A stretch of DNA of 64,000 nucleotides from Methanobacteriota archaeon. Its GTDB lineage: Archaea; Halobacteriota; Methanomicrobia; Methanomicrobiales; Methanospirillaceae. The position numbers and the translations under genes are program-made. The stretch spans positions 1-64,000 of the forward strand of contig JAKPPB010000020.1 of the NCBI GenBank assembly GCA_029547605.1. Reading direction: 5' to 3'. Shown piece after piece: positions 1-64,000 of this stretch (the first letter of the stretch is position 1; each line of letters starts with the position of its first letter). Below the pieces are notes generated by a model. The model made no database searches. It was not told the origin of the DNA and saw only the letters and a program-made list of their open reading frames with translations.

Positions 1-177
1 GGCTGCAACATGATCGCAAGCACACTCGGTGCCGACCTTATCATGTACGGCCCCATCGAGAACGTGGAGGCCATGATCACTGCCCAGGCATACACCGACA
101 TGGTTGTGCTGGAAGCCACCCGGCAGATGGGAATCGAGTGCAAGGCCGAGAACCACCCCATATTCAAACTCATTTAA
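1..177 (+). CDS. mtrH: Tetrahydromethanopterin S-methyltransferase subunit H, C-terminal fragment
   Basis: The window opens inside a gene; the last 58 codons are readable in frame 1 and end at TAA. The peptide contains GADLIMYGPIENVEAM, which matches the C-terminal region of MtrH, the subunit that moves the methyl group from methyl-H4MPT to the corrinoid of the membrane Mtr complex in methanogenesis. MtrH is commonly the last gene of the mtr operon, which fits the strong T-run directly after the stop. Identification rests on a short tail, so related MtrH-like methyltransferases cannot be fully excluded. Confidence 0.8.
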   Translation, partial: GCNMIASTLGADLIMYGPIENVEAMITAQAYTDMVVLEATRQMGIECKAENHPIFKLI

Positions 178-185
178 TTTTTTTT
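178..185 (+). terminator. T-run terminator after mtrH
   Basis: Eight consecutive T on the coding strand directly follow the mtrH stop codon. Archaeal RNA polymerase terminates at such U-tracts without needing a hairpin. It probably closes the mtr operon. Confidence 0.6.
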
Positions 186-401
186 AGCATATACACGCAT
201 GTACAAGCCGCTGGCGTGTGCATTCAGGGAATGCCACCTGCCCGGATACCCTTTTCCTGGTCCTGACATATTACACATGCTGAAGGCATGTGCATGCACA
301 CTGGGAACGCAACCTGTCAAGGGAAGCGCTCATCTACCACCCGGTTCTGTTGAGAAAGTGCACTTCATGCCTTTAAAAAAAGCATCAGAATGATAGACGC
401 G
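186..401. other. Convergent intergenic spacer with palindrome and T-run
   Basis: No convincing gene lies between mtrH and the convergent radical SAM gene. The stretch holds a perfect 12-bp palindrome, TGTGCATGCACA, at 289-300. A run of seven A at 375-381 is a T-run terminator for the minus-strand radical SAM gene that ends at 402. The 64-aa ORF beginning at 199 has no recognisable family features. Confidence 0.5.
375..381 (-). terminator. T-run terminator for the radical SAM gene
   Basis: Seven T on the minus strand lie about 20 bp past the stop codon of the radical SAM gene, consistent with archaeal intrinsic termination. Confidence 0.5.
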
Positions 402-1565
402 TTACCGCGTCTGCATCGCCTGGTGCCGCATCAGCGCCATGATGCCGGGCTTCCTCTCCTTCTTCCGAGTCGGCGGGAAAAGGTCCATCTCGAACGGCAG
501 GGAGTCCGCCATCTCGCGGTCAAGGCGGGCGATGATCTCGTCGAATATGCGCCTGTACGCGGTGCAGTAGGGGTCCACCCCCTTTATCTCTCCGCCATGA
601 GGGACCATGGCGTTGTAGGGGCACCCACCACGGCAATACCGGATATGGGTGCACCCGGCACAGGCCTGGTCGACGAATGCCCGGAAATCCCTCATGAGCC
701 GCCCCACATGTGAGTCCGCAAGCGCATCGAGTGTCGGACGGTCGGCCACGTTTCCCATCACGTACTCCGGCATCCCCACGAACCGGTAACAGGGGTAGAT
801 GCCGCCGTCAGGACCGACCGCAAAAGTGCTCCCCATGCAGTCGACAAAGGTGCAGACCGTTCCATGCCGGAAGAATACACACTTGCACAGGTCGTTGATA
901 TTCATGATCTCCATTCTCCCCAGGTGCTCAAGGGATGCATCAAGGAGATAGACGAGCAGCTCCCCGTAATCAGCGGGGTAGAGTGTCCAGGGCTCGGGGT
1001 TATCGTTTCGAAGCGACGGGAGGGCCGGGTGCAGCTTGAGGGTAAAGCCATTCTCCTTGAAGAAACGGACGATCTTCTCCCGCTCGTGAAAGGACCGCGA
1101 TGTGAAGGTGCAGATGAAACTCACTCTCAGCCCGTGCTCCCGTGCGATCGCATACCCCCTCATCGTCTTCTGGAAGTAGCCTTCCCCCCTCTGGATATCG
1201 TTGAGCTCCTCCGGGCCGTCGATGCTGGTCCCTATGGGAACGTGGTATTCTGCCAGGACATCCGCGATCTCAGGAGTCATCAGCCAGAGATTGGACTGCA
1301 TGGCAAACTCGGGGTCCAGGTGCGCAAGCTCGCGCGAGATGAGGGGCAGCGCCTCGCGGTAGAACCCGGCGCCTGCCAGGAGCGGCTCGCCGCCGTGGAA
1401 AGTGAATGTCACCCGCTCCTTCTCGATGCCTTTCAGCCACTCCACCACCTCTCTGAGGGTCCCCATGCCCATCCGTGGTGATCCAGGGTCGGAACTCCAG
1501 CAGTACCTGCACCTGGCAGGGCAGCCGAGAGTGGGGACGATCATCACGTGGAAGGCATTCTTCAT
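402..1565 (-). CDS. SPASM-type radical SAM enzyme, putative peptide-modifying
   Basis: The 387-aa protein has the radical SAM cluster motif CPARCRYC near residue 15, the FHGGEP segment around residue 57 typical of the SAM-binding barrel, and a Cys-rich C-terminal SPASM region (CAGC, YCRGGCP, DPYC, residues about 300-335) for auxiliary Fe-S clusters. This architecture is that of sulfatase- or peptide-maturing radical SAM enzymes, and methanogens carry a related lineage suspected of acting on small Cys-rich peptides. No sulfatase and no obvious precursor peptide lies beside it. A minus-strand TATA-like GATTAAATTT sits about 90-100 bp upstream of the ATG. The substrate is unknown. Confidence 0.8.
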   Translation of the reverse strand: MKNAFHVMIVPTLGCPARCRYCWSSDPGSPRMGMGTLREVVEWLKGIEKERVTFTFHGGEPLLAGAGFYREALPLISRELAHLDPEFAMQSNLWLMTPEIADVLAEYHVPIGTSIDGPEELNDIQRGEGYFQKTMRGYAIAREHGLRVSFICTFTSRSFHEREKIVRFFKENGFTLKLHPALPSLRNDNPEPWTLYPADYGELLVYLLDASLEHLGRMEIMNINDLCKCVFFRHGTVCTFVDCMGSTFAVGPDGGIYPCYRFVGMPEYVMGNVADRPTLDALADSHVGRLMRDFRAFVDQACAGCTHIRYCRGGCPYNAMVPHGGEIKGVDPYCTAYRRIFDEIIARLDREMADSLPFEMDLFPPTRKKERKPGIMALMRHQAMQTR

Positions 1566-1669
1566 GAGAGAAGAGCTTTATCCCCATGGGTGGTAAGGGT
1601 TGCCTTTCCTGCACACGGGGACCGTATAGATCCAGCAGCGTCCGACAGATCCCGAAATTTAATCATGTG

Positions 1670-2120
1670 AGACTTGCGTCTCTCTTCGGTGAACGTAAGG
1701 GCGAGCAGATCTTTCCACGCTGTGGAATCCCAGGTGCCAGGGTCCGCATGGGTGGTGCATGGCTGGTATAGTAGTTCTGCGGGATCGGGTGGGCGCCGGC
1801 GACCACGTCCCTGCGGTATTTCTCACAGACAAACCGCGAGAAGTATCCAATACAGGGGACATGGGGGGGTATCCGGCCACCATTCCGGTCCTGAGGTGGA
1901 CACACTCCGCCCCGTTCTTCTTCAATTCCTTCGCGGCATATATTCGACTTACCCACCTGGATACCCGTTGCAGGTAGCAAACCAGACCAGTTCAACATCC
2001 CTGCCCTTGTACCGCTCGAACGCACCCTCCCGGTTTCGTAACGCACGGTGGTATTTCCCCTCCCGCAGAGGTCCGGCTGCGGTCGCAGATGATGATTCCC
2101 GGCTTTATGGTCTCTCCCAT
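1670..2120 (-). pseudogene. Frameshifted CGGC-domain protein
   Basis: Reading the minus strand in alternating frames reconstructs a CGGC-domain protein (a small Cys-rich putative metal-binding family). It starts at ATG 2120 with KPGIIICDRSRTSAGG, then in other frames gives YHRALRNREGAFERYKGRDV, ELVWFATCNGYPGG, LKKNGAECVHLRTGMVAGYP, CIGYFSRFVCEKYRRDVV and TWDSTAWKDLL. At least three frame changes are needed, one at a seven-C run near 1862-1869. The expected CxGCPGG motif reads CNGYPGG and the upstream CDRC reads CDRS, so metal-ligand cysteines are also lost. No single frame spans it. This is a decayed gene rather than a sequencing slip. The exact 3' end is uncertain. Confidence 0.75.
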
Positions 2121-2300
2121 CCCGTCTCACCCTTTCCAATCACGGTATGTGCAATGTTCGCCACCATTGCAGAAATAGGATGCAATACCGCCCGCCTGGT
2201 CGCCCCTTCCTCGCATGGCGTGCCTGATATGCATCGGGTCCTCTCACTTTCACTCCCCCTGCCACTCCATTCATACCTGCCGGTGATCCAGATACCCGTC

Positions 2301-2555
2301 ATGAGACAAGGGATGAATGAACCATCCGCACCGGGAATGCCCCGTAAAGGGCGCCTGGACCTCCACGAGACCGCTGACCGCTGGCTCCGTGCCCGCCGGG
2401 CACTGCCGGCAGCCGACCAGCCCCATGCCGAGCGGCTGGCGGAGATGATCCGGGCCCATGCTACCGACCGCCTTTCCGCGATCGAGGACCCGCTGGAAGC
2501 GGCGATGTTCTCACTGCTTGTCGAGATGGAAAAAGAACCGCACAGGGGGGAGTAG
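2301..2555 (+). CDS. Small helical protein of unknown function
   Basis: The 84-aa reading frame (start ATG 2301, alternative 2313) encodes a charged, mostly helical protein with LDLHETADRWLRARRALP and a C-terminal segment IEDPLEAAMFSLLVEMEKE. The longer upstream frame in the ORF track runs through the CGGC pseudogene and is not credible, so the start was placed after it. Composition looks protein-like with amphipathic helices and no membrane segment. I do not recognise the family. It could be a lineage-specific small protein or a spurious frame. Confidence 0.45.
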   Translation: MRQGMNEPSAPGMPRKGRLDLHETADRWLRARRALPAADQPHAERLAEMIRAHATDRLSAIEDPLEAAMFSLLVEMEKEPHRGE

Positions 2556-2766
2556 TCCACCGCGCAGGGGGCGACAGGCACGAATAGGCCCTGGACCCAT
2601 GAGGGGGGAGGTTTTCCCGTTCAGTCCCTGCAGGTTCCCGTGGCGAGACGCACGTTCCTTTCCGGAACGCCTCCCGCATACCAGTATCCTCATCCTCCCT
2701 CCTCGTCCCCGCCAGGGGGCCCCTCGTGGGCCTCTCGTGTTCGTTTCATCCCATGCTGAGGGGTTC

Positions 2767-4089
2767 TCATGCCTCCCTGCTGCTCCTCTTCATGGGGTAG
2801 AGGTCTGCCCCTGCCAGGTCTCCCAGCGCAAACCCATAGCGTTCCCGGATGGAAGCGGGCATCTCCTTCTCAGGGATCTCAGTAAACCCAAAAGACCTGA
2901 AGAACTCGATCATCTCCCCGGTGGATAAGGTGTGCAGGGGCTCTGCACCGCACTCGTGTACCAGGAGAGAGACCACGCTCCTGGCGTACCCCCTGCGGCG
3001 GAACCCTTCCTGAGTGAACACCCCGTCGATCTCCAGACCATCGGGATACCTCCTGCAGCGGGCGAGTGATACAAGGTCTCCATCCACAAACACGCCGAAT
3101 ATGCGATCCACAGAGGGATCTGCGCACTGCTGGCGGTAATGAGACCACGTCTCTTCTGCACGGGGAAATTCGGCAGTACCTATCTCCCTGACCTGGACAT
3201 CACGGGATGATCCGGGGAAGCGGATGAGAACTGGGATGCGGGCGCGCTTTGCGACCTCCGCGGCAATACTGCCGATGGGTCCCTGCTTCAGGTAATCTGA
3301 TGCCCCAAACCTGGAGATGAGGATCAGGGTTGCCTGCTCCTCTTCGGCCATCCTGCAGATCTCTCCGGCGGGGTCTCCGAACCTGATAAGAGGGCTGACC
3401 ATTCCTCTCCGGGGCGCAAGGTCGCGCTGGAGGAAGGAGAGCGCCTCAATGGCGTGCTGGAGTTTCTTCTGCAGGTCATTACGGTCGTTGACCGAGCCAA
3501 TGATATGCATGAGGATGATCTCTTCGTATTCATCCAGCTCGCCCAGGAACTCTATGGTCTCGAAAGTGGTACGGGAAAAATCCACCGGAACAAGTATGCG
3601 GGAGAAGAGCGGCTTCTCCCTGGAAGCCGGAACCCCGGCAGCCTCACTCCCCGGACCGTGTTCCTCTGGAAAATGGGTGACAAGGACATGCATCCTGGCT
3701 TCCTCCACGACTCTTTTCGAGACATGGCCCATGAGAACGTCCCTCAAAAAACCCCTGCCCTTTCCCCCGATCAGGAGAAGATCTGCCCCGTTCCTCTCCG
3801 CTGACTCCAGGATCGCGGAATGGATGCCAGCACTCTTCGGGGGGGCAACCTCGTAGGTAACCGAAAACCCCGCCTTCTCGAGCGCTTCGCCTGCGTATGC
3901 AAGCGCATTGGCGGGCGTGCTCGGTGAATTCCTCGCCTCTGCGGATGAGTGCCAAGTCATGCACTCCGAAGCCTCTTCAGTGATATGCAGGAGAACGACC
4001 TCCGTAGCCCCAGGTATCTCCGTTGCGTACCGGATCGTCCTCTGGGCATACCACGAGAAGTCGGTGGGGATGAGGATTCGCTCATACAT
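2767..4089 (-). CDS. Tandem universal stress protein fused to a GNAT acetyltransferase
   Basis: The 440-aa protein has two Usp domains (about residues 1-145 and 158-295). Each starts with the Usp signature (YERILIPTDFS, FSRILVPVDFS). The first retains the GGKGRGFLRDVLMGHVS ATP-loop pattern (G-2x-G-9x-G-S/T-like); the second reads SRFGASDYLKQGPIGSIA. Residues about 300-440 match a GNAT fold, with EGFRRRGYARSVVSLLVHE as the acetyl-CoA loop (RxxGxA). This links a nucleotide-sensing stress module to an acetyltransferase; the substrate is unknown. It is monocistronic, with a TATA-like ATTAATAC about 55-60 bp upstream of the ATG. Confidence 0.85.
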   Translation of the reverse strand: MYERILIPTDFSWYAQRTIRYATEIPGATEVVLLHITEEASECMTWHSSAEARNSPSTPANALAYAGEALEKAGFSVTYEVAPPKSAGIHSAILESAERNGADLLLIGGKGRGFLRDVLMGHVSKRVVEEARMHVLVTHFPEEHGPGSEAAGVPASREKPLFSRILVPVDFSRTTFETIEFLGELDEYEEIILMHIIGSVNDRNDLQKKLQHAIEALSFLQRDLAPRRGMVSPLIRFGDPAGEICRMAEEEQATLILISRFGASDYLKQGPIGSIAAEVAKRARIPVLIRFPGSSRDVQVREIGTAEFPRAEETWSHYRQQCADPSVDRIFGVFVDGDLVSLARCRRYPDGLEIDGVFTQEGFRRRGYARSVVSLLVHECGAEPLHTLSTGEMIEFFRSFGFTEIPEKEMPASIRERYGFALGDLAGADLYPMKRSSREA

Positions 4090-4520
4090 TCTGAAAAATT
4101 CACCCTTGCAGAGTTGGTCTGGTAAGAGTGTTGCAGCGGTGACGTATTAATCTGTACATCACCCCTGGGTTCGCCCCTTCGTGTCGCATGTAACGGTGTT
4201 CTGCCATTCCAACGGGAGGATTTTTCAGTATATACCATATGATGCAATACCAAAGAGGGGGTTATCCGGTACCCCACCCTCCGGCTGGGAACGCTTCCCC
4301 CGTTGTGTAACCGGTTCTGGTATTGGAAATGGGGGGCCCAGATTCATCAGATGGCTGCTGGTCGCATCCCACATATTGCGTGCGGGACGCATCGCTCTCT
4401 CAGCACGACTTTATTTTTTGGAGGATGGAAGAGGGAACAGGAGCGGGGTGCTGAAATGGACCCGCGGAATCGAACGCATCTCCCTCGTCAGACTGACGAG
4501 AGGAGAAAAAAAGTGAGGGT
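4090..4520. other. Intergenic region with Usp promoter, palindrome and rubredoxin terminator
   Basis: No supported gene is seen in these 431 bp. Near the right end lies a perfect inverted repeat, CTCGTCAG-A-CTGACGAG, at 4484-4500. A minus-strand T7 run at 4506-4512 follows the rubredoxin stop. A minus-strand TATA-like element near 4143-4150 probably serves the Usp-GNAT gene. Confidence 0.5.
4506..4512 (-). terminator. T-run terminator for the rubredoxin gene
   Basis: Seven T on the minus strand lie 9 bp past the stop codon of the rubredoxin gene. Confidence 0.55.
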
Positions 4521-4907
4521 TCAGGGGATGTCCAGAGGGTCGAACCCCTGCTTGAAGACCTTTCCGAATTGTTTGGAGATCTTTGGGTCGAGGTTGCAGA
4601 CCGGGCAGGTATAATCTTCAGGGAGATCCTCAAATGCCGTCCCGGGTTTGATACCGCGGTGAGGTTCTCCGCGCTTCTGGTCATAGACGTATCCGCAGAC
4701 CGAGCAGAGCCACTTGGTAGGGACCCACTCCTCGAATCCCCACTTTCCGATCTTCCCCTTCCCCTCCATGCCGCAGATGGGGCAGATGTAGCTGTCCGGA
4801 AGGTCCTCAAAGGCGGTCCCTGCGGGAATACCGTTGTGCGGCTCTCCACGCAGCGGGGAGTAAATATAGCCGCAGACCTTGCATTTATAGCGTTTCGTTC
4901 CAGTCAT
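4521..4907 (-). CDS. Two-domain rubredoxin
   Basis: The 128-aa protein is two complete rubredoxin domains in tandem. Each has both CxxC knuckles: CKVCGYIY with CPICGM, and CSVCGYVY with CPVCNL. Each carries the [12 protein letters not shown] / [12 protein letters not shown] signature, so it should bind two mononuclear iron centres. Rubredoxins carry single electrons in the cytoplasm, often to oxygen- or peroxide-reducing enzymes in strict anaerobes; no such partner is adjacent. Start chosen at ATG 4907; a GTG two codons upstream (4913) is possible. Confidence 0.92.
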
Positions 4908-4954
4908 GATCACTCATCTTCTTTATAGTGCAATGTCATGCCCCTGGAGAATTT

Positions 4955-5089
4955 AATACTATTTTTACCGGAATCTTCCACACCCTTTTCTTCGCAATCC
5001 ATGAAGCAAGTGTGGGGGAGCGGGAGTTATTCCCGGGGTATTTTGGGGTCTTTGCCACAGCATAGAAAAGCCCTGGAGGGAGATTTATT
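4955..5089. promoter_or_regulatory. Divergent promoter region for rubredoxin and ligase
   Basis: On the minus strand GTATTAAATTC (about 4957-4967) lies the right distance from the rubredoxin start to give a leader of about 30 nt. On the plus strand GATTTATTC (5081-5089) lies about 25 bp before ATG 5112, which would give a leaderless mRNA and supports the shorter ligase start. Confidence 0.5.
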
Positions 5090-5111
5090 CATCACCGGTA
5101 CTGATACTCCC

Positions 5112-6464
5112 ATGATGTCAACCAGTGCATTCTTTGACCGCCAGATGGAGACACTCCCGCGTGATGATCTCGATGCCCTGGTGGATGAGAGGATACAATA
5201 TACTGTGAGGTATGCACGCGACCATTCACCGTTCTACCGGAACTGGTTCCGCGAGCATCGCATCCGCCCGGAGGATATCAGGTCCCATGACGACCTGAAG
5301 TCACTCCCGATCATATCAGGGAGGACCATCCGCGAGAACCAGCCGCCCCAAAAGAGCGAGTTTCTCTTCAGGAGCGTGCCCTGGGAGGAGATTTTTACCG
5401 TGCATGAGACAAGCGGGACCTCCGGCACTCCAAAGAGTTTCTTCCTGACCTGGGAGGACTGGGAACGCTATGCTGCAAAGTATGCACGGATATTTGTATC
5501 CCAGGGCTTTGGAAAGGGTGACAGGGTGGTGATCTGCGCTTCCTACGGGATGAACGTCGGGGCCAACACCATGACGCTTGCGGCGCGAGGAATCGGGATG
5601 ACCATCATCCCGATCGGCAAGTGCACCTTCCCTCGGAGGATCCTCGAGAGTTACCATCCCACGGGGATCGTCGGGAGCGTCTTTAAGCTGTTGAGACTCG
5701 CACGGCAGCTCGAAGGCGAAGGCCTTGACCCCAGAGAGACCTCACTTGAACGGCTCATCGTCGGCGGCGAGAGTTTTGCCGACGAGTCACGGATGTACCT
5801 TGCAGAGGTATGGGACCGCGAGGTCTTCAACACATACGGCAGCACTGAAGGGACCATGTGCGGTGAATGTCGCGAGCGCTCCGGGCTCCACGTGCCTGAA
5901 GACCTCGTCCATGTCGATGTATATGATCCCTCGATGGGCGGGTTTGTCACTGACGGAGAATGCGGGCGGGCGGTGCTCACGACTCTCATACCTCCCGGCG
6001 GCCGTTGCGGTACGCTCCTTATAAATTACGACACAGAGGACACGACTGTCGTGATGACCCGCAAGCCGTGTGCATGCGGCAGGACACACATGAAGATTTA
6101 CACCCCCCAGCGCGAGGCTGAGACCCTGTGGATCATGGGGACGCCGGTGAACCGGGTGGATATCGAGCGAGGGGTCTTCCAGCCAGGGAACATGGAATAC
6201 CTGACCGGTGAATACGAGGCATTTGTGTACCGCGGCGAGAATGGCGGAGTCGTCCTCCGTGTGAGCATGGAGGCCTTTGACCCCGCGCACCTGCCCGGAG
6301 AGGAGATCGGCGAACGGTTCATTGCCTCATTCCTCCGCGCGAAACCAGGCCTTGCACCGGCCATTACGGAAGATTTCCACGTCCTCTTCCAGTTCACCCC
6401 GCCGGGTGGTCTTGAACTCTCCCGCGTGAAAGGGAGGCCAAAACGACTGGTGGACCGCCGTTAA
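5112..6464 (+). CDS. PaaK-family adenylate-forming ligase, possible coenzyme F390 synthetase
   Basis: This 450-aa protein of the phenylacetate-CoA ligase branch has the adenylation P-loop TSGTSGTPKSFFLTWEDW (about residue 100), the A5-type YGSTEGTMCGEC, and YDTEDTTVVMTRKPCACGRTH. In methanogens this branch includes F390 synthetase, which adenylylates coenzyme F420 under oxidative stress; aryl-CoA ligases working with indolepyruvate oxidoreductase are the other option. An iorAB pair is in the window but 40 kb away. The ORF track start (4938) adds a non-family N-terminus, so ATG 5112 (or 5115) next to the TATA-like element was chosen. Proximity to rubredoxin mildly favours a redox role. Confidence 0.8.
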   Translation: MMSTSAFFDRQMETLPRDDLDALVDERIQYTVRYARDHSPFYRNWFREHRIRPEDIRSHDDLKSLPIISGRTIRENQPPQKSEFLFRSVPWEEIFTVHETSGTSGTPKSFFLTWEDWERYAAKYARIFVSQGFGKGDRVVICASYGMNVGANTMTLAARGIGMTIIPIGKCTFPRRILESYHPTGIVGSVFKLLRLARQLEGEGLDPRETSLERLIVGGESFADESRMYLAEVWDREVFNTYGSTEGTMCGECRERSGLHVPEDLVHVDVYDPSMGGFVTDGECGRAVLTTLIPPGGRCGTLLINYDTEDTTVVMTRKPCACGRTHMKIYTPQREAETLWIMGTPVNRVDIERGVFQPGNMEYLTGEYEAFVYRGENGGVVLRVSMEAFDPAHLPGEEIGERFIASFLRAKPGLAPAITEDFHVLFQFTPPGGLELSRVKGRPKRLVDRR

Positions 6465-6801
6465 ACACCCTAATCGCGGCACCCCAGGGGGAAATGCGGG
6501 AGAGGACCTGATAACTCGTGGAAAACGCCGCGGCCCGCCCGGTTTTCCCCCTCCTTTCACCGATAAACATGAAAATTTTTAAACCAGGAAGTGGATATGA
6601 TATTGCTCTCTCTGGCTATGTCACCTGGTTTTTTCATTTTGCCGGACACCCCCAGAATCTGGCATCAACCCCCCTATCGATCAGGACCATACCAGGGGAG
6701 CATCTGATTCTTTCTCTTGAGGTCATTCTAGGTTCGTTATTCCTTGTCATTCCATCCACGCTATTAATTGTTCGGGAGAAGAATATTGATCCAGCGTTTG
6801 T
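6465..6801. other. Intergenic region upstream of marC
   Basis: No convincing gene is present. An ORF at 6518-6826 ends in a hydrophobic stretch but overlaps the marC start and has no family features. CTATTAATTG at 6761-6770 is a plausible TATA box for marC, and an additional AT-rich block, AAAATTTTTAAACC, lies near 6570. Confidence 0.45.
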
Positions 6802-7389
6802 ATGGCGGACATGCTCTCGTCTGTGATATATGCCTTCTCGGCGCTCTTTGTCATCCTGGACCCGATACTGAGCGTGCCGATCTTCACCTCGATGACCAAG
6901 GGGCAGTCTTCGTCTGAGATCAACAAGCAGGCACTCATTGCCGTCGCGGTGGCCGGCTTTCTCCTCTACATATTCCTCTTCTTCAACTTCTTCATCTTCA
7001 ATATCCTGGGAATCACCATGCCAAGCTTCCAGGTCGCAGGGGGCATCCTCCTCTTTATCCTGGGGATGCAGATGGCGCTCGGGCTCGATATCGGGAGATC
7101 GAGGGGACCCTCTCAGTCAGTCGCAGGAGTGGTGATCGGAACCCCCCTCCTCTGTGGGCCTGGTGCCATCACCACCGTCATTCTCCTCTCAGAAGAATAC
7201 GGGATCCTTGTGCCGGCTATAGCGATCACGCTCTCACTCGTGGCAACGTGGGTCATCCTCCGGTTTTCATCCCACCTCCAGCGGATCGTTGGCGAAACTG
7301 TAATCGATATCATGGCAAAAGTCCTCGGGATGCTGGTTGCGGCCATCGCAGTGAAGATCATCGCCGATGGAATCATCGGACTCCTATAG
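6802..7389 (+). CDS. MarC family integral membrane protein
   Basis: The 195-aa protein has six predicted hydrophobic helices and the MarC/UPF0056 features LDPILSVPIFTSMTKG after the first helix, a Gly-rich GILLFILGMQMALG and PLLCGPGAITTVILLSE in the middle. MarC proteins are cytoplasmic membrane proteins once linked to multiple antibiotic resistance but of unproven transport function. Length matches the family. It stands alone with its own TATA-like element and is followed by a convergent SpeD-like gene. Confidence 0.88.
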   Translation: MADMLSSVIYAFSALFVILDPILSVPIFTSMTKGQSSSEINKQALIAVAVAGFLLYIFLFFNFFIFNILGITMPSFQVAGGILLFILGMQMALGLDIGRSRGPSQSVAGVVIGTPLLCGPGAITTVILLSEEYGILVPAIAITLSLVATWVILRFSSHLQRIVGETVIDIMAKVLGMLVAAIAVKIIADGIIGLL

Positions 7390-7522
7390 GATGACGCACG
7401 CCTGAAACCACCCGGTCGACGAGGGGTTCAAAACTTCCCTGATCCGTGGTGCGGCCGGAAAGATAGACTGCCCCCGTGCATCCCCGCCCGGATCGGCCCG
7501 GGCAGTATCACGTAAGGATTTC

Positions 7523-7565
7523 AAAAAAAGGATTCCGCATTCTCCCCTGCGCAATGGCAGGGGAG
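7523..7565 (-). terminator. Hairpin plus T-run terminator of the SpeD-like gene
   Basis: A perfect 9-bp stem, CTCCCCTGC / GCAGGGGAG, with a 6-nt loop (7542-7565) is followed on the minus strand by seven T (7523-7529). It lies 26 bp past the stop of the SpeD-like gene and resembles a bacterial-type intrinsic terminator. Confidence 0.65.
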
Positions 7566-7591
7566 TGTTCCGGGAACTATCTGCCAGTCTT

Positions 7592-8017
7592 TTAGTACCT
7601 GAATGCCACAGTGAAGTTCATCGACTGTGCGCCGAAGAACTCCTTGCAGAATTTTGCGGTCTTTTCAGGGCCATACTCCTTGCAGCTGAAGATATCCAGG
7701 TATGCCGAATTGGTCTCATTGGCAAAGTGTCCGGATATGAGCGAGGTCTCGATCAGCTGGGTCATGGAGTAGCCTGCTACCTTGGCACAGGGGCCGAAGT
7801 GGACTATAGTGGGGTCGCCGAATCTCTTCATATCGATGAGATCGCAGAGCTGGATGATGAATTCCTGGATCTTCTCCGGGTCCCTGATGGTCTCCGGGTT
7901 GCAGTGCTTCAGGTCCACCATCGTGCACAAACCCCACGCCTTGTCTGTCTGGAACTTCTTTATCACGTCGTTGTCCTTCATATTCCGGACAACTGCTTCA
8001 CGCTTCATCTCAAGCAT
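7592..8017 (-). CDS. S-adenosylmethionine decarboxylase-related pyruvoyl enzyme
   Basis: The 141-aa protein resembles SpeD/SpeH. Around residue 91 the segment TSLISGHFANETNSAYLDIFSC places Ser, His (+5) and Cys (+20) at the same spacing as Ser63, His68 and Cys83 of the Thermotoga enzyme, the pyruvoyl precursor and catalytic residues. The residue before the cleavage Ser is Thr instead of the usual Glu. Family members self-cleave and decarboxylate AdoMet for polyamine synthesis, but some homologues have other substrates. The divergent N-terminus (KDNDVIKKFQTDKAWG) leaves substrate open. RBS GGTGGGAG precedes ATG 8017. No other polyamine gene is adjacent. Confidence 0.75.
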   Translation of the reverse strand: MLEMKREAVVRNMKDNDVIKKFQTDKAWGLCTMVDLKHCNPETIRDPEKIQEFIIQLCDLIDMKRFGDPTIVHFGPCAKVAGYSMTQLIETSLISGHFANETNSAYLDIFSCKEYGPEKTAKFCKEFFGAQSMNFTVAFRY

Positions 8018-8033
8018 TTGAATTCTCCCACCA

Positions 8034-8050
8034 TAGTTCCCATGGAACTA
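8034..8050. promoter_or_regulatory. Inverted repeat in the leader of the SpeD-like gene
   Basis: TAGTTCC-CAT-GGAACTA is a perfect inverted repeat with 7-bp arms. It lies between the TATA-like element (8076-8085) and the start codon, just downstream of the expected transcription start, a typical repressor operator position in archaea. As RNA it could also form a hairpin over the leader. Confidence 0.45.
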
Positions 8051-8075
8051 CTATCTTAGAGGTTAAATCTCCCCA

Positions 8076-8085
8076 TTTTAAAGCT
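8076..8085 (-). promoter_or_regulatory. TATA box of the SpeD-like gene
   Basis: Minus-strand CTTTAAAATG lies about 60 bp upstream of ATG 8017, predicting a start near 8052 and a leader of about 35 nt. Confidence 0.5.
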
Positions 8086-8089
8086 TTGC

Positions 8090-8359
8090 CTTATTCCACA
8101 CGCGATACGCTCTCCTTTTCCAATAATCTAGGCAAATGTTGAGCCTTTTTCGGTTAAATATGACAAAATCAGTCATTATTGAAAAATGGCACAGAATTGC
8201 TTCAATTCTGAACGCGCACGTTCTATTTTTGAGGAAAAAATAAGGTCTTAATGGCCATATTTTTTCCTGGTATATTATAAAAAATAATATTATGTTCTTT
8301 ATTTTAAAAAAGAAACCTGATTGCGCCGCGCAGGGAGAAGAGCGCGCGTTACAGAAGGT
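8090..8359. other. AT-rich intergenic region with inverted repeat
   Basis: This stretch is much more AT-rich than the surroundings and has no credible ORF. It holds a perfect inverted repeat, CAGAATTG-CTT-CAATTCTG (8192-8210), and a dense A/T block at 8240-8315. The minus-strand T6 run at 8306-8311 probably terminates the DUF2156/GNAT operon that ends at 8360. Confidence 0.45.
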
Positions 8360-9268
8360 TCACACCAGCCTCGCGAGGTCATCACGAAGGGCATAGGAGA
8401 CCTCAACCATGTGATGAGGGTGATACCGCATCTTTGCTTCCCTGAGGCCAGGGACACCCATATCGCTCTCCCGGTTGATGAAGGTATACCGCTCTTCGAG
8501 GAACGCCGCGGTCTCCGCGTTGATGGCCTTGTAGATCCCCTCACATTCGGGAAGGCCTTTTTCGAAGTGGACCACCGCCGTCTCACGGTTCAGTTCCTCA
8601 AAGACCGCGATCGCTCCCACTTTACCACTGACCCTGATGAGGAGCCCGCAAAGACCGAGTTCGCGAAAATGCGATATCGCATACATCACGGCATCCTTCT
8701 CGGCAGAGAGGAACGGGTGCTCGTTGCATTGCTTCCACTCGCACCACTCGTGGAGGAAACTTTCCACTTCAGGGAGGTTCCGGGTGCCAATCTCCTCAAG
8801 TTGCGGTCTGCACTGCTTCCTGAACCGGTTGAGCTGTCGGCGGATCGTCAGGTATTCCCCCCCTGGAAGGCGGGCGAGATCCTCTGCCCGATACACGTAT
8901 TCGAAGTGATCGCGGTCCTTGTGAAGTACAAGGCCGGGATACAGGTACTCCATCCACTCTCTCGTGGTCGTGTCGATCAGTACCAGTGGCACCTCATCCC
9001 CTTCCTCAACGGCAAGGCGGATCACATCCTCGAGGATATCCGGGTCCTGTGGGCCGATGGGGGGGCGAAACCTCGTCTTTCCCTGGATGGTACTGCAGAG
9101 CACGATCGTTCCCTGCACCTGCAGACATGCATAATTGGCGTAATGGTTCCAGCAGAGCATGTTGGAGAAGAGGTTGTCACTGTGCACCTGGGGAAAACGG
9201 CTGTAATGGTCCCTGAAGAGCGCCTGCTCCTGGAAGGTGACGGGACGAAACTGGGAGAGTTTTATCAC
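8360..9268 (-). CDS. DUF2156 (LPG-synthase C-terminal-like) protein
   Basis: The 302-aa soluble protein matches the DUF2156 fold, a double-GNAT fold shared with the catalytic domain of lysyl-phosphatidylglycerol synthases. Supporting segments are HSDNLFSNMLCWNHYANY near the N-terminus, LTIRRQLNRFRKQ, and VVHFEKGLPECEGIYKAIN with FINRESDMGVPGLREAK near the C-terminus. There are no membrane helices, so it is not a full MprF; an aminoacyl or acyl transfer role is plausible but the substrate is unknown. Its start overlaps the stop of the upstream acetyltransferase gene by 4 bp, indicating translational coupling. Confidence 0.8.
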   Translation of the reverse strand: MIKLSQFRPVTFQEQALFRDHYSRFPQVHSDNLFSNMLCWNHYANYACLQVQGTIVLCSTIQGKTRFRPPIGPQDPDILEDVIRLAVEEGDEVPLVLIDTTTREWMEYLYPGLVLHKDRDHFEYVYRAEDLARLPGGEYLTIRRQLNRFRKQCRPQLEEIGTRNLPEVESFLHEWCEWKQCNEHPFLSAEKDAVMYAISHFRELGLCGLLIRVSGKVGAIAVFEELNRETAVVHFEKGLPECEGIYKAINAETAAFLEERYTFINRESDMGVPGLREAKMRYHPHHMVEVSYALRDDLARLV

Positions 9269-9714
9269 CTGCTCTCCCCTCCCTGGTAACGCATGGGAAC
9301 ATGGCCTTCCATGACTACGAACCCCGACTCCTGGTAAAAGTCGGACGTTCCCGGCTCGGCTACGAGCGCAATCCAGGAGAGCCCCCTGGCCCTGCAGATC
9401 TCAACCAGCCTCAGAAGGAGCGCCTTTCCGACTCCACGATTCCTGAATTCGGGGAGGACGACGAGGTCCTGTATATATGCGTCTGATACACCATCTGATA
9501 TTGCCCTCCCCATCCCGACCGTCCGCCCGCTCTGCCGGTGCACGGCTACCACGAATGAGAAGGTGGATTTGACCAGGACCGGGATGTGGGATGGGTCCCA
9601 CTCCTCCTTCCACCATCCTCCCGCCCGGTAGAGCTCGAGGAGCGCCCGGGCATCCCATTCGCTGACTGCGAAGATATCGATGTCATCCCCAGAGGTCCCC
9701 ATACTATCCCACAT
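9265..9714 (-). CDS. GNAT family N-acetyltransferase
   Basis: The 149-aa GNAT protein has motif A, VLPEFRNRGVGKALLLRLVE (the R-x-x-G-x-G/A acetyl-CoA loop, about residues 93-112), and the C-terminal GFVVMEGHVPMRY typical of this fold. It is the first gene of a two-gene operon with the DUF2156 protein, overlapping it by 4 bp. Both proteins share GNAT-type folds, suggesting action on related substrates; none can be named. Confidence 0.88.
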   Translation of the reverse strand: MWDSMGTSGDDIDIFAVSEWDARALLELYRAGGWWKEEWDPSHIPVLVKSTFSFVVAVHRQSGRTVGMGRAISDGVSDAYIQDLVVLPEFRNRGVGKALLLRLVEICRARGLSWIALVAEPGTSDFYQESGFVVMEGHVPMRYQGGESR

Positions 9715-9762
9715 TTCCGGAGAATAAGAGATAATTGTTCTCTTTAGACCGAAAATATATGG

Positions 9763-10602
9763 TCAGGTGTACTCGCACACCAGCCCCGATCCCGTCTCTT
9801 CAACGATCAACTCCCTGGAAAGGCGATGGACTGCCCGAAAACCAGTGCAGTGGCAGGGATGCATCCGCGCAACACCCATGCTTTTCAGGGTTACAGCCGT
9901 GGCATCGAGGCGGCTCTCCGGCGCCTTCATCAGGTGGAGGCCGCCGATGATGTCCTGCACGCGCTCCTCACCGCAGACTTCCCGGGCATATGCCACGATG
10001 TTGCAGATGCCTGCATGAGAGCACCCGGTGATCACGACGAGGCCGTCTCTTCCCCTCCACACGAGGGCACTGTCGTCCGACATCATATCAGGTTCAATGT
10101 CGCCGTTGCGTCTCCTTTTCCTGCCGGGTTCGGGCGGTTCGAACTCAAACCTGCGCGGTATCTCCCCAAGAAACACAAGGTCATCCAAGATCCAGAATGG
10201 TTCGCGGGAGAGTTGGAGGCTAAAATGCTCCGCGCACTTCTCTTTTGAGAGGAGCGTGCCCGACTCGGGAACCTTTCCCGACTGCCTTGTCAGGAAGACC
10301 TCTGGATGGGCAACCAGGACAGGCCTTTTGTACTCTCTCTTCTCAATCTGGGCCTCCGTCAATGTCATCACGAGGTGCACCAGGCCCCAGGTGTGGTCAA
10401 GGTGCCCGTGAGAGAGGACGACATACTCGAGGTCAAGGAGGGAGTGGCCCATCTTCATCGCGTTCCGCACAAAGACATCGGAGTATCCCATGTCAAAGAG
10501 CACCTTGCAGACCCCTTCCTCAACCAGTACCGAGAACCCTGGCTCTGCAAGGTAATACCGGTCCGTCATGCTTGAGTTGTCTGTCAGCACCGAGAGCCTC
10601 AT
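9763..10602 (-). CDS. Metallo-beta-lactamase-fold hydrolase of the MJ0301/DHPS-homologue type
   Basis: The 279-aa protein has the MBL motif SHGHLDHTWG (HxHxDH) near residue 64, later ligands in TGCSHAGICN and MHPCHCTG, and the long FDMGYSDVFVRNA opening of the subfamily annotated as dihydropterin ribofuranosylaminobenzene phosphate synthase. That activity would belong to tetrahydromethanopterin synthesis, but the subfamily is broad and many members have unknown substrates. It is a single gene with about 190 bp of unassigned DNA on its 5' side. Confidence 0.75.
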   Translation of the reverse strand: MRLSVLTDNSSMTDRYYLAEPGFSVLVEEGVCKVLFDMGYSDVFVRNAMKMGHSLLDLEYVVLSHGHLDHTWGLVHLVMTLTEAQIEKREYKRPVLVAHPEVFLTRQSGKVPESGTLLSKEKCAEHFSLQLSREPFWILDDLVFLGEIPRRFEFEPPEPGRKRRRNGDIEPDMMSDDSALVWRGRDGLVVITGCSHAGICNIVAYAREVCGEERVQDIIGGLHLMKAPESRLDATAVTLKSMGVARMHPCHCTGFRAVHRLSRELIVEETGSGLVCEYT

Positions 10603-10791
10603 CGTGGGCAGCCACCTCCAGGCGTATACATCACGCTTTTTTCGTATCCTCCTGGAACAACAATATTACTGTTCGAGACGATAATGGGCTCCCATTGGGC
10701 GTGCCGTGGCCTGATGGGGAGATGCGCAAAAGCCTGGCTTCGCATGATGGGACGAGGAAAAGATTGAAAAGAACAGCAGTATCCGCCCTGG

Positions 10792-11337
10792 TCAGTGAAG
10801 AGGATGGCCCCGCTCAACCCTTTCAATCGCCGCCTCCACGACGGCGGAAAGGTCTTCGACCCCGAACTTCTCGGAGTTGAGGATCAGGTGGTAAGGGGAG
10901 AGGTCATTGATGTTGATCGAGTAGTATTCCCGGTAACGATGGGCTTCCGATGCCTCCCGTTCCCGGGTGAGGAGGAGGGCGGTATCGATGTCCTCGAGTG
11001 TATCGCGGGAGAATATCCGTGCAACCCTGCACTCCATGGAAGCCTGGAGCCAGATCTTCAGGTCTGCATTGCGCACACACCATCCCGAGAGACGCCCCTC
11101 GGCGATGATCTCGTCCCGGGACTCGGCAATCTCGCGCTGCCGGGCGTCGATCTCCCGGTCGATCGAGGGGTCCTGCTCTGCACGCCTTCCGAACTCCGCG
11201 ATATCGAGGCCTTTCTCGGCTGCCATCTGCCGGAACACCTCTCCGGCTGAGATGAGGGTATAGTTCCTGGTCGCTGCAAGGTGGCGGGCGAGCGAGGTGG
11301 TCCCGCTCCCTGGAAGCCCGCTCACCGTGATACGCAT
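10792..11337 (-). CDS. cmk: Cytidylate kinase, archaeal type
   Basis: The 181-aa protein starts MRITVSGLPGSGTTSLARHL, the archaeal CMK P-loop in which GSGTT replaces the usual GKT/S. It also has AEGRLSGWCVRNADLKIWLQ and the lid-like TREREASEAHRYREYY. It phosphorylates CMP/dCMP. The ORF track extends 26 codons upstream into the DUF106 gene; the start at 11337 shares one base (TGATG) with that gene's stop, so coupling fixes the start. It is the last gene of the ribosomal/secY block. Confidence 0.93.
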   Translation of the reverse strand: MRITVSGLPGSGTTSLARHLAATRNYTLISAGEVFRQMAAEKGLDIAEFGRRAEQDPSIDREIDARQREIAESRDEIIAEGRLSGWCVRNADLKIWLQASMECRVARIFSRDTLEDIDTALLLTREREASEAHRYREYYSININDLSPYHLILNSEKFGVEDLSAVVEAAIERVERGHPLH

Positions 11338-11933
11338 CAGATGCCCCCGATGTTCAGTGACTTCCTGACCACCTGGCTGATAGAGAGAGAGCAGATCATG
11401 TACCAGAGGATCCATGCCGGGACGGGCCCGAGCACTGCGTCGGTGAGGGTATGGGATCCAAAGAATGGCATAACCACGGTCGCATCAGGGGCAACCCCCA
11501 GCCTGAAGAGGAGCCAGAAGAAGATCGGGACGGTGATGATCAAGATATAAGCCATTGGAGTGAACTGCTGCTGCGAGAGTTCCATCTGCTCCTTCATCAC
11601 CTTGTCCCTCTTTGCGTCCATCTTCTTGATCTTCTTCTCATCCCCGGAGAGCTGTGCCTCGCGGAACTCTCTCTGGAAGACTTTCATCCTCTCCTGCACT
11701 TCGGTCATCCTCTCGTAGTCTATCGTATACTTCTGGATGATCGATGAATAAAGCCCGGTGGCCGCGGAGAGGATGATGATCAGGATGTAGAATGGCATCA
11801 TCCCTGCAAGCGGCCCTAGGACGACATCAAGGGCCTCCCCTACCCCGTCGCGGATGGGCGCGATGCTGTAGGAGAGGATCATGGCCATTGCCACCAGCAG
11901 GGCGATAAAGCCCCCGAACTTCTTCTTCTTCAT
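11337..11933 (-). CDS. DUF106 membrane protein, YidC/EMC3-like insertase
   Basis: The 198-aa protein begins MKKKKFGGFIALLVAMAMIL. It has an N-terminal helix, a second helix (MPFYILIIILSAATGLYSSI), a cytosolic coiled-coil hairpin rich in Lys/Glu (MTEVQERMKVFQREFREA to DKVMKEQMELSQ) and two C-terminal helices. That is the DUF106 architecture of archaeal relatives of YidC/Oxa1/EMC3 that insert membrane proteins. Its place between adk and cmk downstream of secY is the classical archaeal context. Start chosen at ATG 11933; the track frame reads into adk. Confidence 0.9.
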   Translation of the reverse strand: MKKKKFGGFIALLVAMAMILSYSIAPIRDGVGEALDVVLGPLAGMMPFYILIIILSAATGLYSSIIQKYTIDYERMTEVQERMKVFQREFREAQLSGDEKKIKKMDAKRDKVMKEQMELSQQQFTPMAYILIITVPIFFWLLFRLGVAPDATVVMPFFGSHTLTDAVLGPVPAWILWYMICSLSISQVVRKSLNIGGI

Positions 11934-11938
11934 TCCAC

Positions 11939-12511
11939 TCACCTGAGGACTGCGGCCATCTCTTCCACCGCGCGGTCGAGCAGGAAATCCGCGTTGGTGA
12001 TGTACTTGATGGTGCACCCGGTGAGCATGGAATAGGATGCCGCAATCGCACGGTTGAACTGCTGGTGATCGGCAATCGCCCCGGATCCCTCCATATCCCT
12101 CGTCCGCGTCTCGTCAGAGAGCCGGCGCATAAGGATCTGGTCCTCGTCGGTCTCCACAAGGATGAGAGTGTCCGGCATCAGTTCGCGGAGCACCCACTCG
12201 GGCAGGCCGGCCATGAACCCCTTGGGCGTCTTGACAGATGCATGCGTATCGACGAGGATGTTTCCGCTCTCCCGTGCCATCGCACGTGCAGCGCTCTGCT
12301 GAAGTGTCTTCTGGATATCACCGGGAAGCCGGCGCATCTCGTCGCGGTCCCTTGCGAGCCCCTCCTTCTGGGCAGTCTCGAACATGTAAGTCCCGAAGTT
12401 GAGGGACCGGTAAGAGATCCCCTCGCCCTCCAGGACTTTCAGTGCACCGGTCACGACGGTGGTCTTGCCAACCCCCGGGACCCCGGTCACGATCACTCTC
12501 CTTCCTGTCAT
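11939..12511 (-). CDS. adkA: Adenylate kinase, archaeal type
   Basis: The 190-aa protein has P-loop GVPGVGKTTVV near residue 9, NFGTYMFETA, and the AMP-binding region VDTHASVKTPKGFMAGLPEWVL typical of archaeal AdkA, with the lid shortened as usual for this class. It interconverts ATP, ADP and AMP. The stop of secY and the start of adkA are 2 bp apart, so the genes are cotranscribed. Confidence 0.95.
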   Translation of the reverse strand: MTGRRVIVTGVPGVGKTTVVTGALKVLEGEGISYRSLNFGTYMFETAQKEGLARDRDEMRRLPGDIQKTLQQSAARAMARESGNILVDTHASVKTPKGFMAGLPEWVLRELMPDTLILVETDEDQILMRRLSDETRTRDMEGSGAIADHQQFNRAIAASYSMLTGCTIKYITNADFLLDRAVEEMAAVLR

Positions 12512-12513
12512 TC

Positions 12514-13947
12514 TTACTCCTTTCCGAAAAATGTCCGCATGAACGGGTACATCTCCATGATCTGCTGGCTCGCGATCTCTTCGTAGAGCCGGTAGGTGAT
12601 GGACACCGTGAGCAGGAGCCCAGTGCCACTCACCGCGCCGATTACGCCGAAGAGGTTGGCAAAGACCGAGAGGACCCCGATGAACACCCCTCCGATGACA
12701 GTAACCCTGGGGATGTAACGGTCAAGGTACTTCTCCAGCACCTGTGGATTCCTCCGGTATCCCGGGATAGACATCCCCGAGTGCTGGATCTGGCGTGCCA
12801 CGTCCTTAGAGTCCATCCCCGCGGTCTTGATCCAGAAGAGGGCGAAGATGGCGCCACCCACGACCACGACGAAAATATCGATCCCCATCCTGACCAGAAC
12901 CTCCCAGGGCGCATGCCCGAGGTCATACAGCCACCACATCCAGTCATCGGGACCGTTGATGGGTGCGAGGTACCACATCAGTCCGCTGACTGGGGTGGCA
13001 CCCTGGAATGCGCCAAAGATGGTGATCCCTACATTGTTCAGGAAGAGACCGATCATCTGGATGTTTGCCTGCAGCACCCGGACGAGGATCATCGGCAGCA
13101 CGCTCGCGTAGATCAGCTTCACCGGGAACCTCGCCCGTGCACCCCGGACCTGCGCATGCGCGAGCGGGATCTCGATCCTTGTCGATTCCACGTACACGAT
13201 GACCAGGAAGATGACGACCGTGGTGATGAACGCGATCATGTCGGTGCCCATGTACTGCAGGAAGTTGGCCCCGTCCATGATGACAGCCGCGATACGGGGG
13301 AAGAACCCGACGGGATACTGGTCACTCACCGGCGCCCAGTTGATGAACCCGTTGATGATGGCCTGGGATATCCCGGCAATGATGAAGAGCCCGACACCGG
13401 ACCCTATACCCCACTTGGTGACCACCTCGTCCATGAAGACAATCAGCACCCCTCCGATGCAGACCTGGAGGAAGATGATGAGCGAGACAAGGAACAGGTT
13501 TCCTCCAAAGAATGCATTCGCGATCGCGGGGTCCGGCATCAGGAAACCGCCAACAAGGTTCGGTGCAGCCTCGACGATGATCATCACGAAGATCAGGAGT
13601 TTCTGCAGGCCCATGTACTGGATCTGCCCTCTCATATCGCTCGTATCGATATGGATGAGGTCCGCACCCTTCAGGAGTTGCAGGACGATGGACGCGGTCA
13701 CGATCGGACCAATCCCGAGCTGCACGAGCGACCCGCTGGCACCGGCCAGGAGGGCGCGCCAGTAGAAGAATATGTCCTGGGAGCCCGGGTCAAGTCCGAA
13801 CAATGGGATATTGGTAAGCACAAAATACAGGATGAGGATCCCTGCGGTCCAGACCAGCTTGTTCTTGAAGTGGACGTGGCCTTCAGGTCCTTTTACGGTG
13901 GGCATCGCTGCGAGCAGCGGTTCCATTCGGTCCAGAAGTTCTCCCAT
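12514..13947 (-). CDS. secY: Preprotein translocase subunit SecY
   Basis: The 477-aa protein has ten hydrophobic segments. The N-terminal GELLDRMEPLLAAMPTVKGP amphipathic helix leads into the first helix, and the plug region follows (DPGSQDIFFYWRALLAGASGS). Other matches are GSGVGLFIIAGI and the C-terminal GTGLLLTVSITYRLYEEI. SecY is the central pore of the archaeal SecYEbeta translocon. It lies in its conserved position after uL15 and before adk. The protein is somewhat longer than bacterial SecY owing to an extended extracellular loop in the second half, common in euryarchaea. Confidence 0.97.
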   Translation of the reverse strand: MGELLDRMEPLLAAMPTVKGPEGHVHFKNKLVWTAGILILYFVLTNIPLFGLDPGSQDIFFYWRALLAGASGSLVQLGIGPIVTASIVLQLLKGADLIHIDTSDMRGQIQYMGLQKLLIFVMIIVEAAPNLVGGFLMPDPAIANAFFGGNLFLVSLIIFLQVCIGGVLIVFMDEVVTKWGIGSGVGLFIIAGISQAIINGFINWAPVSDQYPVGFFPRIAAVIMDGANFLQYMGTDMIAFITTVVIFLVIVYVESTRIEIPLAHAQVRGARARFPVKLIYASVLPMILVRVLQANIQMIGLFLNNVGITIFGAFQGATPVSGLMWYLAPINGPDDWMWWLYDLGHAPWEVLVRMGIDIFVVVVGGAIFALFWIKTAGMDSKDVARQIQHSGMSIPGYRRNPQVLEKYLDRYIPRVTVIGGVFIGVLSVFANLFGVIGAVSGTGLLLTVSITYRLYEEIASQQIMEMYPFMRTFFGKE

Positions 13948-13967
13948 TTTTTCACCACAAAAAGGGA

Positions 13968-14393
13968 TTAGATAACCAGGGCCTGGCCACCCATCGCCTC
14001 TATCTTCTGTTTTGCCTGTCCTGAGAATGCACGCGCTGAGACGTGCATCTTCTGTGTGACTTTTCCGTTGCCAAGTATCTTATCGATACCGATCTGATCC
14101 GCGGAGATGACGACTGCGTCACCCTCCCTGGATGCCATCCCGGCAGCGATGAGCTCCTCGACCATCTCTGAGAGCCTGCCCACCGACAGCACGTTCATTT
14201 CGGCCGACGTCTGGTTGACGAACCCGTGCTTGCCATTGTGGACTTCCCCGTACACGAGGAAATGGGAGAACCGGTGGTCGCGGTGGCCGGCGCGACCCCT
14301 GCCGCCCCGGTTGCCCGCCCCTCTCCTGTTCTTGTGGGTGCCTCCGCCGCACGTTCTCGAGCCGCGGAATTTTGATCGCTTGTTCACTGGCAT
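13968..14393 (-). CDS. rpl15: Ribosomal protein uL15
   Basis: The 141-aa large-subunit protein opens with SKFRGSRTCGGGTHKNRRGAGNRGGRGRAG, the Gly/Arg-rich tail typical of uL15, and ends KQKIEAMGGQALVI. It binds 23S rRNA late in assembly. It precedes secY by 20 bp as in most archaeal spc operons. Confidence 0.97.
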   Translation of the reverse strand: MPVNKRSKFRGSRTCGGGTHKNRRGAGNRGGRGRAGHRDHRFSHFLVYGEVHNGKHGFVNQTSAEMNVLSVGRLSEMVEELIAAGMASREGDAVVISADQIGIDKILGNGKVTQKMHVSARAFSGQAKQKIEAMGGQALVI

Positions 14394-14397
14394 CGCT

Positions 14398-14859
14398 TCA
14401 CCTCATCTTGTGCAGGAGCTCGTTGATCTCCTTTCCGTAGTACCCGAGGGCCCCTCCCTGGGGGTAGGTCCTCTTGATGGTACGGTACCCTTTCCTGGGA
14501 GGATGGAGCCTGAGCACCGGTTTTACCCCGGGGATATCAGACAGCCGGGCTTCTCCTGATGCCAGGGCCCTGGCAAAGTCAGTGATCCCAGGGTACGTCG
14601 AGTTCTCCCTTACGTATTCATCGGTGAGGGGCCTGTTCCCCTCAACCCTGCCCCTGGTGCGGAGGATCGTCTCGACCGTCTCGACATCCACCTCGCCATA
14701 GGCCACGAAGTCCTTGACCTTCCGTATCATCCCGAGATACTCGGGGGTGTCCGGGACAAGGACACAGTGGTTGATGTGGTGCAGGCGGAGCATCTTCAGG
14801 GTATCCTTGATGTCCCGCCGGGTATTCACCACACCGCGGACCTGCACGATTGCGTACAT
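14398..14859 (-). CDS. rpl30: Ribosomal protein uL30
   Basis: The 153-aa archaeal-length uL30 starts [20 protein letters not shown] and carries the extended C-terminus GGALGYYGKEINELLHKMR. The track ORF begins 35 codons too early; ATG 14859 overlaps the last base of the uS5 stop (TAATG), supporting coupled translation. Confidence 0.97.
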   Translation of the reverse strand: MYAIVQVRGVVNTRRDIKDTLKMLRLHHINHCVLVPDTPEYLGMIRKVKDFVAYGEVDVETVETILRTRGRVEGNRPLTDEYVRENSTYPGITDFARALASGEARLSDIPGVKPVLRLHPPRKGYRTIKRTYPQGGALGYYGKEINELLHKMR

Positions 14860-15476
14860 TATCCCTGTCCTCCCGTGCGGATCATATTGGTCGCTTTCAG
14901 GGCGTTGAAGGTTGCCTTGGCAAAGTTGATTGTGGTCCGGGTCTGGCCGCGGGAGAACGTCCACACGTCACGGATTCCGGCAAGTTCCAGCACCTTCTTG
15001 CTGATCTCTCCGGTCACAAGGCCGATACCCTGGGGTGCCGGCTTGAGAGTGACCCTGACACTGCCTGCCGCCCCTTCCACCATCATGGGGATGGAGTGGA
15101 CAGTGTCGCAGCCGCATTCCCAGCTGCCGCAGCCCCTCCGCACCTTGATAAGGTTGGTCTTGGCATCAACGATGGCTTTCTTGATGGCATCTCCCACCTG
15201 GGAGTCCTTGCCCTGGCCAAACCCGATGTACCCGTTCCTGTTCCCGACCACCACGACGGCGCGGAACTTCACCCGGCGGCCGGAGTCGGTCATCCGCTGC
15301 ACCATGGTGATGTCAAGGACCTCGTCTTCGAGGTCGGGGAGGAAGGCGTCGACGATGCCCGGCTCCTTGATGGGGCGACCGCTCTCCAGCACCTGGTCGA
15401 TGCTGGTCAGCTGGCCCGATACCACCATCTTGCCAAGGCCGGTCAGCGGGACCCATTCCTCTTTCTCATATGCCAT
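14859..15476 (-). CDS. rps5: Ribosomal protein uS5
   Basis: The 205-aa protein has the double-stranded-RNA-binding S5 domain ([20 protein letters not shown]) and the C-terminal S5 fold ([20 protein letters not shown]). It contributes to decoding fidelity at the A site. One base is shared with rpl30, and one base separates it from the rpl18 stop. Confidence 0.97.
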
Positions 15477-15477
15477 T

Positions 15478-16005
15478 TTACTCCAGCTCCTTCATGATGG
15501 CGTCCATTGTCTGTTCCACGTTCTGCACGAGGCTGCCTGCGCGGTCAGGTGCGTATGCGGCGATGTGCGCACCCTTCACCCGGTCATCGTCAGGGAGGAT
15601 CTCCTCGCCGTGCGGGATATCGAGACCTGCAGTCACCGCCCCTTTCAGGGCTGCGAAGACGCGGGCCCCCCGGGTCGCGCGGTGCAGCCCGATGTCGAGG
15701 ATTGCAGACTCGAAGTCCGCATTCAGCGCTTTGACCGCAAAGAGTGCGCCGGTGAGATAAGCCGCGGGGGTGCTCGAGGTGGACCCTGTGTACCCAAACC
15801 CTGCGAGCTCTCCCGAATGAGCGGAGACCAGCGTCCGGTCCCCGTCCATTTCCGCGGTGACCAGCTGGATGATGATGCGCCTGTTCGTGCGGCGCACTAC
15901 CATGCGTGGCCGGTCCGATACCACCAGTTTTGCCCTGGCATAGTAGTTGGTCTTGCCCTCTTTCCTCCTGCGGAAGGGAACGAAGTAACGTGGTCCTGTC
16001 GCCAT
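15478..16005 (-). CDS. rpl18: Ribosomal protein uL18
   Basis: The 175-aa archaeal uL18 has [20 protein letters not shown] at the N-terminus and [20 protein letters not shown] in the core. It binds 5S rRNA with uL5. Spacing to neighbours is one base on each side. Confidence 0.97.
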
Positions 16006-16006
16006 G

Positions 16007-16459
16007 TTACTTCATCCTCCCGACAATGAGCGCAAGGTGCGCTTTAAGGTGGGCGACACTCCTGAACTGCCCCCCGGCCGCCTGGCGGTAGAGCGTGCGG
16101 TACAGGTGGGGATTGATCTCCCCGGTGTCGCGGAGTGCCGCGAGAGTCTTTCGGATCGCCCGGATCTTCTTGATCCATTCGCGCTTCCGGGGGCTCCGTG
16201 CCCCGGCCGCTCCCCTGCGCCTCCCCGGGCCCTTGCAGTGCCCGTACGAGCGCTTTGCCATCTTCTCCCTCGCTCTCCCCCTGCTGTTGCCCCTGGGCTG
16301 GAGTGCCCTGATGGCGTCCTCTTCGATGAGACCCCGGAGGTCTTCACGGGAGATCGCGTTCTGGATGTCCGAGGTCCGCTCGGGGTCGAACCAGACCCTG
16401 TGGACACCGCACTTCAGTATTGATGCGGATATCCTCTTCTGGGTGGAGAGATCAGTCAT
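16007..16459 (-). CDS. rpl19e: Ribosomal protein eL19
   Basis: The 150-aa archaeal/eukaryotic-specific protein has [21 protein letters not shown] and the basic [20 protein letters not shown] segment that inserts into rRNA. Its start overlaps the end of rpl32e by 8 bp. Confidence 0.97.
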
Positions 16460-16898
16460 TCTCTTCCCCCTCCTCCTCGTTCTCCGGCTCCTCGCCGGCG
16501 GCTTCTGCTTCCTTCTTCGCGGAAAGGTCCTTCGCGTTGAGAACTTTGAGTCCTGCAGCGAGTGCCCGCTCCTGAATTATACCTCTCTTCCTGGCTCCAA
16601 CCTGGGCCGCGATGCGGATTGCATCGAGTGCTGGATCGAGTCCTTCGAGTTCTCCGGGGTTGTGGACCAGCACGTCGCGGTATCCGCTTGGGTGCAGTCC
16701 CCTGATATCGGCCGGGCTTCCGTAGCCAGGCGTGGGCATGGGGCCTTTGGCCTTCTTCTGGATCCGCTGCTTGTTGTGAAGCCCGCGGGGCCTCCTCCAC
16801 GTGTCGGCGAGACGCTCCTTCTTTCCTTCACCGTCTCTCCTGAAACGGGCGGACTTCTCTGCCCTGACACGAATACGTCGGATTTTTTCGTCAGCCAT
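16452..16898 (-). CDS. rpl32e: Ribosomal protein eL32
   Basis: The 148-aa protein has an N-terminal basic extension and the eL32 core WRRPRGLHNKQRIQKKAKGP followed by PTPGYGSPADIRGLHPSGY, then an acidic tail ([17 protein letters not shown]). Start placed at MADEK (16898), with GGGGATGAGG just upstream; the track start at 16907 would overlap the rpl6 stop. Confidence 0.95.
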   Translation of the reverse strand: MADEKIRRIRVRAEKSARFRRDGEGKKERLADTWRRPRGLHNKQRIQKKAKGPMPTPGYGSPADIRGLHPSGYRDVLVHNPGELEGLDPALDAIRIAAQVGARKRGIIQERALAAGLKVLNAKDLSAKKEAEAAGEEPENEEEGEEND

Positions 16899-16903
16899 GA
16901 TCC

Positions 16904-17428
16904 TCATCCCCTCAGAACCCGGTATATGCCGTCCTGGAAGATACGGGGGTCACGGTTCCGGATCCTTGTCGCGTCCTCGATATTTGCCGAGGTGATCCCG
17001 AGCATCTCGCGGTCTATCCCTGAGAGGACGATCTCGTCGTTGCCCACCTTCGCGGTGACTCCTTCCCTTATCAGAGCATATCTCGGCTTCTTCTCACCGA
17101 GGAAATTGTTGATCTCAAGCCGGTTGCCCGAGAGCTTGAGCTGGATCGGGAAGTGGCTGTAGACCACTTTCATGCGGTACTCGAACCCTTCCGAGACCCC
17201 TCTGCACATGTTTGCCACGTGTGCCTGGATGGTCCCCACCATTGCAATGACCCGTTTCCTGTCTGCCGCGGTGGATATGACCACTTCATCCCCTGCAACG
17301 CTCATGGCGATCTGGGGAAACCGGAAGACCCGCTCGAGCTGCCCCTTTGGGCCTTTCACCCTGACCAGGGGGCCGTGTATCTCTACGTTCACACCCTTGG
17401 GGATGCGCACGGTTCGTTCTGTTGCCAT
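16904..17428 (-). CDS. rpl6: Ribosomal protein uL6
   Basis: The 174-aa protein starts MATERTVRIPKGVNVEIHGP, has the two uL6 repeats and ends DATRIRNRDPRIFQDGIYRV, a signature of archaeal uL6. It contacts the sarcin-ricin loop region. The GTG three codons upstream is a less likely start. Confidence 0.97.
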   Translation of the reverse strand: MATERTVRIPKGVNVEIHGPLVRVKGPKGQLERVFRFPQIAMSVAGDEVVISTAADRKRVIAMVGTIQAHVANMCRGVSEGFEYRMKVVYSHFPIQLKLSGNRLEINNFLGEKKPRYALIREGVTAKVGNDEIVLSGIDREMLGITSANIEDATRIRNRDPRIFQDGIYRVLRG

Positions 17429-17446
17429 AGTCTTCACGCACCCCTT

Positions 17447-17839
17447 CTAGTAGACATACCCCAGGAGCTCCCCGCCCACGCCCTCGCGGCGGGCCTGTTC
17501 ATGGGTGATCACGCCTCTCGATGTAGAGAGGAGCAGTATCCCGAAGTTTTTCCCCGGGAGGAACTGGGTCTCCCAGTATTCCAGTTCGGAAATCTTCACC
17601 GAGTATCGGGGGGAGATGGCACCGCACCGGTTGATCCTGCCATTGAGGTGCACCATGAACTGGCCTCCCCTCCCATCTTCGATGAACTCGAAGCCGCTGA
17701 TGTACCCGGCCTCCTGCAGGATGCGGAACATCGCGCCCAGCAGCTTGCTTGCCGGCTCGATGATCACGTCGGACTTGCCTCCGTCTGCCGCGTTCTTGAG
17801 GGCGCACATGCCATCTGCGATTGTATTAAGTCTTGCCAT
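17447..17839 (-). CDS. rps8: Ribosomal protein uS8
   Basis: The 130-aa protein starts [20 protein letters not shown] and ends with the [20 protein letters not shown] motif of uS8. It binds central-domain 16S rRNA and, in many organisms, its own operon mRNA. Confidence 0.97.
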
Positions 17840-17855
17840 TTGCCTGACGCTCCCT

Positions 17856-18011
17856 CTAGTTCATCTTTTTAAAACCCATCTTCTGCGCCCATTCCCGGAA
17901 ACACTGGCGGCAGAACATGATGTTGTAACGCCGCACCAGGCCCTGCTTCCGGCCGCACATCTTGCATTCGTGTGCACCGCGGCCGTACTTCTTGACCTTC
18001 TCTCCGCCCAT
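17856..18011 (-). CDS. rps14: Ribosomal protein uS14, zinc-binding
   Basis: The 51-aa protein has two CxxC pairs, [22 protein letters not shown] by halves, forming the zinc site of archaeal uS14. The track ORF starts 14 codons early; [10 protein letters not shown] at 18011 is the family start and sits one base after the rpl5 stop. Confidence 0.96.
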
Positions 18012-18012
18012 C

Positions 18013-18519
18013 TCAGAGCACCTCCACCTGGTGGCTCGCCTTGAGGAAGGCAACAGCGTCCTGCCGGCCTACCTGCTGTTTACTGGGGAGCCTTCGCTGC
18101 TCGATCGACCTTCGCGAGATGCGGATGCCGGGGCGGGCGAGGACGACGTTGATGTCCATGCCGTAGATGCCTATCTGGGGGTCGTAGCTCATCCCGGGGA
18201 AATCGGTGTGCTCCTCGATCCCAAACGAGAAGTTCCCACGCTGGTCGATCTGGTTCGCGTTGATCCTTCTCTCCACGATCCCGAGTGCCGTGTTGAGGAA
18301 GGTCTCTGCCTTGTCGCCGCGAAGCGTGACCCGGCAGCTGATGGGGGCGCCTTTGCGGATCCCAAACGTGGTGTTCGTCTGCTTGGCATTGCTTCGCACC
18401 GGGGTGCCTCCCGTGATGGTCTTCATCAGGTCGACTGCCTTTGTCAGCTTGTCGCCGGCCTCGCCGACCCCCATGTGCACCACGACCTTCTCGACGTAGA
18501 CATTGCGCATGGGGTTCAT
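18013..18519 (-). CDS. rpl5: Ribosomal protein uL5
   Basis: The 168-aa protein starts [20 protein letters not shown] and contains [20 protein letters not shown], typical of uL5, which carries 5S rRNA into the large subunit. The start ATG overlaps the rps4e stop by 4 bp (ATGA), fixing it against the longer track ORF. Confidence 0.96.
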
Positions 18520-19241
18520 TCTTCGATCCCCCACTCTGTAAGAGCCGGTTGTTCGCGGCCAACCATGTAGATATATTCATCGATGGTCTCGAAGCGCGCC
18601 TTGCTCTCCTGGTCTTCCAGGATCACCCGGTTCGGTACGCTCCCCGGCACCACCTCGATCCCGACGATGCGGGCAATGATGCCTGAGTGCTTGCCCCCGA
18701 TGACCATTGCCATGTTGCCGACAGCGAACGGGAAGTGGTCAAGGATTGCGAACCTGTTCTCGGGCTCAAGGGAAATGACCACCGAGTCGCCGGGCTTGTA
18801 GGTGTTGTCTGCGAGCACGTTTGCGCCGAAACGGAGGTTGAGCTGTACCTTTCCGCCAGGGACAATCGTCTTGTTCCGGATCTTTGCCAGGCGGCTCTTT
18901 GCTGACTCGGCGTCGATCTCGATGGTCTTGTGCCTTCCCCTCTTGTCGCGCAGGATCCTGTAGTGCTTGTTGATCCGGGGAATGGAGATGATATCGAAGA
19001 TCCCGATCCCCATCCGGGGGTTCCGGCAGGGTTTTCCGTTGATGACGACGTCCTTCTGGACCAGTATTTGCTTCACCTCCTTCATGTTGGAGGCAAAGTG
19101 CATGTGATCCCTGAGCCAAACCGCGACCGGCATGGCATTGGCATTGTGCGGGCCCGGGCAGGTCCTGGTGATGAACTTTTCCGTCTTCCTGGCAACGTGC
19201 CAGGACTTCGGGGCATTGAGACGCTTTAAGTGGTCTGACAT
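18516..19241 (-). CDS. rps4e: Ribosomal protein eS4
   Basis: The 241-aa protein has the S4-like RNA-binding stretch VKQILVQKDVVINGKPCRNP, a KOW-type GDSVVISLEP and the end [20 protein letters not shown]. eS4 is present in archaea and eukaryotes but not bacteria. It shares one base with the uL24 stop (TAATG). Confidence 0.97.
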   Translation of the reverse strand: MSDHLKRLNAPKSWHVARKTEKFITRTCPGPHNANAMPVAVWLRDHMHFASNMKEVKQILVQKDVVINGKPCRNPRMGIGIFDIISIPRINKHYRILRDKRGRHKTIEIDAESAKSRLAKIRNKTIVPGGKVQLNLRFGANVLADNTYKPGDSVVISLEPENRFAILDHFPFAVGNMAMVIGGKHSGIIARIVGIEVVPGSVPNRVILEDQESKARFETIDEYIYMVGREQPALTEWGIEE

Positions 19242-19606
19242 TATTCACTCTCCCCCAGGGACGCGGCCCTCCGCGGATCCTTAAGGTTCAGTTTGGTGAT
19301 CTGCACGTTTGAAGGAGAAACAGGCCTTGGCATTTCCGTCCCGTCTGCCTTGGGAATGGAAACCCCCTGGACAACGATGCGGGACATCTTGGTGTCCACC
19401 TCGTCAACAGGCCCCTCGGTCCCCGCCGCCTCGCCCCTGAGCACCTTGACCGTATCTCCCACGACGACGCGCACGCTCCGTGTCTTGTACTGCTTCCGGA
19501 GGTCCGGTGCAAGTGGTGCATGGAGGAAACGGCCACGGACGTGTAACGATGCGGTAAACCTTGCCTTCCTCTGCTTCCTTGGTTGTGTACTCTCGATCCT
19601 TACCAT
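19241..19606 (-). CDS. rpl24: Ribosomal protein uL24
   Basis: The 121-aa protein has the archaeal N-terminal QPRKQRKARFTASLHVRGRF and the KOW motif VVVGDTVKVLRGEAAGTEG. It is an assembly-initiating large-subunit protein near the exit tunnel. Confidence 0.97.
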   Translation of the reverse strand: MVRIESTQPRKQRKARFTASLHVRGRFLHAPLAPDLRKQYKTRSVRVVVGDTVKVLRGEAAGTEGPVDEVDTKMSRIVVQGVSIPKADGTEMPRPVSPSNVQITKLNLKDPRRAASLGESE

Positions 19607-19616
19607 GGCCGATCCC

Positions 19617-20015
19617 TCACACGATTATGGTGGCCATGGAGCCGATCTTCGGGAACCGCTCCGCCACTTCCCTGGCGACCGGGCCCTTGATCTCCGTCCC
19701 GCGTGGCTCGTTCTTCTCATCCACGACGACGACGGCGTTGTCCTCGAAACTGACCCGCAGCCCGCTCGGCCTGCGCATCTCCTTCTTCTGGCGGATCACC
19801 ACCGCACGCACGAGTTTGCGGCGCATGTCAGGGGTGCCTTTCTTGACGCTGACGGTCGCGATGTCGCCAAGTCCCATCTTGGGCTGGCGCCTGCGCACAC
19901 CGTGGTACCCGAATACGGAGACGATCTGCACCTCCCGGGCCCCGGTGTTGTCTGCGCAGATCATCCGGGTCCCGGTGGAGAGTGCCCTCGGGATGTTCGA
20001 CTGCTTCGCCTTCAT
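19617..20015 (-). CDS. rpl14: Ribosomal protein uL14
   Basis: The 132-aa protein contains [20 protein letters not shown] and ends [20 protein letters not shown], both classic uL14. Start at 20015 overlaps the rps17 stop by 4 bp; the track ORF extends too far upstream. Confidence 0.97.
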
Positions 20016-20338
20016 GATGGCTGCACCTCCACCACGACAAAGGTGGTGGTCTTGGAGAGCGGCCTGCACTCGGCGATGCGCACGGTATCACCGGCCTTCG
20101 CCTGAATGCAGGGCGGGTTGTGGGCATGGATCTTGCTGTTCCGCTTCTCGTAGCGGTTGTATTTGCCCACGTAGTGCAGGTATGCCCGCTCTACCACCAC
20201 CGTTCCAATCATCCGGTCGCTCACGACTTTGCCGGTGATCACCTGGCCGCGCACCGGCAAAGTGCCGTGAAACGGACAATTTGCGTCGTTACAGTCCCTT
20301 TCGGGCTGCCTGACGCTCAATCCGATGTTGTTTGCCAT
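20012..20338 (-). CDS. rps17: Ribosomal protein uS17
   Basis: The 108-aa archaeal uS17 has [20 protein letters not shown] and [20 protein letters not shown]. It binds the 5' domain of 16S rRNA. It abuts rnp1 directly (shared base at 20338). Confidence 0.97.
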
Positions 20339-20622
20339 TATTTCCCTCTGGTCTTGTGCAATGCGCTGATCCGCCTCTCTGGTGCCATGACCAGCGCGGA
20401 GCCGTCTATCTCAACCAGGACGCCATCCGGAAGGGTGACGCGGAACCGGGTCCTGTGTTTCTGGACCCTCTTGTCCCCACGGTCACACCGGATGACCAGT
20501 GTGTTCCTGGTCTCATCGATAATCTGCCCCGAGAGGCCGGACAGCGCAGGGTTGCTTGCCTCCACCACCGCGACATCCAGGCCAATGAGTTCGTGCCTGA
20601 GGATGTTCTGGGGGGAGATCAT
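20338..20622 (-). CDS. rnp1: Ribonuclease P protein component 1 (aRpp29/Pop4)
   Basis: The 94-aa protein has [20 protein letters not shown] and [17 protein letters not shown], the Sm-like barrel of archaeal Rpp29, a subunit of the RNase P holoenzyme that trims tRNA 5' leaders. Its position between uL29 and uS17 is the conserved archaeal location. In many euryarchaea a sui1 gene sits between rpl29 and rnp1; here the genes are one base apart with none. Confidence 0.94.
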
Positions 20623-20623
20623 C

Positions 20624-20827
20624 TCACCCGCGTCTCCTGCTGTTCGCTTCGGTCTTTATCCGGGCAATGGTCCGTCGCAGTTCCCTGATCCGGCCCGGGT
20701 TCTCTGTGGAACCCCCGGCGCTGACCTTCCCGTTGTGCTGGATGAGCTCCATCTTGAGCTTCTCCATCTGCTCCTGCAGTTCCACGTCGGAGAGCTGCCG
20801 TACTTCCTGAGCTCGGAATATCGCCAT
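20624..20827 (-). CDS. rpl29: Ribosomal protein uL29
   Basis: The 67-aa two-helix protein contains LSDVELQEQMEKLKMELIQH and ENPGRIRELRRTIARIKTEA. It lies at the exit tunnel near the SRP docking site. It follows rps3 with no spacer. Confidence 0.96.
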   Translation of the reverse strand: MAIFRAQEVRQLSDVELQEQMEKLKMELIQHNGKVSAGGSTENPGRIRELRRTIARIKTEANSRRRG

Positions 20828-21541
20828 CTACTTCCTCCCCAGCAGCTTCTCTTCGTCAAAGTCATCGGGCCCTTCCGGGATATCGTCGATGATCTCTTCG
20901 CCTACCGCCGTGACGGCGATCTCCTCAATCACGCGGGGCTTCTCCCGCTTTGCAGTCACCTCGAAGTGGTCGGGTATCTTTGCACCGGCGGGAATGATCT
21001 TGACCTGCACCCCGATTACCCCCAGTTTCTTGACCGCAACGGCGTATCCTTTCTCGACGATGGTGTTCGAAGGTTCACCGCAGTGCTTGATGTAACCGTC
21101 CGAGAACTTCTGGACTCGTGCCCGTGCACCGGTCAGCTTCCCGGCGATGACCACCTCGCAGCCGAGCGCGCCGGCCTCCATCACCCTGCGGATGATGCTC
21201 TGGCCGGCCTTCCTGAAGTACCAGCCGCGCTCCAGCGCGTTTGCCAGCCTTTCTGCCATGATCTGGGCATTGAAACTGGGATTTGGTACCTGCTGCACCT
21301 CGATCTGAGGGGACTCGACCGCGAAATCGGTTGCGAGGTCCTGGGTGAGCTGGCGTACCACTTTGCCTCCCTTTCCAATCACGATACCGGGCTTCTCCGC
21401 GAATATGGTGACCTGGGTCCCGAGGGGAGTGCGCTGCAGGTCCATGCCTCCGTACCCGGCCCTTTTCAGCTCCTTTTTCAAGTGCTTCTCTACGCGGGCC
21501 TTTCGTACGCCTTCAGCCACGAATTTTCTCTCTACTGCCAT
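20828..21541 (-). CDS. rps3: Ribosomal protein uS3
   Basis: The 237-aa protein has the KH-domain motif GKGGKVVRQLTQDLATDF and ALERGWYFRKAGQSIIRRVM, typical of uS3 at the mRNA entry channel. The C-terminal tail is acidic (DDIPEGPDDFDEEK). One base is shared with the rpl22 stop. Confidence 0.97.
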   Translation of the reverse strand: MAVERKFVAEGVRKARVEKHLKKELKRAGYGGMDLQRTPLGTQVTIFAEKPGIVIGKGGKVVRQLTQDLATDFAVESPQIEVQQVPNPSFNAQIMAERLANALERGWYFRKAGQSIIRRVMEAGALGCEVVIAGKLTGARARVQKFSDGYIKHCGEPSNTIVEKGYAVAVKKLGVIGVQVKIIPAGAKIPDHFEVTAKREKPRVIEEIAVTAVGEEIIDDIPEGPDDFDEEKLLGRK

Positions 21542-22002
21542 TACTGCACTTCCCTGACCACTATCTCGATGTTCACAGTCTCCCTGCGCTTGGGAGTCGC
21601 CCTGCCCATGGCCCTGGGGAACATACCCCGGAAGCCGCGGCCGCGGTTTGCCGAGACATGCACGATCTCCAGGTTCTCCGTATCGAGACCGATGTACTCA
21701 GCATTCTTTACGACTGACTGCAGGAGCCTGATATAGGCGTGGGACGCTTTCTTTGGGTATCGCCCCGCGTCCCAGCCGGGCAGGCCGCGCTTGTGCGCCA
21801 CCTTCCGGTTGAACCTCCGGAATGGGATGGCCTTCTTGTGGTCGATGACCTGCTCGAGGTAGGAGATGGCCTCTCCCGTGCGCTTGAACTTGATGAAGCT
21901 GGCAATCTCCATGGCGTGCTTGGGGGAGATGGAAAGCTCGTTTGCCTTCCCCCGTGCCACGTTGTCGCCCCCGATTTCCTGGGAATAATGTGTTCTTGCC
22001 AT
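21541..22002 (-). CDS. rpl22: Ribosomal protein uL22
   Basis: The 153-aa archaeal-length uL22 contains [20 protein letters not shown] and the tunnel-loop region [20 protein letters not shown]. It begins [14 protein letters not shown], as usual for euryarchaea. Confidence 0.97.
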
Positions 22003-22009
22003 TGTTCAA

Positions 22010-22423
22010 TCACTTCAGCGGCACGTACTTGCTCGATCGGGTTGCACCGATACCGGCGCTCCCGTGGCTCACCTTCTTCCTTGTGAGGGCGAACTCGCCC
22101 AGGTAATGGAAGAGTGTTTCGGGTTGCAACTCCACCTTCACGAACTCCTTCCCGTTGTGGACCTCCACTGCACTTCCCACCATCTCGGGCATGATGATCA
22201 TGTCACGCAGGTGGGTCCGGATGGCCCCGTCGCCTTTCCGGAACTGGGTGAGGAGGTGCTCTTCGCCACGGGTCAGGCCGCGGATTACCTTGCGGCGGGC
22301 GCGGGAGGGCATCAGCGGGATCAGCTCGGATCTTCCCATTGCGCGAAGGTCATCCAGCCGGAATCCCCTGTAGGTAAACTCCTCGCGCCGCCTTGGAAGT
22401 CTCTTCTGTGTCTTCTTTGCCAT
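22010..22423 (-). CDS. rps19: Ribosomal protein uS19
   Basis: The 137-aa protein contains EFTYRGFRLDDLRAMGRSEL and the C-terminal GEFALTRKKVSHGSAGIGAT, characteristic of archaeal uS19 in the small-subunit head. Confidence 0.97.
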   Translation of the reverse strand: MAKKTQKRLPRRREEFTYRGFRLDDLRAMGRSELIPLMPSRARRKVIRGLTRGEEHLLTQFRKGDGAIRTHLRDMIIMPEMVGSAVEVHNGKEFVKVELQPETLFHYLGEFALTRKKVSHGSAGIGATRSSKYVPLK

Positions 22424-22433
22424 GGTTTTTCCC

Positions 22434-23150
22434 TCACTTCTTCGAAAGCCCGGTTCTCCTTGCAGCCATGTGCCCTACTGCCCGTCCGGGCGAGGTGCCC
22501 CTGGCGATCGTCTTCGGCCGCCCAGGGTGCTGATGTCCCCCGCCGCCAAATGGGTGGTCGATCACGTTCATGGCAACACCCCTGACGCGGGGCCAGTTGG
22601 ATGCAGTGTTCCGCATCTTGTGGTGCTTCTTTCCAGCCTTGACAAATGGCTTCTCTCCCCGGCCTCCACCGGCAACGATCCCCACCGTCGCCCGGCAGCG
22701 ATCATTGAACCACTTGGTCTTGCCGCTCGGCATGGTGACACCCACGCGGCCCTCGCTCTTGTCGACGACGACCGCCTGGACGCCTCCCGAACGTACGAAC
22801 TTGCCTCCGTCGTTTGGCTGCGCCTCGATGTTGCAGACGTAGGTCCCGGTGGGGATCTCGCCCAGGGGAAGGGTGTTCCCGTTCCTTATCTCGGCCTCCG
22901 GTCCCCATGCGACCCTGTCACCTACGCCCATTCCCTCAGTGATCAGCATGTAGACCTTGCTGCCGGTCTCGAGCCTCACCAGGGCGATCGGGGCGTGCCT
23001 TGCCGGGTCATGCTCGATATCCTCGACGCGGCCGCGTACCGTGCTCTCGCCGCTGCCGATGTGCCGCAGTGCGGCCTTGTACCGGTGGGAGGGAGCCCGG
23101 TAGGTCGGACCTCCTTTCCCCCGGCTCTGTGTGGTAATGCGATGTCCCAT
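22434..23150 (-). CDS. rpl2: Ribosomal protein uL2
   Basis: The 238-aa protein starts MGHRITTQSRGKGGPTYRAP and contains RATVGIVAGGGRGEKPFVKA and VRGVAMNVIDHPFGGGGHQH, the loop reaching the peptidyl-transferase centre. ATG 23150 with RBS GGTGGGGA was preferred over the GTG at 23159 abutting the rpl23 stop. Confidence 0.97.
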   Translation of the reverse strand: MGHRITTQSRGKGGPTYRAPSHRYKAALRHIGSGESTVRGRVEDIEHDPARHAPIALVRLETGSKVYMLITEGMGVGDRVAWGPEAEIRNGNTLPLGEIPTGTYVCNIEAQPNDGGKFVRSGGVQAVVVDKSEGRVGVTMPSGKTKWFNDRCRATVGIVAGGGRGEKPFVKAGKKHHKMRNTASNWPRVRGVAMNVIDHPFGGGGHQHPGRPKTIARGTSPGRAVGHMAARRTGLSKK

Positions 23151-23159
23151 CTTCCCCAC

Positions 23160-23408
23160 CTACATGATGCCAAGCCGGCTGAGGATCTCCTCGGCCGCCT
23201 TCTCGTTGGCGAAACTGATTACCGCCTTCTTCCTGCCATCCATGGCCATCATTGTGGACACATGGGTGACTTCCTGTTCGAAAGTTCGCTCGATCTCCCG
23301 CTTGATCTGGTTCTTTGTGGCGTTGCTGTCCACCACGAACTGCAGCTTGTTTTGGTTCTCGAGCATCATCATGGCCTTCTCTGTGACGAATGGGTAACGG
23401 AGCACCAT
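23160..23408 (-). CDS. rpl23: Ribosomal protein uL23
   Basis: The 82-aa protein starts MVLRYPFVTEKAMMMLENQN and ends NEKAAEEILSRLGIM. It forms the exit-tunnel docking site for SRP. The track ORF adds 25 spurious N-terminal residues; ATG 23408 lies one base after the rpl4 stop. Confidence 0.96.
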   Translation of the reverse strand: MVLRYPFVTEKAMMMLENQNKLQFVVDSNATKNQIKREIERTFEQEVTHVSTMMAMDGRKKAVISFANEKAAEEILSRLGIM

Positions 23409-23409
23409 G

Positions 23410-24156
23410 TCACTGCCCTCCCAGCCTCTTGAGCGCGCTCTCTGTCCACAGGGTAAGCCTGCCAGCCTGTGTCCCCGGCGCAAGGAGCTCGCAGTTCAAC
23501 TGGTCAACCGTCGCGATATCCACTCCGGCAAGGTTCCCTGCCGCCCGGAGGGGCGCGTCCGCAGTCACGATCAGGAGACTCTTTCTCTGCTTGTAGCGGC
23601 GGCCCCTCATCTTTCCGCGTCCTGCACGGACCTTCTTGCTCGCCTTCGCCCGCTCCACGTCCTGGAGTGCGCCCACTGCGGCCAGGGCCGAGATGATCTC
23701 GCTCGTCTTGCCGAGCTCGCCAAACCGGTCCTCCATCACGAGGGGTACGGGGCATGAGAACGCGTGCCCGCGGGACCTGACCAGGTCTTCGCATACCGTT
23801 GCAGCAAGCGCCGACCGGAATGCCTTCTGCTTCTCTTTCTTGTTGATCTGGCGGACCAGGATCTTCTGGACCACCGGGGGATGCGCCTCGCGGCCACCCT
23901 TGGCCTGCGGGATCTTCGCGGCCCGGGAGCCTCCCTTGATCCTCGGGAGTTGCGCAACACCGCGCCCTGAACCCCAGCTCTCCGCAGACGAGAGTATGCC
24001 GGCATACGGGTATGTCCCGTGGGGCTGGCGCCGCGTGCTCTGAAGGGCGATGACCGCCTTCTTGATCAGGTCAGGCCGGAACTCTTCAGTGAACACCGGC
24101 GGGAGTTCGATCTCCCCTGCGACCGATCCATCGAGTGAAAATACTTGTGCTTTCAT
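23410..24156 (-). CDS. rpl4: Ribosomal protein uL4
   Basis: The 248-aa protein contains QPHGTYPYAGILSSAESWGS and GRGVAQLPRIKGGSRAAKIP, the extended loop that lines the exit tunnel, and the archaeal C-terminus. It is the second gene of the block. Confidence 0.97.
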   Translation of the reverse strand: MKAQVFSLDGSVAGEIELPPVFTEEFRPDLIKKAVIALQSTRRQPHGTYPYAGILSSAESWGSGRGVAQLPRIKGGSRAAKIPQAKGGREAHPPVVQKILVRQINKKEKQKAFRSALAATVCEDLVRSRGHAFSCPVPLVMEDRFGELGKTSEIISALAAVGALQDVERAKASKKVRAGRGKMRGRRYKQRKSLLIVTADAPLRAAGNLAGVDIATVDQLNCELLAPGTQAGRLTLWTESALKRLGGQ

Positions 24157-24163
24157 CGCTCTC

Positions 24164-25177
24164 TCACCCCTGCTTGCTCTCCACGCTCACGAACTCGATC
24201 GATGGCTGCCTGACCACGTGCTCTCCCTGCCGCATGGCGGGGCGGATGCGCACCAGGCGCTTGACCGGACCGGGGATCGACCCCTTGATCAGGACATAGG
24301 GGTTCTTCAGCACACCGTAGTGCATGAATCCGCCTGCGGGGCTGATCTCAGCTCCGTTCTCCCCGATCTTGAGGATGCGCTTGTTGAACTCGGTCCTCTG
24401 CTGGTACCCCATCTGTCCCATCTGGGGGACCTGCCAGCGCACGTGATGGGGGTTCCATGGCCCCAGGTTGCCCACGTGGCGCTTCTTTCCGCCACGGGAG
24501 TGCTTGCGCTTCCGGAGTTTTATCCCCCAGCGCTTCACCGGGCCCTGGGTCCCCTTTCCGGTGGTGATGGCCGTGATATCCGCGTATGCACCGGGCTGTA
24601 TCACGCTCTTTAAGTCGACTTCTTTTCCAAGGAGGCCCTCGAGGAACGCGAACTGTTGTTCAGCCGAACCCCCGGCAACCCTTACCTCCATGATTTCGGG
24701 CACTTTCTTTGGCACACCGGAGACCTCGTGTGGAAGGGTATGCATCACTGCAAAGAGTTCTGCGACGATTCCCCTCGCAATCGCATCCTTTATCGCCGCT
24801 TTTGCGGTTTCTCCGTCATACTGCTTTGGTGGCGTGATCCTTTTTTCAAGGGCCTGGTCAAGGTCCCCTGCCCACACCTCGGTAATGGGGTGCTTGCCGT
24901 AGGAGTCCCTGCCGTATGCCCTGATCGCGGCGACCTTCATCGCCGGGATCTCCACGACTGTGACAGGGACCATGATGTCCTTGCCCTCGGTCGGGCTGTT
25001 TTTGTGATCATCGACCATGATCACGTGGGTCATGCCTACCTTATAGCCGGCAAAGCCCTGCAGTATAGGGTTCCCCTGGTAGGAAGGCCAGGACTGGTAC
25101 TTCGGTACCGGGCTCTTGGCCCTCTTGCGGGGACTGAAGGCAAGGGATCCTTTTCTTGGCTGGTTAATCTTTGGCAT
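24164..25177 (-). CDS. rpl3: Ribosomal protein uL3
   Basis: The 337-aa archaeal uL3 starts [20 protein letters not shown] and contains [20 protein letters not shown] and [20 protein letters not shown]. uL3 initiates large-subunit assembly. It is the first gene of the 14-kb, 27-gene minus-strand block; a TATA-like element lies about 80 bp upstream. Confidence 0.97.
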
Positions 25178-25256
25178 GGTTCAATCAATCCTGCACTAAT
25201 GACTGGAACGTAGACCATTTCCTGGCCTGGAACCGAACCTAATCGGTTTCACTCGC

Positions 25257-25265
25257 CTAAATATC
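25257..25265 (-). promoter_or_regulatory. Probable TATA box of the ribosomal/secY block
   Basis: Minus-strand GATATTTAG lies about 80-88 bp upstream of rpl3, predicting a start near 25235 and a leader of about 55 nt. The core is nearly palindromic, so it could also fire on the plus strand into the hairpin-rich region. Confidence 0.45.
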
Positions 25266-25267
25266 GG

Positions 25268-25704
25268 CCGGTTGTACACCGGATATGAGTGATGTTTCCG
25301 GGCCGCTGGCATGCGGATGCCCAGAAGGATACCTGGAATCTGTCCAGGCACCCGGTTCATCGCCGCAGCGGTGCGAAGAGGGAGATCCCCTCTTTTGGTG
25401 CAGTACCCCGGAAAGGCGGCCTTTTCTCTGGTTACTGGCCGTCTCCCCTGTGACCTGTCTCGCGAAAGAGATCCTGAACCGGGCGTGTACAGGCCACTCT
25501 AGGCCATGTACAGGGCTCATATCCCAGAGGATACGTCCGCCCTTCACGCCTCTTTCAGATCCACCGTGTCGTCCGGTGGTGATTGCTCACCACATACTCA
25601 TACAAAGGCACGGGCCCTCGAGGACGCGTGCCCCCGACCTTTGATGAGCCTCCATCTCCCGGCACCTGGTGCCGGGGTGCATATGGAACCTCATATAGGC
25701 TTCC
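25268..25704 (-). ncRNA. Candidate structured RNA region upstream of rpl3
   Basis: This 430-bp gene-free stretch holds many compact inverted repeats: CCGGT/ACCGG (25268-25282), CCTGGA/TCCAGG (25332-25348), AAGAGGG/CCCTCTT (25376-25394), TGTACA-GGCC/GGCC-TGTACA (25486-25512), CCACCG/CGGTGG (25561-25579), GTGGTGA/TCACCAC with a 4-nt loop (25576-25593), GGCACG/CGTGCC (25607-25632) and CCCGGCACC/GGTGCCGGG (25658-25676). Minus-strand TATA-like GATTTATATTC at 25725-25735 would start transcription near 25704. RNase P RNA signature sequences were looked for and not seen. Strand and boundaries are inferred; ORFs here look spurious. Confidence 0.35.
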
Positions 25705-25724
25705 TTAATTATACGAGGGAAATG

Positions 25725-25735
25725 AATATAAATCT
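25725..25735 (-). promoter_or_regulatory. TATA-like element downstream of tfx
   Basis: Minus-strand GATTTATATTC lies just past the tfx stop and points into the hairpin-rich region. No protein gene starts at a suitable distance, so it may drive a non-coding transcript. Confidence 0.4.
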
Positions 25736-25761
25736 TGTTCCGGTCTGAAAGGGATGCACTG

Positions 25762-26166
25762 TTATCCGAAGTACAACTCCCCGTCCTCGTTGATGTATAC
25801 CTCGATGTTTTCCCTCACAAAACGGGCTTTGAAGCGTTCCGGTGCAGAATCGCGCATCTTGTTGATCAGCGAGATGGTATCGTACTTCACCTTGATTCCC
25901 ATCTTCTCCGCTTCCTGGTAGATCAAGGTGGCGACATCAAGAAGGTCTGTTCCTGCGGGGATTTTGCAGAGATGGGTGGCATCCAGCGTGTACAGGAATT
26001 CCAGTGTCTCTTTTGCCCTGTTGATGTTCTCCACTGCTGATTTCTCGATAGTGCAGACATTTGCCTTTGAAGTGTGAATGATATCTGCAATCTGCTGCTG
26101 GGTAAGCCCCTGCTTCCTGTATCGCAGGACTTCCTTCTGCCGGTCCGTCAGCAGCCCGTCTTTCAT
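25762..26166 (-). CDS. tfx: Tfx-family DNA-binding regulator
   Basis: The 134-aa protein has an N-terminal helix-turn-helix (LTDRQKEVLRYRKQGLTQQQ then IADIIHTSKANVCTIEKSA) and the Tfx C-terminal domain (KIPAGTDLLDVATLIYQEAE; the C-terminus FVRENIEVYINEDGELYFG). Tfx was first described in Methanothermobacter as an activator-type protein binding downstream of the fmdECB promoter of molybdenum formylmethanofuran dehydrogenase. Here it diverges from mtd. Its TATA box is centred about 26 bp before the ATG and no RBS is visible, so the mRNA is probably leaderless. Confidence 0.9.
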   Translation of the reverse strand: MKDGLLTDRQKEVLRYRKQGLTQQQIADIIHTSKANVCTIEKSAVENINRAKETLEFLYTLDATHLCKIPAGTDLLDVATLIYQEAEKMGIKVKYDTISLINKMRDSAPERFKARFVRENIEVYINEDGELYFG

Positions 26167-26187
26167 GTTACTGGATACGATCAGTAG

Positions 26188-26334
26188 ACTTAAACACTTT
26201 TCGTTAACTTTTCTCTGTCTCCATCTGCGAGGGGAGGGGTCGGGCGTTGCAGGGGATGTCCTTCCGTGAATTCATCGTTAAACGAAAAATTGGCCATTAT
26301 TCTCAAAAAAAGAGATTTCAAAACGTTTATATTT
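26188..26334. promoter_or_regulatory. Divergent tfx-mtd promoter region
   Basis: Minus-strand GTTTAAGTC (26188-26196) predicts a tfx start at about the ATG. Plus-strand TTTATATTT (26326-26334) predicts an mtd start near 26356, with RBS GAGGTG at 26370-26375. The two TATA boxes are about 130 bp apart, leaving room for shared regulator sites. Confidence 0.6.
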
Positions 26335-26381
26335 GCACCGGCGAATAGTAACCTGTTATCACCAAAACTGAGGTGTATTAC

Positions 26382-27221
26382 ATGGTTGTGAAAGTAGGAG
26401 TTGCAAAACTGGGCAATATCGCCAGTGGTGTAATGGCCGAGCTTCTTCTTGACGAGAGAGCCGACCGAGAGGACATGCAGACATTCATGGCCACGAGCGG
26501 GACCAAGCTCCAGCCCGAGGACATTGACCGCGTCGTGAACAACATGGTTGCCTGGAAACCCGATTTTGCCATCGTGGTCTCCCCCAACGGCGTCCTTCCC
26601 GGCCCCACCGGTGCCCGCGAGCGGCTCCTTGCAGCCGGGATCCCCACTGTCTTCATCACCGACGACGTGACCACCAAGAAGGAGTGGGCAGAAATCAAGG
26701 ACGGCAAGTTCGGGTACATCATCATGAAGGGCGATGCAATGATCGGCGCCCGCAGGGAGTTCCTGGACCCCATCGAGATGGCAGACTATAACGGCAACCT
26801 GGTGAAGGTGCTCTCTGTCACGGGAGCATTCCGCAAACTGCAGATGGCCCTCGACCAGGTCATCGACCAGGTAAAGGCAGGGAAGAAGGGCGCTGAACTG
26901 GCACTCCCCAAGCTCGTGGTCACCTCTGACAAGGCTGTAGACGGCGAGTTCACCAACCCCTACGCACTTGCGAAGGCACGTGCCGCATACGAGATTGCCT
27001 CGGCAGTCGCCATGGTGAACGTCAAGGGATGCTTCATGACCAAGGAATGGGAGAAGTATATCCCCATCGTCTGCAGTGCCCACGAAATGATGAGGGTTGC
27101 CGCAGTGCTCTGCGATGAGGCCCGTGAACTTGAGAAGGCATGCGACGGCGTAATCCGCAAGCCCCACAAGAAAGACGGCGTGATCGTCTCAAAGACCAAG
27201 CTGATCAGCAAGCCCGAGTAA
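26382..27221 (+). CDS. mtd: F420-dependent methylene-H4MPT dehydrogenase
   Basis: The 279-aa protein starts [20 protein letters not shown] and shows the Mtd core: [59 protein letters not shown] and the C-terminal [20 protein letters not shown]. It reversibly reduces methenyl-H4MPT to methylene-H4MPT with F420H2 in CO2-reducing methanogenesis. Start at ATG 26382 is set by RBS GAGGTG; the track adds three residues. A T7 run follows the stop. Cotranscription with mer is excluded by opposite strands. Confidence 0.97.
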
Positions 27222-27231
27222 ATCTCTTCCC

Positions 27232-27238
27232 TTTTTTT
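27232..27238 (+). terminator. T-run terminator after mtd
   Basis: Seven T on the coding strand start 11 bp past the mtd stop. Confidence 0.6.
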
Positions 27239-27294
27239 CTCTATCGCAAAGATGCGTCGCCCAGTCGCCCGGAACGCATCCCGCCGGAAACTTC

Positions 27295-28224
27295 CTAGGT
27301 TCTGGATTCTGTAAAATAGGATGCCAATTCCTCGGGAAGAGTGAGAATGACGGGTTCCTGGTGGAGCCGTTCCATGAATGCCGAATCGCTCGTAGAAGAT
27401 ACGTTCGGGTTCATGCGAGATATGAGAGAGCAGAACGCAGAGAACCCACGTCGCGATCCCGGCCGGTCAAAGAAGAGGGACATGTTGAACGCATGAGTCC
27501 CAAGGCTCCGGTACATCGAAAGGACTGAGAGAAGCCCCTCAACGAATGTCGCAAGATACGGCTCGAAATCAGGCATGGACGATATGGGGAGGATGGCCCG
27601 CACCTCCCGCTCGCCCAGGGGCACCGCCTGGGCCAGCCAGCAGATCTCGTCGCCAAAGAGGAACCGTGGGCCGGATCGCTCTTCTTTCACGAGGTCATCC
27701 CAGTAACTGCGTCCATGGCGTCTGAGGTAGGAAGCGCTTCCCCGAAGGTACCGTTCCAACAGCGCCGGGGGCACAGGGTCCGCCAGCCCCTGGAGGTGGG
27801 GATGGACGATCGAGGCCCCTGCCGAGGAGAGATAGTTCCAGTTGATGGATGGGAACCCCGGCTGGCCGGCAAGTGATTCTATCATCCCCTCAAACGCATC
27901 CCCTATTTGCCCGGGTGTGAAGGCGTCGACGTGATGAGCCCTGGTGATGACCGTCACCGTATGCCACTTCGCATAGGGGAAGAGGTTCGGAAACGTGAGG
28001 CTCTCTCCCCGTACAATCCGGGTCCCACCCGGGAAGCAGGGGGTTGTCTCCTCAACCCGGCTGGTGCAGAACGGGCAAGGCGAGGTCTGTTCCGGTGGAG
28101 AGTACACCACGTCGAGCCTTCGATTGAGCCGCCCTGGAGCGATCCTGCACCGGAGCCCTGATACGTGCTCTTCCCGGTACTCGATCGAGCTGTCCCCTGA
28201 TCGGACCCTGGTGATGCGAAACAT
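27295..28224 (-). CDS. Galactose-1-phosphate uridylyltransferase-like (HIT superfamily) protein
   Basis: The 309-aa protein has the GalT zinc-type CPFC (about residue 50), NLFPYAKWHTVTVITRAHHV, and the nucleotidyl-transfer motif IVHPHLQG (HPHxQ) near residue 138. GalT-family proteins move UMP between hexose-1-phosphates through a uridylyl-histidine. In archaea these proteins may serve sugar-nucleotide supply for surface glycans, but the sugar cannot be read from sequence. It lies downstream of mer on the same strand but is separated from it by a T-run terminator. Confidence 0.82.
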   Translation of the reverse strand: MFRITRVRSGDSSIEYREEHVSGLRCRIAPGRLNRRLDVVYSPPEQTSPCPFCTSRVEETTPCFPGGTRIVRGESLTFPNLFPYAKWHTVTVITRAHHVDAFTPGQIGDAFEGMIESLAGQPGFPSINWNYLSSAGASIVHPHLQGLADPVPPALLERYLRGSASYLRRHGRSYWDDLVKEERSGPRFLFGDEICWLAQAVPLGEREVRAILPISSMPDFEPYLATFVEGLLSVLSMYRSLGTHAFNMSLFFDRPGSRRGFSAFCSLISRMNPNVSSTSDSAFMERLHQEPVILTLPEELASYFTESRT

Positions 28225-28267
28225 TGGCTTCTTGGGTATCTCAGGACGAATGGTCCCGGACCAGTCG

Positions 28268-28274
28268 AAAAAAA
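28268..28274 (-). terminator. T-run terminator after mer
   Basis: Seven T on the minus strand lie about 31 bp past the mer stop, before the GalT-like gene. Confidence 0.55.
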
Positions 28275-28305
28275 GGAGTGTTACCGGTGCTCGAAGGCGC
28301 CAGGC

Positions 28306-29295
28306 CTAGACAATGTACTTGCCGAGGAGGCGGATCGAGTTGGTCATGTCCGGCCCGAGTGGGGATCCGAAGATGATCTGGGTGACACCGGCCTTTGCCA
28401 GGTCCTCGCACTTCTGTTTGACCGTGTCTGGGGTTCCGGCGATGGTGAAGGCATCGATGGTCTTGTCATCGACGTTCTCTCCGGCGGTCTTGAAATCGAA
28501 CTTGGCAAGCGCAGCCTTGATGTTTGCCACCTTTGCGGCGTCAAGACCGTGGCGCTGGAGGAGCTCAGGCGGGGAGCCGGCAGCGATGAAGGCAGCGACA
28601 ATCTTGGCGGCGTTCCGGGCCTTCTTCTCGTTCATGTCAATGGACATCGCGGTGTAGGCACCGACGTCAAAGCCCTTCTTGCCTACCTTGTCGCAGGCTG
28701 CCTTGATGATTGGGATTGCCACGGCGAAGTCCTTCGGGTTGGATGCATTGATCAGTGCGCCGTCACCTACGGTCCCGGCAAGCTCAAGGACTTTTGGCCC
28801 CTGCGCGCCGACGTAGATCGGGATGCCCTTCTTGCCAGGGAGGTTCACTCCGGTGAGCTTGGCGCCGTCATAGTCGAAGAACTCCATCCCCGACTTCTTG
28901 ACCTCTTCTCCTGCACAGAGCTTTCGGATCTGGGCGATCGCCTCTCCGAGCCGTGCGACCGGTTTCTCGGGTTTGATGGCAAGTTTCGGGAGGGTGGACA
29001 GGTCACCGGGCCCGATGCCGAGCACCGCACGGCCGTCCGAGATCTCGTTCAGCGTGCACGCAAACGAGGCCATTGCGGCGGGCGTGTCGGTGAACGAGTT
29101 CATGATCCCAGGCCCCATCTTCAGGGTGGTGGTGGCGGCGGCGATCATGGCAAGGGTGGGGTAGCAGTGGCGGTTGTTGTAGTGGTTGGTGATCCACGCG
29201 TAGTCAATGTCCTTCGACTCTGCGAGCTTGCAGAAATTGACCACCTGCTTGACATTCACGTTGCCAGGCACAAATTCTATTCCATAGGTTGTCAA
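28306..29295 (-). CDS. mer: F420-dependent methylene-H4MPT reductase
   Basis: The 329-aa luciferase-like TIM barrel starts MTTYGIEFVPGNVNVKQVVN and contains YAWITNHYNNRHCYPTLAMI, GRAVLGIGPGDLSTLPKLAI and IPIYVGAQGPKVLELAGTVG, all typical of Mer. It reduces methylene- to methyl-H4MPT with F420H2. The start codon is TTG (29293-29295), fixed by RBS GAGGTG 8 bp before it and by the family N-terminus. TATA GTATTTAAAT at 29331-29340 gives a very short leader. Mtd, Mer and the Mtr end are all in the window but not in one operon. Confidence 0.96.
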   Translation of the reverse strand: MTTYGIEFVPGNVNVKQVVNFCKLAESKDIDYAWITNHYNNRHCYPTLAMIAAATTTLKMGPGIMNSFTDTPAAMASFACTLNEISDGRAVLGIGPGDLSTLPKLAIKPEKPVARLGEAIAQIRKLCAGEEVKKSGMEFFDYDGAKLTGVNLPGKKGIPIYVGAQGPKVLELAGTVGDGALINASNPKDFAVAIPIIKAACDKVGKKGFDVGAYTAMSIDMNEKKARNAAKIVAAFIAAGSPPELLQRHGLDAAKVANIKAALAKFDFKTAGENVDDKTIDAFTIAGTPDTVKQKCEDLAKAGVTQIIFGSPLGPDMTNSIRLLGKYIV

Positions 29296-29330
29296 GGTAA
29301 CTTCACCTCATGGAGTATTATCGAACGAAG

Positions 29331-29340
29331 ATTTAAATAC
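29331..29340 (-). promoter_or_regulatory. TATA box of mer
   Basis: Minus-strand GTATTTAAAT lies 36-45 bp upstream of the TTG start and about 25 bp before the RBS, a strong archaeal promoter match. Confidence 0.65.
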
Positions 29341-29344
29341 ATTA

Positions 29345-29748
29345 TCATTTTTTATTGCGAGAATGTGGGGATAAGCCCCGATTCCCCGAAAAATAATCCC
29401 TATACGGCCCCGGATTCCAGTTGGCATTCTTCATTTTATCCAAGACGCAGAGAGATTTCATCTTTAGGGAAAAGTAATACCCTGCGATGGGACTGCACGT
29501 TCATCAGGCATCCCGCGTCGAAAAAGATCCTGCAAGGGATCTTCCTTACATTCCAGGGAACGGAGAGCAGAAGTGCTTTATTATCACAGGGAAAAATCCT
29601 GATAAAGAGAATGTGTGAGGAGATACGCGATGAGACGCGCTGTTGGTCGTGATTGCCCTCACCTTGCCGTTGAAGCGGCGGGCCTTTCCCATTCCCTCCT
29701 CTCCATACCCCCGCGTACCCGCAGAATGCACAGGAACCACACGATATC
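29345..29748. other. Intergenic region between mer and the FtsZ-like gene
   Basis: No credible gene is present. One inverted repeat, AAGATCC/GGATCTT with a 6-nt spacer, lies near 29529-29548. The 139-aa minus-strand ORF (29436-29855) runs into the FtsZ-like gene and has no family features. No clear TATA box was found for the plus-strand gene. Confidence 0.4.
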
Positions 29749-30939
29749 ATGCGAATTCTCACCATAGGTCTCGGCGGAGCCGGATGCAGGATAGTAGACC
29801 GCCTCCTAGCCCACGACCGGAAGGCCCCAGTGCACTGTGTCTTTGGGATTGTCATCGACTGCGACGCGGAGCAGTTGAACTCCCTTCAGAATGTGCCGGT
29901 GGACCAGAGGATCTTCTTTCAGCCGCTGGACCCTTCCCATCCCGAAGACCTGGCAGCTCACCTGCCCTCCGAAGAAGCCCTCTCCCGACTCCAGGCCCTT
30001 GACGATGGAGATATCGATGCCCTCTTCGTATGTGCAGGTCTTGGTGGCGCCATGGCTTCAACTGCCCCTGCGCTCGTGACCTTCCTGAAAAACAGCATTG
30101 CAGAGCCCGTATTCGGCCTCTTCACCCTCCCCTGCAGGGGGGAGGGTGAGCCCCGCTCCTCTTCTGCGGCTGAACAGCTTGAGAATCTGTATGGCCTGCT
30201 TGAAGGTATCGTCCTTTATGACAACGAGTCATGGTACGGGAAAGTGCCCCCCGCGGCGGATGACACGGGTATCTCCCGCCAGGGTGACCTCGGCGCCCTG
30301 ATAGGCCTGCGCCAGAGCGAGCCCGTTCCCCTTACGGGGAAGGAGAGGTTCTACCGCGATTTCAATGACCTTATCGGCCGACGTTTCACCCTGCTGCTCA
30401 GGGCAGGGGAATTCTCCGAACGATCACCCGATGATCTGCCGGAAGTGGTCCTTGATGCCGGCGAGATATTAAACACTATCAGGGGAATGGGGTTCATCAC
30501 CATGGGGTATTCACGCGAGGAAGTAGCTCTGGAGCGTCCCATCGACCTGCTCTCACGGTTCCGTCCAGGCGCCCCCACAGTCCAGGATGGCCACCTGAAA
30601 GCATCCCGGGTCGTGGAGCTTGCAAAGAAGGCAATATTCGAGGAGATTTCCACACCCACAGAACTCGAGGATGCACAAAAAGCCCTCATCCTCATCGCAG
30701 GTCCCTCCCACGAGATGAGCATGAGGGGGTTTATGACAGTGAGGAAGTGGATTGACCGGACCATCAGGGGGCTCGAACTCCGGTCAGGGGATTACCCTGT
30801 GAGCGGCACCCGTTTCCTGGGCATATTCATCATCCTTGCAGGCATGGAGACGCTGCCAAGGGTGGAGGAGATAAGGCAGGTCAGGGACAGGGTGAGAGGG
30901 GGAGGTCACGATACGGCTGCGCAGGGCCCCGGCAACTGA
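29749..30939 (+). CDS. Tubulin/FtsZ-superfamily protein with degenerate signature
   Basis: The 396-aa protein begins MRILTIGLGGAGCRIVDRLL, like the first nucleotide loop of FtsZ/CetZ proteins. The T4 tubulin signature, GGGTGTG in FtsZ, reads CAGLGGAMASTAPA. The T7 region reads VVLDAGEILNTIRGMGFITM, where one Asp is kept, the second is Glu and the Asn is lost. The rest follows the family (FGLFTLPCRGEG; C-terminal FIILAGMET). This suggests altered or absent GTPase activity rather than canonical cytokinetic FtsZ. It stands alone; a role in cell shape or scaffolding is inference. Confidence 0.75.
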   Translation: MRILTIGLGGAGCRIVDRLLAHDRKAPVHCVFGIVIDCDAEQLNSLQNVPVDQRIFFQPLDPSHPEDLAAHLPSEEALSRLQALDDGDIDALFVCAGLGGAMASTAPALVTFLKNSIAEPVFGLFTLPCRGEGEPRSSSAAEQLENLYGLLEGIVLYDNESWYGKVPPAADDTGISRQGDLGALIGLRQSEPVPLTGKERFYRDFNDLIGRRFTLLLRAGEFSERSPDDLPEVVLDAGEILNTIRGMGFITMGYSREEVALERPIDLLSRFRPGAPTVQDGHLKASRVVELAKKAIFEEISTPTELEDAQKALILIAGPSHEMSMRGFMTVRKWIDRTIRGLELRSGDYPVSGTRFLGIFIILAGMETLPRVEEIRQVRDRVRGGGHDTAAQGPGN

Positions 30940-31014
30940 ACCGCGAAGACTCTCTCGCAGACTTTCTCACGGACTCCTTCGCAACTCGTGGTCCCAGGCA
31001 GAAAACCTCCTCCG

Positions 31015-31962
31015 TCAGTCGTGGTTTATCTTTGAGAAGGGGATGTTCCCCGCACCAATCTCCGTCCTGATCGGGATTCCTTTCTCGACGGTGTTCGCGA
31101 CAAAGTTCATGCCGGAGAACGCAACGATGGAGAGCCGGTAAGGGTCCGCGACCAGGTTGAAGACCGAGTTTCCCATCGCGACAGGGAAGATAAAACCCGC
31201 TTTCTTCATCTGCGCGACCACTTCACGTGCCCTCCCCTCCGCAAGTGCCGGGATCTCCCTGACGTTTGCAAGGGCTGTGCCGGTCCCAGTCGAGACAAGC
31301 GAAGAGAGAGAGGTGAGCCCTGCAGAGATGAAGAGCTGGAGTGGATCGATGGTCGTCCCGCGGTACCCGATGAGGTCCACGAACCGGGTCGCCTCCCCGT
31401 GCTGGATCTCCAGGCGACCTCCGTATGCCATCCTCACAGGGATGCCGCGGCGCTGGAATACTCCGTCCATCGTGATGCTGCAGATGCTCATGATCCCGGC
31501 GCTCCCGGAGGGGATCCGCGGGTCCCGGTCAATGACCCGGTAGCGTGGGAAAAAACCGCACCTTGCCCCGATAACCTCGTCAAAGGCATTCGTTGCATCG
31601 AAAAGCCGCTCTTCGGGGACTATCGAGAGGTTATAGGCTACGTCCCCTGTGCCGGTTTCGGGATCGAAGGTGCTCCGGAAAGCCAGCCGCTCGAGTTTGG
31701 AGATGATGAAGCCGATCCTGTCCCCGACGAGGGCGCTCTCGGTCTCCTCCTTGCCATAGGGAGTGAGGATGCGGCCCATGTTGCCGACTTTCTCGGTAAA
31801 CCCCATCTCATCGAGGTACCGCAGGTAATACTGTACCGCGCGGTCACTCAGGACAAAACCCCGCTCGGCCATCAGTTCCGAGAGCCTCTTAGCGCCCATT
31901 GGCTCCCGGTGTTCCTTGAGTATGCGCAGGATCTCGATGTATTTCCGCTCTGTTCGTATCAT
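31015..31962 (-). CDS. nrpR: NrpR-type transcriptional repressor
   Basis: The 315-aa protein has an N-terminal winged helix (IEILRILKEHREPMGAKRLS, then LSDRAVQYYLRYLDEMGFTE) followed by one NrpR regulatory domain (DUF128), with GRCG-like GARCGFFPRYRVIDRDPRIP and GGRLEIQHGEATRFVDLIGY. NrpR represses nitrogen-assimilation genes in methanogens and is released by 2-oxoglutarate. With a single regulatory domain it may act as a homodimer or with a second NrpR. Its ATG directly follows the stop of the dCTP-deaminase homologue (zero spacing). Confidence 0.88.
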   Translation of the reverse strand: MIRTERKYIEILRILKEHREPMGAKRLSELMAERGFVLSDRAVQYYLRYLDEMGFTEKVGNMGRILTPYGKEETESALVGDRIGFIISKLERLAFRSTFDPETGTGDVAYNLSIVPEERLFDATNAFDEVIGARCGFFPRYRVIDRDPRIPSGSAGIMSICSITMDGVFQRRGIPVRMAYGGRLEIQHGEATRFVDLIGYRGTTIDPLQLFISAGLTSLSSLVSTGTGTALANVREIPALAEGRAREVVAQMKKAGFIFPVAMGNSVFNLVADPYRLSIVAFSGMNFVANTVEKGIPIRTEIGAGNIPFSKINHD

Positions 31963-32400
31963 TTATCTCGCCTGTATGACACCTGTGCTGTCCTGGTATC
32001 GCCCGCTGTACATGCTCCTGCCATCGGTGACCTGGTGGAATATTATCTGGACTACCCGGTCATTCTTTCTCAGGGTGAGGTGCTCTGCCCCCATGTTGAC
32101 CAGGCAGAGAGTCAGCTGGCCCCTGAAACCCGGGTCAACAAAGCCCGCGGTGAGCACAATGCCTCTCCTCCCGAACGATGACCTGCACCGGAGCGTTGCT
32201 GCAAGGTCCGAAGGCAGCTCTACTCTTTCAAGGGTGCTCACAAGGGTGCATATCCCCGGTGGCAGGACAAAATCGCCGCCCACCCTGAGATCGTATGATG
32301 CCGGCTGCTGGCATTCTTCGCTGTAGGGTTCTATGACCAGTTCGCCCCCGCTTTCGCATCCACGGAGGCGCCTGGCGATCTCTGATGATGACAGGATCAT
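31963..32400 (-). CDS. dCTP deaminase/dUTPase-family protein lacking the deaminase glutamate
   Basis: The 145-aa protein matches the DCD/DUT fold: PASYDLRVGGDFVLPPG, LRCRSSFGRRGIVLTAGFVD and NDRVVQIIFHQV. In dCTP deaminases the strand after DPGFxG reads LEFYN or LELVN with the catalytic Glu; here it reads LTLCLVN, with Cys in that place. The Asp shared with dUTPases is kept. It is therefore more likely a dUTPase-like hydrolase or a regulatory homologue. It is somewhat shorter than usual (170-190 aa) and in an operon with nrpR. Confidence 0.78.
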   Translation of the reverse strand: MILSSSEIARRLRGCESGGELVIEPYSEECQQPASYDLRVGGDFVLPPGICTLVSTLERVELPSDLAATLRCRSSFGRRGIVLTAGFVDPGFRGQLTLCLVNMGAEHLTLRKNDRVVQIIFHQVTDGRSMYSGRYQDSTGVIQAR

Positions 32401-32458
32401 TGTTACAGATCAATACTACAGAAAATGCTTAATAGGTTGTCCTGCCAACGCCTGTGAC

Positions 32459-32530
32459 GGATCCATGGGGTAGAGGATATCCTCTTGGGCTTCGGACCCA
32501 AGGACGCGGGTTCGATTCCCGCTGGGTCCG
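32459..32530 (+). tRNA. tRNA-Arg (anticodon UCG)
   Basis: The 72-nt cloverleaf has acceptor GGATCCA pairing TGGGTCC with one G-U pair. The anticodon stem TTGGG/CCCAA holds loop CTTCGGA, giving UCG (codon CGA), and the T arm is GCGGG-TTCGATT-CCCGC. CCA is not encoded. A TATA-like GCTTAATAGG lies about 30 bp upstream and a T6 run follows. Confidence 0.93.
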
Positions 32531-32532
32531 CC

Positions 32533-32538
32533 TTTTTT
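32533..32538 (+). terminator. T-run terminator of tRNA-Arg
   Basis: Six T follow the tRNA 3' end after two C. Confidence 0.5.
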
Positions 32539-32625
32539 GAATTGGTGAGTGCTTCATACTGCCGGGTGCTGTGTGCCTTACTAATCCCATGAGAGGGCAT
32601 AGAGCGGAATCCCCCTTCCCCGGCC

Positions 32626-34017
32626 TTACAGGCCTTTTCCCCTGCGGCGTAGATTCCCTGGTCTCCTCTTCTTCAGGATGATGAATGCAACAAGGGAGAG
32701 TGCTGCTGCCACCGCAACCAACACGCCCACTCCAAGCCAGTTGAAACTTTTTTGCATGGGGATGAGAAGAAGGGCAGTCTCGTTCTGGGAAGTAAACATC
32801 TTCTTCATCTCTGCCGGGTCGTATCCCTCTTTTTCCGTCGTGATCACGTACGAGGTGTTCAGCCTCATACGAAGGGAGAGCGTGCCATCTTCTCCTGTGA
32901 CTCCCTGCTCTTTCCCGTCGATCCGTATCACGACACCAGGGACTGCGACCTTGTCTCCCTCAATGGTAGATATGGTGGCATTCACCCCTGGATATGCAAG
33001 TTCGACGGCCACATCTTCTCCCTGGGAGCGGACCGGCAATACCTGGGAATGACTGACAAACGCAGGGTGCCTGACCTCAAGCAGGTATTCACCGAGCATG
33101 AGGTCCGCAAGCTGAACCCTCCCGTACTTGTTGGTGGTCCCGCGGGACTGGCCGTCGAGAATGACAAGCGCCCCCTCGACAGGGGTCTTTTCCTCACTGT
33201 ACACCGACACGAATACACTGTATGGTGACTTTTTGAGCGTGATGCCGACAAGGGCCTGGTCCTGGTCCACAATCAGCCGCTCGCGGTAGTCCTCATATCC
33301 CTCCAATTTTGCCTGGAACGAATAGACCTTTCCTCTGGGAAGGTATAGAGTAACCGCGCCCTTCTGGTCCGTGATCCCGCGGGCTTCGCCGTCTACGAAG
33401 ATCGCCACGCCGGGGACAGGGTTGCCGGAACTCTCATCCCTGACAAGCACTGAGAACCGGTCGTCCCTGAAGAGCATCGCCTGGACGGTCTTCTCTTCGA
33501 GCCCTGTCTCAACTATTGCAGAATACGCCCTGTAGTTGGGGGCCGCGACGTCGAGGGTGTACATTGAATCGCCAGTGACAGTAAAGGAGACTGTCCCGTT
33601 CTCTTCTGTCATGGCCGTCTGCCCGGTCGCTCTCTCAGTTATACTGACTGTGGCCCCGCCTACTGGCGCAAGGGTGTCGGCATCAAATACCTGGACGAGG
33701 AGTGGCACTTTCTTCCTGTGCATCTCGACGACGAGCGTAGTGGTGTTGACCCCGATGTCACCCGACCAGGGATCATAGCCGGTCTTCTCGACCATGACCT
33801 GTATGATCTCTGTTCCCGGGTGGGTAAACTCGATATTCCCGCTGCTGTCGGTTTTGCCTACCCTCGCACCATTCGCAAACAGCGATGCCCCCTGGAGAGG
33901 GGTGATGTTTTCCTCGTGCTCGTATACATTCACGAGCACCGTCACCCCCAGGACAGGGGAGGCACAGAGAAGTGTAAAGAGAAGGACGTATGCAAAACGG
34001 GTTCCAATCCTTTCCAT
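32626..34017 (-). CDS. Membrane-anchored surface protein with PEGA/carboxypeptidase-regulatory-like repeats
   Basis: The 463-aa protein has a signal peptide (FAYVLLFTLLCASPVLG), five Ig-like beta-sandwich repeats of about 70-80 residues and a C-terminal membrane helix (WLGVGVLVAVAAALSLVAFI) with a basic cytoplasmic tail (KKRRPGNLRRRGKGL). Each repeat has the pattern P(V/L)xGAxVxxxGxxxGxTxxxG, for example TPVEGALVILDGQSRGTTNK. Such repeats are common on archaeal cell surfaces, probably for adhesion or envelope contact. The anchor lacks a PGF motif, so it is a simple type I protein. Confidence 0.85.
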   Translation of the reverse strand: MERIGTRFAYVLLFTLLCASPVLGVTVLVNVYEHEENITPLQGASLFANGARVGKTDSSGNIEFTHPGTEIIQVMVEKTGYDPWSGDIGVNTTTLVVEMHRKKVPLLVQVFDADTLAPVGGATVSITERATGQTAMTEENGTVSFTVTGDSMYTLDVAAPNYRAYSAIVETGLEEKTVQAMLFRDDRFSVLVRDESSGNPVPGVAIFVDGEARGITDQKGAVTLYLPRGKVYSFQAKLEGYEDYRERLIVDQDQALVGITLKKSPYSVFVSVYSEEKTPVEGALVILDGQSRGTTNKYGRVQLADLMLGEYLLEVRHPAFVSHSQVLPVRSQGEDVAVELAYPGVNATISTIEGDKVAVPGVVIRIDGKEQGVTGEDGTLSLRMRLNTSYVITTEKEGYDPAEMKKMFTSQNETALLLIPMQKSFNWLGVGVLVAVAAALSLVAFIILKKRRPGNLRRRGKGL

Positions 34018-34302
34018 ATTCTGATATCGACGCTCTCTCTATATCTTTTCATTGGTAGAAAGGCCAGGAAAGGTTCCTGAAGGCAAAATAATTCCATGAT
34101 CTGCTTCGTGACGCATGGCGGCAGGGGGTATGGCTCGACTATGTTCATGATCACCGCACACGCCGCTCCATCGGGCGCGTCTGGCAGTGTATCTGGTCCA
34201 CACCACTCCCCTTCGCAGTCCTTTTGCCGATCACAAAGGATGGAGCGCAATACAGATTGATACGCCCAAAAAAAAGAGTAATCCAGGGGGTTGACCGGGA
34301 AA
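34018..34302. other. Intergenic region with small Cys-rich reading frame
   Basis: Between the surface protein and AMP phosphorylase no firm gene is seen. A minus-strand frame (inside the 131-aa ORF 33942-34337) reads ILCDRQKDCEGEWCGPDTLP, with closely spaced Cys, and could be a small protein or a remnant. A T8 run (34268-34275) terminates the AMP phosphorylase transcript. Confidence 0.4.
34268..34275 (-). terminator. T-run terminator of AMP phosphorylase
   Basis: Eight T on the minus strand start 27 bp past the stop codon. Confidence 0.6.
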
Positions 34303-35829
34303 TCAGCTCCAGCGGGTATCGTGCGGCACCCGGTCAAGGAGCATCCCTTCGACGACTACCGGCATCAACTGCCTCCCTTCCTCGAGGGCTTTCTGCAGCC
34401 TCCAGTTCCGGTCGGCGTATATAGTGAAGATGGGCTGGCCTTTCTCCACGCGGCTCCCTTTCTTGGCATGGAGGAGAACGCCCGCCCCGCGGTCATGGGG
34501 CGCTCCGGCAGTCCTTGCCAGGCTGATAAGGGATCGGTTGTTCAGCTCGATGACATACCCCGATGTGGGAGCATTGACGACGAACTGGTATTTCCCGGGC
34601 ACGATGTCATCAGACCTTATCTTCGGGTCTCCTCCCTGGATCTCGATGATCTGCCGGAACTTCTTCAGTGCATCGCCTTTTTTGAGGATATCTTCAGCCA
34701 TCTGTGCCCCCATTCCCCTTGCAGCCTTTCCGGACATCTCGAGCGCCATGCCCGCGATGGCGACGCTCTTTTGCAAGAGAGATCCCGGGCTCTCTCCCCC
34801 TTCGAGGATGCGCAGCGCCTCCATGACTTCGAGGTTCGGACCGATGCTCCGCCCGACGGGAGAGTCCCCGTAGGTGAGCGCACACTCCACCTGCATGTTG
34901 AGGCGGTCTCCGAGCTCAATGAAGTCGCGGGCAAGTTTCTTTCCCTCCTGGATTGTGGCCACCTTGGCGTGGGCACCCACCGGGATGTCGATCACGACAA
35001 GGTCGGCACCTACCGCATACTTCTTGGCCATGACGCTCGCGAGCATCTGCCCCCTGGCATCGATACGGAACGGGTACTCCTGGATGATGATCTTGTCGTC
35101 TGCCGGAGCGATATTGGTAGCTCCGCCCCATACGATCACGCCGCCTACCCTCTCCGTCATCCTCTGGACCTCTGACGCCGAAAAATCGACCGGGGCGAGC
35201 ACCTCCATGAGATCTGCAGTCCCCCCCGCACCTGTGATGGCCCGCGAGCTGGTCTTTGGGATCTTGAGACCGCTCGCGGCGATGATGGGAACGACGAGGA
35301 GGGAGATCTTGTTCCCCGGCACCCCGCCAATCGAGTGCTTGTCAACGATTGGGTGGGCATGGAACGTGAGCCGTTCACCGGTGTCTACCATTGCCCTGGT
35401 AAGGTGCTCCACTTCGTCCATGTCCATCTCGTTTATGTAGCAGGCAGTGATGTACGCGGTCAGCTCGGCAGGAGAGAGGTTGTCGGAGACCACGTCCCTG
35501 ATCACCGCATAGGTCTCTTCCTTTGTGAGGTGCTGGCCGTCCATCTTCTTCTTGATGTAGTCGAGGGTGACCGGTCTCTCGGCTTTCCTGACCTCAACGG
35601 CCACCCCGTCTTCGAGCTGAAGGCGTTCATTGGTGACCTTGTAAATTCCGATCGTCCCCTTGGGGAGGAGTGTGCTCGTGGTGTCGATGAAGGCCGCAAC
35701 GGAAACCCCTGTTACCTCGTTGAGTATCTGGATGCGGTCTCCCGGGAGTACCCCGATATTCCTCGAATCGTCGATATGCAGGAGGACTTCCCGTGTGCCG
35801 ATATCAACGAGTTTTGCAGTCAGCTTCAT
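34303..35829 (-). CDS. deoA: AMP phosphorylase
   Basis: The 508-aa protein has an archaeal N-terminal domain of about 85 residues ([20 protein letters not shown]), then the thymidine-phosphorylase fold: [40 protein letters not shown] (phosphate loop KHSxGG) and [20 protein letters not shown]. In archaea this enzyme converts AMP and phosphate to ribose-1,5-bisphosphate and adenine, feeding R15P isomerase and RuBisCO or related pathways. Neither partner lies in the window. Length matches archaeal AMP phosphorylases rather than bacterial pyrimidine enzymes. Confidence 0.93.
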
Positions 35830-36042
35830 GTGGTCCTTCTCCGGGCAGGGAGCGGGAAAACCTGTCCTCTTCGCCGTCGGTGCTCCCAGACGTGGGCGAA
35901 AAGCGTGAAATCCGCTTCTGATACCTGCTTTCTAGGTTTTCGGCCGAGGGGTATTAGTGATTTCTCTTGGCGTGGGTCATTGGACGCATCACGGTCACCC
36001 GTGGTCCGGCAAATACCTTCCCCGGCAGAAGAGGCGTGCGAG

Positions 36043-36048
36043 AAAAAA
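36043..36048 (-). terminator. T-run terminator of the S-layer gene
   Basis: Six T on the minus strand lie about 16 bp past the stop of the S-layer gene. Confidence 0.5.
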
Positions 36049-36064
36049 GGTAGGTTTGGTGTTT

Positions 36065-38608
36065 TCAGTGCTTGCGCACGATGAGGAAGGCCACTGCACC
36101 AAGGCCGATCAGGGCAACCAGGGCACCGAATCCCGGAGTTGTCGGGGTCGGGGTCGGGGTCGGGGTGGTCGGCACAGGGGTTGGAACAGTGGTCACCGGG
36201 GTCGGCGGGGCGGTGGTCGGGATCGTGGTCGGCTTGACTGCGACAACGTTGAAGAGTGCAGTCGAGGTCACGTCCACGGTCACACCAGAGACCTGCACGA
36301 TGTACTCATCGGGCTTGAAGGTGGTGGTGTCGACAGGGAAGGACCAGGTGTTGAAGCCTTCGGTTCCCTTCTGGACCTTTACCGTTCCAGTTGCGCCACT
36401 GAACTCACCGCTCTGGGTCTTCTGGGTCGGGGAGAAGGACGAGGAGACAACTTCAACCAGTACCTCGTTGTCGACGGCAAGGTTGGTGGTGCCCTTGATC
36501 TCGAACTTCTCGCCTACCTGCTTCTCGGTGATCGGGGTGATCTTGATGGTGGGTGCCTCGATCAGGAACTGGAGCTTGGTGTAGGTATCGTCAACGGCTG
36601 CGTTGTCGAGTGCCACGACCAGTGCCTCTGCAGCGTCAGATCCCTGCAGGCTGCCGGGCCCCTCAAGGAGGAAGAGCACGGAGTTGGCTGTGGGGTAGGG
36701 TCCGACGACCTCGCGGTAGGGCCACGGAGCGACTGCTCTCGGCCTCACGTCAAGCTGGTCGTTGTACATCGGGTGCTGGACGACCACGAAGTACTGCCCG
36801 GGTGCCATGTTGGCGGTGAGTCCCTGGTTGATCTCCTTCTCGAAGCTTCCGTCCCTGTTGACGCTCTCGGTGTCAACCCGCACGTAGTTCTTGCCCATGA
36901 TCCAGACCTGCACACCCTGGGAGGGCTGGCCCTCGGCAACGCCGCGGATGAAGAACTTGTCACCCTGGGCAATGGTGGACTGCGATGCGACTGCGGTCAC
37001 GAACGGCTTCCTGATGATGACGGAGACGGTTGCATACTGGGTGTCGGCGAGGGTGTTCTTGTCAGATGGGGTTGCCACTGCGTAGATGGTGTAGGTACCC
37101 GCGTCGATGTTCAGGTTGGCGGTCTGCCACTTGTACTCCCATGTGTTGTCGTCGAGGACATCAGCGACGGTGAACGAGCTGATAACACCATTGACGACTC
37201 CGGTCCTCGGGTCAGTCAGCCTGCCGCCCTGCGAGGGGAGGTTCGGCCCGGTGATATAGAGGTATACGCTGTCAGTCTCGGAGTTGGTACCGGTCAGCTT
37301 GACTTCCTGGCCCAGGAAGTAGCTCTGGTCGCCTGCAGCGACTACGGTCACGGTTCCCTTCTCGACTTTCACGTCGACTTCATCGGACCTGAACTGGTCG
37401 GCCAAGAGGCGCTCGCGCCAGGTCGGGTCAGTGATGCCGGCTGCGCCGGGACCCCTCTCAACACGGAAGGTGTACTTCTTGTCCTTGGTTGCCTGGGAAG
37501 TGACCCATCCTACGGTGATGGTGCCGCTGTTGGAGGTCTTTGCCGCGGCGTAGTAGTTGGTGCTTGCCGGTGCTGGCGGAACGTCCTGCGCTACGGTGCG
37601 GCCTGCGCCACCCTCATAGGCATACTGCCCGATGAAGGCGTTGGACTCGACATCCTTCTGGCTTGCAACAAGCAGCGGGGGCTGGTCAAGTGCGGTTCCG
37701 GCCATCTGGCCAGTTCCCTTCGCCCACAGCACGTAGTAGGTGTTCGGCCTGCCAGTGATGGTTACAGAGAACGGGTTGCCGCGGACGACTACGTCCTTGC
37801 TGGCCTCGATCTTGACAGTATCAGACGCGATGATCACGGTCTGGGTGGACGAGATCGTCTTGCCGGTGTAGTCGGTGCCGTCGGGTGCCTTGTAGTTGTC
37901 CTTGATCTTGTTCAGGTCAAGTTCGGCATAGACGGTGTAGGTCCCGGACTTGTACATCCTTGCGCCGTTTGCATCAAGGACGTCGGTGTTCCATCCCTGG
38001 TTGGTTACCTGGGGTGCCCAGTACCAGAGGTCGCTGTTGGGTGCCTGGTTGGTAAGCGAACGGGAAACCGTCGTGGTCTGGAACAGTGCAGTGTAGGTCG
38101 CACCGTCGGCAGTCTTCACGCGGATGTTCACGAACCCCTGGCCCGTTGCGTCAGTCCTGGCAGCGGCCGAGTAGGTGTTGGTCTCAATCCTGAAGTTCAG
38201 GTAGTTGCCCGGCGGCACGGATTTGCCGGTCACGTCCTTTCCTGCAGTGTTGTCCCATACCTTGATGGTCAGTGCGGGGTCAACGACGTTCATTACGGCG
38301 GGTCCCCTCGCGCCGGTCCACTGGTACCAGGTACCTACCTTCCCTACGAAGATCTGCGGGGAAATGTAGTAGCTGGTGGGGGTTCCAACGGTGATGATGT
38401 TGGTGGGCTGGTCACCTGTCGAGGTCCCGGATGCCCAGTATGCGATCTGGGTTGCGGCTCCGAGTCCGGCAGATATGTCAAGACCCTCTTCACCGATGAA
38501 CACATCTCCGCCTGCAGGGATGTTCTTGATCGTGGCTGCGGATGCCGGAAGCATCAGCACTGCCAGCGCGACCAAGGCGATCAGTGCAAGGCTAAAGCGC
38601 TTAATCAT
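36065..38608 (-). CDS. S-layer glycoprotein with PGF-type C-terminal anchor
   Basis: The 847-aa secreted protein has signal peptide FSLALIALVALAVLMLPASA, an N-terminal YISPQIFVGKVGTW segment typical of methanomicrobial S-layer proteins, several beta-sandwich domains, a Pro/Thr stalk (VPTTPTPTPTPTTPG) and a tail TPGFGALVALIGLGAVAFLI plus VRKH. The tail resembles PGF-CTERM, the signal processed by archaeosortase A and lipid-attached. The stalk is a likely O-glycosylation region. RBS AAGGAGGA and a strong TATA (ATATATTAAG) with a leader of about 120 nt suggest high expression. The 925-aa antisense ORF is a shadow. Confidence 0.93.
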   Translation of the reverse strand: MIKRFSLALIALVALAVLMLPASAATIKNIPAGGDVFIGEEGLDISAGLGAATQIAYWASGTSTGDQPTNIITVGTPTSYYISPQIFVGKVGTWYQWTGARGPAVMNVVDPALTIKVWDNTAGKDVTGKSVPPGNYLNFRIETNTYSAAARTDATGQGFVNIRVKTADGATYTALFQTTTVSRSLTNQAPNSDLWYWAPQVTNQGWNTDVLDANGARMYKSGTYTVYAELDLNKIKDNYKAPDGTDYTGKTISSTQTVIIASDTVKIEASKDVVVRGNPFSVTITGRPNTYYVLWAKGTGQMAGTALDQPPLLVASQKDVESNAFIGQYAYEGGAGRTVAQDVPPAPASTNYYAAAKTSNSGTITVGWVTSQATKDKKYTFRVERGPGAAGITDPTWRERLLADQFRSDEVDVKVEKGTVTVVAAGDQSYFLGQEVKLTGTNSETDSVYLYITGPNLPSQGGRLTDPRTGVVNGVISSFTVADVLDDNTWEYKWQTANLNIDAGTYTIYAVATPSDKNTLADTQYATVSVIIRKPFVTAVASQSTIAQGDKFFIRGVAEGQPSQGVQVWIMGKNYVRVDTESVNRDGSFEKEINQGLTANMAPGQYFVVVQHPMYNDQLDVRPRAVAPWPYREVVGPYPTANSVLFLLEGPGSLQGSDAAEALVVALDNAAVDDTYTKLQFLIEAPTIKITPITEKQVGEKFEIKGTTNLAVDNEVLVEVVSSSFSPTQKTQSGEFSGATGTVKVQKGTEGFNTWSFPVDTTTFKPDEYIVQVSGVTVDVTSTALFNVVAVKPTTIPTTAPPTPVTTVPTPVPTTPTPTPTPTTPGFGALVALIGLGAVAFLIVRKH

Positions 38609-38752
38609 CTTTTGTCCTCCTTAACTCATGTCCAAATCCTGAACGTTCGAATCCATTGCACACGTCAGAACTGCCATCGACAGGTGTCGAACGGCAATTC
38701 CACCATGCTCCATACTCCGAATAACGGAATATGATTCAATATTTGTGGAACA

Positions 38753-38762
38753 CTTAATATAT
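38753..38762 (-). promoter_or_regulatory. TATA box of the S-layer gene
   Basis: Minus-strand ATATATTAAG lies about 150 bp upstream of the ATG, predicting a start near 38731 and a leader of about 120 nt. RBS AAGGAGGA is at 38615-38622. A long leader is typical of highly expressed, stable S-layer mRNAs. Confidence 0.55.
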
Positions 38763-39072
38763 CCTTTTTGGTCGATTCAGGGGGAATAAATCGGTGAGCA
38801 GGCGCTAAATCCGGCAAAGAGTATGAGAACGGCGGTTTTCTGGGTTCATTGCCACCCCACATAAGGATCTGCCATCGTCGCACTTGCAAGACCCCCTTCT
38901 TTCCCACGCGCACCGCTGCAGTGCCTGAGATGAGAGCCCCGCATACTGAAGCCAGGAAGGGTTTAGGAACACCTGATATTTTTGGAACCATGTGAGGGAT
39001 CTCTTCACGTGCATATTCCCTTCGGAGCTCCTGGCAGTAACTTAACTATCTTTTGGTATGTCATAATTGTAT
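38763..39072. other. Intergenic region between the S-layer gene and thyA
   Basis: No gene is supported here. ORFs on the minus strand (38665-38991, 38805-39014) lack coding character. AT-rich CTTAACTATCTTTTGG near 39041 may be the thyA promoter. Confidence 0.4.
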
Positions 39073-39789
39073 ATGCGTGTCATCAAAGCTCCCACACTGG
39101 CATCGGCCCACGAACAGGTGGTGAGGATGATCCTCGAGAAGGGGTGGGTCCTCGAGACTGAGGATCGTGAAGGTACCATCGAGTTCGAGGAGGTGGCGAT
39201 GCGGGTGGAGCGCCCTGACAGCCCGCCCATGGTCAGTCCATGTTCACGGTTCCAGCAGCGGTTCATGGAGAAGTACGCACGCGACCTGATAGAGGGATCT
39301 GAATCCGTCTTCGAATACGATTATCATGACCGTCTTTTCAACTGGGGCGGGGGACTCCGGAACGGCCACGGGGAAGACATCCACGTGGACCAGGTCGCCT
39401 ACATCGTCCATAAGCTCAGGAGTGCCCCGTCAAGCAGGAGGGCCATCGCCATCACCTGGAACCCGGCGGTTGACGAGCACCTCGATGACTGCCCATGCCT
39501 CCAGCTTGTACAGTGCGTCTCGCGGGACAGGCTGCTGCACATGAAGGTAGTCTTCCGGAGCAACGACATGCTGACGGCTGCAGGTGCGAACATGTATGCC
39601 CTTGTCTCGCTGCAGAAGGAGATCGCCAGGTCGCTCGGGCTGGACTGCGGGTCTTATACTCACATATCCCTTGTTCCCCACATCTATTACCGGAGGGATG
39701 CAGATGACATCGAGCCATTCTGTGTCCGGGGAGAACGTTTCCGTCCGATCCCCCAGGTATGCAGGGCGTGTGGGAAGTGTCCCGATTGA
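39073..39789 (+). CDS. thyA: Thymidylate synthase, archaeal ThyA type
   Basis: The 238-aa protein starts MRVIKAPTLASAHEQVVRMI and has SSRRAIAITWNPAVDEHLDD leading to the catalytic region DCPCLQLVQC, the dUMP-binding RSNDMLTAAGANMYALVSLQ and YTHISLVPHIYYRRD. It methylates dUMP to dTMP; archaeal enzymes of this short type probably use a methanopterin C1 donor. It ends in CRACGKCPD, a CxxC pair of unknown role. ATG 39073 was preferred over an upstream TTG. Confidence 0.87.
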   Translation: MRVIKAPTLASAHEQVVRMILEKGWVLETEDREGTIEFEEVAMRVERPDSPPMVSPCSRFQQRFMEKYARDLIEGSESVFEYDYHDRLFNWGGGLRNGHGEDIHVDQVAYIVHKLRSAPSSRRAIAITWNPAVDEHLDDCPCLQLVQCVSRDRLLHMKVVFRSNDMLTAAGANMYALVSLQKEIARSLGLDCGSYTHISLVPHIYYRRDADDIEPFCVRGERFRPIPQVCRACGKCPD

Positions 39790-39869
39790 CAGAGGGTCAC
39801 CCCGCATGCCGTTTTTTTGAGAATCAGTCAGGTTAATTATGGAAAAGGACAGATAATGTGAGGTGCGAT

Positions 39870-39942
39870 AGCCCGGTAGTGTAGCGGTCAATCATGCGGG
39901 ACTCTGGATCCCGCGACAGCAGTTCGAATCTGCTCCGGGCTA
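39870..39942 (+). tRNA. tRNA-Gln (anticodon CUG)
   Basis: The 73-nt cloverleaf has acceptor AGCCCGG/CCGGGCT, anticodon stem CGGGA/TCCCG with loop CTCTGGA giving CUG, and T arm AGCAG-TTCGAAT-CTGCT. Discriminator A. No encoded CCA. Its last three bases overlap the stop codon of the convergent fibrillarin gene. Confidence 0.93.
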
Positions 39943-40566
39943 TTCCCTTTTTTCTATGCATGGTCCCTGCTTCCTGCAGACCAGGATTGCATGGTCGCGG
40001 TGGTACGGTTCGAGCCAGATCACCTTCCCGACCACGAGCGGTGACCCGTTGAGTGTTCTGCATACCTCGTCCACCACCTCACGAGGGCTGCGGGAGACAT
40101 CGATGCTCCTGGCCTTGATCGCGAGGATCGCGGCCCCCCCGGACTCAAGGAAGACAGAGTTGGCAATCGCAATGCCTGCCTGGTCGGGGTGTGCAACGTC
40201 CTCTATGACCAGCTGCACTGTCTCCACCAGGGGTGCATATTCACACGGCCGGGTTGCGTCTGCAAAGAGCGGAATGATATTCTTCCTCCTCGCTGCGACC
40301 GCAAGGAGGTCACGCATCGGGATACAGGCATTCTCGACGGCATACACGATCTCCGCATAATCGGCAACGTGCGATACGGTGGTGCCATGGGCCGCCCCAA
40401 GGTACAGTACCCGTGTCGATGACCCTATCTCCACGTCACCACCAAGGTGATAATATGCCGCAAGCTTGCTCCGGTACGGATTCCACACCCGCTTTCCAGA
40501 GAGAATGCGCTCCCCGTAGACCCCGCCCTCACCGCTCGAAACGAGGACCCCGTCTACCCAGATCAT
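39940..40566 (-). CDS. flpA: Fibrillarin-like rRNA/tRNA 2'-O-methyltransferase
   Basis: The 208-aa protein has VWNPYRSKLAAYYHLGGDVE and the SAM-binding motif VLYLGAAHGTTVSHVADYAE, then IEDVAHPDQAGIAIANSVFL and ILAIKARSIDVSRSPREVV. It is the methyltransferase of archaeal box C/D RNPs. Start overlaps the nop5 stop by 4 bp, and its stop codon lies inside the 3' end of the opposite-strand tRNA-Gln. Confidence 0.95.
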   Translation of the reverse strand: MIWVDGVLVSSGEGGVYGERILSGKRVWNPYRSKLAAYYHLGGDVEIGSSTRVLYLGAAHGTTVSHVADYAEIVYAVENACIPMRDLLAVAARRKNIIPLFADATRPCEYAPLVETVQLVIEDVAHPDQAGIAIANSVFLESGGAAILAIKARSIDVSRSPREVVDEVCRTLNGSPLVVGKVIWLEPYHRDHAILVCRKQGPCIEKRE

Positions 40567-41423
40567 CTCCTGCCCCCGGCGCGGTCTATCGCCTGATCTG
40601 CAGACTCGAGGAAGCCGGGATCCGGCAGGCCGCGATAGTAGTCTATCCTCGCCGCAATCGCCAGTTTTGCGGCAAGAGTCCTCGACACCTTCCCTCTCCG
40701 CGCCTTTCCCGCAGCATGCACCCGCCTGTGCTGGTAGATGATTCCATGCTTTGGAGGAGGAGTCCCTGATCTCAAATGAGAGAAGAGCGCAATCCGGGCG
40801 CCCATGACCTGAACGGTCGCTGCGGGGAGTCGGGCAAGCCGGGACAGTCCTCCTGCTCCGGAGAGGAGACGGGCTGCCACCACGCCGCCGACCAGTCCGC
40901 TGATGTTGGGCATCACATCGGCGGCGAGAGCCGTGATCTCACGTGAGAGCGCCGACCTGACCTCTGAGAGATGCGTCATCTCCGTGGCAATCGCCGAGAG
41001 AACAGGGTTTTTGCTCCCCGCGAGCATCTCTCTGGCCTTCTGTCCCCGCAATTCGCGAAACTTCCTCGAGAATGCCGGGTCCTTTGCCGCGTGCCACTCG
41101 AGTGCCCGTTCCGTGAGGAGGTTCACTGCTTCGTCGATCTGGTCAAGCATCCTGACCATGTACACGAGCTCCATCTCGGGCGTCCTGGATATCCGGCCCA
41201 GTTCCATCTCCGCCCGCATGGTGCAGAGCGATCGCAGCACCTCGATGTATTCTTCCCTCGAATGAACAAAGCCACACTCCCGTGCGAATTCCCAGGTGAA
41301 TGGGACGTAAGGGTCGTTCTTTTCAATGAGAAGATCAAGGCGCTCCGACAGTGCGTCCAGTTCGTGGCCAGGGTATGGCCTGCAGACTCCGCCTGCCACA
41401 TCGCCGAACCAGTAGGATGCCAT
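40563..41423 (-). CDS. nop5: Nop5/Nop56-related C/D RNP scaffold
   Basis: The 286-aa protein has a short N-terminal fibrillarin-binding domain, a coiled-coil centre (MELVYMVRMLDQIDEAVNLL) and the Nop domain: ADVMPNISGLVGGVVAARLL, LPAATVQVMGARIALFSHLR and PKHGIIYQHRRVHAAGKARR. It holds L7Ae, C/D RNA and fibrillarin together. The 4-bp overlap with flpA fits fixed stoichiometry. It is smaller than most archaeal Nop5 (about 370 aa) owing to a reduced N-terminal domain. Confidence 0.93.
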   Translation of the reverse strand: MASYWFGDVAGGVCRPYPGHELDALSERLDLLIEKNDPYVPFTWEFARECGFVHSREEYIEVLRSLCTMRAEMELGRISRTPEMELVYMVRMLDQIDEAVNLLTERALEWHAAKDPAFSRKFRELRGQKAREMLAGSKNPVLSAIATEMTHLSEVRSALSREITALAADVMPNISGLVGGVVAARLLSGAGGLSRLARLPAATVQVMGARIALFSHLRSGTPPPKHGIIYQHRRVHAAGKARRGKVSRTLAAKLAIAARIDYYRGLPDPGFLESADQAIDRAGGRR

Positions 41424-41487
41424 CAGTTACTCTGTGCGGGGCGCGGGTATTAATCTCACCTGCGGCCTCCTCTCCTCCGGGTCAGAA

Positions 41488-42699
41488 TCAGATGCCACCG
41501 AGGCCGAATGAATAGAGCATGACGGGGACCATGATTGCTCCCATACAGAAGACCTGCGGGACATTCACGAGACGGGGGATGCATCCTACTGCGGTGGCAA
41601 GTGCGAGCAGCATGAGCCCGAAGATGCCTGCCCCGATGAGAGAGACCGCCGCCACGAATATCATCACCACTCTGTTCATGAGGGTGCGGTCCACTCCTTC
41701 CAGAAGATATGCCATCCCCGCCAGGCGGATGGTGAGGAGATAAGCCGCGAGGGACGCAAGTGTCCCCGAGAGGAGGAGGAGCGGGAGGGGGGGTATCTCC
41801 AGCAGGGAGAGGGCTGCCACTACCCCGTTTCTCATGCGATCGACTGCGAAGAATGCTGCCAGGCCCACGACAGAGTTCATCGTGTTGGCTGCGCTGGTGG
41901 CAAGGAGATACCCCCTGCGGTCGCGGGTGTAATTCACTGCAGATGCGAGCACGCCATTCGCCGTCGCATTGGAGAGCCCGGGGAGCCACCCGACAACAAT
42001 CCCTGCCACACCCCCGAGAAGCGTCCCTTTCAGGATCCCCTCTTTCCCGATTGCAAGCCCGGAGAACCGCTGTGGTGGGATGGCCCCCCTCCCCGAATAA
42101 AGGAGCATGGATATGCCGAAGAGGCCGGAGAGGAGCGGCATCAGCACCACGCTCTCCCCAAGGAGCGGCGGGGCCAGAAACGCGTACCTGAATGAAAATA
42201 CCCCCAGGATCCCTGATGCGAAGAAGACGAGAAGGCCCCACCCGGGGGCCTCGCTCTGCACCAGCAGAAAGCCGATCACCGCGACCAGTATGACGCCACT
42301 CGCCCAGTCGAGGGATGACTGGAGGTGCGGCATGACAAGGAGCAGGAGCGCGGTGACTGGTACGGCGAGCGCAAGGCCGGTTGCGCTCCCGAGTGCCGAG
42401 ATCCTCACCGCTTCCTCTCCCTTCCCCTCCATGCACAGGGCATGTGCCGGCAGCACTGCAAGCGCCGTATCGGCATCGGGGATGCCAAGGAACGTGCTCG
42501 GGACGGCATCGAGGAAGCAGTGCGTAATAAGGGCCGAGAAAAGGGCTGCCGCAAGGAAAAACGGACCAAAAAGTGGGAGGAGAATCGCGAGGGACGCAAG
42601 CATGATCGCGGCCATGGTGTTGACATGGACTCCTGGAAAAAGGCCTGAGAGGAGCCCGAGTATTACTCCTGCCACGGTCCCTGCCAGGATCTCGATCAT
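41488..42699 (-). CDS. TctA/DUF112-like integral membrane protein
   Basis: The 403-aa protein has 10-12 hydrophobic helices and two Gly-Pro motifs typical of the TctA family: GVILGLLSGLFPGVHVNTMA at the N-terminus and GVAGIVVGWLPGLSNATANG in the middle. An inverted duplication is visible (LSGLFPG / VGWLPGLS). TctA is the large membrane subunit of tripartite tricarboxylate transporters, but no TctB or solute-binding gene is nearby, and archaeal homologues occur alone. Substrate unknown. It is divergent from hemD. Confidence 0.8.
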   Translation of the reverse strand: MIEILAGTVAGVILGLLSGLFPGVHVNTMAAIMLASLAILLPLFGPFFLAAALFSALITHCFLDAVPSTFLGIPDADTALAVLPAHALCMEGKGEEAVRISALGSATGLALAVPVTALLLLVMPHLQSSLDWASGVILVAVIGFLLVQSEAPGWGLLVFFASGILGVFSFRYAFLAPPLLGESVVLMPLLSGLFGISMLLYSGRGAIPPQRFSGLAIGKEGILKGTLLGGVAGIVVGWLPGLSNATANGVLASAVNYTRDRRGYLLATSAANTMNSVVGLAAFFAVDRMRNGVVAALSLLEIPPLPLLLLSGTLASLAAYLLTIRLAGMAYLLEGVDRTLMNRVVMIFVAAVSLIGAGIFGLMLLALATAVGCIPRLVNVPQVFCMGAIMVPVMLYSFGLGGI

Positions 42700-42781
42700 C
42701 CTCGCCTAGGATGGAGGGGAATTAAGATAAAGGAATCGAAACAGATAGAACACCACTCTCCATAATGCCGGGAGCCACCGT

Positions 42782-43489
42782 ATGCTGATCGCGATCACCA
42801 GGTTGCAGGAGAAGAGTTGTGACGACGGGGCGCGCTGTGCCCGGTTCGGGCACCGGTGCTTCCCGGTCTCACCGCTCCGGGCAATGGTGAACATGGAGGA
42901 GATCGCCCGGTTCGTCGAGGATACTGACCGCAGCACCTTCGACTGCATCTTCTTCACGAGCGCACTTCCCGCCCGCCTGATCGGGCCACGTCTCTCCCGC
43001 TGGCCGAGGGTGGTGGCAATCGGGCCCCAGACGCGGAGGGAACTGGAAGCGTATGGCATCGAGGCAGAGGTGCTTCCCCGCTTCTACAGCAGCGACTTCG
43101 TCCGGTTCCTCGGGCCGTGGATCGAGGGGAAGCATATCGGTATTCCCCGGGCGGACGTACCGAACCCCGGACTCCTCTCCTCCATCAGGGATGCAGGGGG
43201 AAAGGCGACGGAGGTCGCATGCTACTCCCTGATACCCACGGGGGAGCTCCTCCCAGTCGGGGACGCAGACGCACTCCTCTTCACAAGCGCCATGTCATAC
43301 CGGGTAGCACGGTGGGTAGACCGTCCCGGGCTCCTGCTGGTTGCAATCGGCGAGGTCACCGCCGGCGCCATGGTTGCCGGCGGACACGACCCCGAGGTAG
43401 TGGGGGATGGCTCCCTCGAAGGGACGCTTTATGCGCTGAACCGTTACCTGGAAAGGGACCCCGGCATGCGGCGGCCCGGAGGGAGATGA
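42782..43489 (+). CDS. hemD: Uroporphyrinogen-III synthase
   Basis: The 235-aa protein fits the two-lobed HemD fold: MLIAITRLQEKSCDDGARCA, FDCIFFTSALPARLIGPRLS, VVAIGPQTRRELEAYGIEAE, DALLFTSAMSYRVARWVDRP and LLVAIGEVTAGAMVAGGHDP. It closes hydroxymethylbilane to uroporphyrinogen III for cobamide (Mtr), F430 and haem. Sequence conservation is low as usual for HemD. It overlaps cbf5 by 4 bp (ATGA). Confidence 0.87.
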   Translation: MLIAITRLQEKSCDDGARCARFGHRCFPVSPLRAMVNMEEIARFVEDTDRSTFDCIFFTSALPARLIGPRLSRWPRVVAIGPQTRRELEAYGIEAEVLPRFYSSDFVRFLGPWIEGKHIGIPRADVPNPGLLSSIRDAGGKATEVACYSLIPTGELLPVGDADALLFTSAMSYRVARWVDRPGLLLVAIGEVTAGAMVAGGHDPEVVGDGSLEGTLYALNRYLERDPGMRRPGGR

Positions 43490-44376
43490 CCACTATCCCG
43501 GAACACGGGCTCCTTGTCCTGGACAAGCCAAGGGGGCCTTCCAGCCACCAAGTGACGGCGTGGGCCGGCGAGATTCTCGGCGCGAGGGTCGGCCATGCAG
43601 GAACGCTGGATCCCGGGGTCTCAGGCGTGCTTGTCGTCATGATTGGAAACGCCGTGCGGCTCGCCCCAATCCTCCTTTCAGAGGAGAAAGAGTACGTGGC
43701 AGCCATCCGCCTTCATGGGGACGTGCGGGAAGAGTCATTGAGGCGGGCAGCCGCAGAATTCTGCGGGCGGATCTACCAGCGGCCACCCAGAAGGAGCGCG
43801 GTCGCCCGCAACCTGCGCATCAGGACCGTGAAAGCACTCGACGTCCTCGAGGCCAGTGAGCGCCTGGCAGTCCTCCGCATCACCTGCGACGCCGGGACGT
43901 ATATCCGGTCACTCTGCCACCACCTGGGGCTTGCACTCGGCTGCGGTGCCCACATGCAGGAGCTCCGGCGGGTGAGGTCAGGGATCTTCTCAGAGGAACA
44001 CGCACATACGCTCCACGACCTGAAAGACGCGGCGGTGTGTGCCGGTCACGGGAATTCCCGTCACCTCGCTGAGATGATCCTCCCTCCAGAGACGATTGCC
44101 GGCGGGCTCCCTTCCCTCGTCATCCGCGACACCGCTGTGGACGCGCTCTGCCACGGCGCGGCGCTTGCAGGGGTGGGGGTCATACGCCAGGATGCATTTG
44201 TAAGAGGCGAGGCGGTTGCGGTCCTGACGGGAAAGGGACAACTGGTCTGTATCGGCGAGGCCATCGTCTCCTCAACGCAGGTCGCACCGGGACAGACCGG
44301 GCTCGTGGCGGCGCCGCGGACCGTCTTCATGCGGCCCGGCGCATACCCGAAGGGCTGGAAAACGAAGGAGAAATGA
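43486..44376 (+). CDS. cbf5: H/ACA RNP pseudouridine synthase Cbf5/TruB family
   Basis: The 296-aa protein starts MTTIPEHGLLVLDKPRGPSS and has the catalytic GHAGTLDPGVSGVLVVMIGN (catalytic Asp), KEYVAAIRLHG, YQRPPRRSAVARNLRIRTV, CDAGTYIRSLCHHLGLALGC and a PUA domain (SLVIRDTAVDALCHGAALAG to GEAVAVLTGKG). It makes pseudouridine in rRNA/tRNA, guided by H/ACA RNAs. The start is the ATG overlapping the hemD stop; the 419-aa track ORF is too long. In many archaea cbf5 follows cmk; here it is 32 kb away with hemD. Confidence 0.94.
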   Translation: MTTIPEHGLLVLDKPRGPSSHQVTAWAGEILGARVGHAGTLDPGVSGVLVVMIGNAVRLAPILLSEEKEYVAAIRLHGDVREESLRRAAAEFCGRIYQRPPRRSAVARNLRIRTVKALDVLEASERLAVLRITCDAGTYIRSLCHHLGLALGCGAHMQELRRVRSGIFSEEHAHTLHDLKDAAVCAGHGNSRHLAEMILPPETIAGGLPSLVIRDTAVDALCHGAALAGVGVIRQDAFVRGEAVAVLTGKGQLVCIGEAIVSSTQVAPGQTGLVAAPRTVFMRPGAYPKGWKTKEK

Positions 44377-44509
44377 TGAGGAGCGGGGATGAGAGCCCGG
44401 AAAAACCGTTCACGCTCATCCGTCCATCGCTTGGGATCTCATCTCTCCTGCCCTCTGGATGAGATACCATTAAAAAAAGACCCGCCCCATAGTATGGATA
44501 CACCTTTTT

Positions 44510-44593
44510 GCTGAGGTAGTCTAGCGGTACGGCGCAGGCCTGGAGAGCCTGTGGGGCTTCTGCCCCTCGGGAGTTCAATTCTCCCCCTCAGCG
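44510..44593 (+). tRNA. tRNA-Ser (anticodon GGA)
   Basis: The 84-nt class II tRNA has acceptor GCTGAGG/CCTCAGC, anticodon stem CAGGC/GCCTG with loop CTGGAGA giving GGA, a long variable arm (GGGGC-TTCT-GCCCC) and T arm GGGAG-TTCAATT-CTCCC. Discriminator G. Its last 19 nt overlap the 3' end of the minus-strand DNA methyltransferase gene. Confidence 0.93.
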
Positions 44594-45360
44594 TGCTCTG
44601 TTCTCCCGCCACTGCCGTCCCTTTCCCGTGCGCCGGAGAGCCCGCCATCATCCAGCCGCTCCTGTGCGAACCGAAAATATTCTTCGACCACCTCAAACCC
44701 GAGGAAGTGCCTCCCCATCTCCCGGCTCACCACCGCAACGGTACCTGAACCAAGGAAAGGGTCAAGCACCATGTCTCCGGGGTTGCTGGAGAACTCGAGT
44801 ATCTTTCGCACAATCTGGGGGGGGAGTTTCGTGGGTGTCTTCTTCTTCCCCTTCCAGTACTCGCGGTTGATCACCCAGACGTCCTCAGGATAATGCTCAA
44901 CCTTATGAAAGACGTAATTCCCGGGATCTTTTACCGCGAAAAGGATATGGTAATGGCTGGTGACGAACTTTTTCCGGGTGAACACCCCAAACTGGTACTT
45001 CCAGATCAGGTGGTTGATTGTGGTAAACCCTGCGTCGTCAAGGCCGCAGAGTACATCTTTCAGCCGGTTCCATCCTGAGAAGACGTAGAGGCTTCCCTTC
45101 GGGGAGAGCACCCGGAAGGCCTCCTTCATCCACCGTGAAGTGAACTGCCCATACTCGTGTTCCGGAATCTCGCGGTATCCGTCAAGGACCCGCGAACCGG
45201 TGCGGTGGTAATTCATCTTCCTGGCCTTAAAGTCGATAGCAAACGGGGGATCTGTGACGATAAGATCAATGCTCCCCGCACGAAGGAGCGGCAGGAGGTC
45301 CAGCGCATCCCCGTGGTAGAGTGTGTCCGGGGAGAACGGGCCGAGATCGGGAGATCTCAC
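44575..45360 (-). CDS. Beta-class site-specific DNA methyltransferase (N6-adenine or N4-cytosine)
   Basis: The 261-aa protein has motif IV first (DLIVTDPPFAIDFK, about residue 34) and the SAM motif I later (MVLDPFLGSGTVAVVSREMG, about residue 210), the beta-class order. No target-recognition extension or endonuclease gene is nearby, so it is an orphan methyltransferase. Start GTG 45360 overlaps the iorB stop by 4 bp (GTGA); the 77 extra N-terminal residues of the track ORF are a shadow of iorB. Its C-terminal codons are antisense to tRNA-Ser. It could act in replication, expression control or as a restriction-system remnant. Confidence 0.87.
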   Translation of the reverse strand: MRSPDLGPFSPDTLYHGDALDLLPLLRAGSIDLIVTDPPFAIDFKARKMNYHRTGSRVLDGYREIPEHEYGQFTSRWMKEAFRVLSPKGSLYVFSGWNRLKDVLCGLDDAGFTTINHLIWKYQFGVFTRKKFVTSHYHILFAVKDPGNYVFHKVEHYPEDVWVINREYWKGKKKTPTKLPPQIVRKILEFSSNPGDMVLDPFLGSGTVAVVSREMGRHFLGFEVVEEYFRFAQERLDDGGLSGARERDGSGGRTEHAEGEN

Positions 45361-45962
45361 GCCTTCCTGCTCCCTTCTTTGCACTTCTCTCCTGCCACCC
45401 TCCCGAGTTCGAATGCGTTCCTGTTGATCGCGACCGTCTTCTTTGGGACCAGTCGCTCGACCGCGGTAAGAAGCGAAGAGGGGGCAAAGGGCATGAACCA
45501 CGATGCCGCGCCGATCATCACCACGTTCTGCGACAGGGGACTGCCCGCTTCCGCGGCGAGCGCATCCGCGTCCACGAGGCAGAGTGACCACCCTTCCAGG
45601 CGCTCACGCACCGCGTCCTTGTCCGGTATCGCGGCCCCCTGCATGAATACCGACGTGGGAATGACGATGTGGCTGTTTGCGACCATGTGCCCGTCCGGCG
45701 CAAGAAAGTGGGCATACCGGAGCGCCTCGAGCATGTCAAAGGCAATCATCAGGTGCGCGGTGCCGGGTGCAATGAGTGGCCCGAACTTTCCGTCGATGCG
45801 GATGTGCCCCTCGACAGAGCCTCCCCGCTGCGCCATTCCATGGGTCTCTGCCCCGCGGACGCTCCTGCCCTCGATCAGGCATGCTTCCCCCAGGATGTTC
45901 GAGGCGAGGATGATCCCCTGCCCGCCGATTCCCACCATCAGGATGTCAAAACTCCGGGTCAT
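45357..45962 (-). CDS. iorB: Indolepyruvate:ferredoxin oxidoreductase subunit beta
   Basis: The 201-aa protein starts MTRSFDILMVGIGGQGIILA, the gamma-domain signature of 2-oxoacid oxidoreductases, with VRGAETHGMAQRGGSVEGHI and the C-terminal AINRNAFELGRVAGEKCK. With IorA it oxidises aryl pyruvates to aryl-acetyl-CoA, reducing ferredoxin; in methanogens the reverse reaction can build aromatic amino acids. Start ATG 45962 overlaps the iorA stop by 4 bp. Confidence 0.94.
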   Translation of the reverse strand: MTRSFDILMVGIGGQGIILASNILGEACLIEGRSVRGAETHGMAQRGGSVEGHIRIDGKFGPLIAPGTAHLMIAFDMLEALRYAHFLAPDGHMVANSHIVIPTSVFMQGAAIPDKDAVRERLEGWSLCLVDADALAAEAGSPLSQNVVMIGAASWFMPFAPSSLLTAVERLVPKKTVAINRNAFELGRVAGEKCKEGSRKA

Positions 45963-47728
45963 CTCTTCACCTCCCTGCCGATTGCACCTGCAGGGCAAAT
46001 CTGGACGCACACCCCGCAGCCGCTGCACAGGTCATTGATGAACGCCTTCTCGCCGGCCTTCTCGATGGCGGGACACCCGAACTTGACGCAGAGACCGCAT
46101 GCCGTACAGGTCTCGGGGTCGACCTGATACCTGCCTCGTCGCATGCCCGACCTGCGTGCGGTGATCACGCACGGCTGGCGGGCAATGATGACCTTCACGC
46201 CGGGCCGCTCCCGGGCTTCCTTCAGCACTGAGAGGAGGGATACGAGGTCGTAGGGGTCTACCGTCTCAACGTAACTGACGCCGCATGCCCTGCAGATAGC
46301 CTCGAGGGAGACAGGGGGGACAGGGGTGCCGCAGGCAGTCATCCCGCTGGAAGGGTTCGGCTGGTGGCCGGTCATGGCTGTCACCCTGTTGTCGAGGATC
46401 ACAAGTATCATCTTCGCCCCGTTGTAGACCGCGTTCAGGAGACCCGGGATGCCGGTGTGCAGGAACGTCGAATCGCCGATGGTTGCGACCACATCCCGAT
46501 CCTCTCCTGACTGGGCGATACCACTGGCAACGGTGATGGACGCCCCCATGCAGATCGTGGTATCCACGGCGCCCAGCTGGAGCCCGAGGGTGTAGCAGCC
46601 GATGTCGCTTGGGAAGATGCCGTCCTTGAAGACTTTCCGCATGGCATAAAAGACAGGCCGGTGCATGCACCCTGCACAGAGGATGGGTGGACGGCTGGGG
46701 ACATCACCCGCAGGACTGGGTTCTGAGAACACCCTGGACGGTGCGATACCACAGGCCTGCATGATCTTTGCCACTGCCACGGTGGAGAGCTCCCCCTCGT
46801 ACGGGACCATGCCGTTCTTTTTTCCATTCACGGCCACGCAGCCTGCCACCTGTCGCACCGCCTCCTCTACCACGGGGTGAAGCTCCTCCACGACGAGGAC
46901 CATCTCATGTTGCCGGACAAACGCCGAAAGCCACTCCTCGTCGATTGGATATGCCCCTATCTTCATGAAGGAGACACCATCAGGAAGCACCTCCTGGACA
47001 TAGGACGCCGCAATCCCGCTTGCCACGATGGCCACTGGACCACGCACCACCGCATGGTTATACCCCTTCTCAACCAGTGTCCTCTTAACCAGTGGCTGCT
47101 TCTGGTTCAGTTTCCGGTGGAGAACCCGTGTGTGCGCGGGGATTACCACGTACTGCTGGGGGTTCCGATGGAACTCTCCTTTCCTTATGACATGGGAACG
47201 GTCCTCTGTCACCGTGTCCCCCTTGGAGTGGCAGATCCGTGTGGTCGGCCTGAAGATTACCGGCAGGGAGAACTCTTCGGAGAGTGCGAAGGCGTCCCTG
47301 ACCATATCATGGGCTTCCTGGATGGTGGAGGGATCAAGGCAGGGGAGGCGCGAGAAGAGCGCATAGCAGCGGCTGTCCTGCTCGTTCTGGGAGCTGTGCG
47401 CGAACGGGTCATCCGCGCTCATGATCACGAGGCCTCCTGTGACCCCGGTATAGGCACTTGTCATCAGCGGGTCGGCGGCGACGTTGAGGCCCACGTGCTT
47501 CATGGTGCAGAGCGCCCGGAGACCGCACCACGCCGCGGCCAGGGCATTCTCGAGTGCCACCTTCTCGTTCACCGACCATTCGACGTAGAAGTCCCTTTCC
47601 GGAAGGGAACGGAGTATGTCGATCACCTCTGAAGACGGAGTCCCGGGATACCCGGTCACGAAATGGACGGGTGATGCGAGGCATCCTCTTGCGATTGCTT
47701 CATTGCCAAGCAGATACTGTGTCGTCAT
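45959..47728 (-). CDS. iorA: Indolepyruvate:ferredoxin oxidoreductase subunit alpha
   Basis: The 589-aa protein has the pyrimidine-binding N-terminal domain (HFVTGYPGTPSSEVIDILRS), the TPP-binding domain (TIGDSTFLHTGIPGLLNAVY; DNRVTAMTGHQPNPSSG) and a C-terminal 8Fe ferredoxin-like domain with two cluster motifs (CTACGLCVKFGCP; CSGCGVCVQICP). Start at ATG 47728 follows RBS GGTGGAGGA; the track ORF begins 16 codons early. It is cotranscribed with iorB and a DNA methyltransferase. Confidence 0.95.
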   Translation of the reverse strand: MTTQYLLGNEAIARGCLASPVHFVTGYPGTPSSEVIDILRSLPERDFYVEWSVNEKVALENALAAAWCGLRALCTMKHVGLNVAADPLMTSAYTGVTGGLVIMSADDPFAHSSQNEQDSRCYALFSRLPCLDPSTIQEAHDMVRDAFALSEEFSLPVIFRPTTRICHSKGDTVTEDRSHVIRKGEFHRNPQQYVVIPAHTRVLHRKLNQKQPLVKRTLVEKGYNHAVVRGPVAIVASGIAASYVQEVLPDGVSFMKIGAYPIDEEWLSAFVRQHEMVLVVEELHPVVEEAVRQVAGCVAVNGKKNGMVPYEGELSTVAVAKIMQACGIAPSRVFSEPSPAGDVPSRPPILCAGCMHRPVFYAMRKVFKDGIFPSDIGCYTLGLQLGAVDTTICMGASITVASGIAQSGEDRDVVATIGDSTFLHTGIPGLLNAVYNGAKMILVILDNRVTAMTGHQPNPSSGMTACGTPVPPVSLEAICRACGVSYVETVDPYDLVSLLSVLKEARERPGVKVIIARQPCVITARRSGMRRGRYQVDPETCTACGLCVKFGCPAIEKAGEKAFINDLCSGCGVCVQICPAGAIGREVKR

Positions 47729-47858
47729 TATCCTCCACCAGCATGTTCCTGTCACAGGTACTCTGCACAGGTACAAATAATATGACGGTCACGAGACAAC
47801 GAGGGGGACGACTCAAAACCTATAAAAGGGTCGGGGGATTAAATTACTGGGACATCAG

Positions 47859-47932
47859 GGGCCCGTAGCATAGCCCGGTGGTGCGCCCGGCTGATAACCG
47901 GGAGGTCATGTGTTCGAATCACATCGGGCCCA
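47859..47932 (+). tRNA. tRNA-Ile (anticodon GAU)
   Basis: The 74-nt cloverleaf has acceptor GGGCCCG/CGGGCCC, anticodon stem CCCGG/CCGGG with loop CTGATAA giving GAU, and T arm ATGTG-TTCGAAT-CACAT. Discriminator A. TATA-like TATAAAAGG lies about 35 bp upstream. Confidence 0.94.
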
Positions 47933-47973
47933 CTTCATATCTTCTTATTACTGATTGGAGCTGAGTGGATACC

Positions 47974-48432
47974 ATGGAAAAGAACCAGGTTATTCTGGTG
48001 GTTTTGGGACTGGTGGCCTGCGGGGCGCTTTATTTCTTCGTGGACATTTATGCGAGCCTTATTGGGGTCGTCCTCGTGATCGCTCTGGCGATGTCATTTT
48101 TTATCATGCAGGACAGCGCCATGACGCCCAACATATCAGTACGCGTGAAAGAGGGCGGCAGGGGAATTATCGTCAGTAATAAAGGGAATGCGAAGGCAGT
48201 CTCGATACACCTCACCCTGATGCCTCAGGAGCTCAAGTATCATGTGCCGTCCCTTGAAGAAGATACGGAGAAGACACTCTCCTCTGACATGATGATCGAG
48301 AGAACCAGGGTCAGGGCAAAATACCAGAATGAGCAGGGGAAGGCGTATGAAAAGAACATGGAGATCTCGGTATTCGACAAACCCGAGGAAGACCTCCTGA
48401 AACCCGTCTTCCCTCTCTTCAAGTGGAAGTGA
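47974..48432 (+). CDS. Small membrane protein with soluble C-terminal domain, unknown function
   Basis: The 152-aa protein has two N-terminal membrane helices (VILVVLGLVACGALYFFVDI; LIGVVLVIALAMSFFIM) and a beta-rich soluble part starting PNISVRVKEGGRGIIVSNKG, then KVSIHLTLMP-like strands and an acidic/basic mix. The fold of the soluble part resembles a CARDB/NEW-type Ig domain in pattern but I cannot assign it. Start ATG 47974 follows GGAGCTGAG; the GTG at 47965 is less likely. It follows tRNA-Ile by 41 bp. Confidence 0.7.
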   Translation: MEKNQVILVVLGLVACGALYFFVDIYASLIGVVLVIALAMSFFIMQDSAMTPNISVRVKEGGRGIIVSNKGNAKAVSIHLTLMPQELKYHVPSLEEDTEKTLSSDMMIERTRVRAKYQNEQGKAYEKNMEISVFDKPEEDLLKPVFPLFKWK

Positions 48433-48447
48433 CCCTTCACTTCTCCC

Positions 48448-48975
48448 TCACTTTTCTGCAAGCACGAACGCGAGGGTCTTCTCCAGGGCATCCAGGAGTT
48501 CCTTCTGCCCCTCAAGGTAATCGCGCATCGCCCGGTACAGCATCACCATGATCTCATGGCCGTAGATCTGGAGCGCGTCTTCCGGTGAAAGGGGGTTCTG
48601 ATAGGAATCGACGACGATCCCCCCGGTGCTGTACATCATCTCGTAGAACCTGCCGTCCTCGGCGAGGACGCAGAACTGGTCGTCAACCTTCTTGCTGATG
48701 TTGTCAGGCCGGTGGGCAACAGGATCGGTCTTTCCAAGGACGATCATCTTCTGGGGATAGTACACCGTGTCGTACATCTCGCCTTTGGTGTCAGCCTTTC
48801 CCCTCTTCAGCATATTCATCCCGATCCTTGCGACAAGGGGGGCAGTCATCTCGCCCATTCGGGCCATCAGGGCTGCCTCGCGGGCACGGACCTCCTCTGA
48901 TAGCGTGTCTCTTTTCGCGTTGAGGTCGTCGATCTTCTTTAAAAGTTCCCTGTATCCTTTCTCAATCTGGTCCAT
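48448..48975 (-). CDS. Coiled-coil protein of unknown function
   Basis: The 175-aa protein starts MDQIEKGYRELLKKIDDLNA, with a heptad-rich N-terminal coiled coil, then a domain containing GEMYDTVYYPQKMIVLGKTD and a C-terminal helical bundle (IMVMLYRAMRDYLEGQKELL). No membrane segment or catalytic motif is visible. The track ORF adds 49 spurious N-terminal residues. It converges with the upstream membrane-protein gene. I do not recognise the family. Confidence 0.68.
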   Translation of the reverse strand: MDQIEKGYRELLKKIDDLNAKRDTLSEEVRAREAALMARMGEMTAPLVARIGMNMLKRGKADTKGEMYDTVYYPQKMIVLGKTDPVAHRPDNISKKVDDQFCVLAEDGRFYEMMYSTGGIVVDSYQNPLSPEDALQIYGHEIMVMLYRAMRDYLEGQKELLDALEKTLAFVLAEK

Positions 48976-49152
48976 CTGCGCGATTCTCCTCTTCTCACTC
49001 TTTTTTCCTGGTTTTTGGGGTGTTGATGAGGAGTGGGCTGCATATGCAATAATGGTTCGCTTTCTCCCTGTCAGCGGGCCATACACCGCATCATGCGATA
49101 TATCCGGCGGGCCGGCTGACACCCTGGGACTTGGGAGAAGGTACCGGACGCT

Positions 49153-50406
49153 TCACACCGGTTCCCCGATGAAATAATAAGTCCTTTCCTTGGTCAGGCG
49201 GACCATCCGGACGGTCCCCGGTGAAAAGTCCCCCTTTACCACGACCCCCTGGTAGTACTGGGTCCGGCCCATCGCTGAACCGGGGCGGAGGACCTCTGTA
49301 ATGAGAACAGGGACCTCTCTCGAGATCCATGCCGCGTTCCTGGACTTCGCAATCTTCTCCGCGCACGCCAGAAGGGTTCTTGACCTCTCCTTCTTGTAGC
49401 GGTCTGGCATGTCCTTTTTCCCTGCTGCAGGAGTTCCTGGCCTTGGAGAGTAACGGGTGACGTTCACTTTGTCAGGCTGCATCCGAAAGACAAGGTCCAG
49501 TGTCTCGCAAAACTCCTCCTCAGTCTCCCCAGGGTATCCGCAGATGATGTCGGTATGGAGTGAGATCCCTGGACAATGTGTACGAAATGTCTTCACAATC
49601 GCCAATGCCTCCTCAGCGGTGTATCCCCTCCCCATCCTCTTGAGAACCGCATCCGAACCGGACTGGACTGGGAGGTGAAGGAACTTGAATATCTTCTCCC
49701 CTGCGAATGACTCGGCCACTATCTCTGCAATAGGAGAGAGGGTTGCGGGGTTCATCATCCCCACACGGACACGGAACATGCCAGGAACATCAGTAATTCT
49801 TGGGAGAAGTGCTCCAAGGTGAGATCCGATATCGGCACCCCAGGCACTCACGTCCTGGCCGGTCAACCGGATTTCAACCGCCCCGTTCTGCACGAGAGCC
49901 ATTACCTCGCCAAGTATCTCGTCCGCGTCCGCGCTCACCAGGGGACCACGTGCCATCCTGGTAATACAGTAGGAGCATGACCCACGGCACCCCTGGCACA
50001 CCTGGACGATCCCTACCGGTCCGGCAGGAGCGTCTCCTTCTCCTGCGTATGCGGCCTGTATCTCTCCGGGGTGGATGAACACAGGATCGCAGGCAGAGAG
50101 TATGGCATCCCTCCGGACCGTTGCCATGCAGCCGGTGACATAGAGCGGGTAGCTGCGGAGAGAGCGGAGGTGCTTGAGCACCTTTCGTTCGGTTGCACCA
50201 ACAACCGTGCAGGTGTTGACGATGACGGCATCGGCATCCTCCAGCCGGCTCACCAGCGTGCAACCCTGGTGCTTGAGGACTGCGGCAAGCTTTCTGCTGT
50301 CCCCCTCGTTGTAGGTACATCCGTATGTCTTTATGTAAACCTTCTTTTGCGTAATCGAGCGTAATACGTTCTTTCCGGGCGTGTGTCCCGTTCCGTTCCT
50401 CTCCAT
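49153..50406 (-). CDS. tRNA methylthiotransferase (MiaB/CDKAL type, ms2t6A)
   Basis: The 417-aa protein has the UPF0004 N-terminal domain with three cluster Cys (KTYGCTYNEGD, VNTCTVVGATE, TGCMAT), the radical SAM motif CRGSCSYC (about residue 150), FLHLPVQSGSDAVLKRMGRG and TDIICGYPGETEEEFCETLD, and a C-terminal TRAM domain. Archaeal members convert t6A37 to ms2t6A in tRNA. The most likely start is ATG 50406; the track ORF begins 47 codons upstream. Confidence 0.92.
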   Translation of the reverse strand: MERNGTGHTPGKNVLRSITQKKVYIKTYGCTYNEGDSRKLAAVLKHQGCTLVSRLEDADAVIVNTCTVVGATERKVLKHLRSLRSYPLYVTGCMATVRRDAILSACDPVFIHPGEIQAAYAGEGDAPAGPVGIVQVCQGCRGSCSYCITRMARGPLVSADADEILGEVMALVQNGAVEIRLTGQDVSAWGADIGSHLGALLPRITDVPGMFRVRVGMMNPATLSPIAEIVAESFAGEKIFKFLHLPVQSGSDAVLKRMGRGYTAEEALAIVKTFRTHCPGISLHTDIICGYPGETEEEFCETLDLVFRMQPDKVNVTRYSPRPGTPAAGKKDMPDRYKKERSRTLLACAEKIAKSRNAAWISREVPVLITEVLRPGSAMGRTQYYQGVVVKGDFSPGTVRMVRLTKERTYYFIGEPV

Positions 50407-50587
50407 TTCCTTTGAATACTCTCTCTGGCAGAGCAAATGAGTGTTCACCTCCTGGTCATTGGGGAATTGCAATATTACTGAACACCCATCGAATGCGGGA
50501 AAATTTCGCTGAATCAGGGGGAACCGGGAGAGAAATCCCGAATGCATGGGAAAATGCTTAACCGGTGATATTCACTATCTGAGTACA

Positions 50588-51346
50588 ATGATCAGGATCG
50601 GGGTGCTTGGTTGCGGAAATATCGGTCACATCATCGCGAAATACCGCGAGAACTGTGAGATAGTGGCCCTCTATGACCAGGTCTATTCGCGGGCTCTCGA
50701 ACTTGCCGCGCTCTCCGGGGGGACCGCATACCAGGACTTCGAGTCCTTCATCGCCGGTGACTTCGAATACGTAGTTGAGGCCGCCTCGGTCAGAGCGGTG
50801 CGCCAGTATGCGGAGTTGGTGCTGGCCAAAAGAAAGCACCTTATCCTTCTCTCCGTCGGAGCTCTCGCCGACCCCAATTTCCGCGAGGAACTCGTCCGCA
50901 TCGCCAAAGGGACCGGGACACACATCCACATCCCGAGCGGTGCGATACTGGGTCTCGACAACCTGAAGGTCGGCCAGATCTCCCCGATCCGCCGGCTCCT
51001 CCTCAGGACGACAAAGAGCCCCGGGTCCCTCGGCATCACGGCCACGGAGCGCTGCCTTGTATTCCAGGGCAAGTCCCACGAGTGCATCAAGGAGTTTCCA
51101 AAGAACGTGAACGTCTCGGTGGCATTGAGCCTTGCCGCCGGGAGGGATGCCGACGTGGAACTGTACGCAGACCCATCCGTCGAACGGAACATCCACGAGA
51201 TCGAGGCAGAGGGAGACTTTGGCGAGGTTTATATTAGGGTGAGCAACGTGCCAAGCCCTGACAACACTGCTACCAGCTACCTTGCCGCCCTCTCGATCCT
51301 CACCCTGCTCAAGAACCTCGAACAGCCCCTGGTGGTCGGGACATGA
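50588..51346 (+). CDS. nadX: L-aspartate dehydrogenase
   Basis: The 252-aa protein has a Rossmann fold (MIRIGVLGCGNIGHIIAKYR), YVVEAASVRAVRQYAELVLA, and the catalytic/ligand region IHIPSGAILGLDNLK. It oxidises aspartate to iminoaspartate for NAD synthesis, replacing NadB. ATG 50588 gives the family N-terminus. Stop overlaps the nadA start by 4 bp. Confidence 0.94.
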   Translation: MIRIGVLGCGNIGHIIAKYRENCEIVALYDQVYSRALELAALSGGTAYQDFESFIAGDFEYVVEAASVRAVRQYAELVLAKRKHLILLSVGALADPNFREELVRIAKGTGTHIHIPSGAILGLDNLKVGQISPIRRLLLRTTKSPGSLGITATERCLVFQGKSHECIKEFPKNVNVSVALSLAAGRDADVELYADPSVERNIHEIEAEGDFGEVYIRVSNVPSPDNTATSYLAALSILTLLKNLEQPLVVGT

Positions 51347-52248
51347 ACAGGACATCCCGCATCCTTGCATTGAAGAAGGAAAAAAATGCCATCATCCTGG
51401 CGCACAACTACCAGCGTCCCGAGATACAGGATCTCTCTGACGTGGTGGGGGACAGCCTCGAGCTCGCGCAGAAGGCAAGGGAGACAGAAGCCCCGCTCAT
51501 CGTCCTCTGCGGGGTCCTCTTCATGGCTGAGACCGCCAAGATCCTCAACCCCCGAAAGAAGGTCATTATCCCGGTCAAGGATGCACTCTGCCCGCTCGCG
51601 GACCAGCTTACACCTGGAATGATCCGCGAGGCAAGGGAGCACCACCCTGGCGCCCACGTGGTCCTCTACATCAACAGCACTGCGGAGTGCAAGGCGCTTG
51701 CTGACGTAATCTGCACCTCCGCAAACGCTGCCAAGGTCGTCAGGTCCCTGCCCGGCAAAGAGGTCATCGTCGGCCCCGATTCCAACCTGGCCGCGTATAT
51801 CCAGGACCAGGTCCCCGAGAAAGAGATCATCGCGATCCCTCCCGGTGGGCACTGCTACGTCCACGAATGCTTTACCCCCGAAGACCTCAACGCAGCCCGG
51901 CTTCGTGGCGGGGCGATCGTCTGCCACCCCGAATGCCGTCCGGAGATCCAGCGCGGGTCAGACATGGTTGCCTCTACGGGGGGGATGGTCAGGCTGGTCG
52001 GGAGCCGGAAGGAGAATGCTGCCTGGAACATCCTGACCGAGAGGGAGATGGCCTACCGGTTGAAGACGCTCTACCCGGGCCATACCTTCTTTGTGAAAGA
52101 AGAAGCCGTATGCGAAGACATGAAGAAGACCACAGTTGAAGACCTCCTCGCAGCACTCGAGCAGGAACAGTTCGAAGTTACCCTTCCCCCGGACATCATG
52201 CAGATGGCAAGGGGGGCGATTGAACGGATGCTGGTGATCGGCCGGTGA
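51343..52248 (+). CDS. nadA: Quinolinate synthase A
   Basis: The 301-aa protein contains AIILAHNYQRPEIQDLSDVV, the three [4Fe-4S]-ligand Cys contexts (IVLCGVLFMAETAKILNP, HPECRPEIQRGSDMVASTGG, KEEAVCEDMKKTT) and GPDSNLAAYI. It condenses iminoaspartate with DHAP to quinolinate. Coupled by 4-bp overlaps on both sides. Confidence 0.96.
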   Translation: MNRTSRILALKKEKNAIILAHNYQRPEIQDLSDVVGDSLELAQKARETEAPLIVLCGVLFMAETAKILNPRKKVIIPVKDALCPLADQLTPGMIREAREHHPGAHVVLYINSTAECKALADVICTSANAAKVVRSLPGKEVIVGPDSNLAAYIQDQVPEKEIIAIPPGGHCYVHECFTPEDLNAARLRGGAIVCHPECRPEIQRGSDMVASTGGMVRLVGSRKENAAWNILTEREMAYRLKTLYPGHTFFVKEEAVCEDMKKTTVEDLLAALEQEQFEVTLPPDIMQMARGAIERMLVIGR

Positions 52249-53093
52249 CAAAGGGCCCCGCAATCCCCCTGGAACACCTCCTCTCTTTCCTGCGAGAGGA
52301 TGCACCCATGGGAGACATCACCTCTGATTCGCTCCTCTCCGGCGAGTGCTGCATGGCAAAAATTATCGCAAAAGACGGGGGGGTAATCGCGGGGCTCGAA
52401 GAGGCCGCCACACTCTTCCGGGCCTTCGGTGTCACGGTATCTCCCATGGTCTCCGACGGCGACAGGGTGGAGCCGGGGGCAACACTTGTGACCCTCCGGG
52501 GGCCTGCGAGCGCAGTACTTCTTGTCGAGCGGACCGCGCTCAACATCATGGGGAGGATGAGCGGGATCGCGACGATGACCCGCCGGCTCCAGGATATCAT
52601 CGAGAATCTCGGTGCAGGCTGCCGGATCGCTTCCACGCGGAAGACGGCGCCGGGGCTCCGGCTCCTTGACAAGAAAGCGGTCATCCTTGGCGGCGGGGAC
52701 CCTCACCGCATGACTCTCTCCGATGGCATCCTGGTCAAGGACAATCACCTGGCACTCTTGTCTGTGGAAGACGCCGTAACGAGGGCAAAGGACTATTCAG
52801 GGTACAGGAAAGTGGAGGTCGAGGTGCAGTGCCCTGAAGAGGCGGTGAGAGCGGCCCGTGCCGGTGCCGATATCCTTCTTTTCGATAATATGCCACCCGG
52901 AGAAATACGAGAGTCCCTCTCCCGGCTGTATGAGGCGGGGCTCCGCGATGGCCTCCTTGTCGAGGTCTCTGGCGGGGTCACTGAGGAGAACCTTGCCGAC
53001 TACGCGATTGGAGGGGTCGACCTGATCAGTCTCGGATGCCTCACCCATAGCGTCAAAAATATCGATATGAGCCTGGACATTTTCCGGGAATGA
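52245..53093 (+). CDS. nadC: Nicotinate-nucleotide pyrophosphorylase
   Basis: The 282-aa type II phosphoribosyltransferase has EDAPMGDITSDSLLSGE, ERTALNIMGRMSGIAT, ASTRKTAPGLRLLDKKAVIL, GGGDPHRMTLSDGILVKDNH and VEVSGGVTEENLADYAIGGV. It converts quinolinate and PRPP to NaMN. The start is GTG 52245, overlapping the nadA stop (GTGA). With nadX and nadA it completes the aspartate route to NAD. Confidence 0.96.
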   Translation: MTKGPAIPLEHLLSFLREDAPMGDITSDSLLSGECCMAKIIAKDGGVIAGLEEAATLFRAFGVTVSPMVSDGDRVEPGATLVTLRGPASAVLLVERTALNIMGRMSGIATMTRRLQDIIENLGAGCRIASTRKTAPGLRLLDKKAVILGGGDPHRMTLSDGILVKDNHLALLSVEDAVTRAKDYSGYRKVEVEVQCPEEAVRAARAGADILLFDNMPPGEIRESLSRLYEAGLRDGLLVEVSGGVTEENLADYAIGGVDLISLGCLTHSVKNIDMSLDIFRE

Positions 53094-53219
53094 ACGTGCC
53101 GGGCGCTCTCGCCCCAATCCCGGGGACGAAGTCACGGCAGAAACTTCAGTCTCCTGGAAATTCCAAACGCAACTCTTATCATTCCCTGTCTCACACTCCT
53201 GCCTGGTGGTGGGCAGAAT

Positions 53220-53747
53220 ATGCCAGAGGGTTCTCCTCTGCCGCAGACGATACAGGCAGAGGAAGATGCACGGAGGCGGAAGGTCAGGGGTCTAATAAAG
53301 CTCCTCCAGAGCAAATACCTTGATGAACGGTGGAAGGCAGCGGAGGCCCTCGAAGGCGTCGGGGACGCGACTGCAGTGCAGCCCCTGATCGATGCGTTGG
53401 ACGACCCCTTCGTGGACGTCTCCTGGATCGCGGCAAAGACACTCGGCCAGATTGGTAACGGGCGGGCATACGAACCGCTTCAAAAGGCACTCACGTCGGA
53501 AGAGAAGTGGCTTCGGATCGGCGCGGCGATCGGCCTCGGGAGGCTCGGTGACCGCCGGGCAGTCCCCGCGCTTATTGGGACAATGAAGGATCGGGATGCC
53601 CTGGTCAGGAAGCACGCGGCATGGGCACTTGGCAGGCTTGGGGACAGATCTGCACTGGAGGTGCTCAGGGAAGCAACCAAAGACCCGGACAGGAGGGTAA
53701 GAGAATCGGCAGAAGAAGCACTCGCTCGGCTTGAAGCCGCGGCCTGA
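53220..53747 (+). CDS. HEAT-repeat (PBS lyase-like) protein
   Basis: The 175-aa protein is made of about five HEAT repeats of 30 residues, e.g. RWKAAEALEGVGDATAVQPL, VSWIAAKTLGQIGNGRAYEP, LRIGAAIGLGRLGDRRAVPA and VRKHAAWALGRLGDRSALEV. Such alpha-solenoids bind other proteins or regulate; no enzyme motif is present. RBS GGTGGTGGG precedes ATG 53220. It precedes the membrane-anchored resolvase-like gene by 91 bp on the same strand. Confidence 0.88.
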   Translation: MPEGSPLPQTIQAEEDARRRKVRGLIKLLQSKYLDERWKAAEALEGVGDATAVQPLIDALDDPFVDVSWIAAKTLGQIGNGRAYEPLQKALTSEEKWLRIGAAIGLGRLGDRRAVPALIGTMKDRDALVRKHAAWALGRLGDRSALEVLREATKDPDRRVRESAEEALARLEAAA

Positions 53748-53838
53748 TTTGCGTCTTTTTGGTTGTCGCGGCACCCGGTTGCACTATTTCACCCTGCACG
53801 CGGAGTATTTTTCCCCATTTTGCCACAGAGTACTGGAT

Positions 53839-54330
53839 ATGATCGAATGGGTCCTCCTCCTGCTCGTCATTGGGACAATCCTCCTCGCATGGAGGTACCT
53901 TGCACTTCGCATGACCGTTGAACGGAGAGCCGCCAGCCTCTTCGAGGAGTGGCGATCACAGAGGATGGAAGACGAGGTGAGGGAGAGGGCAGGACTCCTT
54001 CACCGCGAGTGGACTCTCCAGGAAGAGGCCCGCGTCCGCCGCGATGCCATCGAGATGAGCGGGGCAGTCATCAGGGGAAAGGTGACGGAGCACCTGACTC
54101 CCTACTTTCCAGGGTTCTCTTACGACCCGCGCGATGCAAGGTTCCTCGGGACACCAGTCGACCTCATCGTGTTCGAGGGGCTCTCTGCCGGGTCCCTCGA
54201 ACACATCACGTTCCTCAAGGTAAAGACCGGGAAGACCGGTGCGCTCTCGCAGAGGGAGAGACAGGTCAGGGAGTGCGTTGAAAGGGGCCTCGTGCGGTAT
54301 GAGGTGCTGCACCTGCGGAAAGATTCATGA
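53839..54330 (+). CDS. Membrane-anchored Holliday-junction-resolvase-like protein
   Basis: The 163-aa protein has an N-terminal membrane helix (MIEWVLLLLVIGTILLAWRY), a charged linker and a C-terminal domain like the Endonuc_Holl family: VIRGKVTEHLTPYFPGFSYD, FLGTPVDLIVFEG and FLKVKTGKTGALSQRERQVR. The D and the K of the PD-(D/E)xK core are visible, but the position usually filled by Glu in FxEVKTG reads Lys (FLKVKTG). It may be catalytically altered. It converges with the KaiC-like gene with a 6-bp stop overlap. Function in membrane-proximal DNA processing is inference. Confidence 0.72.
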   Translation: MIEWVLLLLVIGTILLAWRYLALRMTVERRAASLFEEWRSQRMEDEVRERAGLLHREWTLQEEARVRRDAIEMSGAVIRGKVTEHLTPYFPGFSYDPRDARFLGTPVDLIVFEGLSAGSLEHITFLKVKTGKTGALSQRERQVRECVERGLVRYEVLHLRKDS

Positions 54331-54924
54331 TGGTCCCGCGCCCGATCTGACCTTCTTCGCTTCTTCGGCCCGGGGTGACAGGTCCATATCGATTGTTCCG
54401 TCGACGTAGGTTGTCAGCTGGGTGAGGAGGAGCGGGTCGAGCCCCTTCTCAACGGCAAGGAATATCCCAGATGCGTCGACAAGCCTGAGCTTGCTCGTGA
54501 TGAAGTGGATGAACTTCGAGATATTCGTGGAGGGGATGTAGATCAGCAGGGTGCTGATTGAATCAAAGAGCAGGCAGGCCTTCTGCCCAGAGAGAGTATT
54601 TAACACTTCAGTGATCGCGATGCCAAGGTCTGTCAGGTTGGAGGGGCTGCTGATGAACCGGCAGTCCTCCTGTCCTTCGGGGACCCGTCCCATCGCGTAC
54701 TTGGTGATGGTGTCGATGAACGAGACACGCCCCATATCGATCCCTTCTGCGGCGTAAAGCTTCTTCAATACGGCAGACGGGTGGTTTGAGGTGATCACGA
54801 CGACCCGGTGTCCCTGGCCGGTCAGGGAGCGAATGATGGAGATGTTGTTCTGTTTCAGCCTCTCTGCCGAGGATAAGACCAGGAACAGTCGGTTCTGCCC
54901 GATTCCCGTGAGGTCGATCGACAT
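54325..54924 (-). CDS. KaiC/RAD55-like protein without Walker A lysine
   Basis: The 199-aa protein follows a RecA/KaiC core: first strand and loop read LFLVLSSAERLKQNNISIIR, where a GxxGxGKT P-loop would be; the Walker B strand KACLLFDSISTLLIYI is kept, and VDGTIDMDLSP is like the KaiC C-terminal strands. ATP hydrolysis is unlikely. It starts 14 bp after the stop of the membrane sensor gene (RBS AGGTGGGAG), suggesting partners in one pathway. Start ATG 54924 was preferred over a TTG upstream. Confidence 0.65.
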   Translation of the reverse strand: MSIDLTGIGQNRLFLVLSSAERLKQNNISIIRSLTGQGHRVVVITSNHPSAVLKKLYAAEGIDMGRVSFIDTITKYAMGRVPEGQEDCRFISSPSNLTDLGIAITEVLNTLSGQKACLLFDSISTLLIYIPSTNISKFIHFITSKLRLVDASGIFLAVEKGLDPLLLTQLTTYVDGTIDMDLSPRAEEAKKVRSGAGPS

Positions 54925-54938
54925 GCACTCCCACCTGT

Positions 54939-55613
54939 TCAACGAGTGAGGAAATCCCGATAGGCAAGAGGTATCTCGTCCCGCTCCTCCACGATCGCCT
55001 GGTTCAATTCCCTGAAATTGGCGATGATCTGATCTGCATGGGTGATCTGCACCGAGAGTTCCATCTTCAATGCCTCAAGGTCAGGCTTCTCGCTTTCAAG
55101 CTGCAGGCGTATGGCGGCCATGTTGTCCCGCATGAGGGTGATGGGGTTCTTCATCCGCAGCGCCACCTCTGCAAGGTATCCGACCAGCGCCGAGTGCTTC
55201 TCTTCAATCGCCTTCTTCTGGAGAAGGATCTCTGCCTTTGCACGGTCCCTCTCCTCCGATATCCTCGCTACGATCCACGTGACTACCAGAAACATCACTG
55301 CCCGAAGCAGGGTTGCCCAGGAGAAGTCGCCGACAATACCACTGGTGAGGAATGTGGCGGCGACGAGCGCCGCGGCAACGACAAGCGCTTTCTGGTAATA
55401 CCAGATCGCCGCGAGGACCAGGAGCACGTAAAATATGTGGGTATAGCCAATCGCGGTGCGAAAAAAGAGGTGCACGCCGATTTCGAGGCCGATGCAGATC
55501 GCCCCGAGAATTACGAGTATCCAGATCTGCTGATTCGCGCCAGGAGACTTTGTCCTGCGCCTGTCGCTTGATCCTCCTTCCCTTTCCAGGCTGCCACGGT
55601 TCACATTCTTCAC
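54939..55613 (-). CDS. Membrane sensor with degenerate histidine-kinase dimerisation domain
   Basis: The 224-aa protein has a basic N-terminus, four membrane helices (residues about 28-120, e.g. IWILVILGAICIGLEIGVHL and ALVVAAALVAATFLTSGIV), a coiled coil (ISEERDRAKAEILLQKKAIE) and a DHp-like helix ALRMKNPITLMRDNMAAI. In kinases this helix reads xSHELRxPLT; here the phospho-acceptor His is absent, and no ATP-binding domain follows. It may relay signals by conformation to the KaiC-like protein next door. Confidence 0.68.
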   Translation of the reverse strand: MKNVNRGSLEREGGSSDRRRTKSPGANQQIWILVILGAICIGLEIGVHLFFRTAIGYTHIFYVLLVLAAIWYYQKALVVAAALVAATFLTSGIVGDFSWATLLRAVMFLVVTWIVARISEERDRAKAEILLQKKAIEEKHSALVGYLAEVALRMKNPITLMRDNMAAIRLQLESEKPDLEALKMELSVQITHADQIIANFRELNQAIVEERDEIPLAYRDFLTR

Positions 55614-55662
55614 GTAATCACCGATGGCTTATTAAGATTGGCCGTATCCGTTGCTGCTTCCC

Positions 55663-56061
55663 TCACCCGGCGGGTGAGGCGAGCGGGAAAATGTCATCGG
55701 CCGTGCGGACAAGGATCTCCCTCTCACCCCGGTATGTCTGTACCGTGCCATACAACGATACCTCATCGCCCGGCCGGGGCCACCCTCTCCTGACGGAACT
55801 GGAGGGGATAAAGACCCGCACACCCGAGACCACCAGGACCTGGTGACCACCGCTCGCAGTCATCGTGCTCTGTTCGACTGCCCCCTGGTGATGCACGAGC
55901 TCCCCTTCCGCGCTCCCGGGACCATAGGGGCGTGAGAAGAAGCCCTTGCCGGCCGATTCAATGACCAAAGATGCGGTGAGAACGATGACGATGACAAGGG
56001 CAAGAACAAGGACAGCAATCTTCTCCTGCCTGACCAGTATCACGGGAGAAGGGTATCTCAC
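55663..56061 (-). CDS. Membrane-anchored OB-fold protein
   Basis: The 132-aa protein has one N-terminal membrane helix (IAVLVLALVIVIVLTASLVI) and an extracytoplasmic-facing C-terminal domain with the OB-fold pattern VLVVSGVRVFIPSS, PRPGDEVSLYGTVQTYRGER and EILVRTADDIFPL. It resembles archaeal tRNA_anti-like small OB proteins. Whether it binds nucleic acid outside the cell is open. It is monocistronic, divergent from the wHTH gene. Confidence 0.68.
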   Translation of the reverse strand: MRYPSPVILVRQEKIAVLVLALVIVIVLTASLVIESAGKGFFSRPYGPGSAEGELVHHQGAVEQSTMTASGGHQVLVVSGVRVFIPSSSVRRGWPRPGDEVSLYGTVQTYRGEREILVRTADDIFPLASPAG

Positions 56062-56115
56062 CTGACATGATAAGCACCGACAGGTTGATGTGTTAACAGC
56101 GTTAACAGATCTGTT

Positions 56116-56343
56116 ATGCCAGAGATGAACCTTCCACCCTCATCTCTCACCGTCCTTCACATCCTTGATGAAGGAGGGGCTATGACCCATAAGGACCTGG
56201 TGAATAAGACACGTCTTGCACCACGCACGGTGAGATACGCATTGAAGAAACTGAAAGAGCAGCAACTGATCATCGAGAAGTTCAACTTCAAGGACGCTCG
56301 ACAGATCATCTACCAGAACCGTCCGGCCGCGGTGACGGCATGA
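56116..56343 (+). CDS. Small winged-helix DNA-binding protein
   Basis: The 75-aa protein is essentially one winged helix: LTVLHILDEGGAMTHKDLVN, KTRLAPRTVRYALKKLKEQQ, LIIEKFNFKDARQIIYQ. MarR/DeoR-like in pattern. Such single-domain archaeal proteins control nearby genes. Its stop overlaps the next HTH gene by 4 bp, so the two regulators are coupled. Confidence 0.85.
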   Translation: MPEMNLPPSSLTVLHILDEGGAMTHKDLVNKTRLAPRTVRYALKKLKEQQLIIEKFNFKDARQIIYQNRPAAVTA

Positions 56344-56747
56344 GCGCGCGGGACTGCGACATCATGGTATGCGACACCATGGTCCGCAGGTTTCTCCCGG
56401 CAATGAGAGCCGAGATGGTATTCCGGCTCATCCAGCAGCAGGGGCTCAGCCAGAGCGAGGCGGCAAAGAGACTCGGCATAACGAGGGCCGCCGTCTCGCA
56501 GTATATCAGCAGGAAACGCGGTGACGCGACGTTTGAGCTCTCGGCAGATATGAACGCCCTCATTGACCGCTGGGTGCTGGCCGTCGCAGGCAGGGAGGAC
56601 GGCATCACCCTCTGCGACATCTGCCAGTGCGCCATGAAGGATGGGGGGCCTCGCGAAGGCAGTGAATTCAGCCACGATTGCGAGGGGTCGCCCGGAGTCT
56701 TCCACCCTTCCTCCGGTACCAGAAGAGGAGAAGAAGGGCAGCAATAA
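56340..56747 (+). CDS. HTH transcriptional regulator with Cys-rich tail
   Basis: The 135-aa protein has a helix-turn-helix, GLSQSEAAKRLGITRAAVSQ YISR, preceded by RRFLPAMRAEMVFRLIQQ, the pattern of archaeal COG2522-type regulators, and a C-terminal CDICQC motif that could bind metal. The last 25 or so residues (GSEFSHDCEGSPGVFHPSSG) look unlike the family and are antisense to the end of the PLD gene, an overlap of 80 bp. Coupled to the upstream wHTH gene. Confidence 0.8.
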   Translation: MSARDCDIMVCDTMVRRFLPAMRAEMVFRLIQQQGLSQSEAAKRLGITRAAVSQYISRKRGDATFELSADMNALIDRWVLAVAGREDGITLCDICQCAMKDGGPREGSEFSHDCEGSPGVFHPSSGTRRGEEGQQ

Positions 56748-58365
56748 CCACGCAGGCGGCAGCGATCTTCAGAAGGTCGGGGCCTTTCCCCATCTCTTTC
56801 TGGCCGGCCTTTTCCCAGTCGCTCTCGAATGCGATGGAGTAATATTCTCCGACTCCCGGGTGGTGAATGATCACTCCCACTTCCCGGTTGAAAGTCGGCG
56901 AGTTCATATTCCAGTTGATGCTGCTGACAAGGACCTGCTCCCGGTCGACGATAACCCCCTTGTTGTGGATCTTTTCAACGCTGTCGGGGCCAAGGTATGC
57001 GCACCGCGCCTCGAGCGGCAGGCCTTCTGCTGCCGCCATCCTGTTGAGCAGGTCGACAAGTTCGTCGTTGTCCGCATCCCCTCCAATGTTGTAGTAATAG
57101 GAGTCAAGGATCACTCTTACTGGAATACCCCGGCGGGAGACGTTGACCGCGTCTGCAAGGAAAGGATTCAGGGACTGCGCCGTCTCGTTGGTGATATAGG
57201 CCATCTCTATGTCAACGCTACTCTTCGCACCGAGGATTAAGGGGTGCAGCAGGCTGCTCGTGTCAGGAGAGATGACAGGAGTAACGGTCGCTCCCTCAAA
57301 CACGTACGGCGAGAAAACCGCAGGATATTTGCCAAACGTGGGGATTTCCGGGTCCCCTGCCTTGGGCGCCGCCGCGACTGTCCACTCTCCCCCGGCATCA
57401 TGGGTGTACACGGACCTGAGGTATTCCGCAAGGCCGGGGTGCGTGATTGCCACACCCCACCCCCTGTTCCCCCTCATACCCCTCTCGGGAAATCCATTCT
57501 CCTTGAAGTTCTCGCTCGTGACCAGCACCCGGCTCCTGTCTATCACCATGTACTTTGAGTGGAGGAACCGGTAGGGGCTGTGCACCAGATCCGTTCCCTG
57601 CATGGTCCTGACTGGGATACCTGACCGGAGGAGGCGAGCAACCACGTCGTGCTCTTCTCTTGGAACACCCCCAACAGGTCCCCCTTCAAGGAGGACTTCG
57701 ACTGCAACCCCCCGCGTATGCGCCTCCTCGAGAAATCCTGAAAGGACGGGGCTCGTGAACTCGTAGATGCTCACCAGGATCTCTCGTTCCGCGCCCATGA
57801 CCAGGGCCGCAAAGACCTCCCTTGAACAGTCAGGAGAGACGAATGCGATCCCCCCGGCATCATCAAATGTTGCCGGCGCAAATTGCGACTGGCCGAGCAT
57901 CAGCACCCTTCCGTCCCACCTGCCGTCGGCAAAAAAGTGCACCTGCCCCTGCCGCGGTGATACCGTGCCCGGCCATTCCACCTTCTGTAGGCACACTCCA
58001 CCGGAATAGACAAGGATCTCGTCACCGGCGTTTGAGAGCTGGAACCGTCCTGTCCGGACCACGTCGGGAACCACGGGGGAGTTCCCGTCCCATTCAAAAT
58101 CTGGATAGCGGCCATGGCTGCTGCGGTAAGCCTCCGCGTCCATGGCAACGACTGTCCGGCCCGAAAGGACCGTCCCGGGAGGGAACCGGAACCCCCCTTC
58201 CCCGTCTGTCACCATGATGCCCTCTGCAGGGCCCCATCCTTCGATGCAGAGGTACTCGTCACGGTCGTTTGGGAGGAAGGGATCGGGGCAGAACTCGACG
58301 AGCATCACCCCCGACGCCGGGCCTGCCAGGAAGAGGAGGAGAAGGAAAAGGAGGGTCCGGATCAC
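56668..58365 (-). CDS. Surface-anchored protein with lamin-tail and phospholipase D-like nuclease domains
   Basis: The 565-aa protein has signal peptide MIRTLLFLLLLFLAGPASG, a lamin-tail-like domain (VMLVEFCPDPFLPNDRDEYL, VRTGRFQLSNAGDEILVY), two PLD domains with HKD motifs (HSKYMVIDRSRVLVTSENFK; HNKGVIVDREQVLVSSINWN) and a C-terminal membrane helix (LLKIAAACVVIAALLLLFWY). Both HKD motifs are intact, so phosphodiesterase activity on DNA or lipid outside the cell is plausible. GTG 58365 gives a clean signal peptide and fits the TATA element; ATG 58416 is the alternative. The 643-aa track ORF is overextended. Confidence 0.82.
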   Translation of the reverse strand: MIRTLLFLLLLFLAGPASGVMLVEFCPDPFLPNDRDEYLCIEGWGPAEGIMVTDGEGGFRFPPGTVLSGRTVVAMDAEAYRSSHGRYPDFEWDGNSPVVPDVVRTGRFQLSNAGDEILVYSGGVCLQKVEWPGTVSPRQGQVHFFADGRWDGRVLMLGQSQFAPATFDDAGGIAFVSPDCSREVFAALVMGAEREILVSIYEFTSPVLSGFLEEAHTRGVAVEVLLEGGPVGGVPREEHDVVARLLRSGIPVRTMQGTDLVHSPYRFLHSKYMVIDRSRVLVTSENFKENGFPERGMRGNRGWGVAITHPGLAEYLRSVYTHDAGGEWTVAAAPKAGDPEIPTFGKYPAVFSPYVFEGATVTPVISPDTSSLLHPLILGAKSSVDIEMAYITNETAQSLNPFLADAVNVSRRGIPVRVILDSYYYNIGGDADNDELVDLLNRMAAAEGLPLEARCAYLGPDSVEKIHNKGVIVDREQVLVSSINWNMNSPTFNREVGVIIHHPGVGEYYSIAFESDWEKAGQKEMGKGPDLLKIAAACVVIAALLLLFWYRRKGGRLRATPRNRG

Positions 58366-58391
58366 GCCAGAAAGGTGGGAAGGCAGGGAGG

Positions 58392-58398
58392 TATTAAT
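58392..58398. promoter_or_regulatory. Possible bidirectional TATA element between PLD and mfnE genes
   Basis: TATTAAT has a palindromic ATTAAT core. It predicts a plus-strand start near 58421 (mfnE ATG 58428) and a minus-strand start near 58369 (GTG 58365). No other TATA-like element fits either gene, so both may use this one, giving near-leaderless mRNAs. Confidence 0.4.
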
Positions 58399-58427
58399 CT
58401 GCTGAAATGCATTCATTAGAAGATAAT

Positions 58428-59036
58428 ATGCCTGCCCTGCGTCCCCCCGTCGTGCTGAAGATCGGCGGAAGCCTCCATGACTGTGCCGGGGAGATCTGCT
58501 CCCACCTCCTGGACCTCGGCCTCCCGGTCCTGATTGTCCCGGGAGGGGGCGCATTTGCAGACCTGGTGAGGGAAAGCCCTGTTGATGGCTCCGCGGCACA
58601 CTGGATGGCCATCGCGGCGATGGAGCAGTACGGGTGGTACCTCTCCTCGTTTGGCCTTCCCGTCACCACCGCGCTTCACACCCCAACCCGCCCTTTGGTC
58701 CTGCTTCCCTATGGCCTGCTTATGGCAAAAGACCCCCTCCCCCATCGCTGGGAGGTGACCTCCGATACGATTGCTGCGTGGTGTGCGCACGTCCTGCGGC
58801 TTCCCCTTGTCCTGCTCAAATCAGTTGACGGGATCCATTCCAACGGCCAGCTCTGCACCTCCATTGGGTCCCCGGTAGAAACCGACGACGTCGACCCCTG
58901 CTTCCTCCCTTTCGTGCTCGGCCGCCGTGTGCCCGCGCTGGTCGTCTCCGGGAGGCACCCCCACAGGATCCGGGCAGCACTCACGGGAGTCCCCACCATC
59001 GGTACGACCATTGGCTTTTTTAGTGTTTCAGAATAG
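58428..59036 (+). CDS. mfnE: Amino-acid-kinase-fold protein, probable methanofuran-pathway phosphate kinase MfnE
   Basis: The 202-aa protein has the kinase-fold motifs VVLKIGGSLHDCAGEICS, LIVPGGGAFADLVRE, WMAIAAMEQYGWYLSSFG and LVLLKSVDGIHSNGQ. It matches the small archaeal amino-acid kinase that phosphorylates 5-(aminomethyl)furan-3-methyl phosphate in methanofuran synthesis. Length fits MfnE and is shorter than aspartokinase or acetylglutamate kinase. ATG 58428 chosen over 58407, which lies before the predicted transcription start. Confidence 0.78.
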   Translation: MPALRPPVVLKIGGSLHDCAGEICSHLLDLGLPVLIVPGGGAFADLVRESPVDGSAAHWMAIAAMEQYGWYLSSFGLPVTTALHTPTRPLVLLPYGLLMAKDPLPHRWEVTSDTIAAWCAHVLRLPLVLLKSVDGIHSNGQLCTSIGSPVETDDVDPCFLPFVLGRRVPALVVSGRHPHRIRAALTGVPTIGTTIGFFSVSE

Positions 59037-59068
59037 AATATATGAGAACATCCAATCAGGAGGGTTTC

Positions 59069-59230
59069 ATGCCGATCAGAAAGTGCACATCATGCAGTTC
59101 ACCACTGGCCGAACCGGGCGCCACCGAGTTCGGATGCCCGAAATGTGATTATCAGATCAGGAGATGCTACCGGTGCCGGGAGCAGAGCATCCCCTATACG
59201 TGCCCGAAATGCGGGTTCGGGGGGCCCTGA
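59069..59230 (+). CDS. Small zinc-ribbon protein (DUF1610-type)
   Basis: The 53-aa protein has four CxxC pairs (RKCTSCSSP, FGCPKCDYQ, RCYRCREQ, YTCPKCGFGG), predicting two zinc sites. This archaeal family is typically encoded just upstream of aEF-1beta and is thought to bind RNA. RBS AGGAGGG precedes ATG 59069. The stop is 3 bp from the aEF-1beta start. Confidence 0.92.
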   Translation: MPIRKCTSCSSPLAEPGATEFGCPKCDYQIRRCYRCREQSIPYTCPKCGFGGP

Positions 59231-59233
59231 CCA

Positions 59234-59491
59234 ATGGGCACGGTGGCCATCATCCTGAAGGTCATGCCAGAATCTCCTGAAGTGGACCTTGTGGCCTTGA
59301 AGAGAGAGATCCAGGAGAAGGTCCCATCGGTTCGGGACATCCGCGAAGAGCCCATCGGGTTTGGCTTAAAAGCCCTCAAGGTTGCCGCGATTGTCAACGA
59401 TGCCGGCGGTGAGAGTGACGCGGTGGAATCCGAGATCCAGAAGATCTCCGGTGTCGAGCGCGCTGAGATCGTAGAACTGACCCTTACCTGA
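59234..59491 (+). CDS. ef1b: Elongation factor 1-beta
   Basis: The 85-aa protein starts MGTVAIILKVMPESPEVDLV and contains EPIGFGLKALKVAAIVNDAG and the end ISGVERAEIVELTLT. It exchanges GDP for GTP on aEF-1alpha. It forms an operon with the zinc-ribbon gene. Confidence 0.95.
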   Translation: MGTVAIILKVMPESPEVDLVALKREIQEKVPSVRDIREEPIGFGLKALKVAAIVNDAGGESDAVESEIQKISGVERAEIVELTLT

Positions 59492-59549
59492 AGGAGTCCC
59501 GCTTCGATCCATGCCTCTGCATGGAGAGCGAAGAATACTCAAATTTTTA

Positions 59550-60497
59550 TTATTCCTGCAGTTTCTGCAGCATTTCCTGCGTGATGGAGCGTATCTTCTC
59601 AACCGATTCCCTGAACTGGGCCACCTCGTCTTCCGCGATCTTTATCGGGACTGGAAAGACTCCGTTCCGGTTTATCCTTGCAGGGACACCGATGCACACG
59701 TCCCCTATGTCGTGCACCTCACTCCGTATATAGGCAGAGACCGTAAGAATGCGGTCCTCGTTGCCAAGCACTGTGCGAACCAGGGTTGCGATTGCCTCAC
59801 CCGGGCCGTATACCGTTGATCCCTTGTTCCGTATAATCTTCTCACCGCTCGACCTGACTGTTGCAACCATCTCCTCCACGGGAAGCCGCGAGAACGCCGG
59901 GAGGTTGCTGATCTGGATCCCTCCGATCGTCGTTGCGGACCAGAGCGGAACCATGGATTCCCCGTGCTCGCCGATGATGCGGGTGTGGACCTCGCTCACG
60001 TGGACGCGGAAATGCTTGGCGATGAGCGACTTCAGCCGCATGGAGTCAAGGTGTGTTCCGAGGCCAAAGACCTGGTTGGGCTGCATCCCTGAGTATTTAA
60101 GGGCCACAGATGTCATCACGTCAACGGGGTTCGTGACCATCAGGATCATGGCGTGGGGGGCACATTCCCCTATTATCCTCGCGGTCCCGGCCACGATTCG
60201 GGCATTCTCAAGGGCAAGGTCAAGGCGGTCCTGCCCCGGTCTCCGGGGTACTCCCGCCGTGCAGACCACCACGTCGGAATCCCTGGCATCCTCGAGATCT
60301 GTCGTCCAGGAGAGGTCTACCGCCTGCCCGGATGCGGCAAACGAGTCGACCAGGTCCTGCGTGATCCCGCAGAGCAGGTTCTCGCGCCCGGCTCTCCCAT
60401 GCAGGAGGATCTCGTGCACGTAAGGGATACTTGCAAGAGTATGAGCAGAAAAAGTGCCGACGTTTCCGGTGGCTCCGACAATAGTGACTTTTGACAT
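59550..60497 (-). CDS. mdh: Malate dehydrogenase (LDH-like family)
   Basis: The 315-aa protein starts MSKVTIVGATGNVGTFSAHT (Rossmann GxxGxxG), has TAGVPRRPGQDRLDLALENA, MILMVTNPVDVMTSVALKYS, FGLGTHLDSMRLKSLIAKHF and the catalytic IGEHGESMVPLWSATTI. It reduces oxaloacetate to malate in the incomplete reductive TCA branch of methanogens. The track ORF extends into the SRP RNA gene; ATG 60497 is the family start and lies 20 bp past the SRP RNA. Confidence 0.94.
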   Translation of the reverse strand: MSKVTIVGATGNVGTFSAHTLASIPYVHEILLHGRAGRENLLCGITQDLVDSFAASGQAVDLSWTTDLEDARDSDVVVCTAGVPRRPGQDRLDLALENARIVAGTARIIGECAPHAMILMVTNPVDVMTSVALKYSGMQPNQVFGLGTHLDSMRLKSLIAKHFRVHVSEVHTRIIGEHGESMVPLWSATTIGGIQISNLPAFSRLPVEEMVATVRSSGEKIIRNKGSTVYGPGEAIATLVRTVLGNEDRILTVSAYIRSEVHDIGDVCIGVPARINRNGVFPVPIKIAEDEVAQFRESVEKIRSITQEMLQKLQE

Positions 60498-60517
60498 AAC
60501 GCTACAGTCCGGGGGAA

Positions 60518-60829
60518 TGGGGACACGTTCTCGGTCGACGGCTCGCGGCTGCCTCTTCCGGGCACATTCCTCCTCCGCCCCGCAACCCCATGGGCGCCGA
60601 ATGTTTACGGTAAGTCTGCTCCCTTCCGGGCCTGGACCGGTCCCCGCAACAACAGGTCGCCGCCCCCTCCGGGGCTTGGATCCCTGTCCACCGACCTCAT
60701 GGGACGAGGTTTCAACGTCGGCCTGCACCGTTCACAGGCAACCCGGTACCGCCTTCTCCGAACTTCGCCCCCCGCATGCCGACGGTTTCGGGTCACAGGT
60801 GACGCCGGGCCACCCGGGCTAGTCCCCAT
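60518..60829 (-). ncRNA. Signal recognition particle (7S) RNA
   Basis: On the minus strand the region shows the conserved SRP helix 8 core, GTCCAGGCCCGGAAGGGAGC AGAC split by loops, with GGACCGG before it. The 5' end ATGGGGAC (60829-60822) pairs with 3' GTCCCCAT (near 60518-60525), forming archaeal helix 1. The length of about 312 nt fits archaeal 7S RNA. TATA GTATTTAT at 60851-60858 predicts a start at about 60829. It scaffolds SRP19 and SRP54, feeding SecY. Confidence 0.88.
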
Positions 60830-60843
60830 ACCATATGGCGACC

Positions 60844-61872
60844 CTAGGGGATAAATACCTCGCCGGGGACCCGGCTCTTCCATTCCCTGATTGCATCGCC
60901 GGTCTTCCGGTTGTCCGATTTCTCGAAGAGGTCAAGGACTGCACAGACCGGTTCTTCTGGCAGGACCTTCCAGAGCTGCCGGAAATCTCCATGGTAGACC
61001 CTGATCGACTGCTCTCCCTCTGCCTCGGCAACAAGGACCGGGTCTTCCCTCACGGGGTGCTCACTCAAGGAACTGCAGGAAAAGCGCATCCGGACCTCCC
61101 CGGTGCGCAGGAACATCCGGTTCACATGAAGGTTTGTCGCGGACCAGAAAGCGGCTGCATACCATGCGTCGTTGAGGATCACCCCGGGTACGCCATGCCT
61201 GGCGGCGCAGAGGCCGAGAGTCCCCGCCCCCGAGCACGCATCCACGCACCACGCGGGTCTGTGCGCGGCAAGGTGGCGTTCCACTGACCGGATTTTGGGG
61301 TTATCGATGCGGGGGAATTCGATGTGCATCTGTGACTGCTGGACATAAACGACAAGAGGACCCGCACCGGTAGGGAAGACGCCCGCCCTCACGTCGCAGC
61401 CCGCGAGGAGTTCGTAAGTGCGGGGCGGAGTGGCAAGTGACGGGTCGGTTGCCCCAGGGACAAAATCTCCCGATTTCACCACTCCGCGGACCTCCGGCAC
61501 CTCATTTACCATCCTCCGTGCGGCGGACGCTGTCACAAGGGGCGAGAGTAGGACAAGGGAATCCTTTGGGAGGAACGGGGGGCCCGCATTGAAGAAACCG
61601 GGATGGAGGAGGGGGGACCCTACCGCTTTGAGTGGTTCGTTCCCCGAAAGGATCCCCTCTTCGACCATGATCACGTAGAGGTGGGCGAACACCTCGTCTA
61701 TGAACCTCTTTCCGCACTCGCAGGGTGTTCCGTAGTGCCTTCCCCTGAGCGGAAGGCTCTTGTCAAGCACCCTGAATGTGCACTTCTTGCACCGGGAGAA
61801 TACGGACGGGAGGGACCCGATGACCTCCGGCGCATCGCGAATACAGACATCGCCGCAGACAGGGCACTTCAT
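60844..61872 (-). CDS. Zinc-ribbon SAM-dependent methyltransferase-like protein
   Basis: The 342-aa protein has an N-terminal zinc ribbon with three Cys pairs (MKCPVCGD, RCKKCTFRV, TPCECGKRF), a middle region and a C-terminal methyltransferase fold with motif I VDACSGAGTLGLCAARHGVP and acidic-loop ILNDAWYAAAFWSATNL. The substrate cannot be named; zinc ribbons suggest a nucleic-acid or protein target. Start ATG 61872 was chosen for the MKCPVC start. The SRP RNA promoter lies inside its last codons. Confidence 0.72.
   Translation of the reverse strand: MKCPVCGDVCIRDAPEVIGSLPSVFSRCKKCTFRVLDKSLPLRGRHYGTPCECGKRFIDEVFAHLYVIMVEEGILSGNEPLKAVGSPLLHPGFFNAGPPFLPKDSLVLLSPLVTASAARRMVNEVPEVRGVVKSGDFVPGATDPSLATPPRTYELLAGCDVRAGVFPTGAGPLVVYVQQSQMHIEFPRIDNPKIRSVERHLAAHRPAWCVDACSGAGTLGLCAARHGVPGVILNDAWYAAAFWSATNLHVNRMFLRTGEVRMRFSCSSLSEHPVREDPVLVAEAEGEQSIRVYHGDFRQLWKVLPEEPVCAVLDLFEKSDNRKTGDAIREWKSRVPGEVFIP
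60851..60858 (-). promoter_or_regulatory. TATA box of SRP RNA
   Basis: Minus-strand GTATTTAT is centred 26 bp before the predicted RNA 5' end, within the 3' end of the methyltransferase gene. Confidence 0.55.
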
Positions 61873-61939
61873 TCCTGGGAGAGTCTGCCTTCCCACATAT
61901 GAACCTTTGTGAAGGCGAGTGAGGTGGGGGGATTGGAAA

Positions 61940-62014
61940 TGGGCCCGATGCGATTTGAACGCATGACCGCCCGGTTATGAGCCGGGCGCTCTTACCGGAC
62001 TAAGCTACGGGCCC
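61940..62014 (-). tRNA. tRNA with anticodon CAU (Met elongator or Ile2)
   Basis: The 75-nt cloverleaf has acceptor GGGCCCG/CGGGCCC, anticodon stem CCCGG/CCGGG with loop CTCATAA giving CAU, and T arm ATGCG-TTCAAAT-CGCAT. It differs from initiator tRNA (no GGG-CCC initiator stem pattern with C-loop typical). It closely resembles the tRNA-Ile(GAU) at 47859, so it could be the AUA-reading tRNA-Ile2 modified with agmatidine, or elongator tRNA-Met. It follows tRNA-Asn by 13 bp. Confidence 0.85.
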
Positions 62015-62027
62015 CTGGAAGAAAAAA

Positions 62028-62100
62028 CGCCGCCAACAGGACTCGAACCTGTGACATGCTGGTTAACAGCCAGCCACTCTACCAACTGAGTTATGGCGGC
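62028..62100 (-). tRNA. tRNA-Asn (anticodon GUU)
   Basis: The 73-nt cloverleaf has acceptor GCCGCCA/TGGCGGC, anticodon stem CTGGC/GCCAG-type with loop TGTTAA giving GUU, and T arm ACAGG-TTCGAGT-CCTGT. It forms a tandem transcript with the CAU tRNA. Confidence 0.93.
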
Positions 62101-62197
62101 ACACCCGATGTGCCAATATAGGTTGCCGCCGCCGGTGTTAAAGGTAGCGGAATTCCGGGCCCCGGGGCAGCGGAGGGCCGGGGGAGTGTCTGCCACG

Positions 62198-62488
62198 TCA
62201 GCCACCCTGGTGCTTCATGCTCTCGAGGAGCGCGATCATCTCACCGAGTTCCTGGTCCAGGCCGGCGAGGAGTACCTCACTCTGGGGGGTCGCCACCGCC
62301 CCGGATGGAGATGCACGGATGTATCCGAGCTGCTCCAGTACCCGAAGAGAGTAGCGGATCCTGTGGAAAGGTAGGTCCATCAGCTCGGAGAGCTTCATAA
62401 TCCCGATCGGCTGGTGCGCAACCACGGTCCGCAGCACCTGGATGTGCCTGTGCATCAGCTCGATCTCGCCCTTCACCTTCTCAATCAT
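62198..62488 (-). CDS. Small winged-helix regulator
   Basis: The 96-aa protein begins MIEKVKGEIELMHRHIQVLR, then a winged helix (VVAHQPIGIMKLSELMDLPF; HRIRYSLRVLEQLGYIRASP) and a C-terminal helix (LDQELGEMIALLESMKHQG). Its start overlaps the stop of the small membrane gene by 4 bp, so they form a coupled pair. The track ORF begins 75 codons early inside that gene. Confidence 0.82.
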   Translation of the reverse strand: MIEKVKGEIELMHRHIQVLRTVVAHQPIGIMKLSELMDLPFHRIRYSLRVLEQLGYIRASPSGAVATPQSEVLLAGLDQELGEMIALLESMKHQGG

Positions 62489-62742
62489 GGGCTCTGCTCC
62501 CTGGCAGGTTCCTGCGAGGCCTGGGCATCGAGCCATCTTTTGGTGGTAACATACTGCCTCCTGAAATAGACCGCAAGCCCGAGGGCCATGAGGAGAAGCG
62601 CTGCGCCAACGGGAACTGCAAGAGGCTCCTTCAGTTTCAGGAGAGCAATTACACCAAGCGCGACCAGGAGGATTATCCCGTTGAGAAGGATCGCCAGGCG
62701 GTAAAATTTCCACTTTAACTGCTCTTTGGTGGCCTCGTCCAT
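62485..62742 (-). CDS. Small two-helix membrane protein
   Basis: The 85-aa protein has two membrane helices (LAILLNGIILLVALGVIALL; LAVPVGAALLLMALGLAVYF) in a hairpin with basic cytoplasmic flanks (KEQLKWKFYR; FRRQYVTTKRW). It is the first gene of a pair with a wHTH regulator; membrane sensing linked to transcription is possible but unproven. Divergent from the M24 peptidase. Confidence 0.75.
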   Translation of the reverse strand: MDEATKEQLKWKFYRLAILLNGIILLVALGVIALLKLKEPLAVPVGAALLLMALGLAVYFRRQYVTTKRWLDAQASQEPAREQSP

Positions 62743-62803
62743 TACAGAAATGTCAGCACTCTCATAAAAGTACTTGTGGGATCGGCTCCAATAAGAACGG
62801 CAT

Positions 62804-63931
62804 ATGGATGCGCTCGAAGAGGCGATCCTGAAGAGCGGATCGGCGGCCTATATTGCCTTTGGGTCATCGCAGGACGCCGATATGCGCTACCTCACCAAGT
62901 TCTCCACGACTGATCCCATAGTATATATCAAAAAACCCGGGGAGCAGGGAGTGGTCGTGGTATCGCAGATGGAGTATGAGCGGGCAAGGAGAGAATCGAC
63001 CGCTGCGGTAATGTCCAGGTCTGAGGCGGGGCTCTTTGAGATACTGAAAGAGGAGAAGGACCGCTGGAGGGCTCTTGCAAGGATGGTCGCGGGGCTCGTG
63101 CAGGGGGCGGTGCTGGTCCCTCCCCACTTGCCGTATGCACTCGCAAAGGAACTCTCGGCCCTGATCCCTGTCGAAATTGACAGGACTGCCCTTGTCACGA
63201 TGCGGGGAAGAAAAAGCGAGGAAGAGATCGGGATGATCAGGCAGGTGCAGGTGGCTACCGAAGAGGCCATGCAAACCGGTATCGCAATGATCAGGAAAGC
63301 CAGGATAAGGAGAGGGTTCCTGTCCCGGGGCGCGGTTCCCCTCACTTCCGGGATGGTCCGGGCAGCCATGCACCAGGTCCTCCTCAGGAAGGGGTGCACT
63401 CCCGCCGATACCATCGTTGCCTGCGGTGAAGAGACCGCATTCCCCCATATAAGGGGAGAGGGGGCATTGAGGGCAGATGAACCGATCGTCATCGATATCT
63501 TCCCAAGAGACGATCAGACGGGGTACTACAGCGACATGAGCCGGACAGTCTGCAGGGGAGAGCCCGCTCCCGAGATCCGCGAGATGTTCCAGGCGGTAAG
63601 AGAGGCACAGGATCTCGCAGCATCGCGGATACTCCCCGGCGTGACCGGCGAAGAGGTCTACAGGGCAGTAGTTGACTTCTTTGAGGACCTGGGATACGGG
63701 ACCGGGAACTCGGGGTTTGTCCATAACCTCGGGCACGGCGTCGGCCTCGAGGTCCATGAAGCCCCGAGCCTCGGGCCCTCTGGGGAAGTGCTCATGAAAG
63801 GAAATGTGGTCACAAACGAGCCCGGACTCTATCTCCCCGGGACCGGCGGTGTCCGGCTTGAGAACATAGGGGTCATCGAGGAGAAGGGGTTTATCACGCT
63901 GACCAGCTTCCCCCGCGAGCTGGAACCATGA
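62804..63931 (+). CDS. Xaa-Pro aminopeptidase (M24 family)
   Basis: The 375-aa protein has a creatinase-type N-terminal domain (residues 1-130) and an M24 pita-bread domain with metal-ligand contexts DIFPRDDQTGYYSDMSRT (Asp), NLGHGVGLEVHEAPS (His), TNEPGLYLPGTGGVRLENIG (two Glu). It releases N-terminal residues before proline. Its stop overlaps the next gene by 4 bp. Confidence 0.9.
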   Translation: MDALEEAILKSGSAAYIAFGSSQDADMRYLTKFSTTDPIVYIKKPGEQGVVVVSQMEYERARRESTAAVMSRSEAGLFEILKEEKDRWRALARMVAGLVQGAVLVPPHLPYALAKELSALIPVEIDRTALVTMRGRKSEEEIGMIRQVQVATEEAMQTGIAMIRKARIRRGFLSRGAVPLTSGMVRAAMHQVLLRKGCTPADTIVACGEETAFPHIRGEGALRADEPIVIDIFPRDDQTGYYSDMSRTVCRGEPAPEIREMFQAVREAQDLAASRILPGVTGEEVYRAVVDFFEDLGYGTGNSGFVHNLGHGVGLEVHEAPSLGPSGEVLMKGNVVTNEPGLYLPGTGGVRLENIGVIEEKGFITLTSFPRELEP

Positions 63932-64000
63932 GGCATGAGATGAAAGACGAAGTGATGGACATGTACATCGAGGCGGGGCGGATAGCCTCGGCGATACGTG
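63928..64000 (+). CDS. N-terminus of a probable methionine aminopeptidase (partial)
   Basis: The gene runs off the window after 24 codons reading MKDEVMDMYIEAGRIASAIR from the second Met. This matches the start of archaeal type II methionine aminopeptidase, another M24 enzyme. Start is 63928 (overlapping the pepP-like stop) or 63940. Identification is tentative because only the N-terminal helix is visible. Confidence 0.6.
   Translation, partial: MRHEMKDEVMDMYIEAGRIASAIR

Follow-up and report, generated by a model that had tools for sequence, protein, structure and literature searches.

A His-less helical transmitter and a P-loop-less KaiC-like partner as a candidate signalling pair in Methanomicrobiales

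Introduction

Signalling in archaea is poorly understood, and the proposal that KaiC-like proteins are its hubs draws mostly on fused domains and on genomic context. In the output of the cyanobacterial clock (KaiC-SasA/CikA), both KaiC, as an ATPase, and SasA, as a kinase, are active. Inactivated KaiC-like domains (iKaiC: DUF835, MEDS and iKaiC-REC) were reportedly proposed as archaeal signalling hubs by Makarova, Galperin and Koonin in 2017. Inactivated KaiC proteins as parts of archaeal signalling systems have already been proposed (PMC5847659, PMC6393860). Galperin et al. (2018) also proposed a class of non-enzymatic, histidine kinase (HK)-like proteins in Methanomicrobia and Archaeoglobi that lack the ATPase domain (PMC5847659). 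The MsmS-type kinases of Methanosarcina, in which the H-box is missing and ATPase activity is kept (PMC11784639), represent the opposite case to the sensors examined here.

The subject of this work is a two-gene unit, consisting of a membrane sensor and a KaiC-like partner, within a window of 64,000 nucleotides from a member of the Methanospirillaceae (contig JAKPPB010000020.1, positions 1 to 64,000). As with iKaiC, the partner has a KaiC fold without a P-loop and is linked to a receptor; it belongs to DUF7504 and has weak matches to DUF7090, DUF835 and KaiC. iKaiC is fused to REC, PAS or HalOD1 domains; the partner, by contrast, is short, stands alone as a separate protein and is paired almost obligately with one transmitter. 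In the KaiC-SasA/CikA system a KaiC-family protein similarly works with a histidine-kinase-type receptor, but the proteins are active there, whereas both activities are predicted to be lost in the sensor-partner pair. The sensor resembles the HK-like class of Galperin et al. in that a HisKA-like hairpin at the C-terminus follows the sensor domains, the ATPase domain is missing and there is a short conserved C-terminal helix. Members of that class, however, have the conserved His and are clearly HisKA (HHalign probability 96%), whereas the helical transmitter domain of the sensor, here called SC, has no His, has an invariant Arg and is paired with DUF7504. Haloarchaeal DUF7504 proteins belong to the same Pfam family as the partner and have likewise lost the P-loop, but genomes outside Methanomicrobiales gave no match to the SC profile. 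A literature search found no paper on DUF7504 and no description of the SC-DUF7504 pair; the 2017 KaiC-hub study may mention it. The part that looks new is that the two proteins are paired almost without exception, by way of a transmitter that has an invariant Arg and no His.

Results

Gene layout

The two open reading frames lie in tandem on the minus strand, at the coordinates given by the original prediction. The sensor gene (54939..55613, minus strand; 224 aa) has a GTG start and a TGA stop and encodes a four-helix transmembrane (4TM) input followed by SC. Immediately downstream on the same strand is the partner gene (54325..54924, minus strand; 199 aa), which runs from the ATG at 54924 to the stop at 54325 and encodes a DUF7504 protein with a KaiC fold and no P-loop. 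The 14-nt gap between the sensor stop and the partner ATG (54925..54938, minus strand) contains the Shine-Dalgarno-like AGGTGGGAG, and the sequence upstream of the ATG reads AGGTGGGAGTGC. Since this ATG is conserved in relatives and preceded by AGGTGGGAG, it is the likely start codon of the partner rather than the TTG at 54942, which would give 205 aa. Both genes are under purifying selection, which is stronger on the partner (dN/dS ~0.05-0.17).

Upstream, 49 nt from the sensor gene, lies a gene for a 132-aa protein that has a hydrophobic stretch near its N-terminus (55663..56061, minus strand); it is conserved beside the sensor in the 5 same-genus genomes checked. It adjoins the pair within the genus only, and is therefore taken as genomic context and not as a component of the module. 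On the other side, an Endonuc_Holl (PF10107) gene (53731-54330, plus strand) is convergent with the partner gene, with a 6-base overlap at the 3' end of the latter.

A transmitter domain without the phospho-His

The four membrane helices that had been predicted for the sensor (aa 26-120; 55254..55538, minus strand) are borne out by hydropathy peaks together with model helices at residues 26-50, 56-72, 75-94 and 99 onwards, although confidence in the model is modest (pLDDT 64). Past the 4TM domain, the same model has a long helix to residue 175, a turn, a helix at 180-210 and a short helix at 216-223. No HATPase_c domain is present, and the protein terminates after the hairpin; a single-sequence search of Pfam and NCBIfam with the sensor gave no match to HATPase, HisKA or any other family. 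A related 4TM domain is also N-terminal in genuine histidine kinases at two loci (L067 and L059, both with the H-box TRHDI; Pfam confirmed the HATPase domain of the former). A 4TM domain resembling that of the sensor heads HEAT-repeat proteins as well (L060, L068 and, in the sensor's own genome, contig 61, L098:6430-7668). The 4TM domain is therefore a mobile input module.

SC (aa 126-224; 54942..55238, minus strand) consists of a long helix, a turn, a second helix and a conserved C-terminal IPxAYRxFL helix. These last ~98 residues are common to all paired sensors, while the N-termini are wholly different: 4TM, a single PAS, several PAS, REC-PASn (L069) or almost nothing (133 aa in total). At L081, L082 and L086, SC is nearly bare. 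Because SC stands at the end of receptors with such different inputs, it is identified as a transmitter module. Matches to the SC profile are confined to Methanomicrobiales (45 genomes among 394 from the phylum, each of the 45 belonging to that order), and a PDB sequence search with the SC profile and with the partner profile returned nothing significant.

Within SC, a degenerate H-box, EVALRMKNP (aa 149-157; 55143..55169, minus strand), carries invariant Glu149, Arg153 and Pro157. Leu152 takes the place of the kinase His, and Arg replaces the kinase Glu. Among 75 aligned SC members, the phospho-His column holds L, M, V, I, N, K, A or R and never His (0/75), the next column is Arg in every case (75/75) and the H-box Pro is likewise invariant (75/75). 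The claim that the sensor lacks both the phospho-His and the ATPase domain thus extends to the family, in which no HATPase match was found. In the 4TM subgroup, unlike in the SC family as a whole, a His that precedes the H-box (residue 140) is almost invariant.

With no His at the phospho-His position and an invariant Arg beside it, the usual way of accepting phosphate is closed to SC itself. This bears on the possibility that the pair operates in a phosphorelay, in which SC would associate with genuine histidine kinases or would target response regulators in trans, the partner would modulate the process and REC-bearing sensors would receive phosphate. An N-terminal REC domain does occur in some paired sensors (L069), the genome that carries the window has 13 HisKA matches, and phosphatase or phosphotransfer roles have been suggested for ATPase-less HK-like proteins (Galperin et al. 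2018, PMC5847659). Nevertheless, given the family-wide loss of the His and the lack of any histidine kinase or response regulator gene beside the pairs inspected, the neighbours of which are partly annotated, we consider a phosphorelay unlikely.

Is SC a relict DHp domain?

The original prediction described a DHp-like helix in the sensor. Register and hairpin topology fit that description, but homology is unproven and the statistics are weak. The HHalign alignment of SC to HisKA from methanogens spans 71 columns (E 0.007) and keeps the H-box and the two helices exactly in register; one of 300 column-shuffled controls equalled this result (1/100 and 0/200 in two runs). The HHalign probability, however, was only 5%, compared with 96% for the undisputed ATPase-less HisKA class from the same genomes, and just 2 of the 32 SC members searched had a Pfam HisKA match, which was weak (E 0.025). 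A Foldseek search with the full sensor model, which is of low confidence, returned no significant match to a histidine kinase or to anything else; matches to CpxA and ZraS were weak and insignificant.

An alternative explanation is that SC does not descend from a DHp domain. It would then be a coiled-coil domain that arose independently in this order and serves for dimerisation and docking, and the pair would still signal by contact. The low HHalign probability, the scarcity of Pfam HisKA matches and the Foldseek result all favour such an origin. Against it speak the alignment in register, which one of 300 shuffles equalled, the position of SC in the place of HisKA, directly after PAS and a signalling helix, the fitting hairpin topology and the weak structural matches to CpxA and ZraS. 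We regard an independent origin as a real possibility that nonetheless falls clearly short of even. Descent of SC from histidine-kinase DHp domains is suggestive only.

Other identities for SC were considered and rejected. MetOD2 (PF18548), or another curated REC-associated output domain, is one; neither appeared among the Pfam families with E<0.5 that were listed for REC-PAS-SC proteins, or among the 25 families, out of 54, that were listed for 32 SC members. DEATH-like adapter domains, which are reported with archaeal KaiC proteins, are six-helix bundles, whereas SC is modelled as a pair of long helices and a single short one. The His-bearing HK-like class of Galperin et al. shares with SC the absence of HATPase, but SC is also without the His, and its profile link to that class is weak (5 of 200 shuffles were as good).

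A KaiC fold without a P-loop

The partner matches DUF7504 (PF24336) with 50.9 bits against a curated cut-off of 27 (E 3e-13), and all 26 of its relatives searched match the same family. Its match to KaiC (PF06745) reaches 14.6 bits, below the cut-off of 26.6, that to DUF7090 is also below the curated cut-off, and DUF835 matches in relatives are weak. A single-sequence HHalign comparison of the partner with KaiC from its own genome was uninformative. Foldseek with the partner model gave PH0284, FlaH and KaiC as the top solved structures (probability 1.00, E ~2e-6), which points to a KaiC/RecA fold.

Where the active KaiC of the same genome (L001) has the Walker A loop GTYGTGKTT, the partner reads SSAERLKQN (54847..54873, minus strand), and a GxxxxGK[ST] P-loop is found in none of 76 partner family members. 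A Walker-B-like strand, CLLFD (54562..54576, minus strand), is retained, with an Asp that is invariant in the partner alignment. The partner had been predicted to keep the Walker B strand and lack the P-loop, and both features were confirmed. It is possible that the retained KaiC fold and Walker-B-like Asp allow the partner to bind nucleotide non-canonically and act as a slow ATPase or kinase. With the P-loop missing from 76 of 76 members, and from the haloarchaeal DUF7504 proteins examined as well, we think this very unlikely. DUF7504 overall is distributed far more widely than the SC pair, especially in haloarchaea. The named matches to the partner profile are all from Methanomicrobiales, in an exact-peptide-pattern scan that would miss distant forms.

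Sensor and partner genes are found together

The co-occurrence analysis suggested with the original prediction found the two families side by side, so that the condition named for refuting it, families that never co-occur, did not hold. Across 232 genomes belonging to the class, the list of partner matches has 150 entries, and an SC match was listed directly upstream of 117 of them, separated by 32-78 nt from match to match. Individual inspection of the remaining 33 loci raised the number of partners with an SC neighbour, typically ~40 nt away, to 145 of 150; at 2 of these 33 loci SC is downstream of the partner rather than upstream, and in L103/L104 the gene order is reversed with SC and partner still together. 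The five exceptions comprise one that results from an assembly gap that cuts the sensor (G045), three partners with no recognisable SC neighbour (L105, L116 and L127) and one preceded by an ORF that appears by eye to be a degenerate REC-like/SC-like gene (L126). Among named genomes, which overlap the 232-genome set and serve as a cross-check more than as a second sample, SC is directly upstream of 50 of 54 partners and downstream of one. Methanogenium marinum DSM 15558 and Methanocalculus taiwanensis are among the species with pairs.

About a fifth of the listed SC matches (33/150) have no listed partner. On inspection, a partner was found at three such sites (L130, L132 and L133) and, in pieces, at a fourth (L138). 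In other species of the sensor's own genus, a PAS-SC protein of ~205 aa has no DUF7504 neighbour at the eight loci examined (L089-L096); this stand-alone protein may share a partner or act as a decoy. Near an SC-partner pair at two further loci, a second SC receptor with a hydrophobic N-terminus and PAS is encoded on the opposite strand (L078:5118-5981 and L086:10193-11068), which suggests two receptors for one partner.

The distance matrices of SC and partner are correlated (mirror-tree r=0.70, which partly reflects shared species history), compared with -0.001+/-0.037 and a maximum of 0.10 for shuffled pairings. One might ask if the genes are adjacent through inherited gene order alone, with no joint function. 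Within the genus the whole neighbourhood of the pair is indeed conserved, with the 132-aa protein gene and HTH/PLD-like genes flanking it. Outside the genus, however, none of the flanking genes of the window that were tested lies near the pair, which itself persists and stands alone, and genomes carry several paralogous SC-partner pairs. The adjacency counts and the neighbourhood comparison nearly refute inherited order as the sole explanation, and we regard it as extremely improbable. Near-obligate adjacency, co-divergence and a shared transmitter behind many inputs strongly support the proposal of a signalling pair.

Predicted contact between SC and partner

Sensor and partner are in the same reading frame at 19 loci. 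For 18 in-frame loci, SC and partner were modelled with AlphaFold2 as one chain with a short linker, the stop being read as Gly and unpaired rows being added for depth. The joined model has a pLDDT of 88 and a pTM of 0.82. From the domain sizes, we estimate that a pTM nearer 0.65 would be obtained without packing between the two; the value is thus higher than we would expect if SC and partner had no predicted packing.

Discussion

How might a receptor without a phospho-His signal through a KaiC-like protein without a P-loop? The explanation that we favour as a whole, with slightly better than even confidence, is that sensor and partner constitute a receptor and its dedicated partner, forming a two-protein signalling module specific to Methanomicrobiales that works by contact. 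The sequences show various inputs (4TM, PAS and REC-PASn) joined to one conserved C-terminal helical hairpin, SC. SC would serve as the dimerisation domain of the receptor, the role that DHp has in histidine kinases, and a change in the input domain would alter the helical register of SC. The KaiC-like partner may be held by SC, with the hairpin and the conserved C-terminal helix as the probable sites of contact, so that the signal would be a change in the binding or shape of the partner, with no phosphate transfer and no ATP hydrolysis by the pair. The partner could in turn act on a further protein, perhaps an active ATPase of the KaiC family or some other hub.

Signalling by allosteric contact without phosphotransfer, as originally suggested, is the simplest reading and agrees with the joined model, but it is inferred, and the REC domains of some relatives mean that phosphotransfer may act upstream. 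More tentatively, and with somewhat less than even confidence, we propose that a former kinase hairpin that has lost its His became a docking platform for a dead KaiC, with contact replacing phosphotransfer and with swappable membrane, PAS or REC inputs, in a system specific to Methanomicrobiales.

The two-gene unit makes the link from a receptor to a catalytically dead KaiC directly testable, in about 100 genomes that often have several paralogous pairs each, and the minimal SC-partner complex would be ~300 residues. If the proposal is true, the pair would show how a two-component receptor can be rewired into a phosphate-free one and would provide a handle on the role of dead KaiC proteins.

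ATPase-less receptors with a HisKA-like domain and a C-terminal ESEKVREFLRKH are very abundant (L203-L232). In an ungapped comparison, the distance from their conserved His (GDHIRNPL) to the Pro is shorter by one residue than it is in ordinary kinases, and Glu, Gln or Ala replaces this His in some of these receptors. Within ~1.5 kb of 30 presumed members of the class of Galperin et al., no SC or partner-type match was found.

The original prediction suggested looking for the pair near chemotaxis or archaellum genes. No such link was found for the pair; only another DUF7504 paralogue is near CheR/CheW/MCP-like genes. This second DUF7504 protein of the same genome (L097:6095-7962; contig 103, 38094-39961) has 235 aa and a degenerate P-loop, and its gene overlaps one that fuses a KaiC-like N-terminus to a Ras/Arf-like GTPase. 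The DUF7504 and GTPase genes come after FeoA- and FeoB-like genes and are near the CheR-, CheW- and MCP-like genes.
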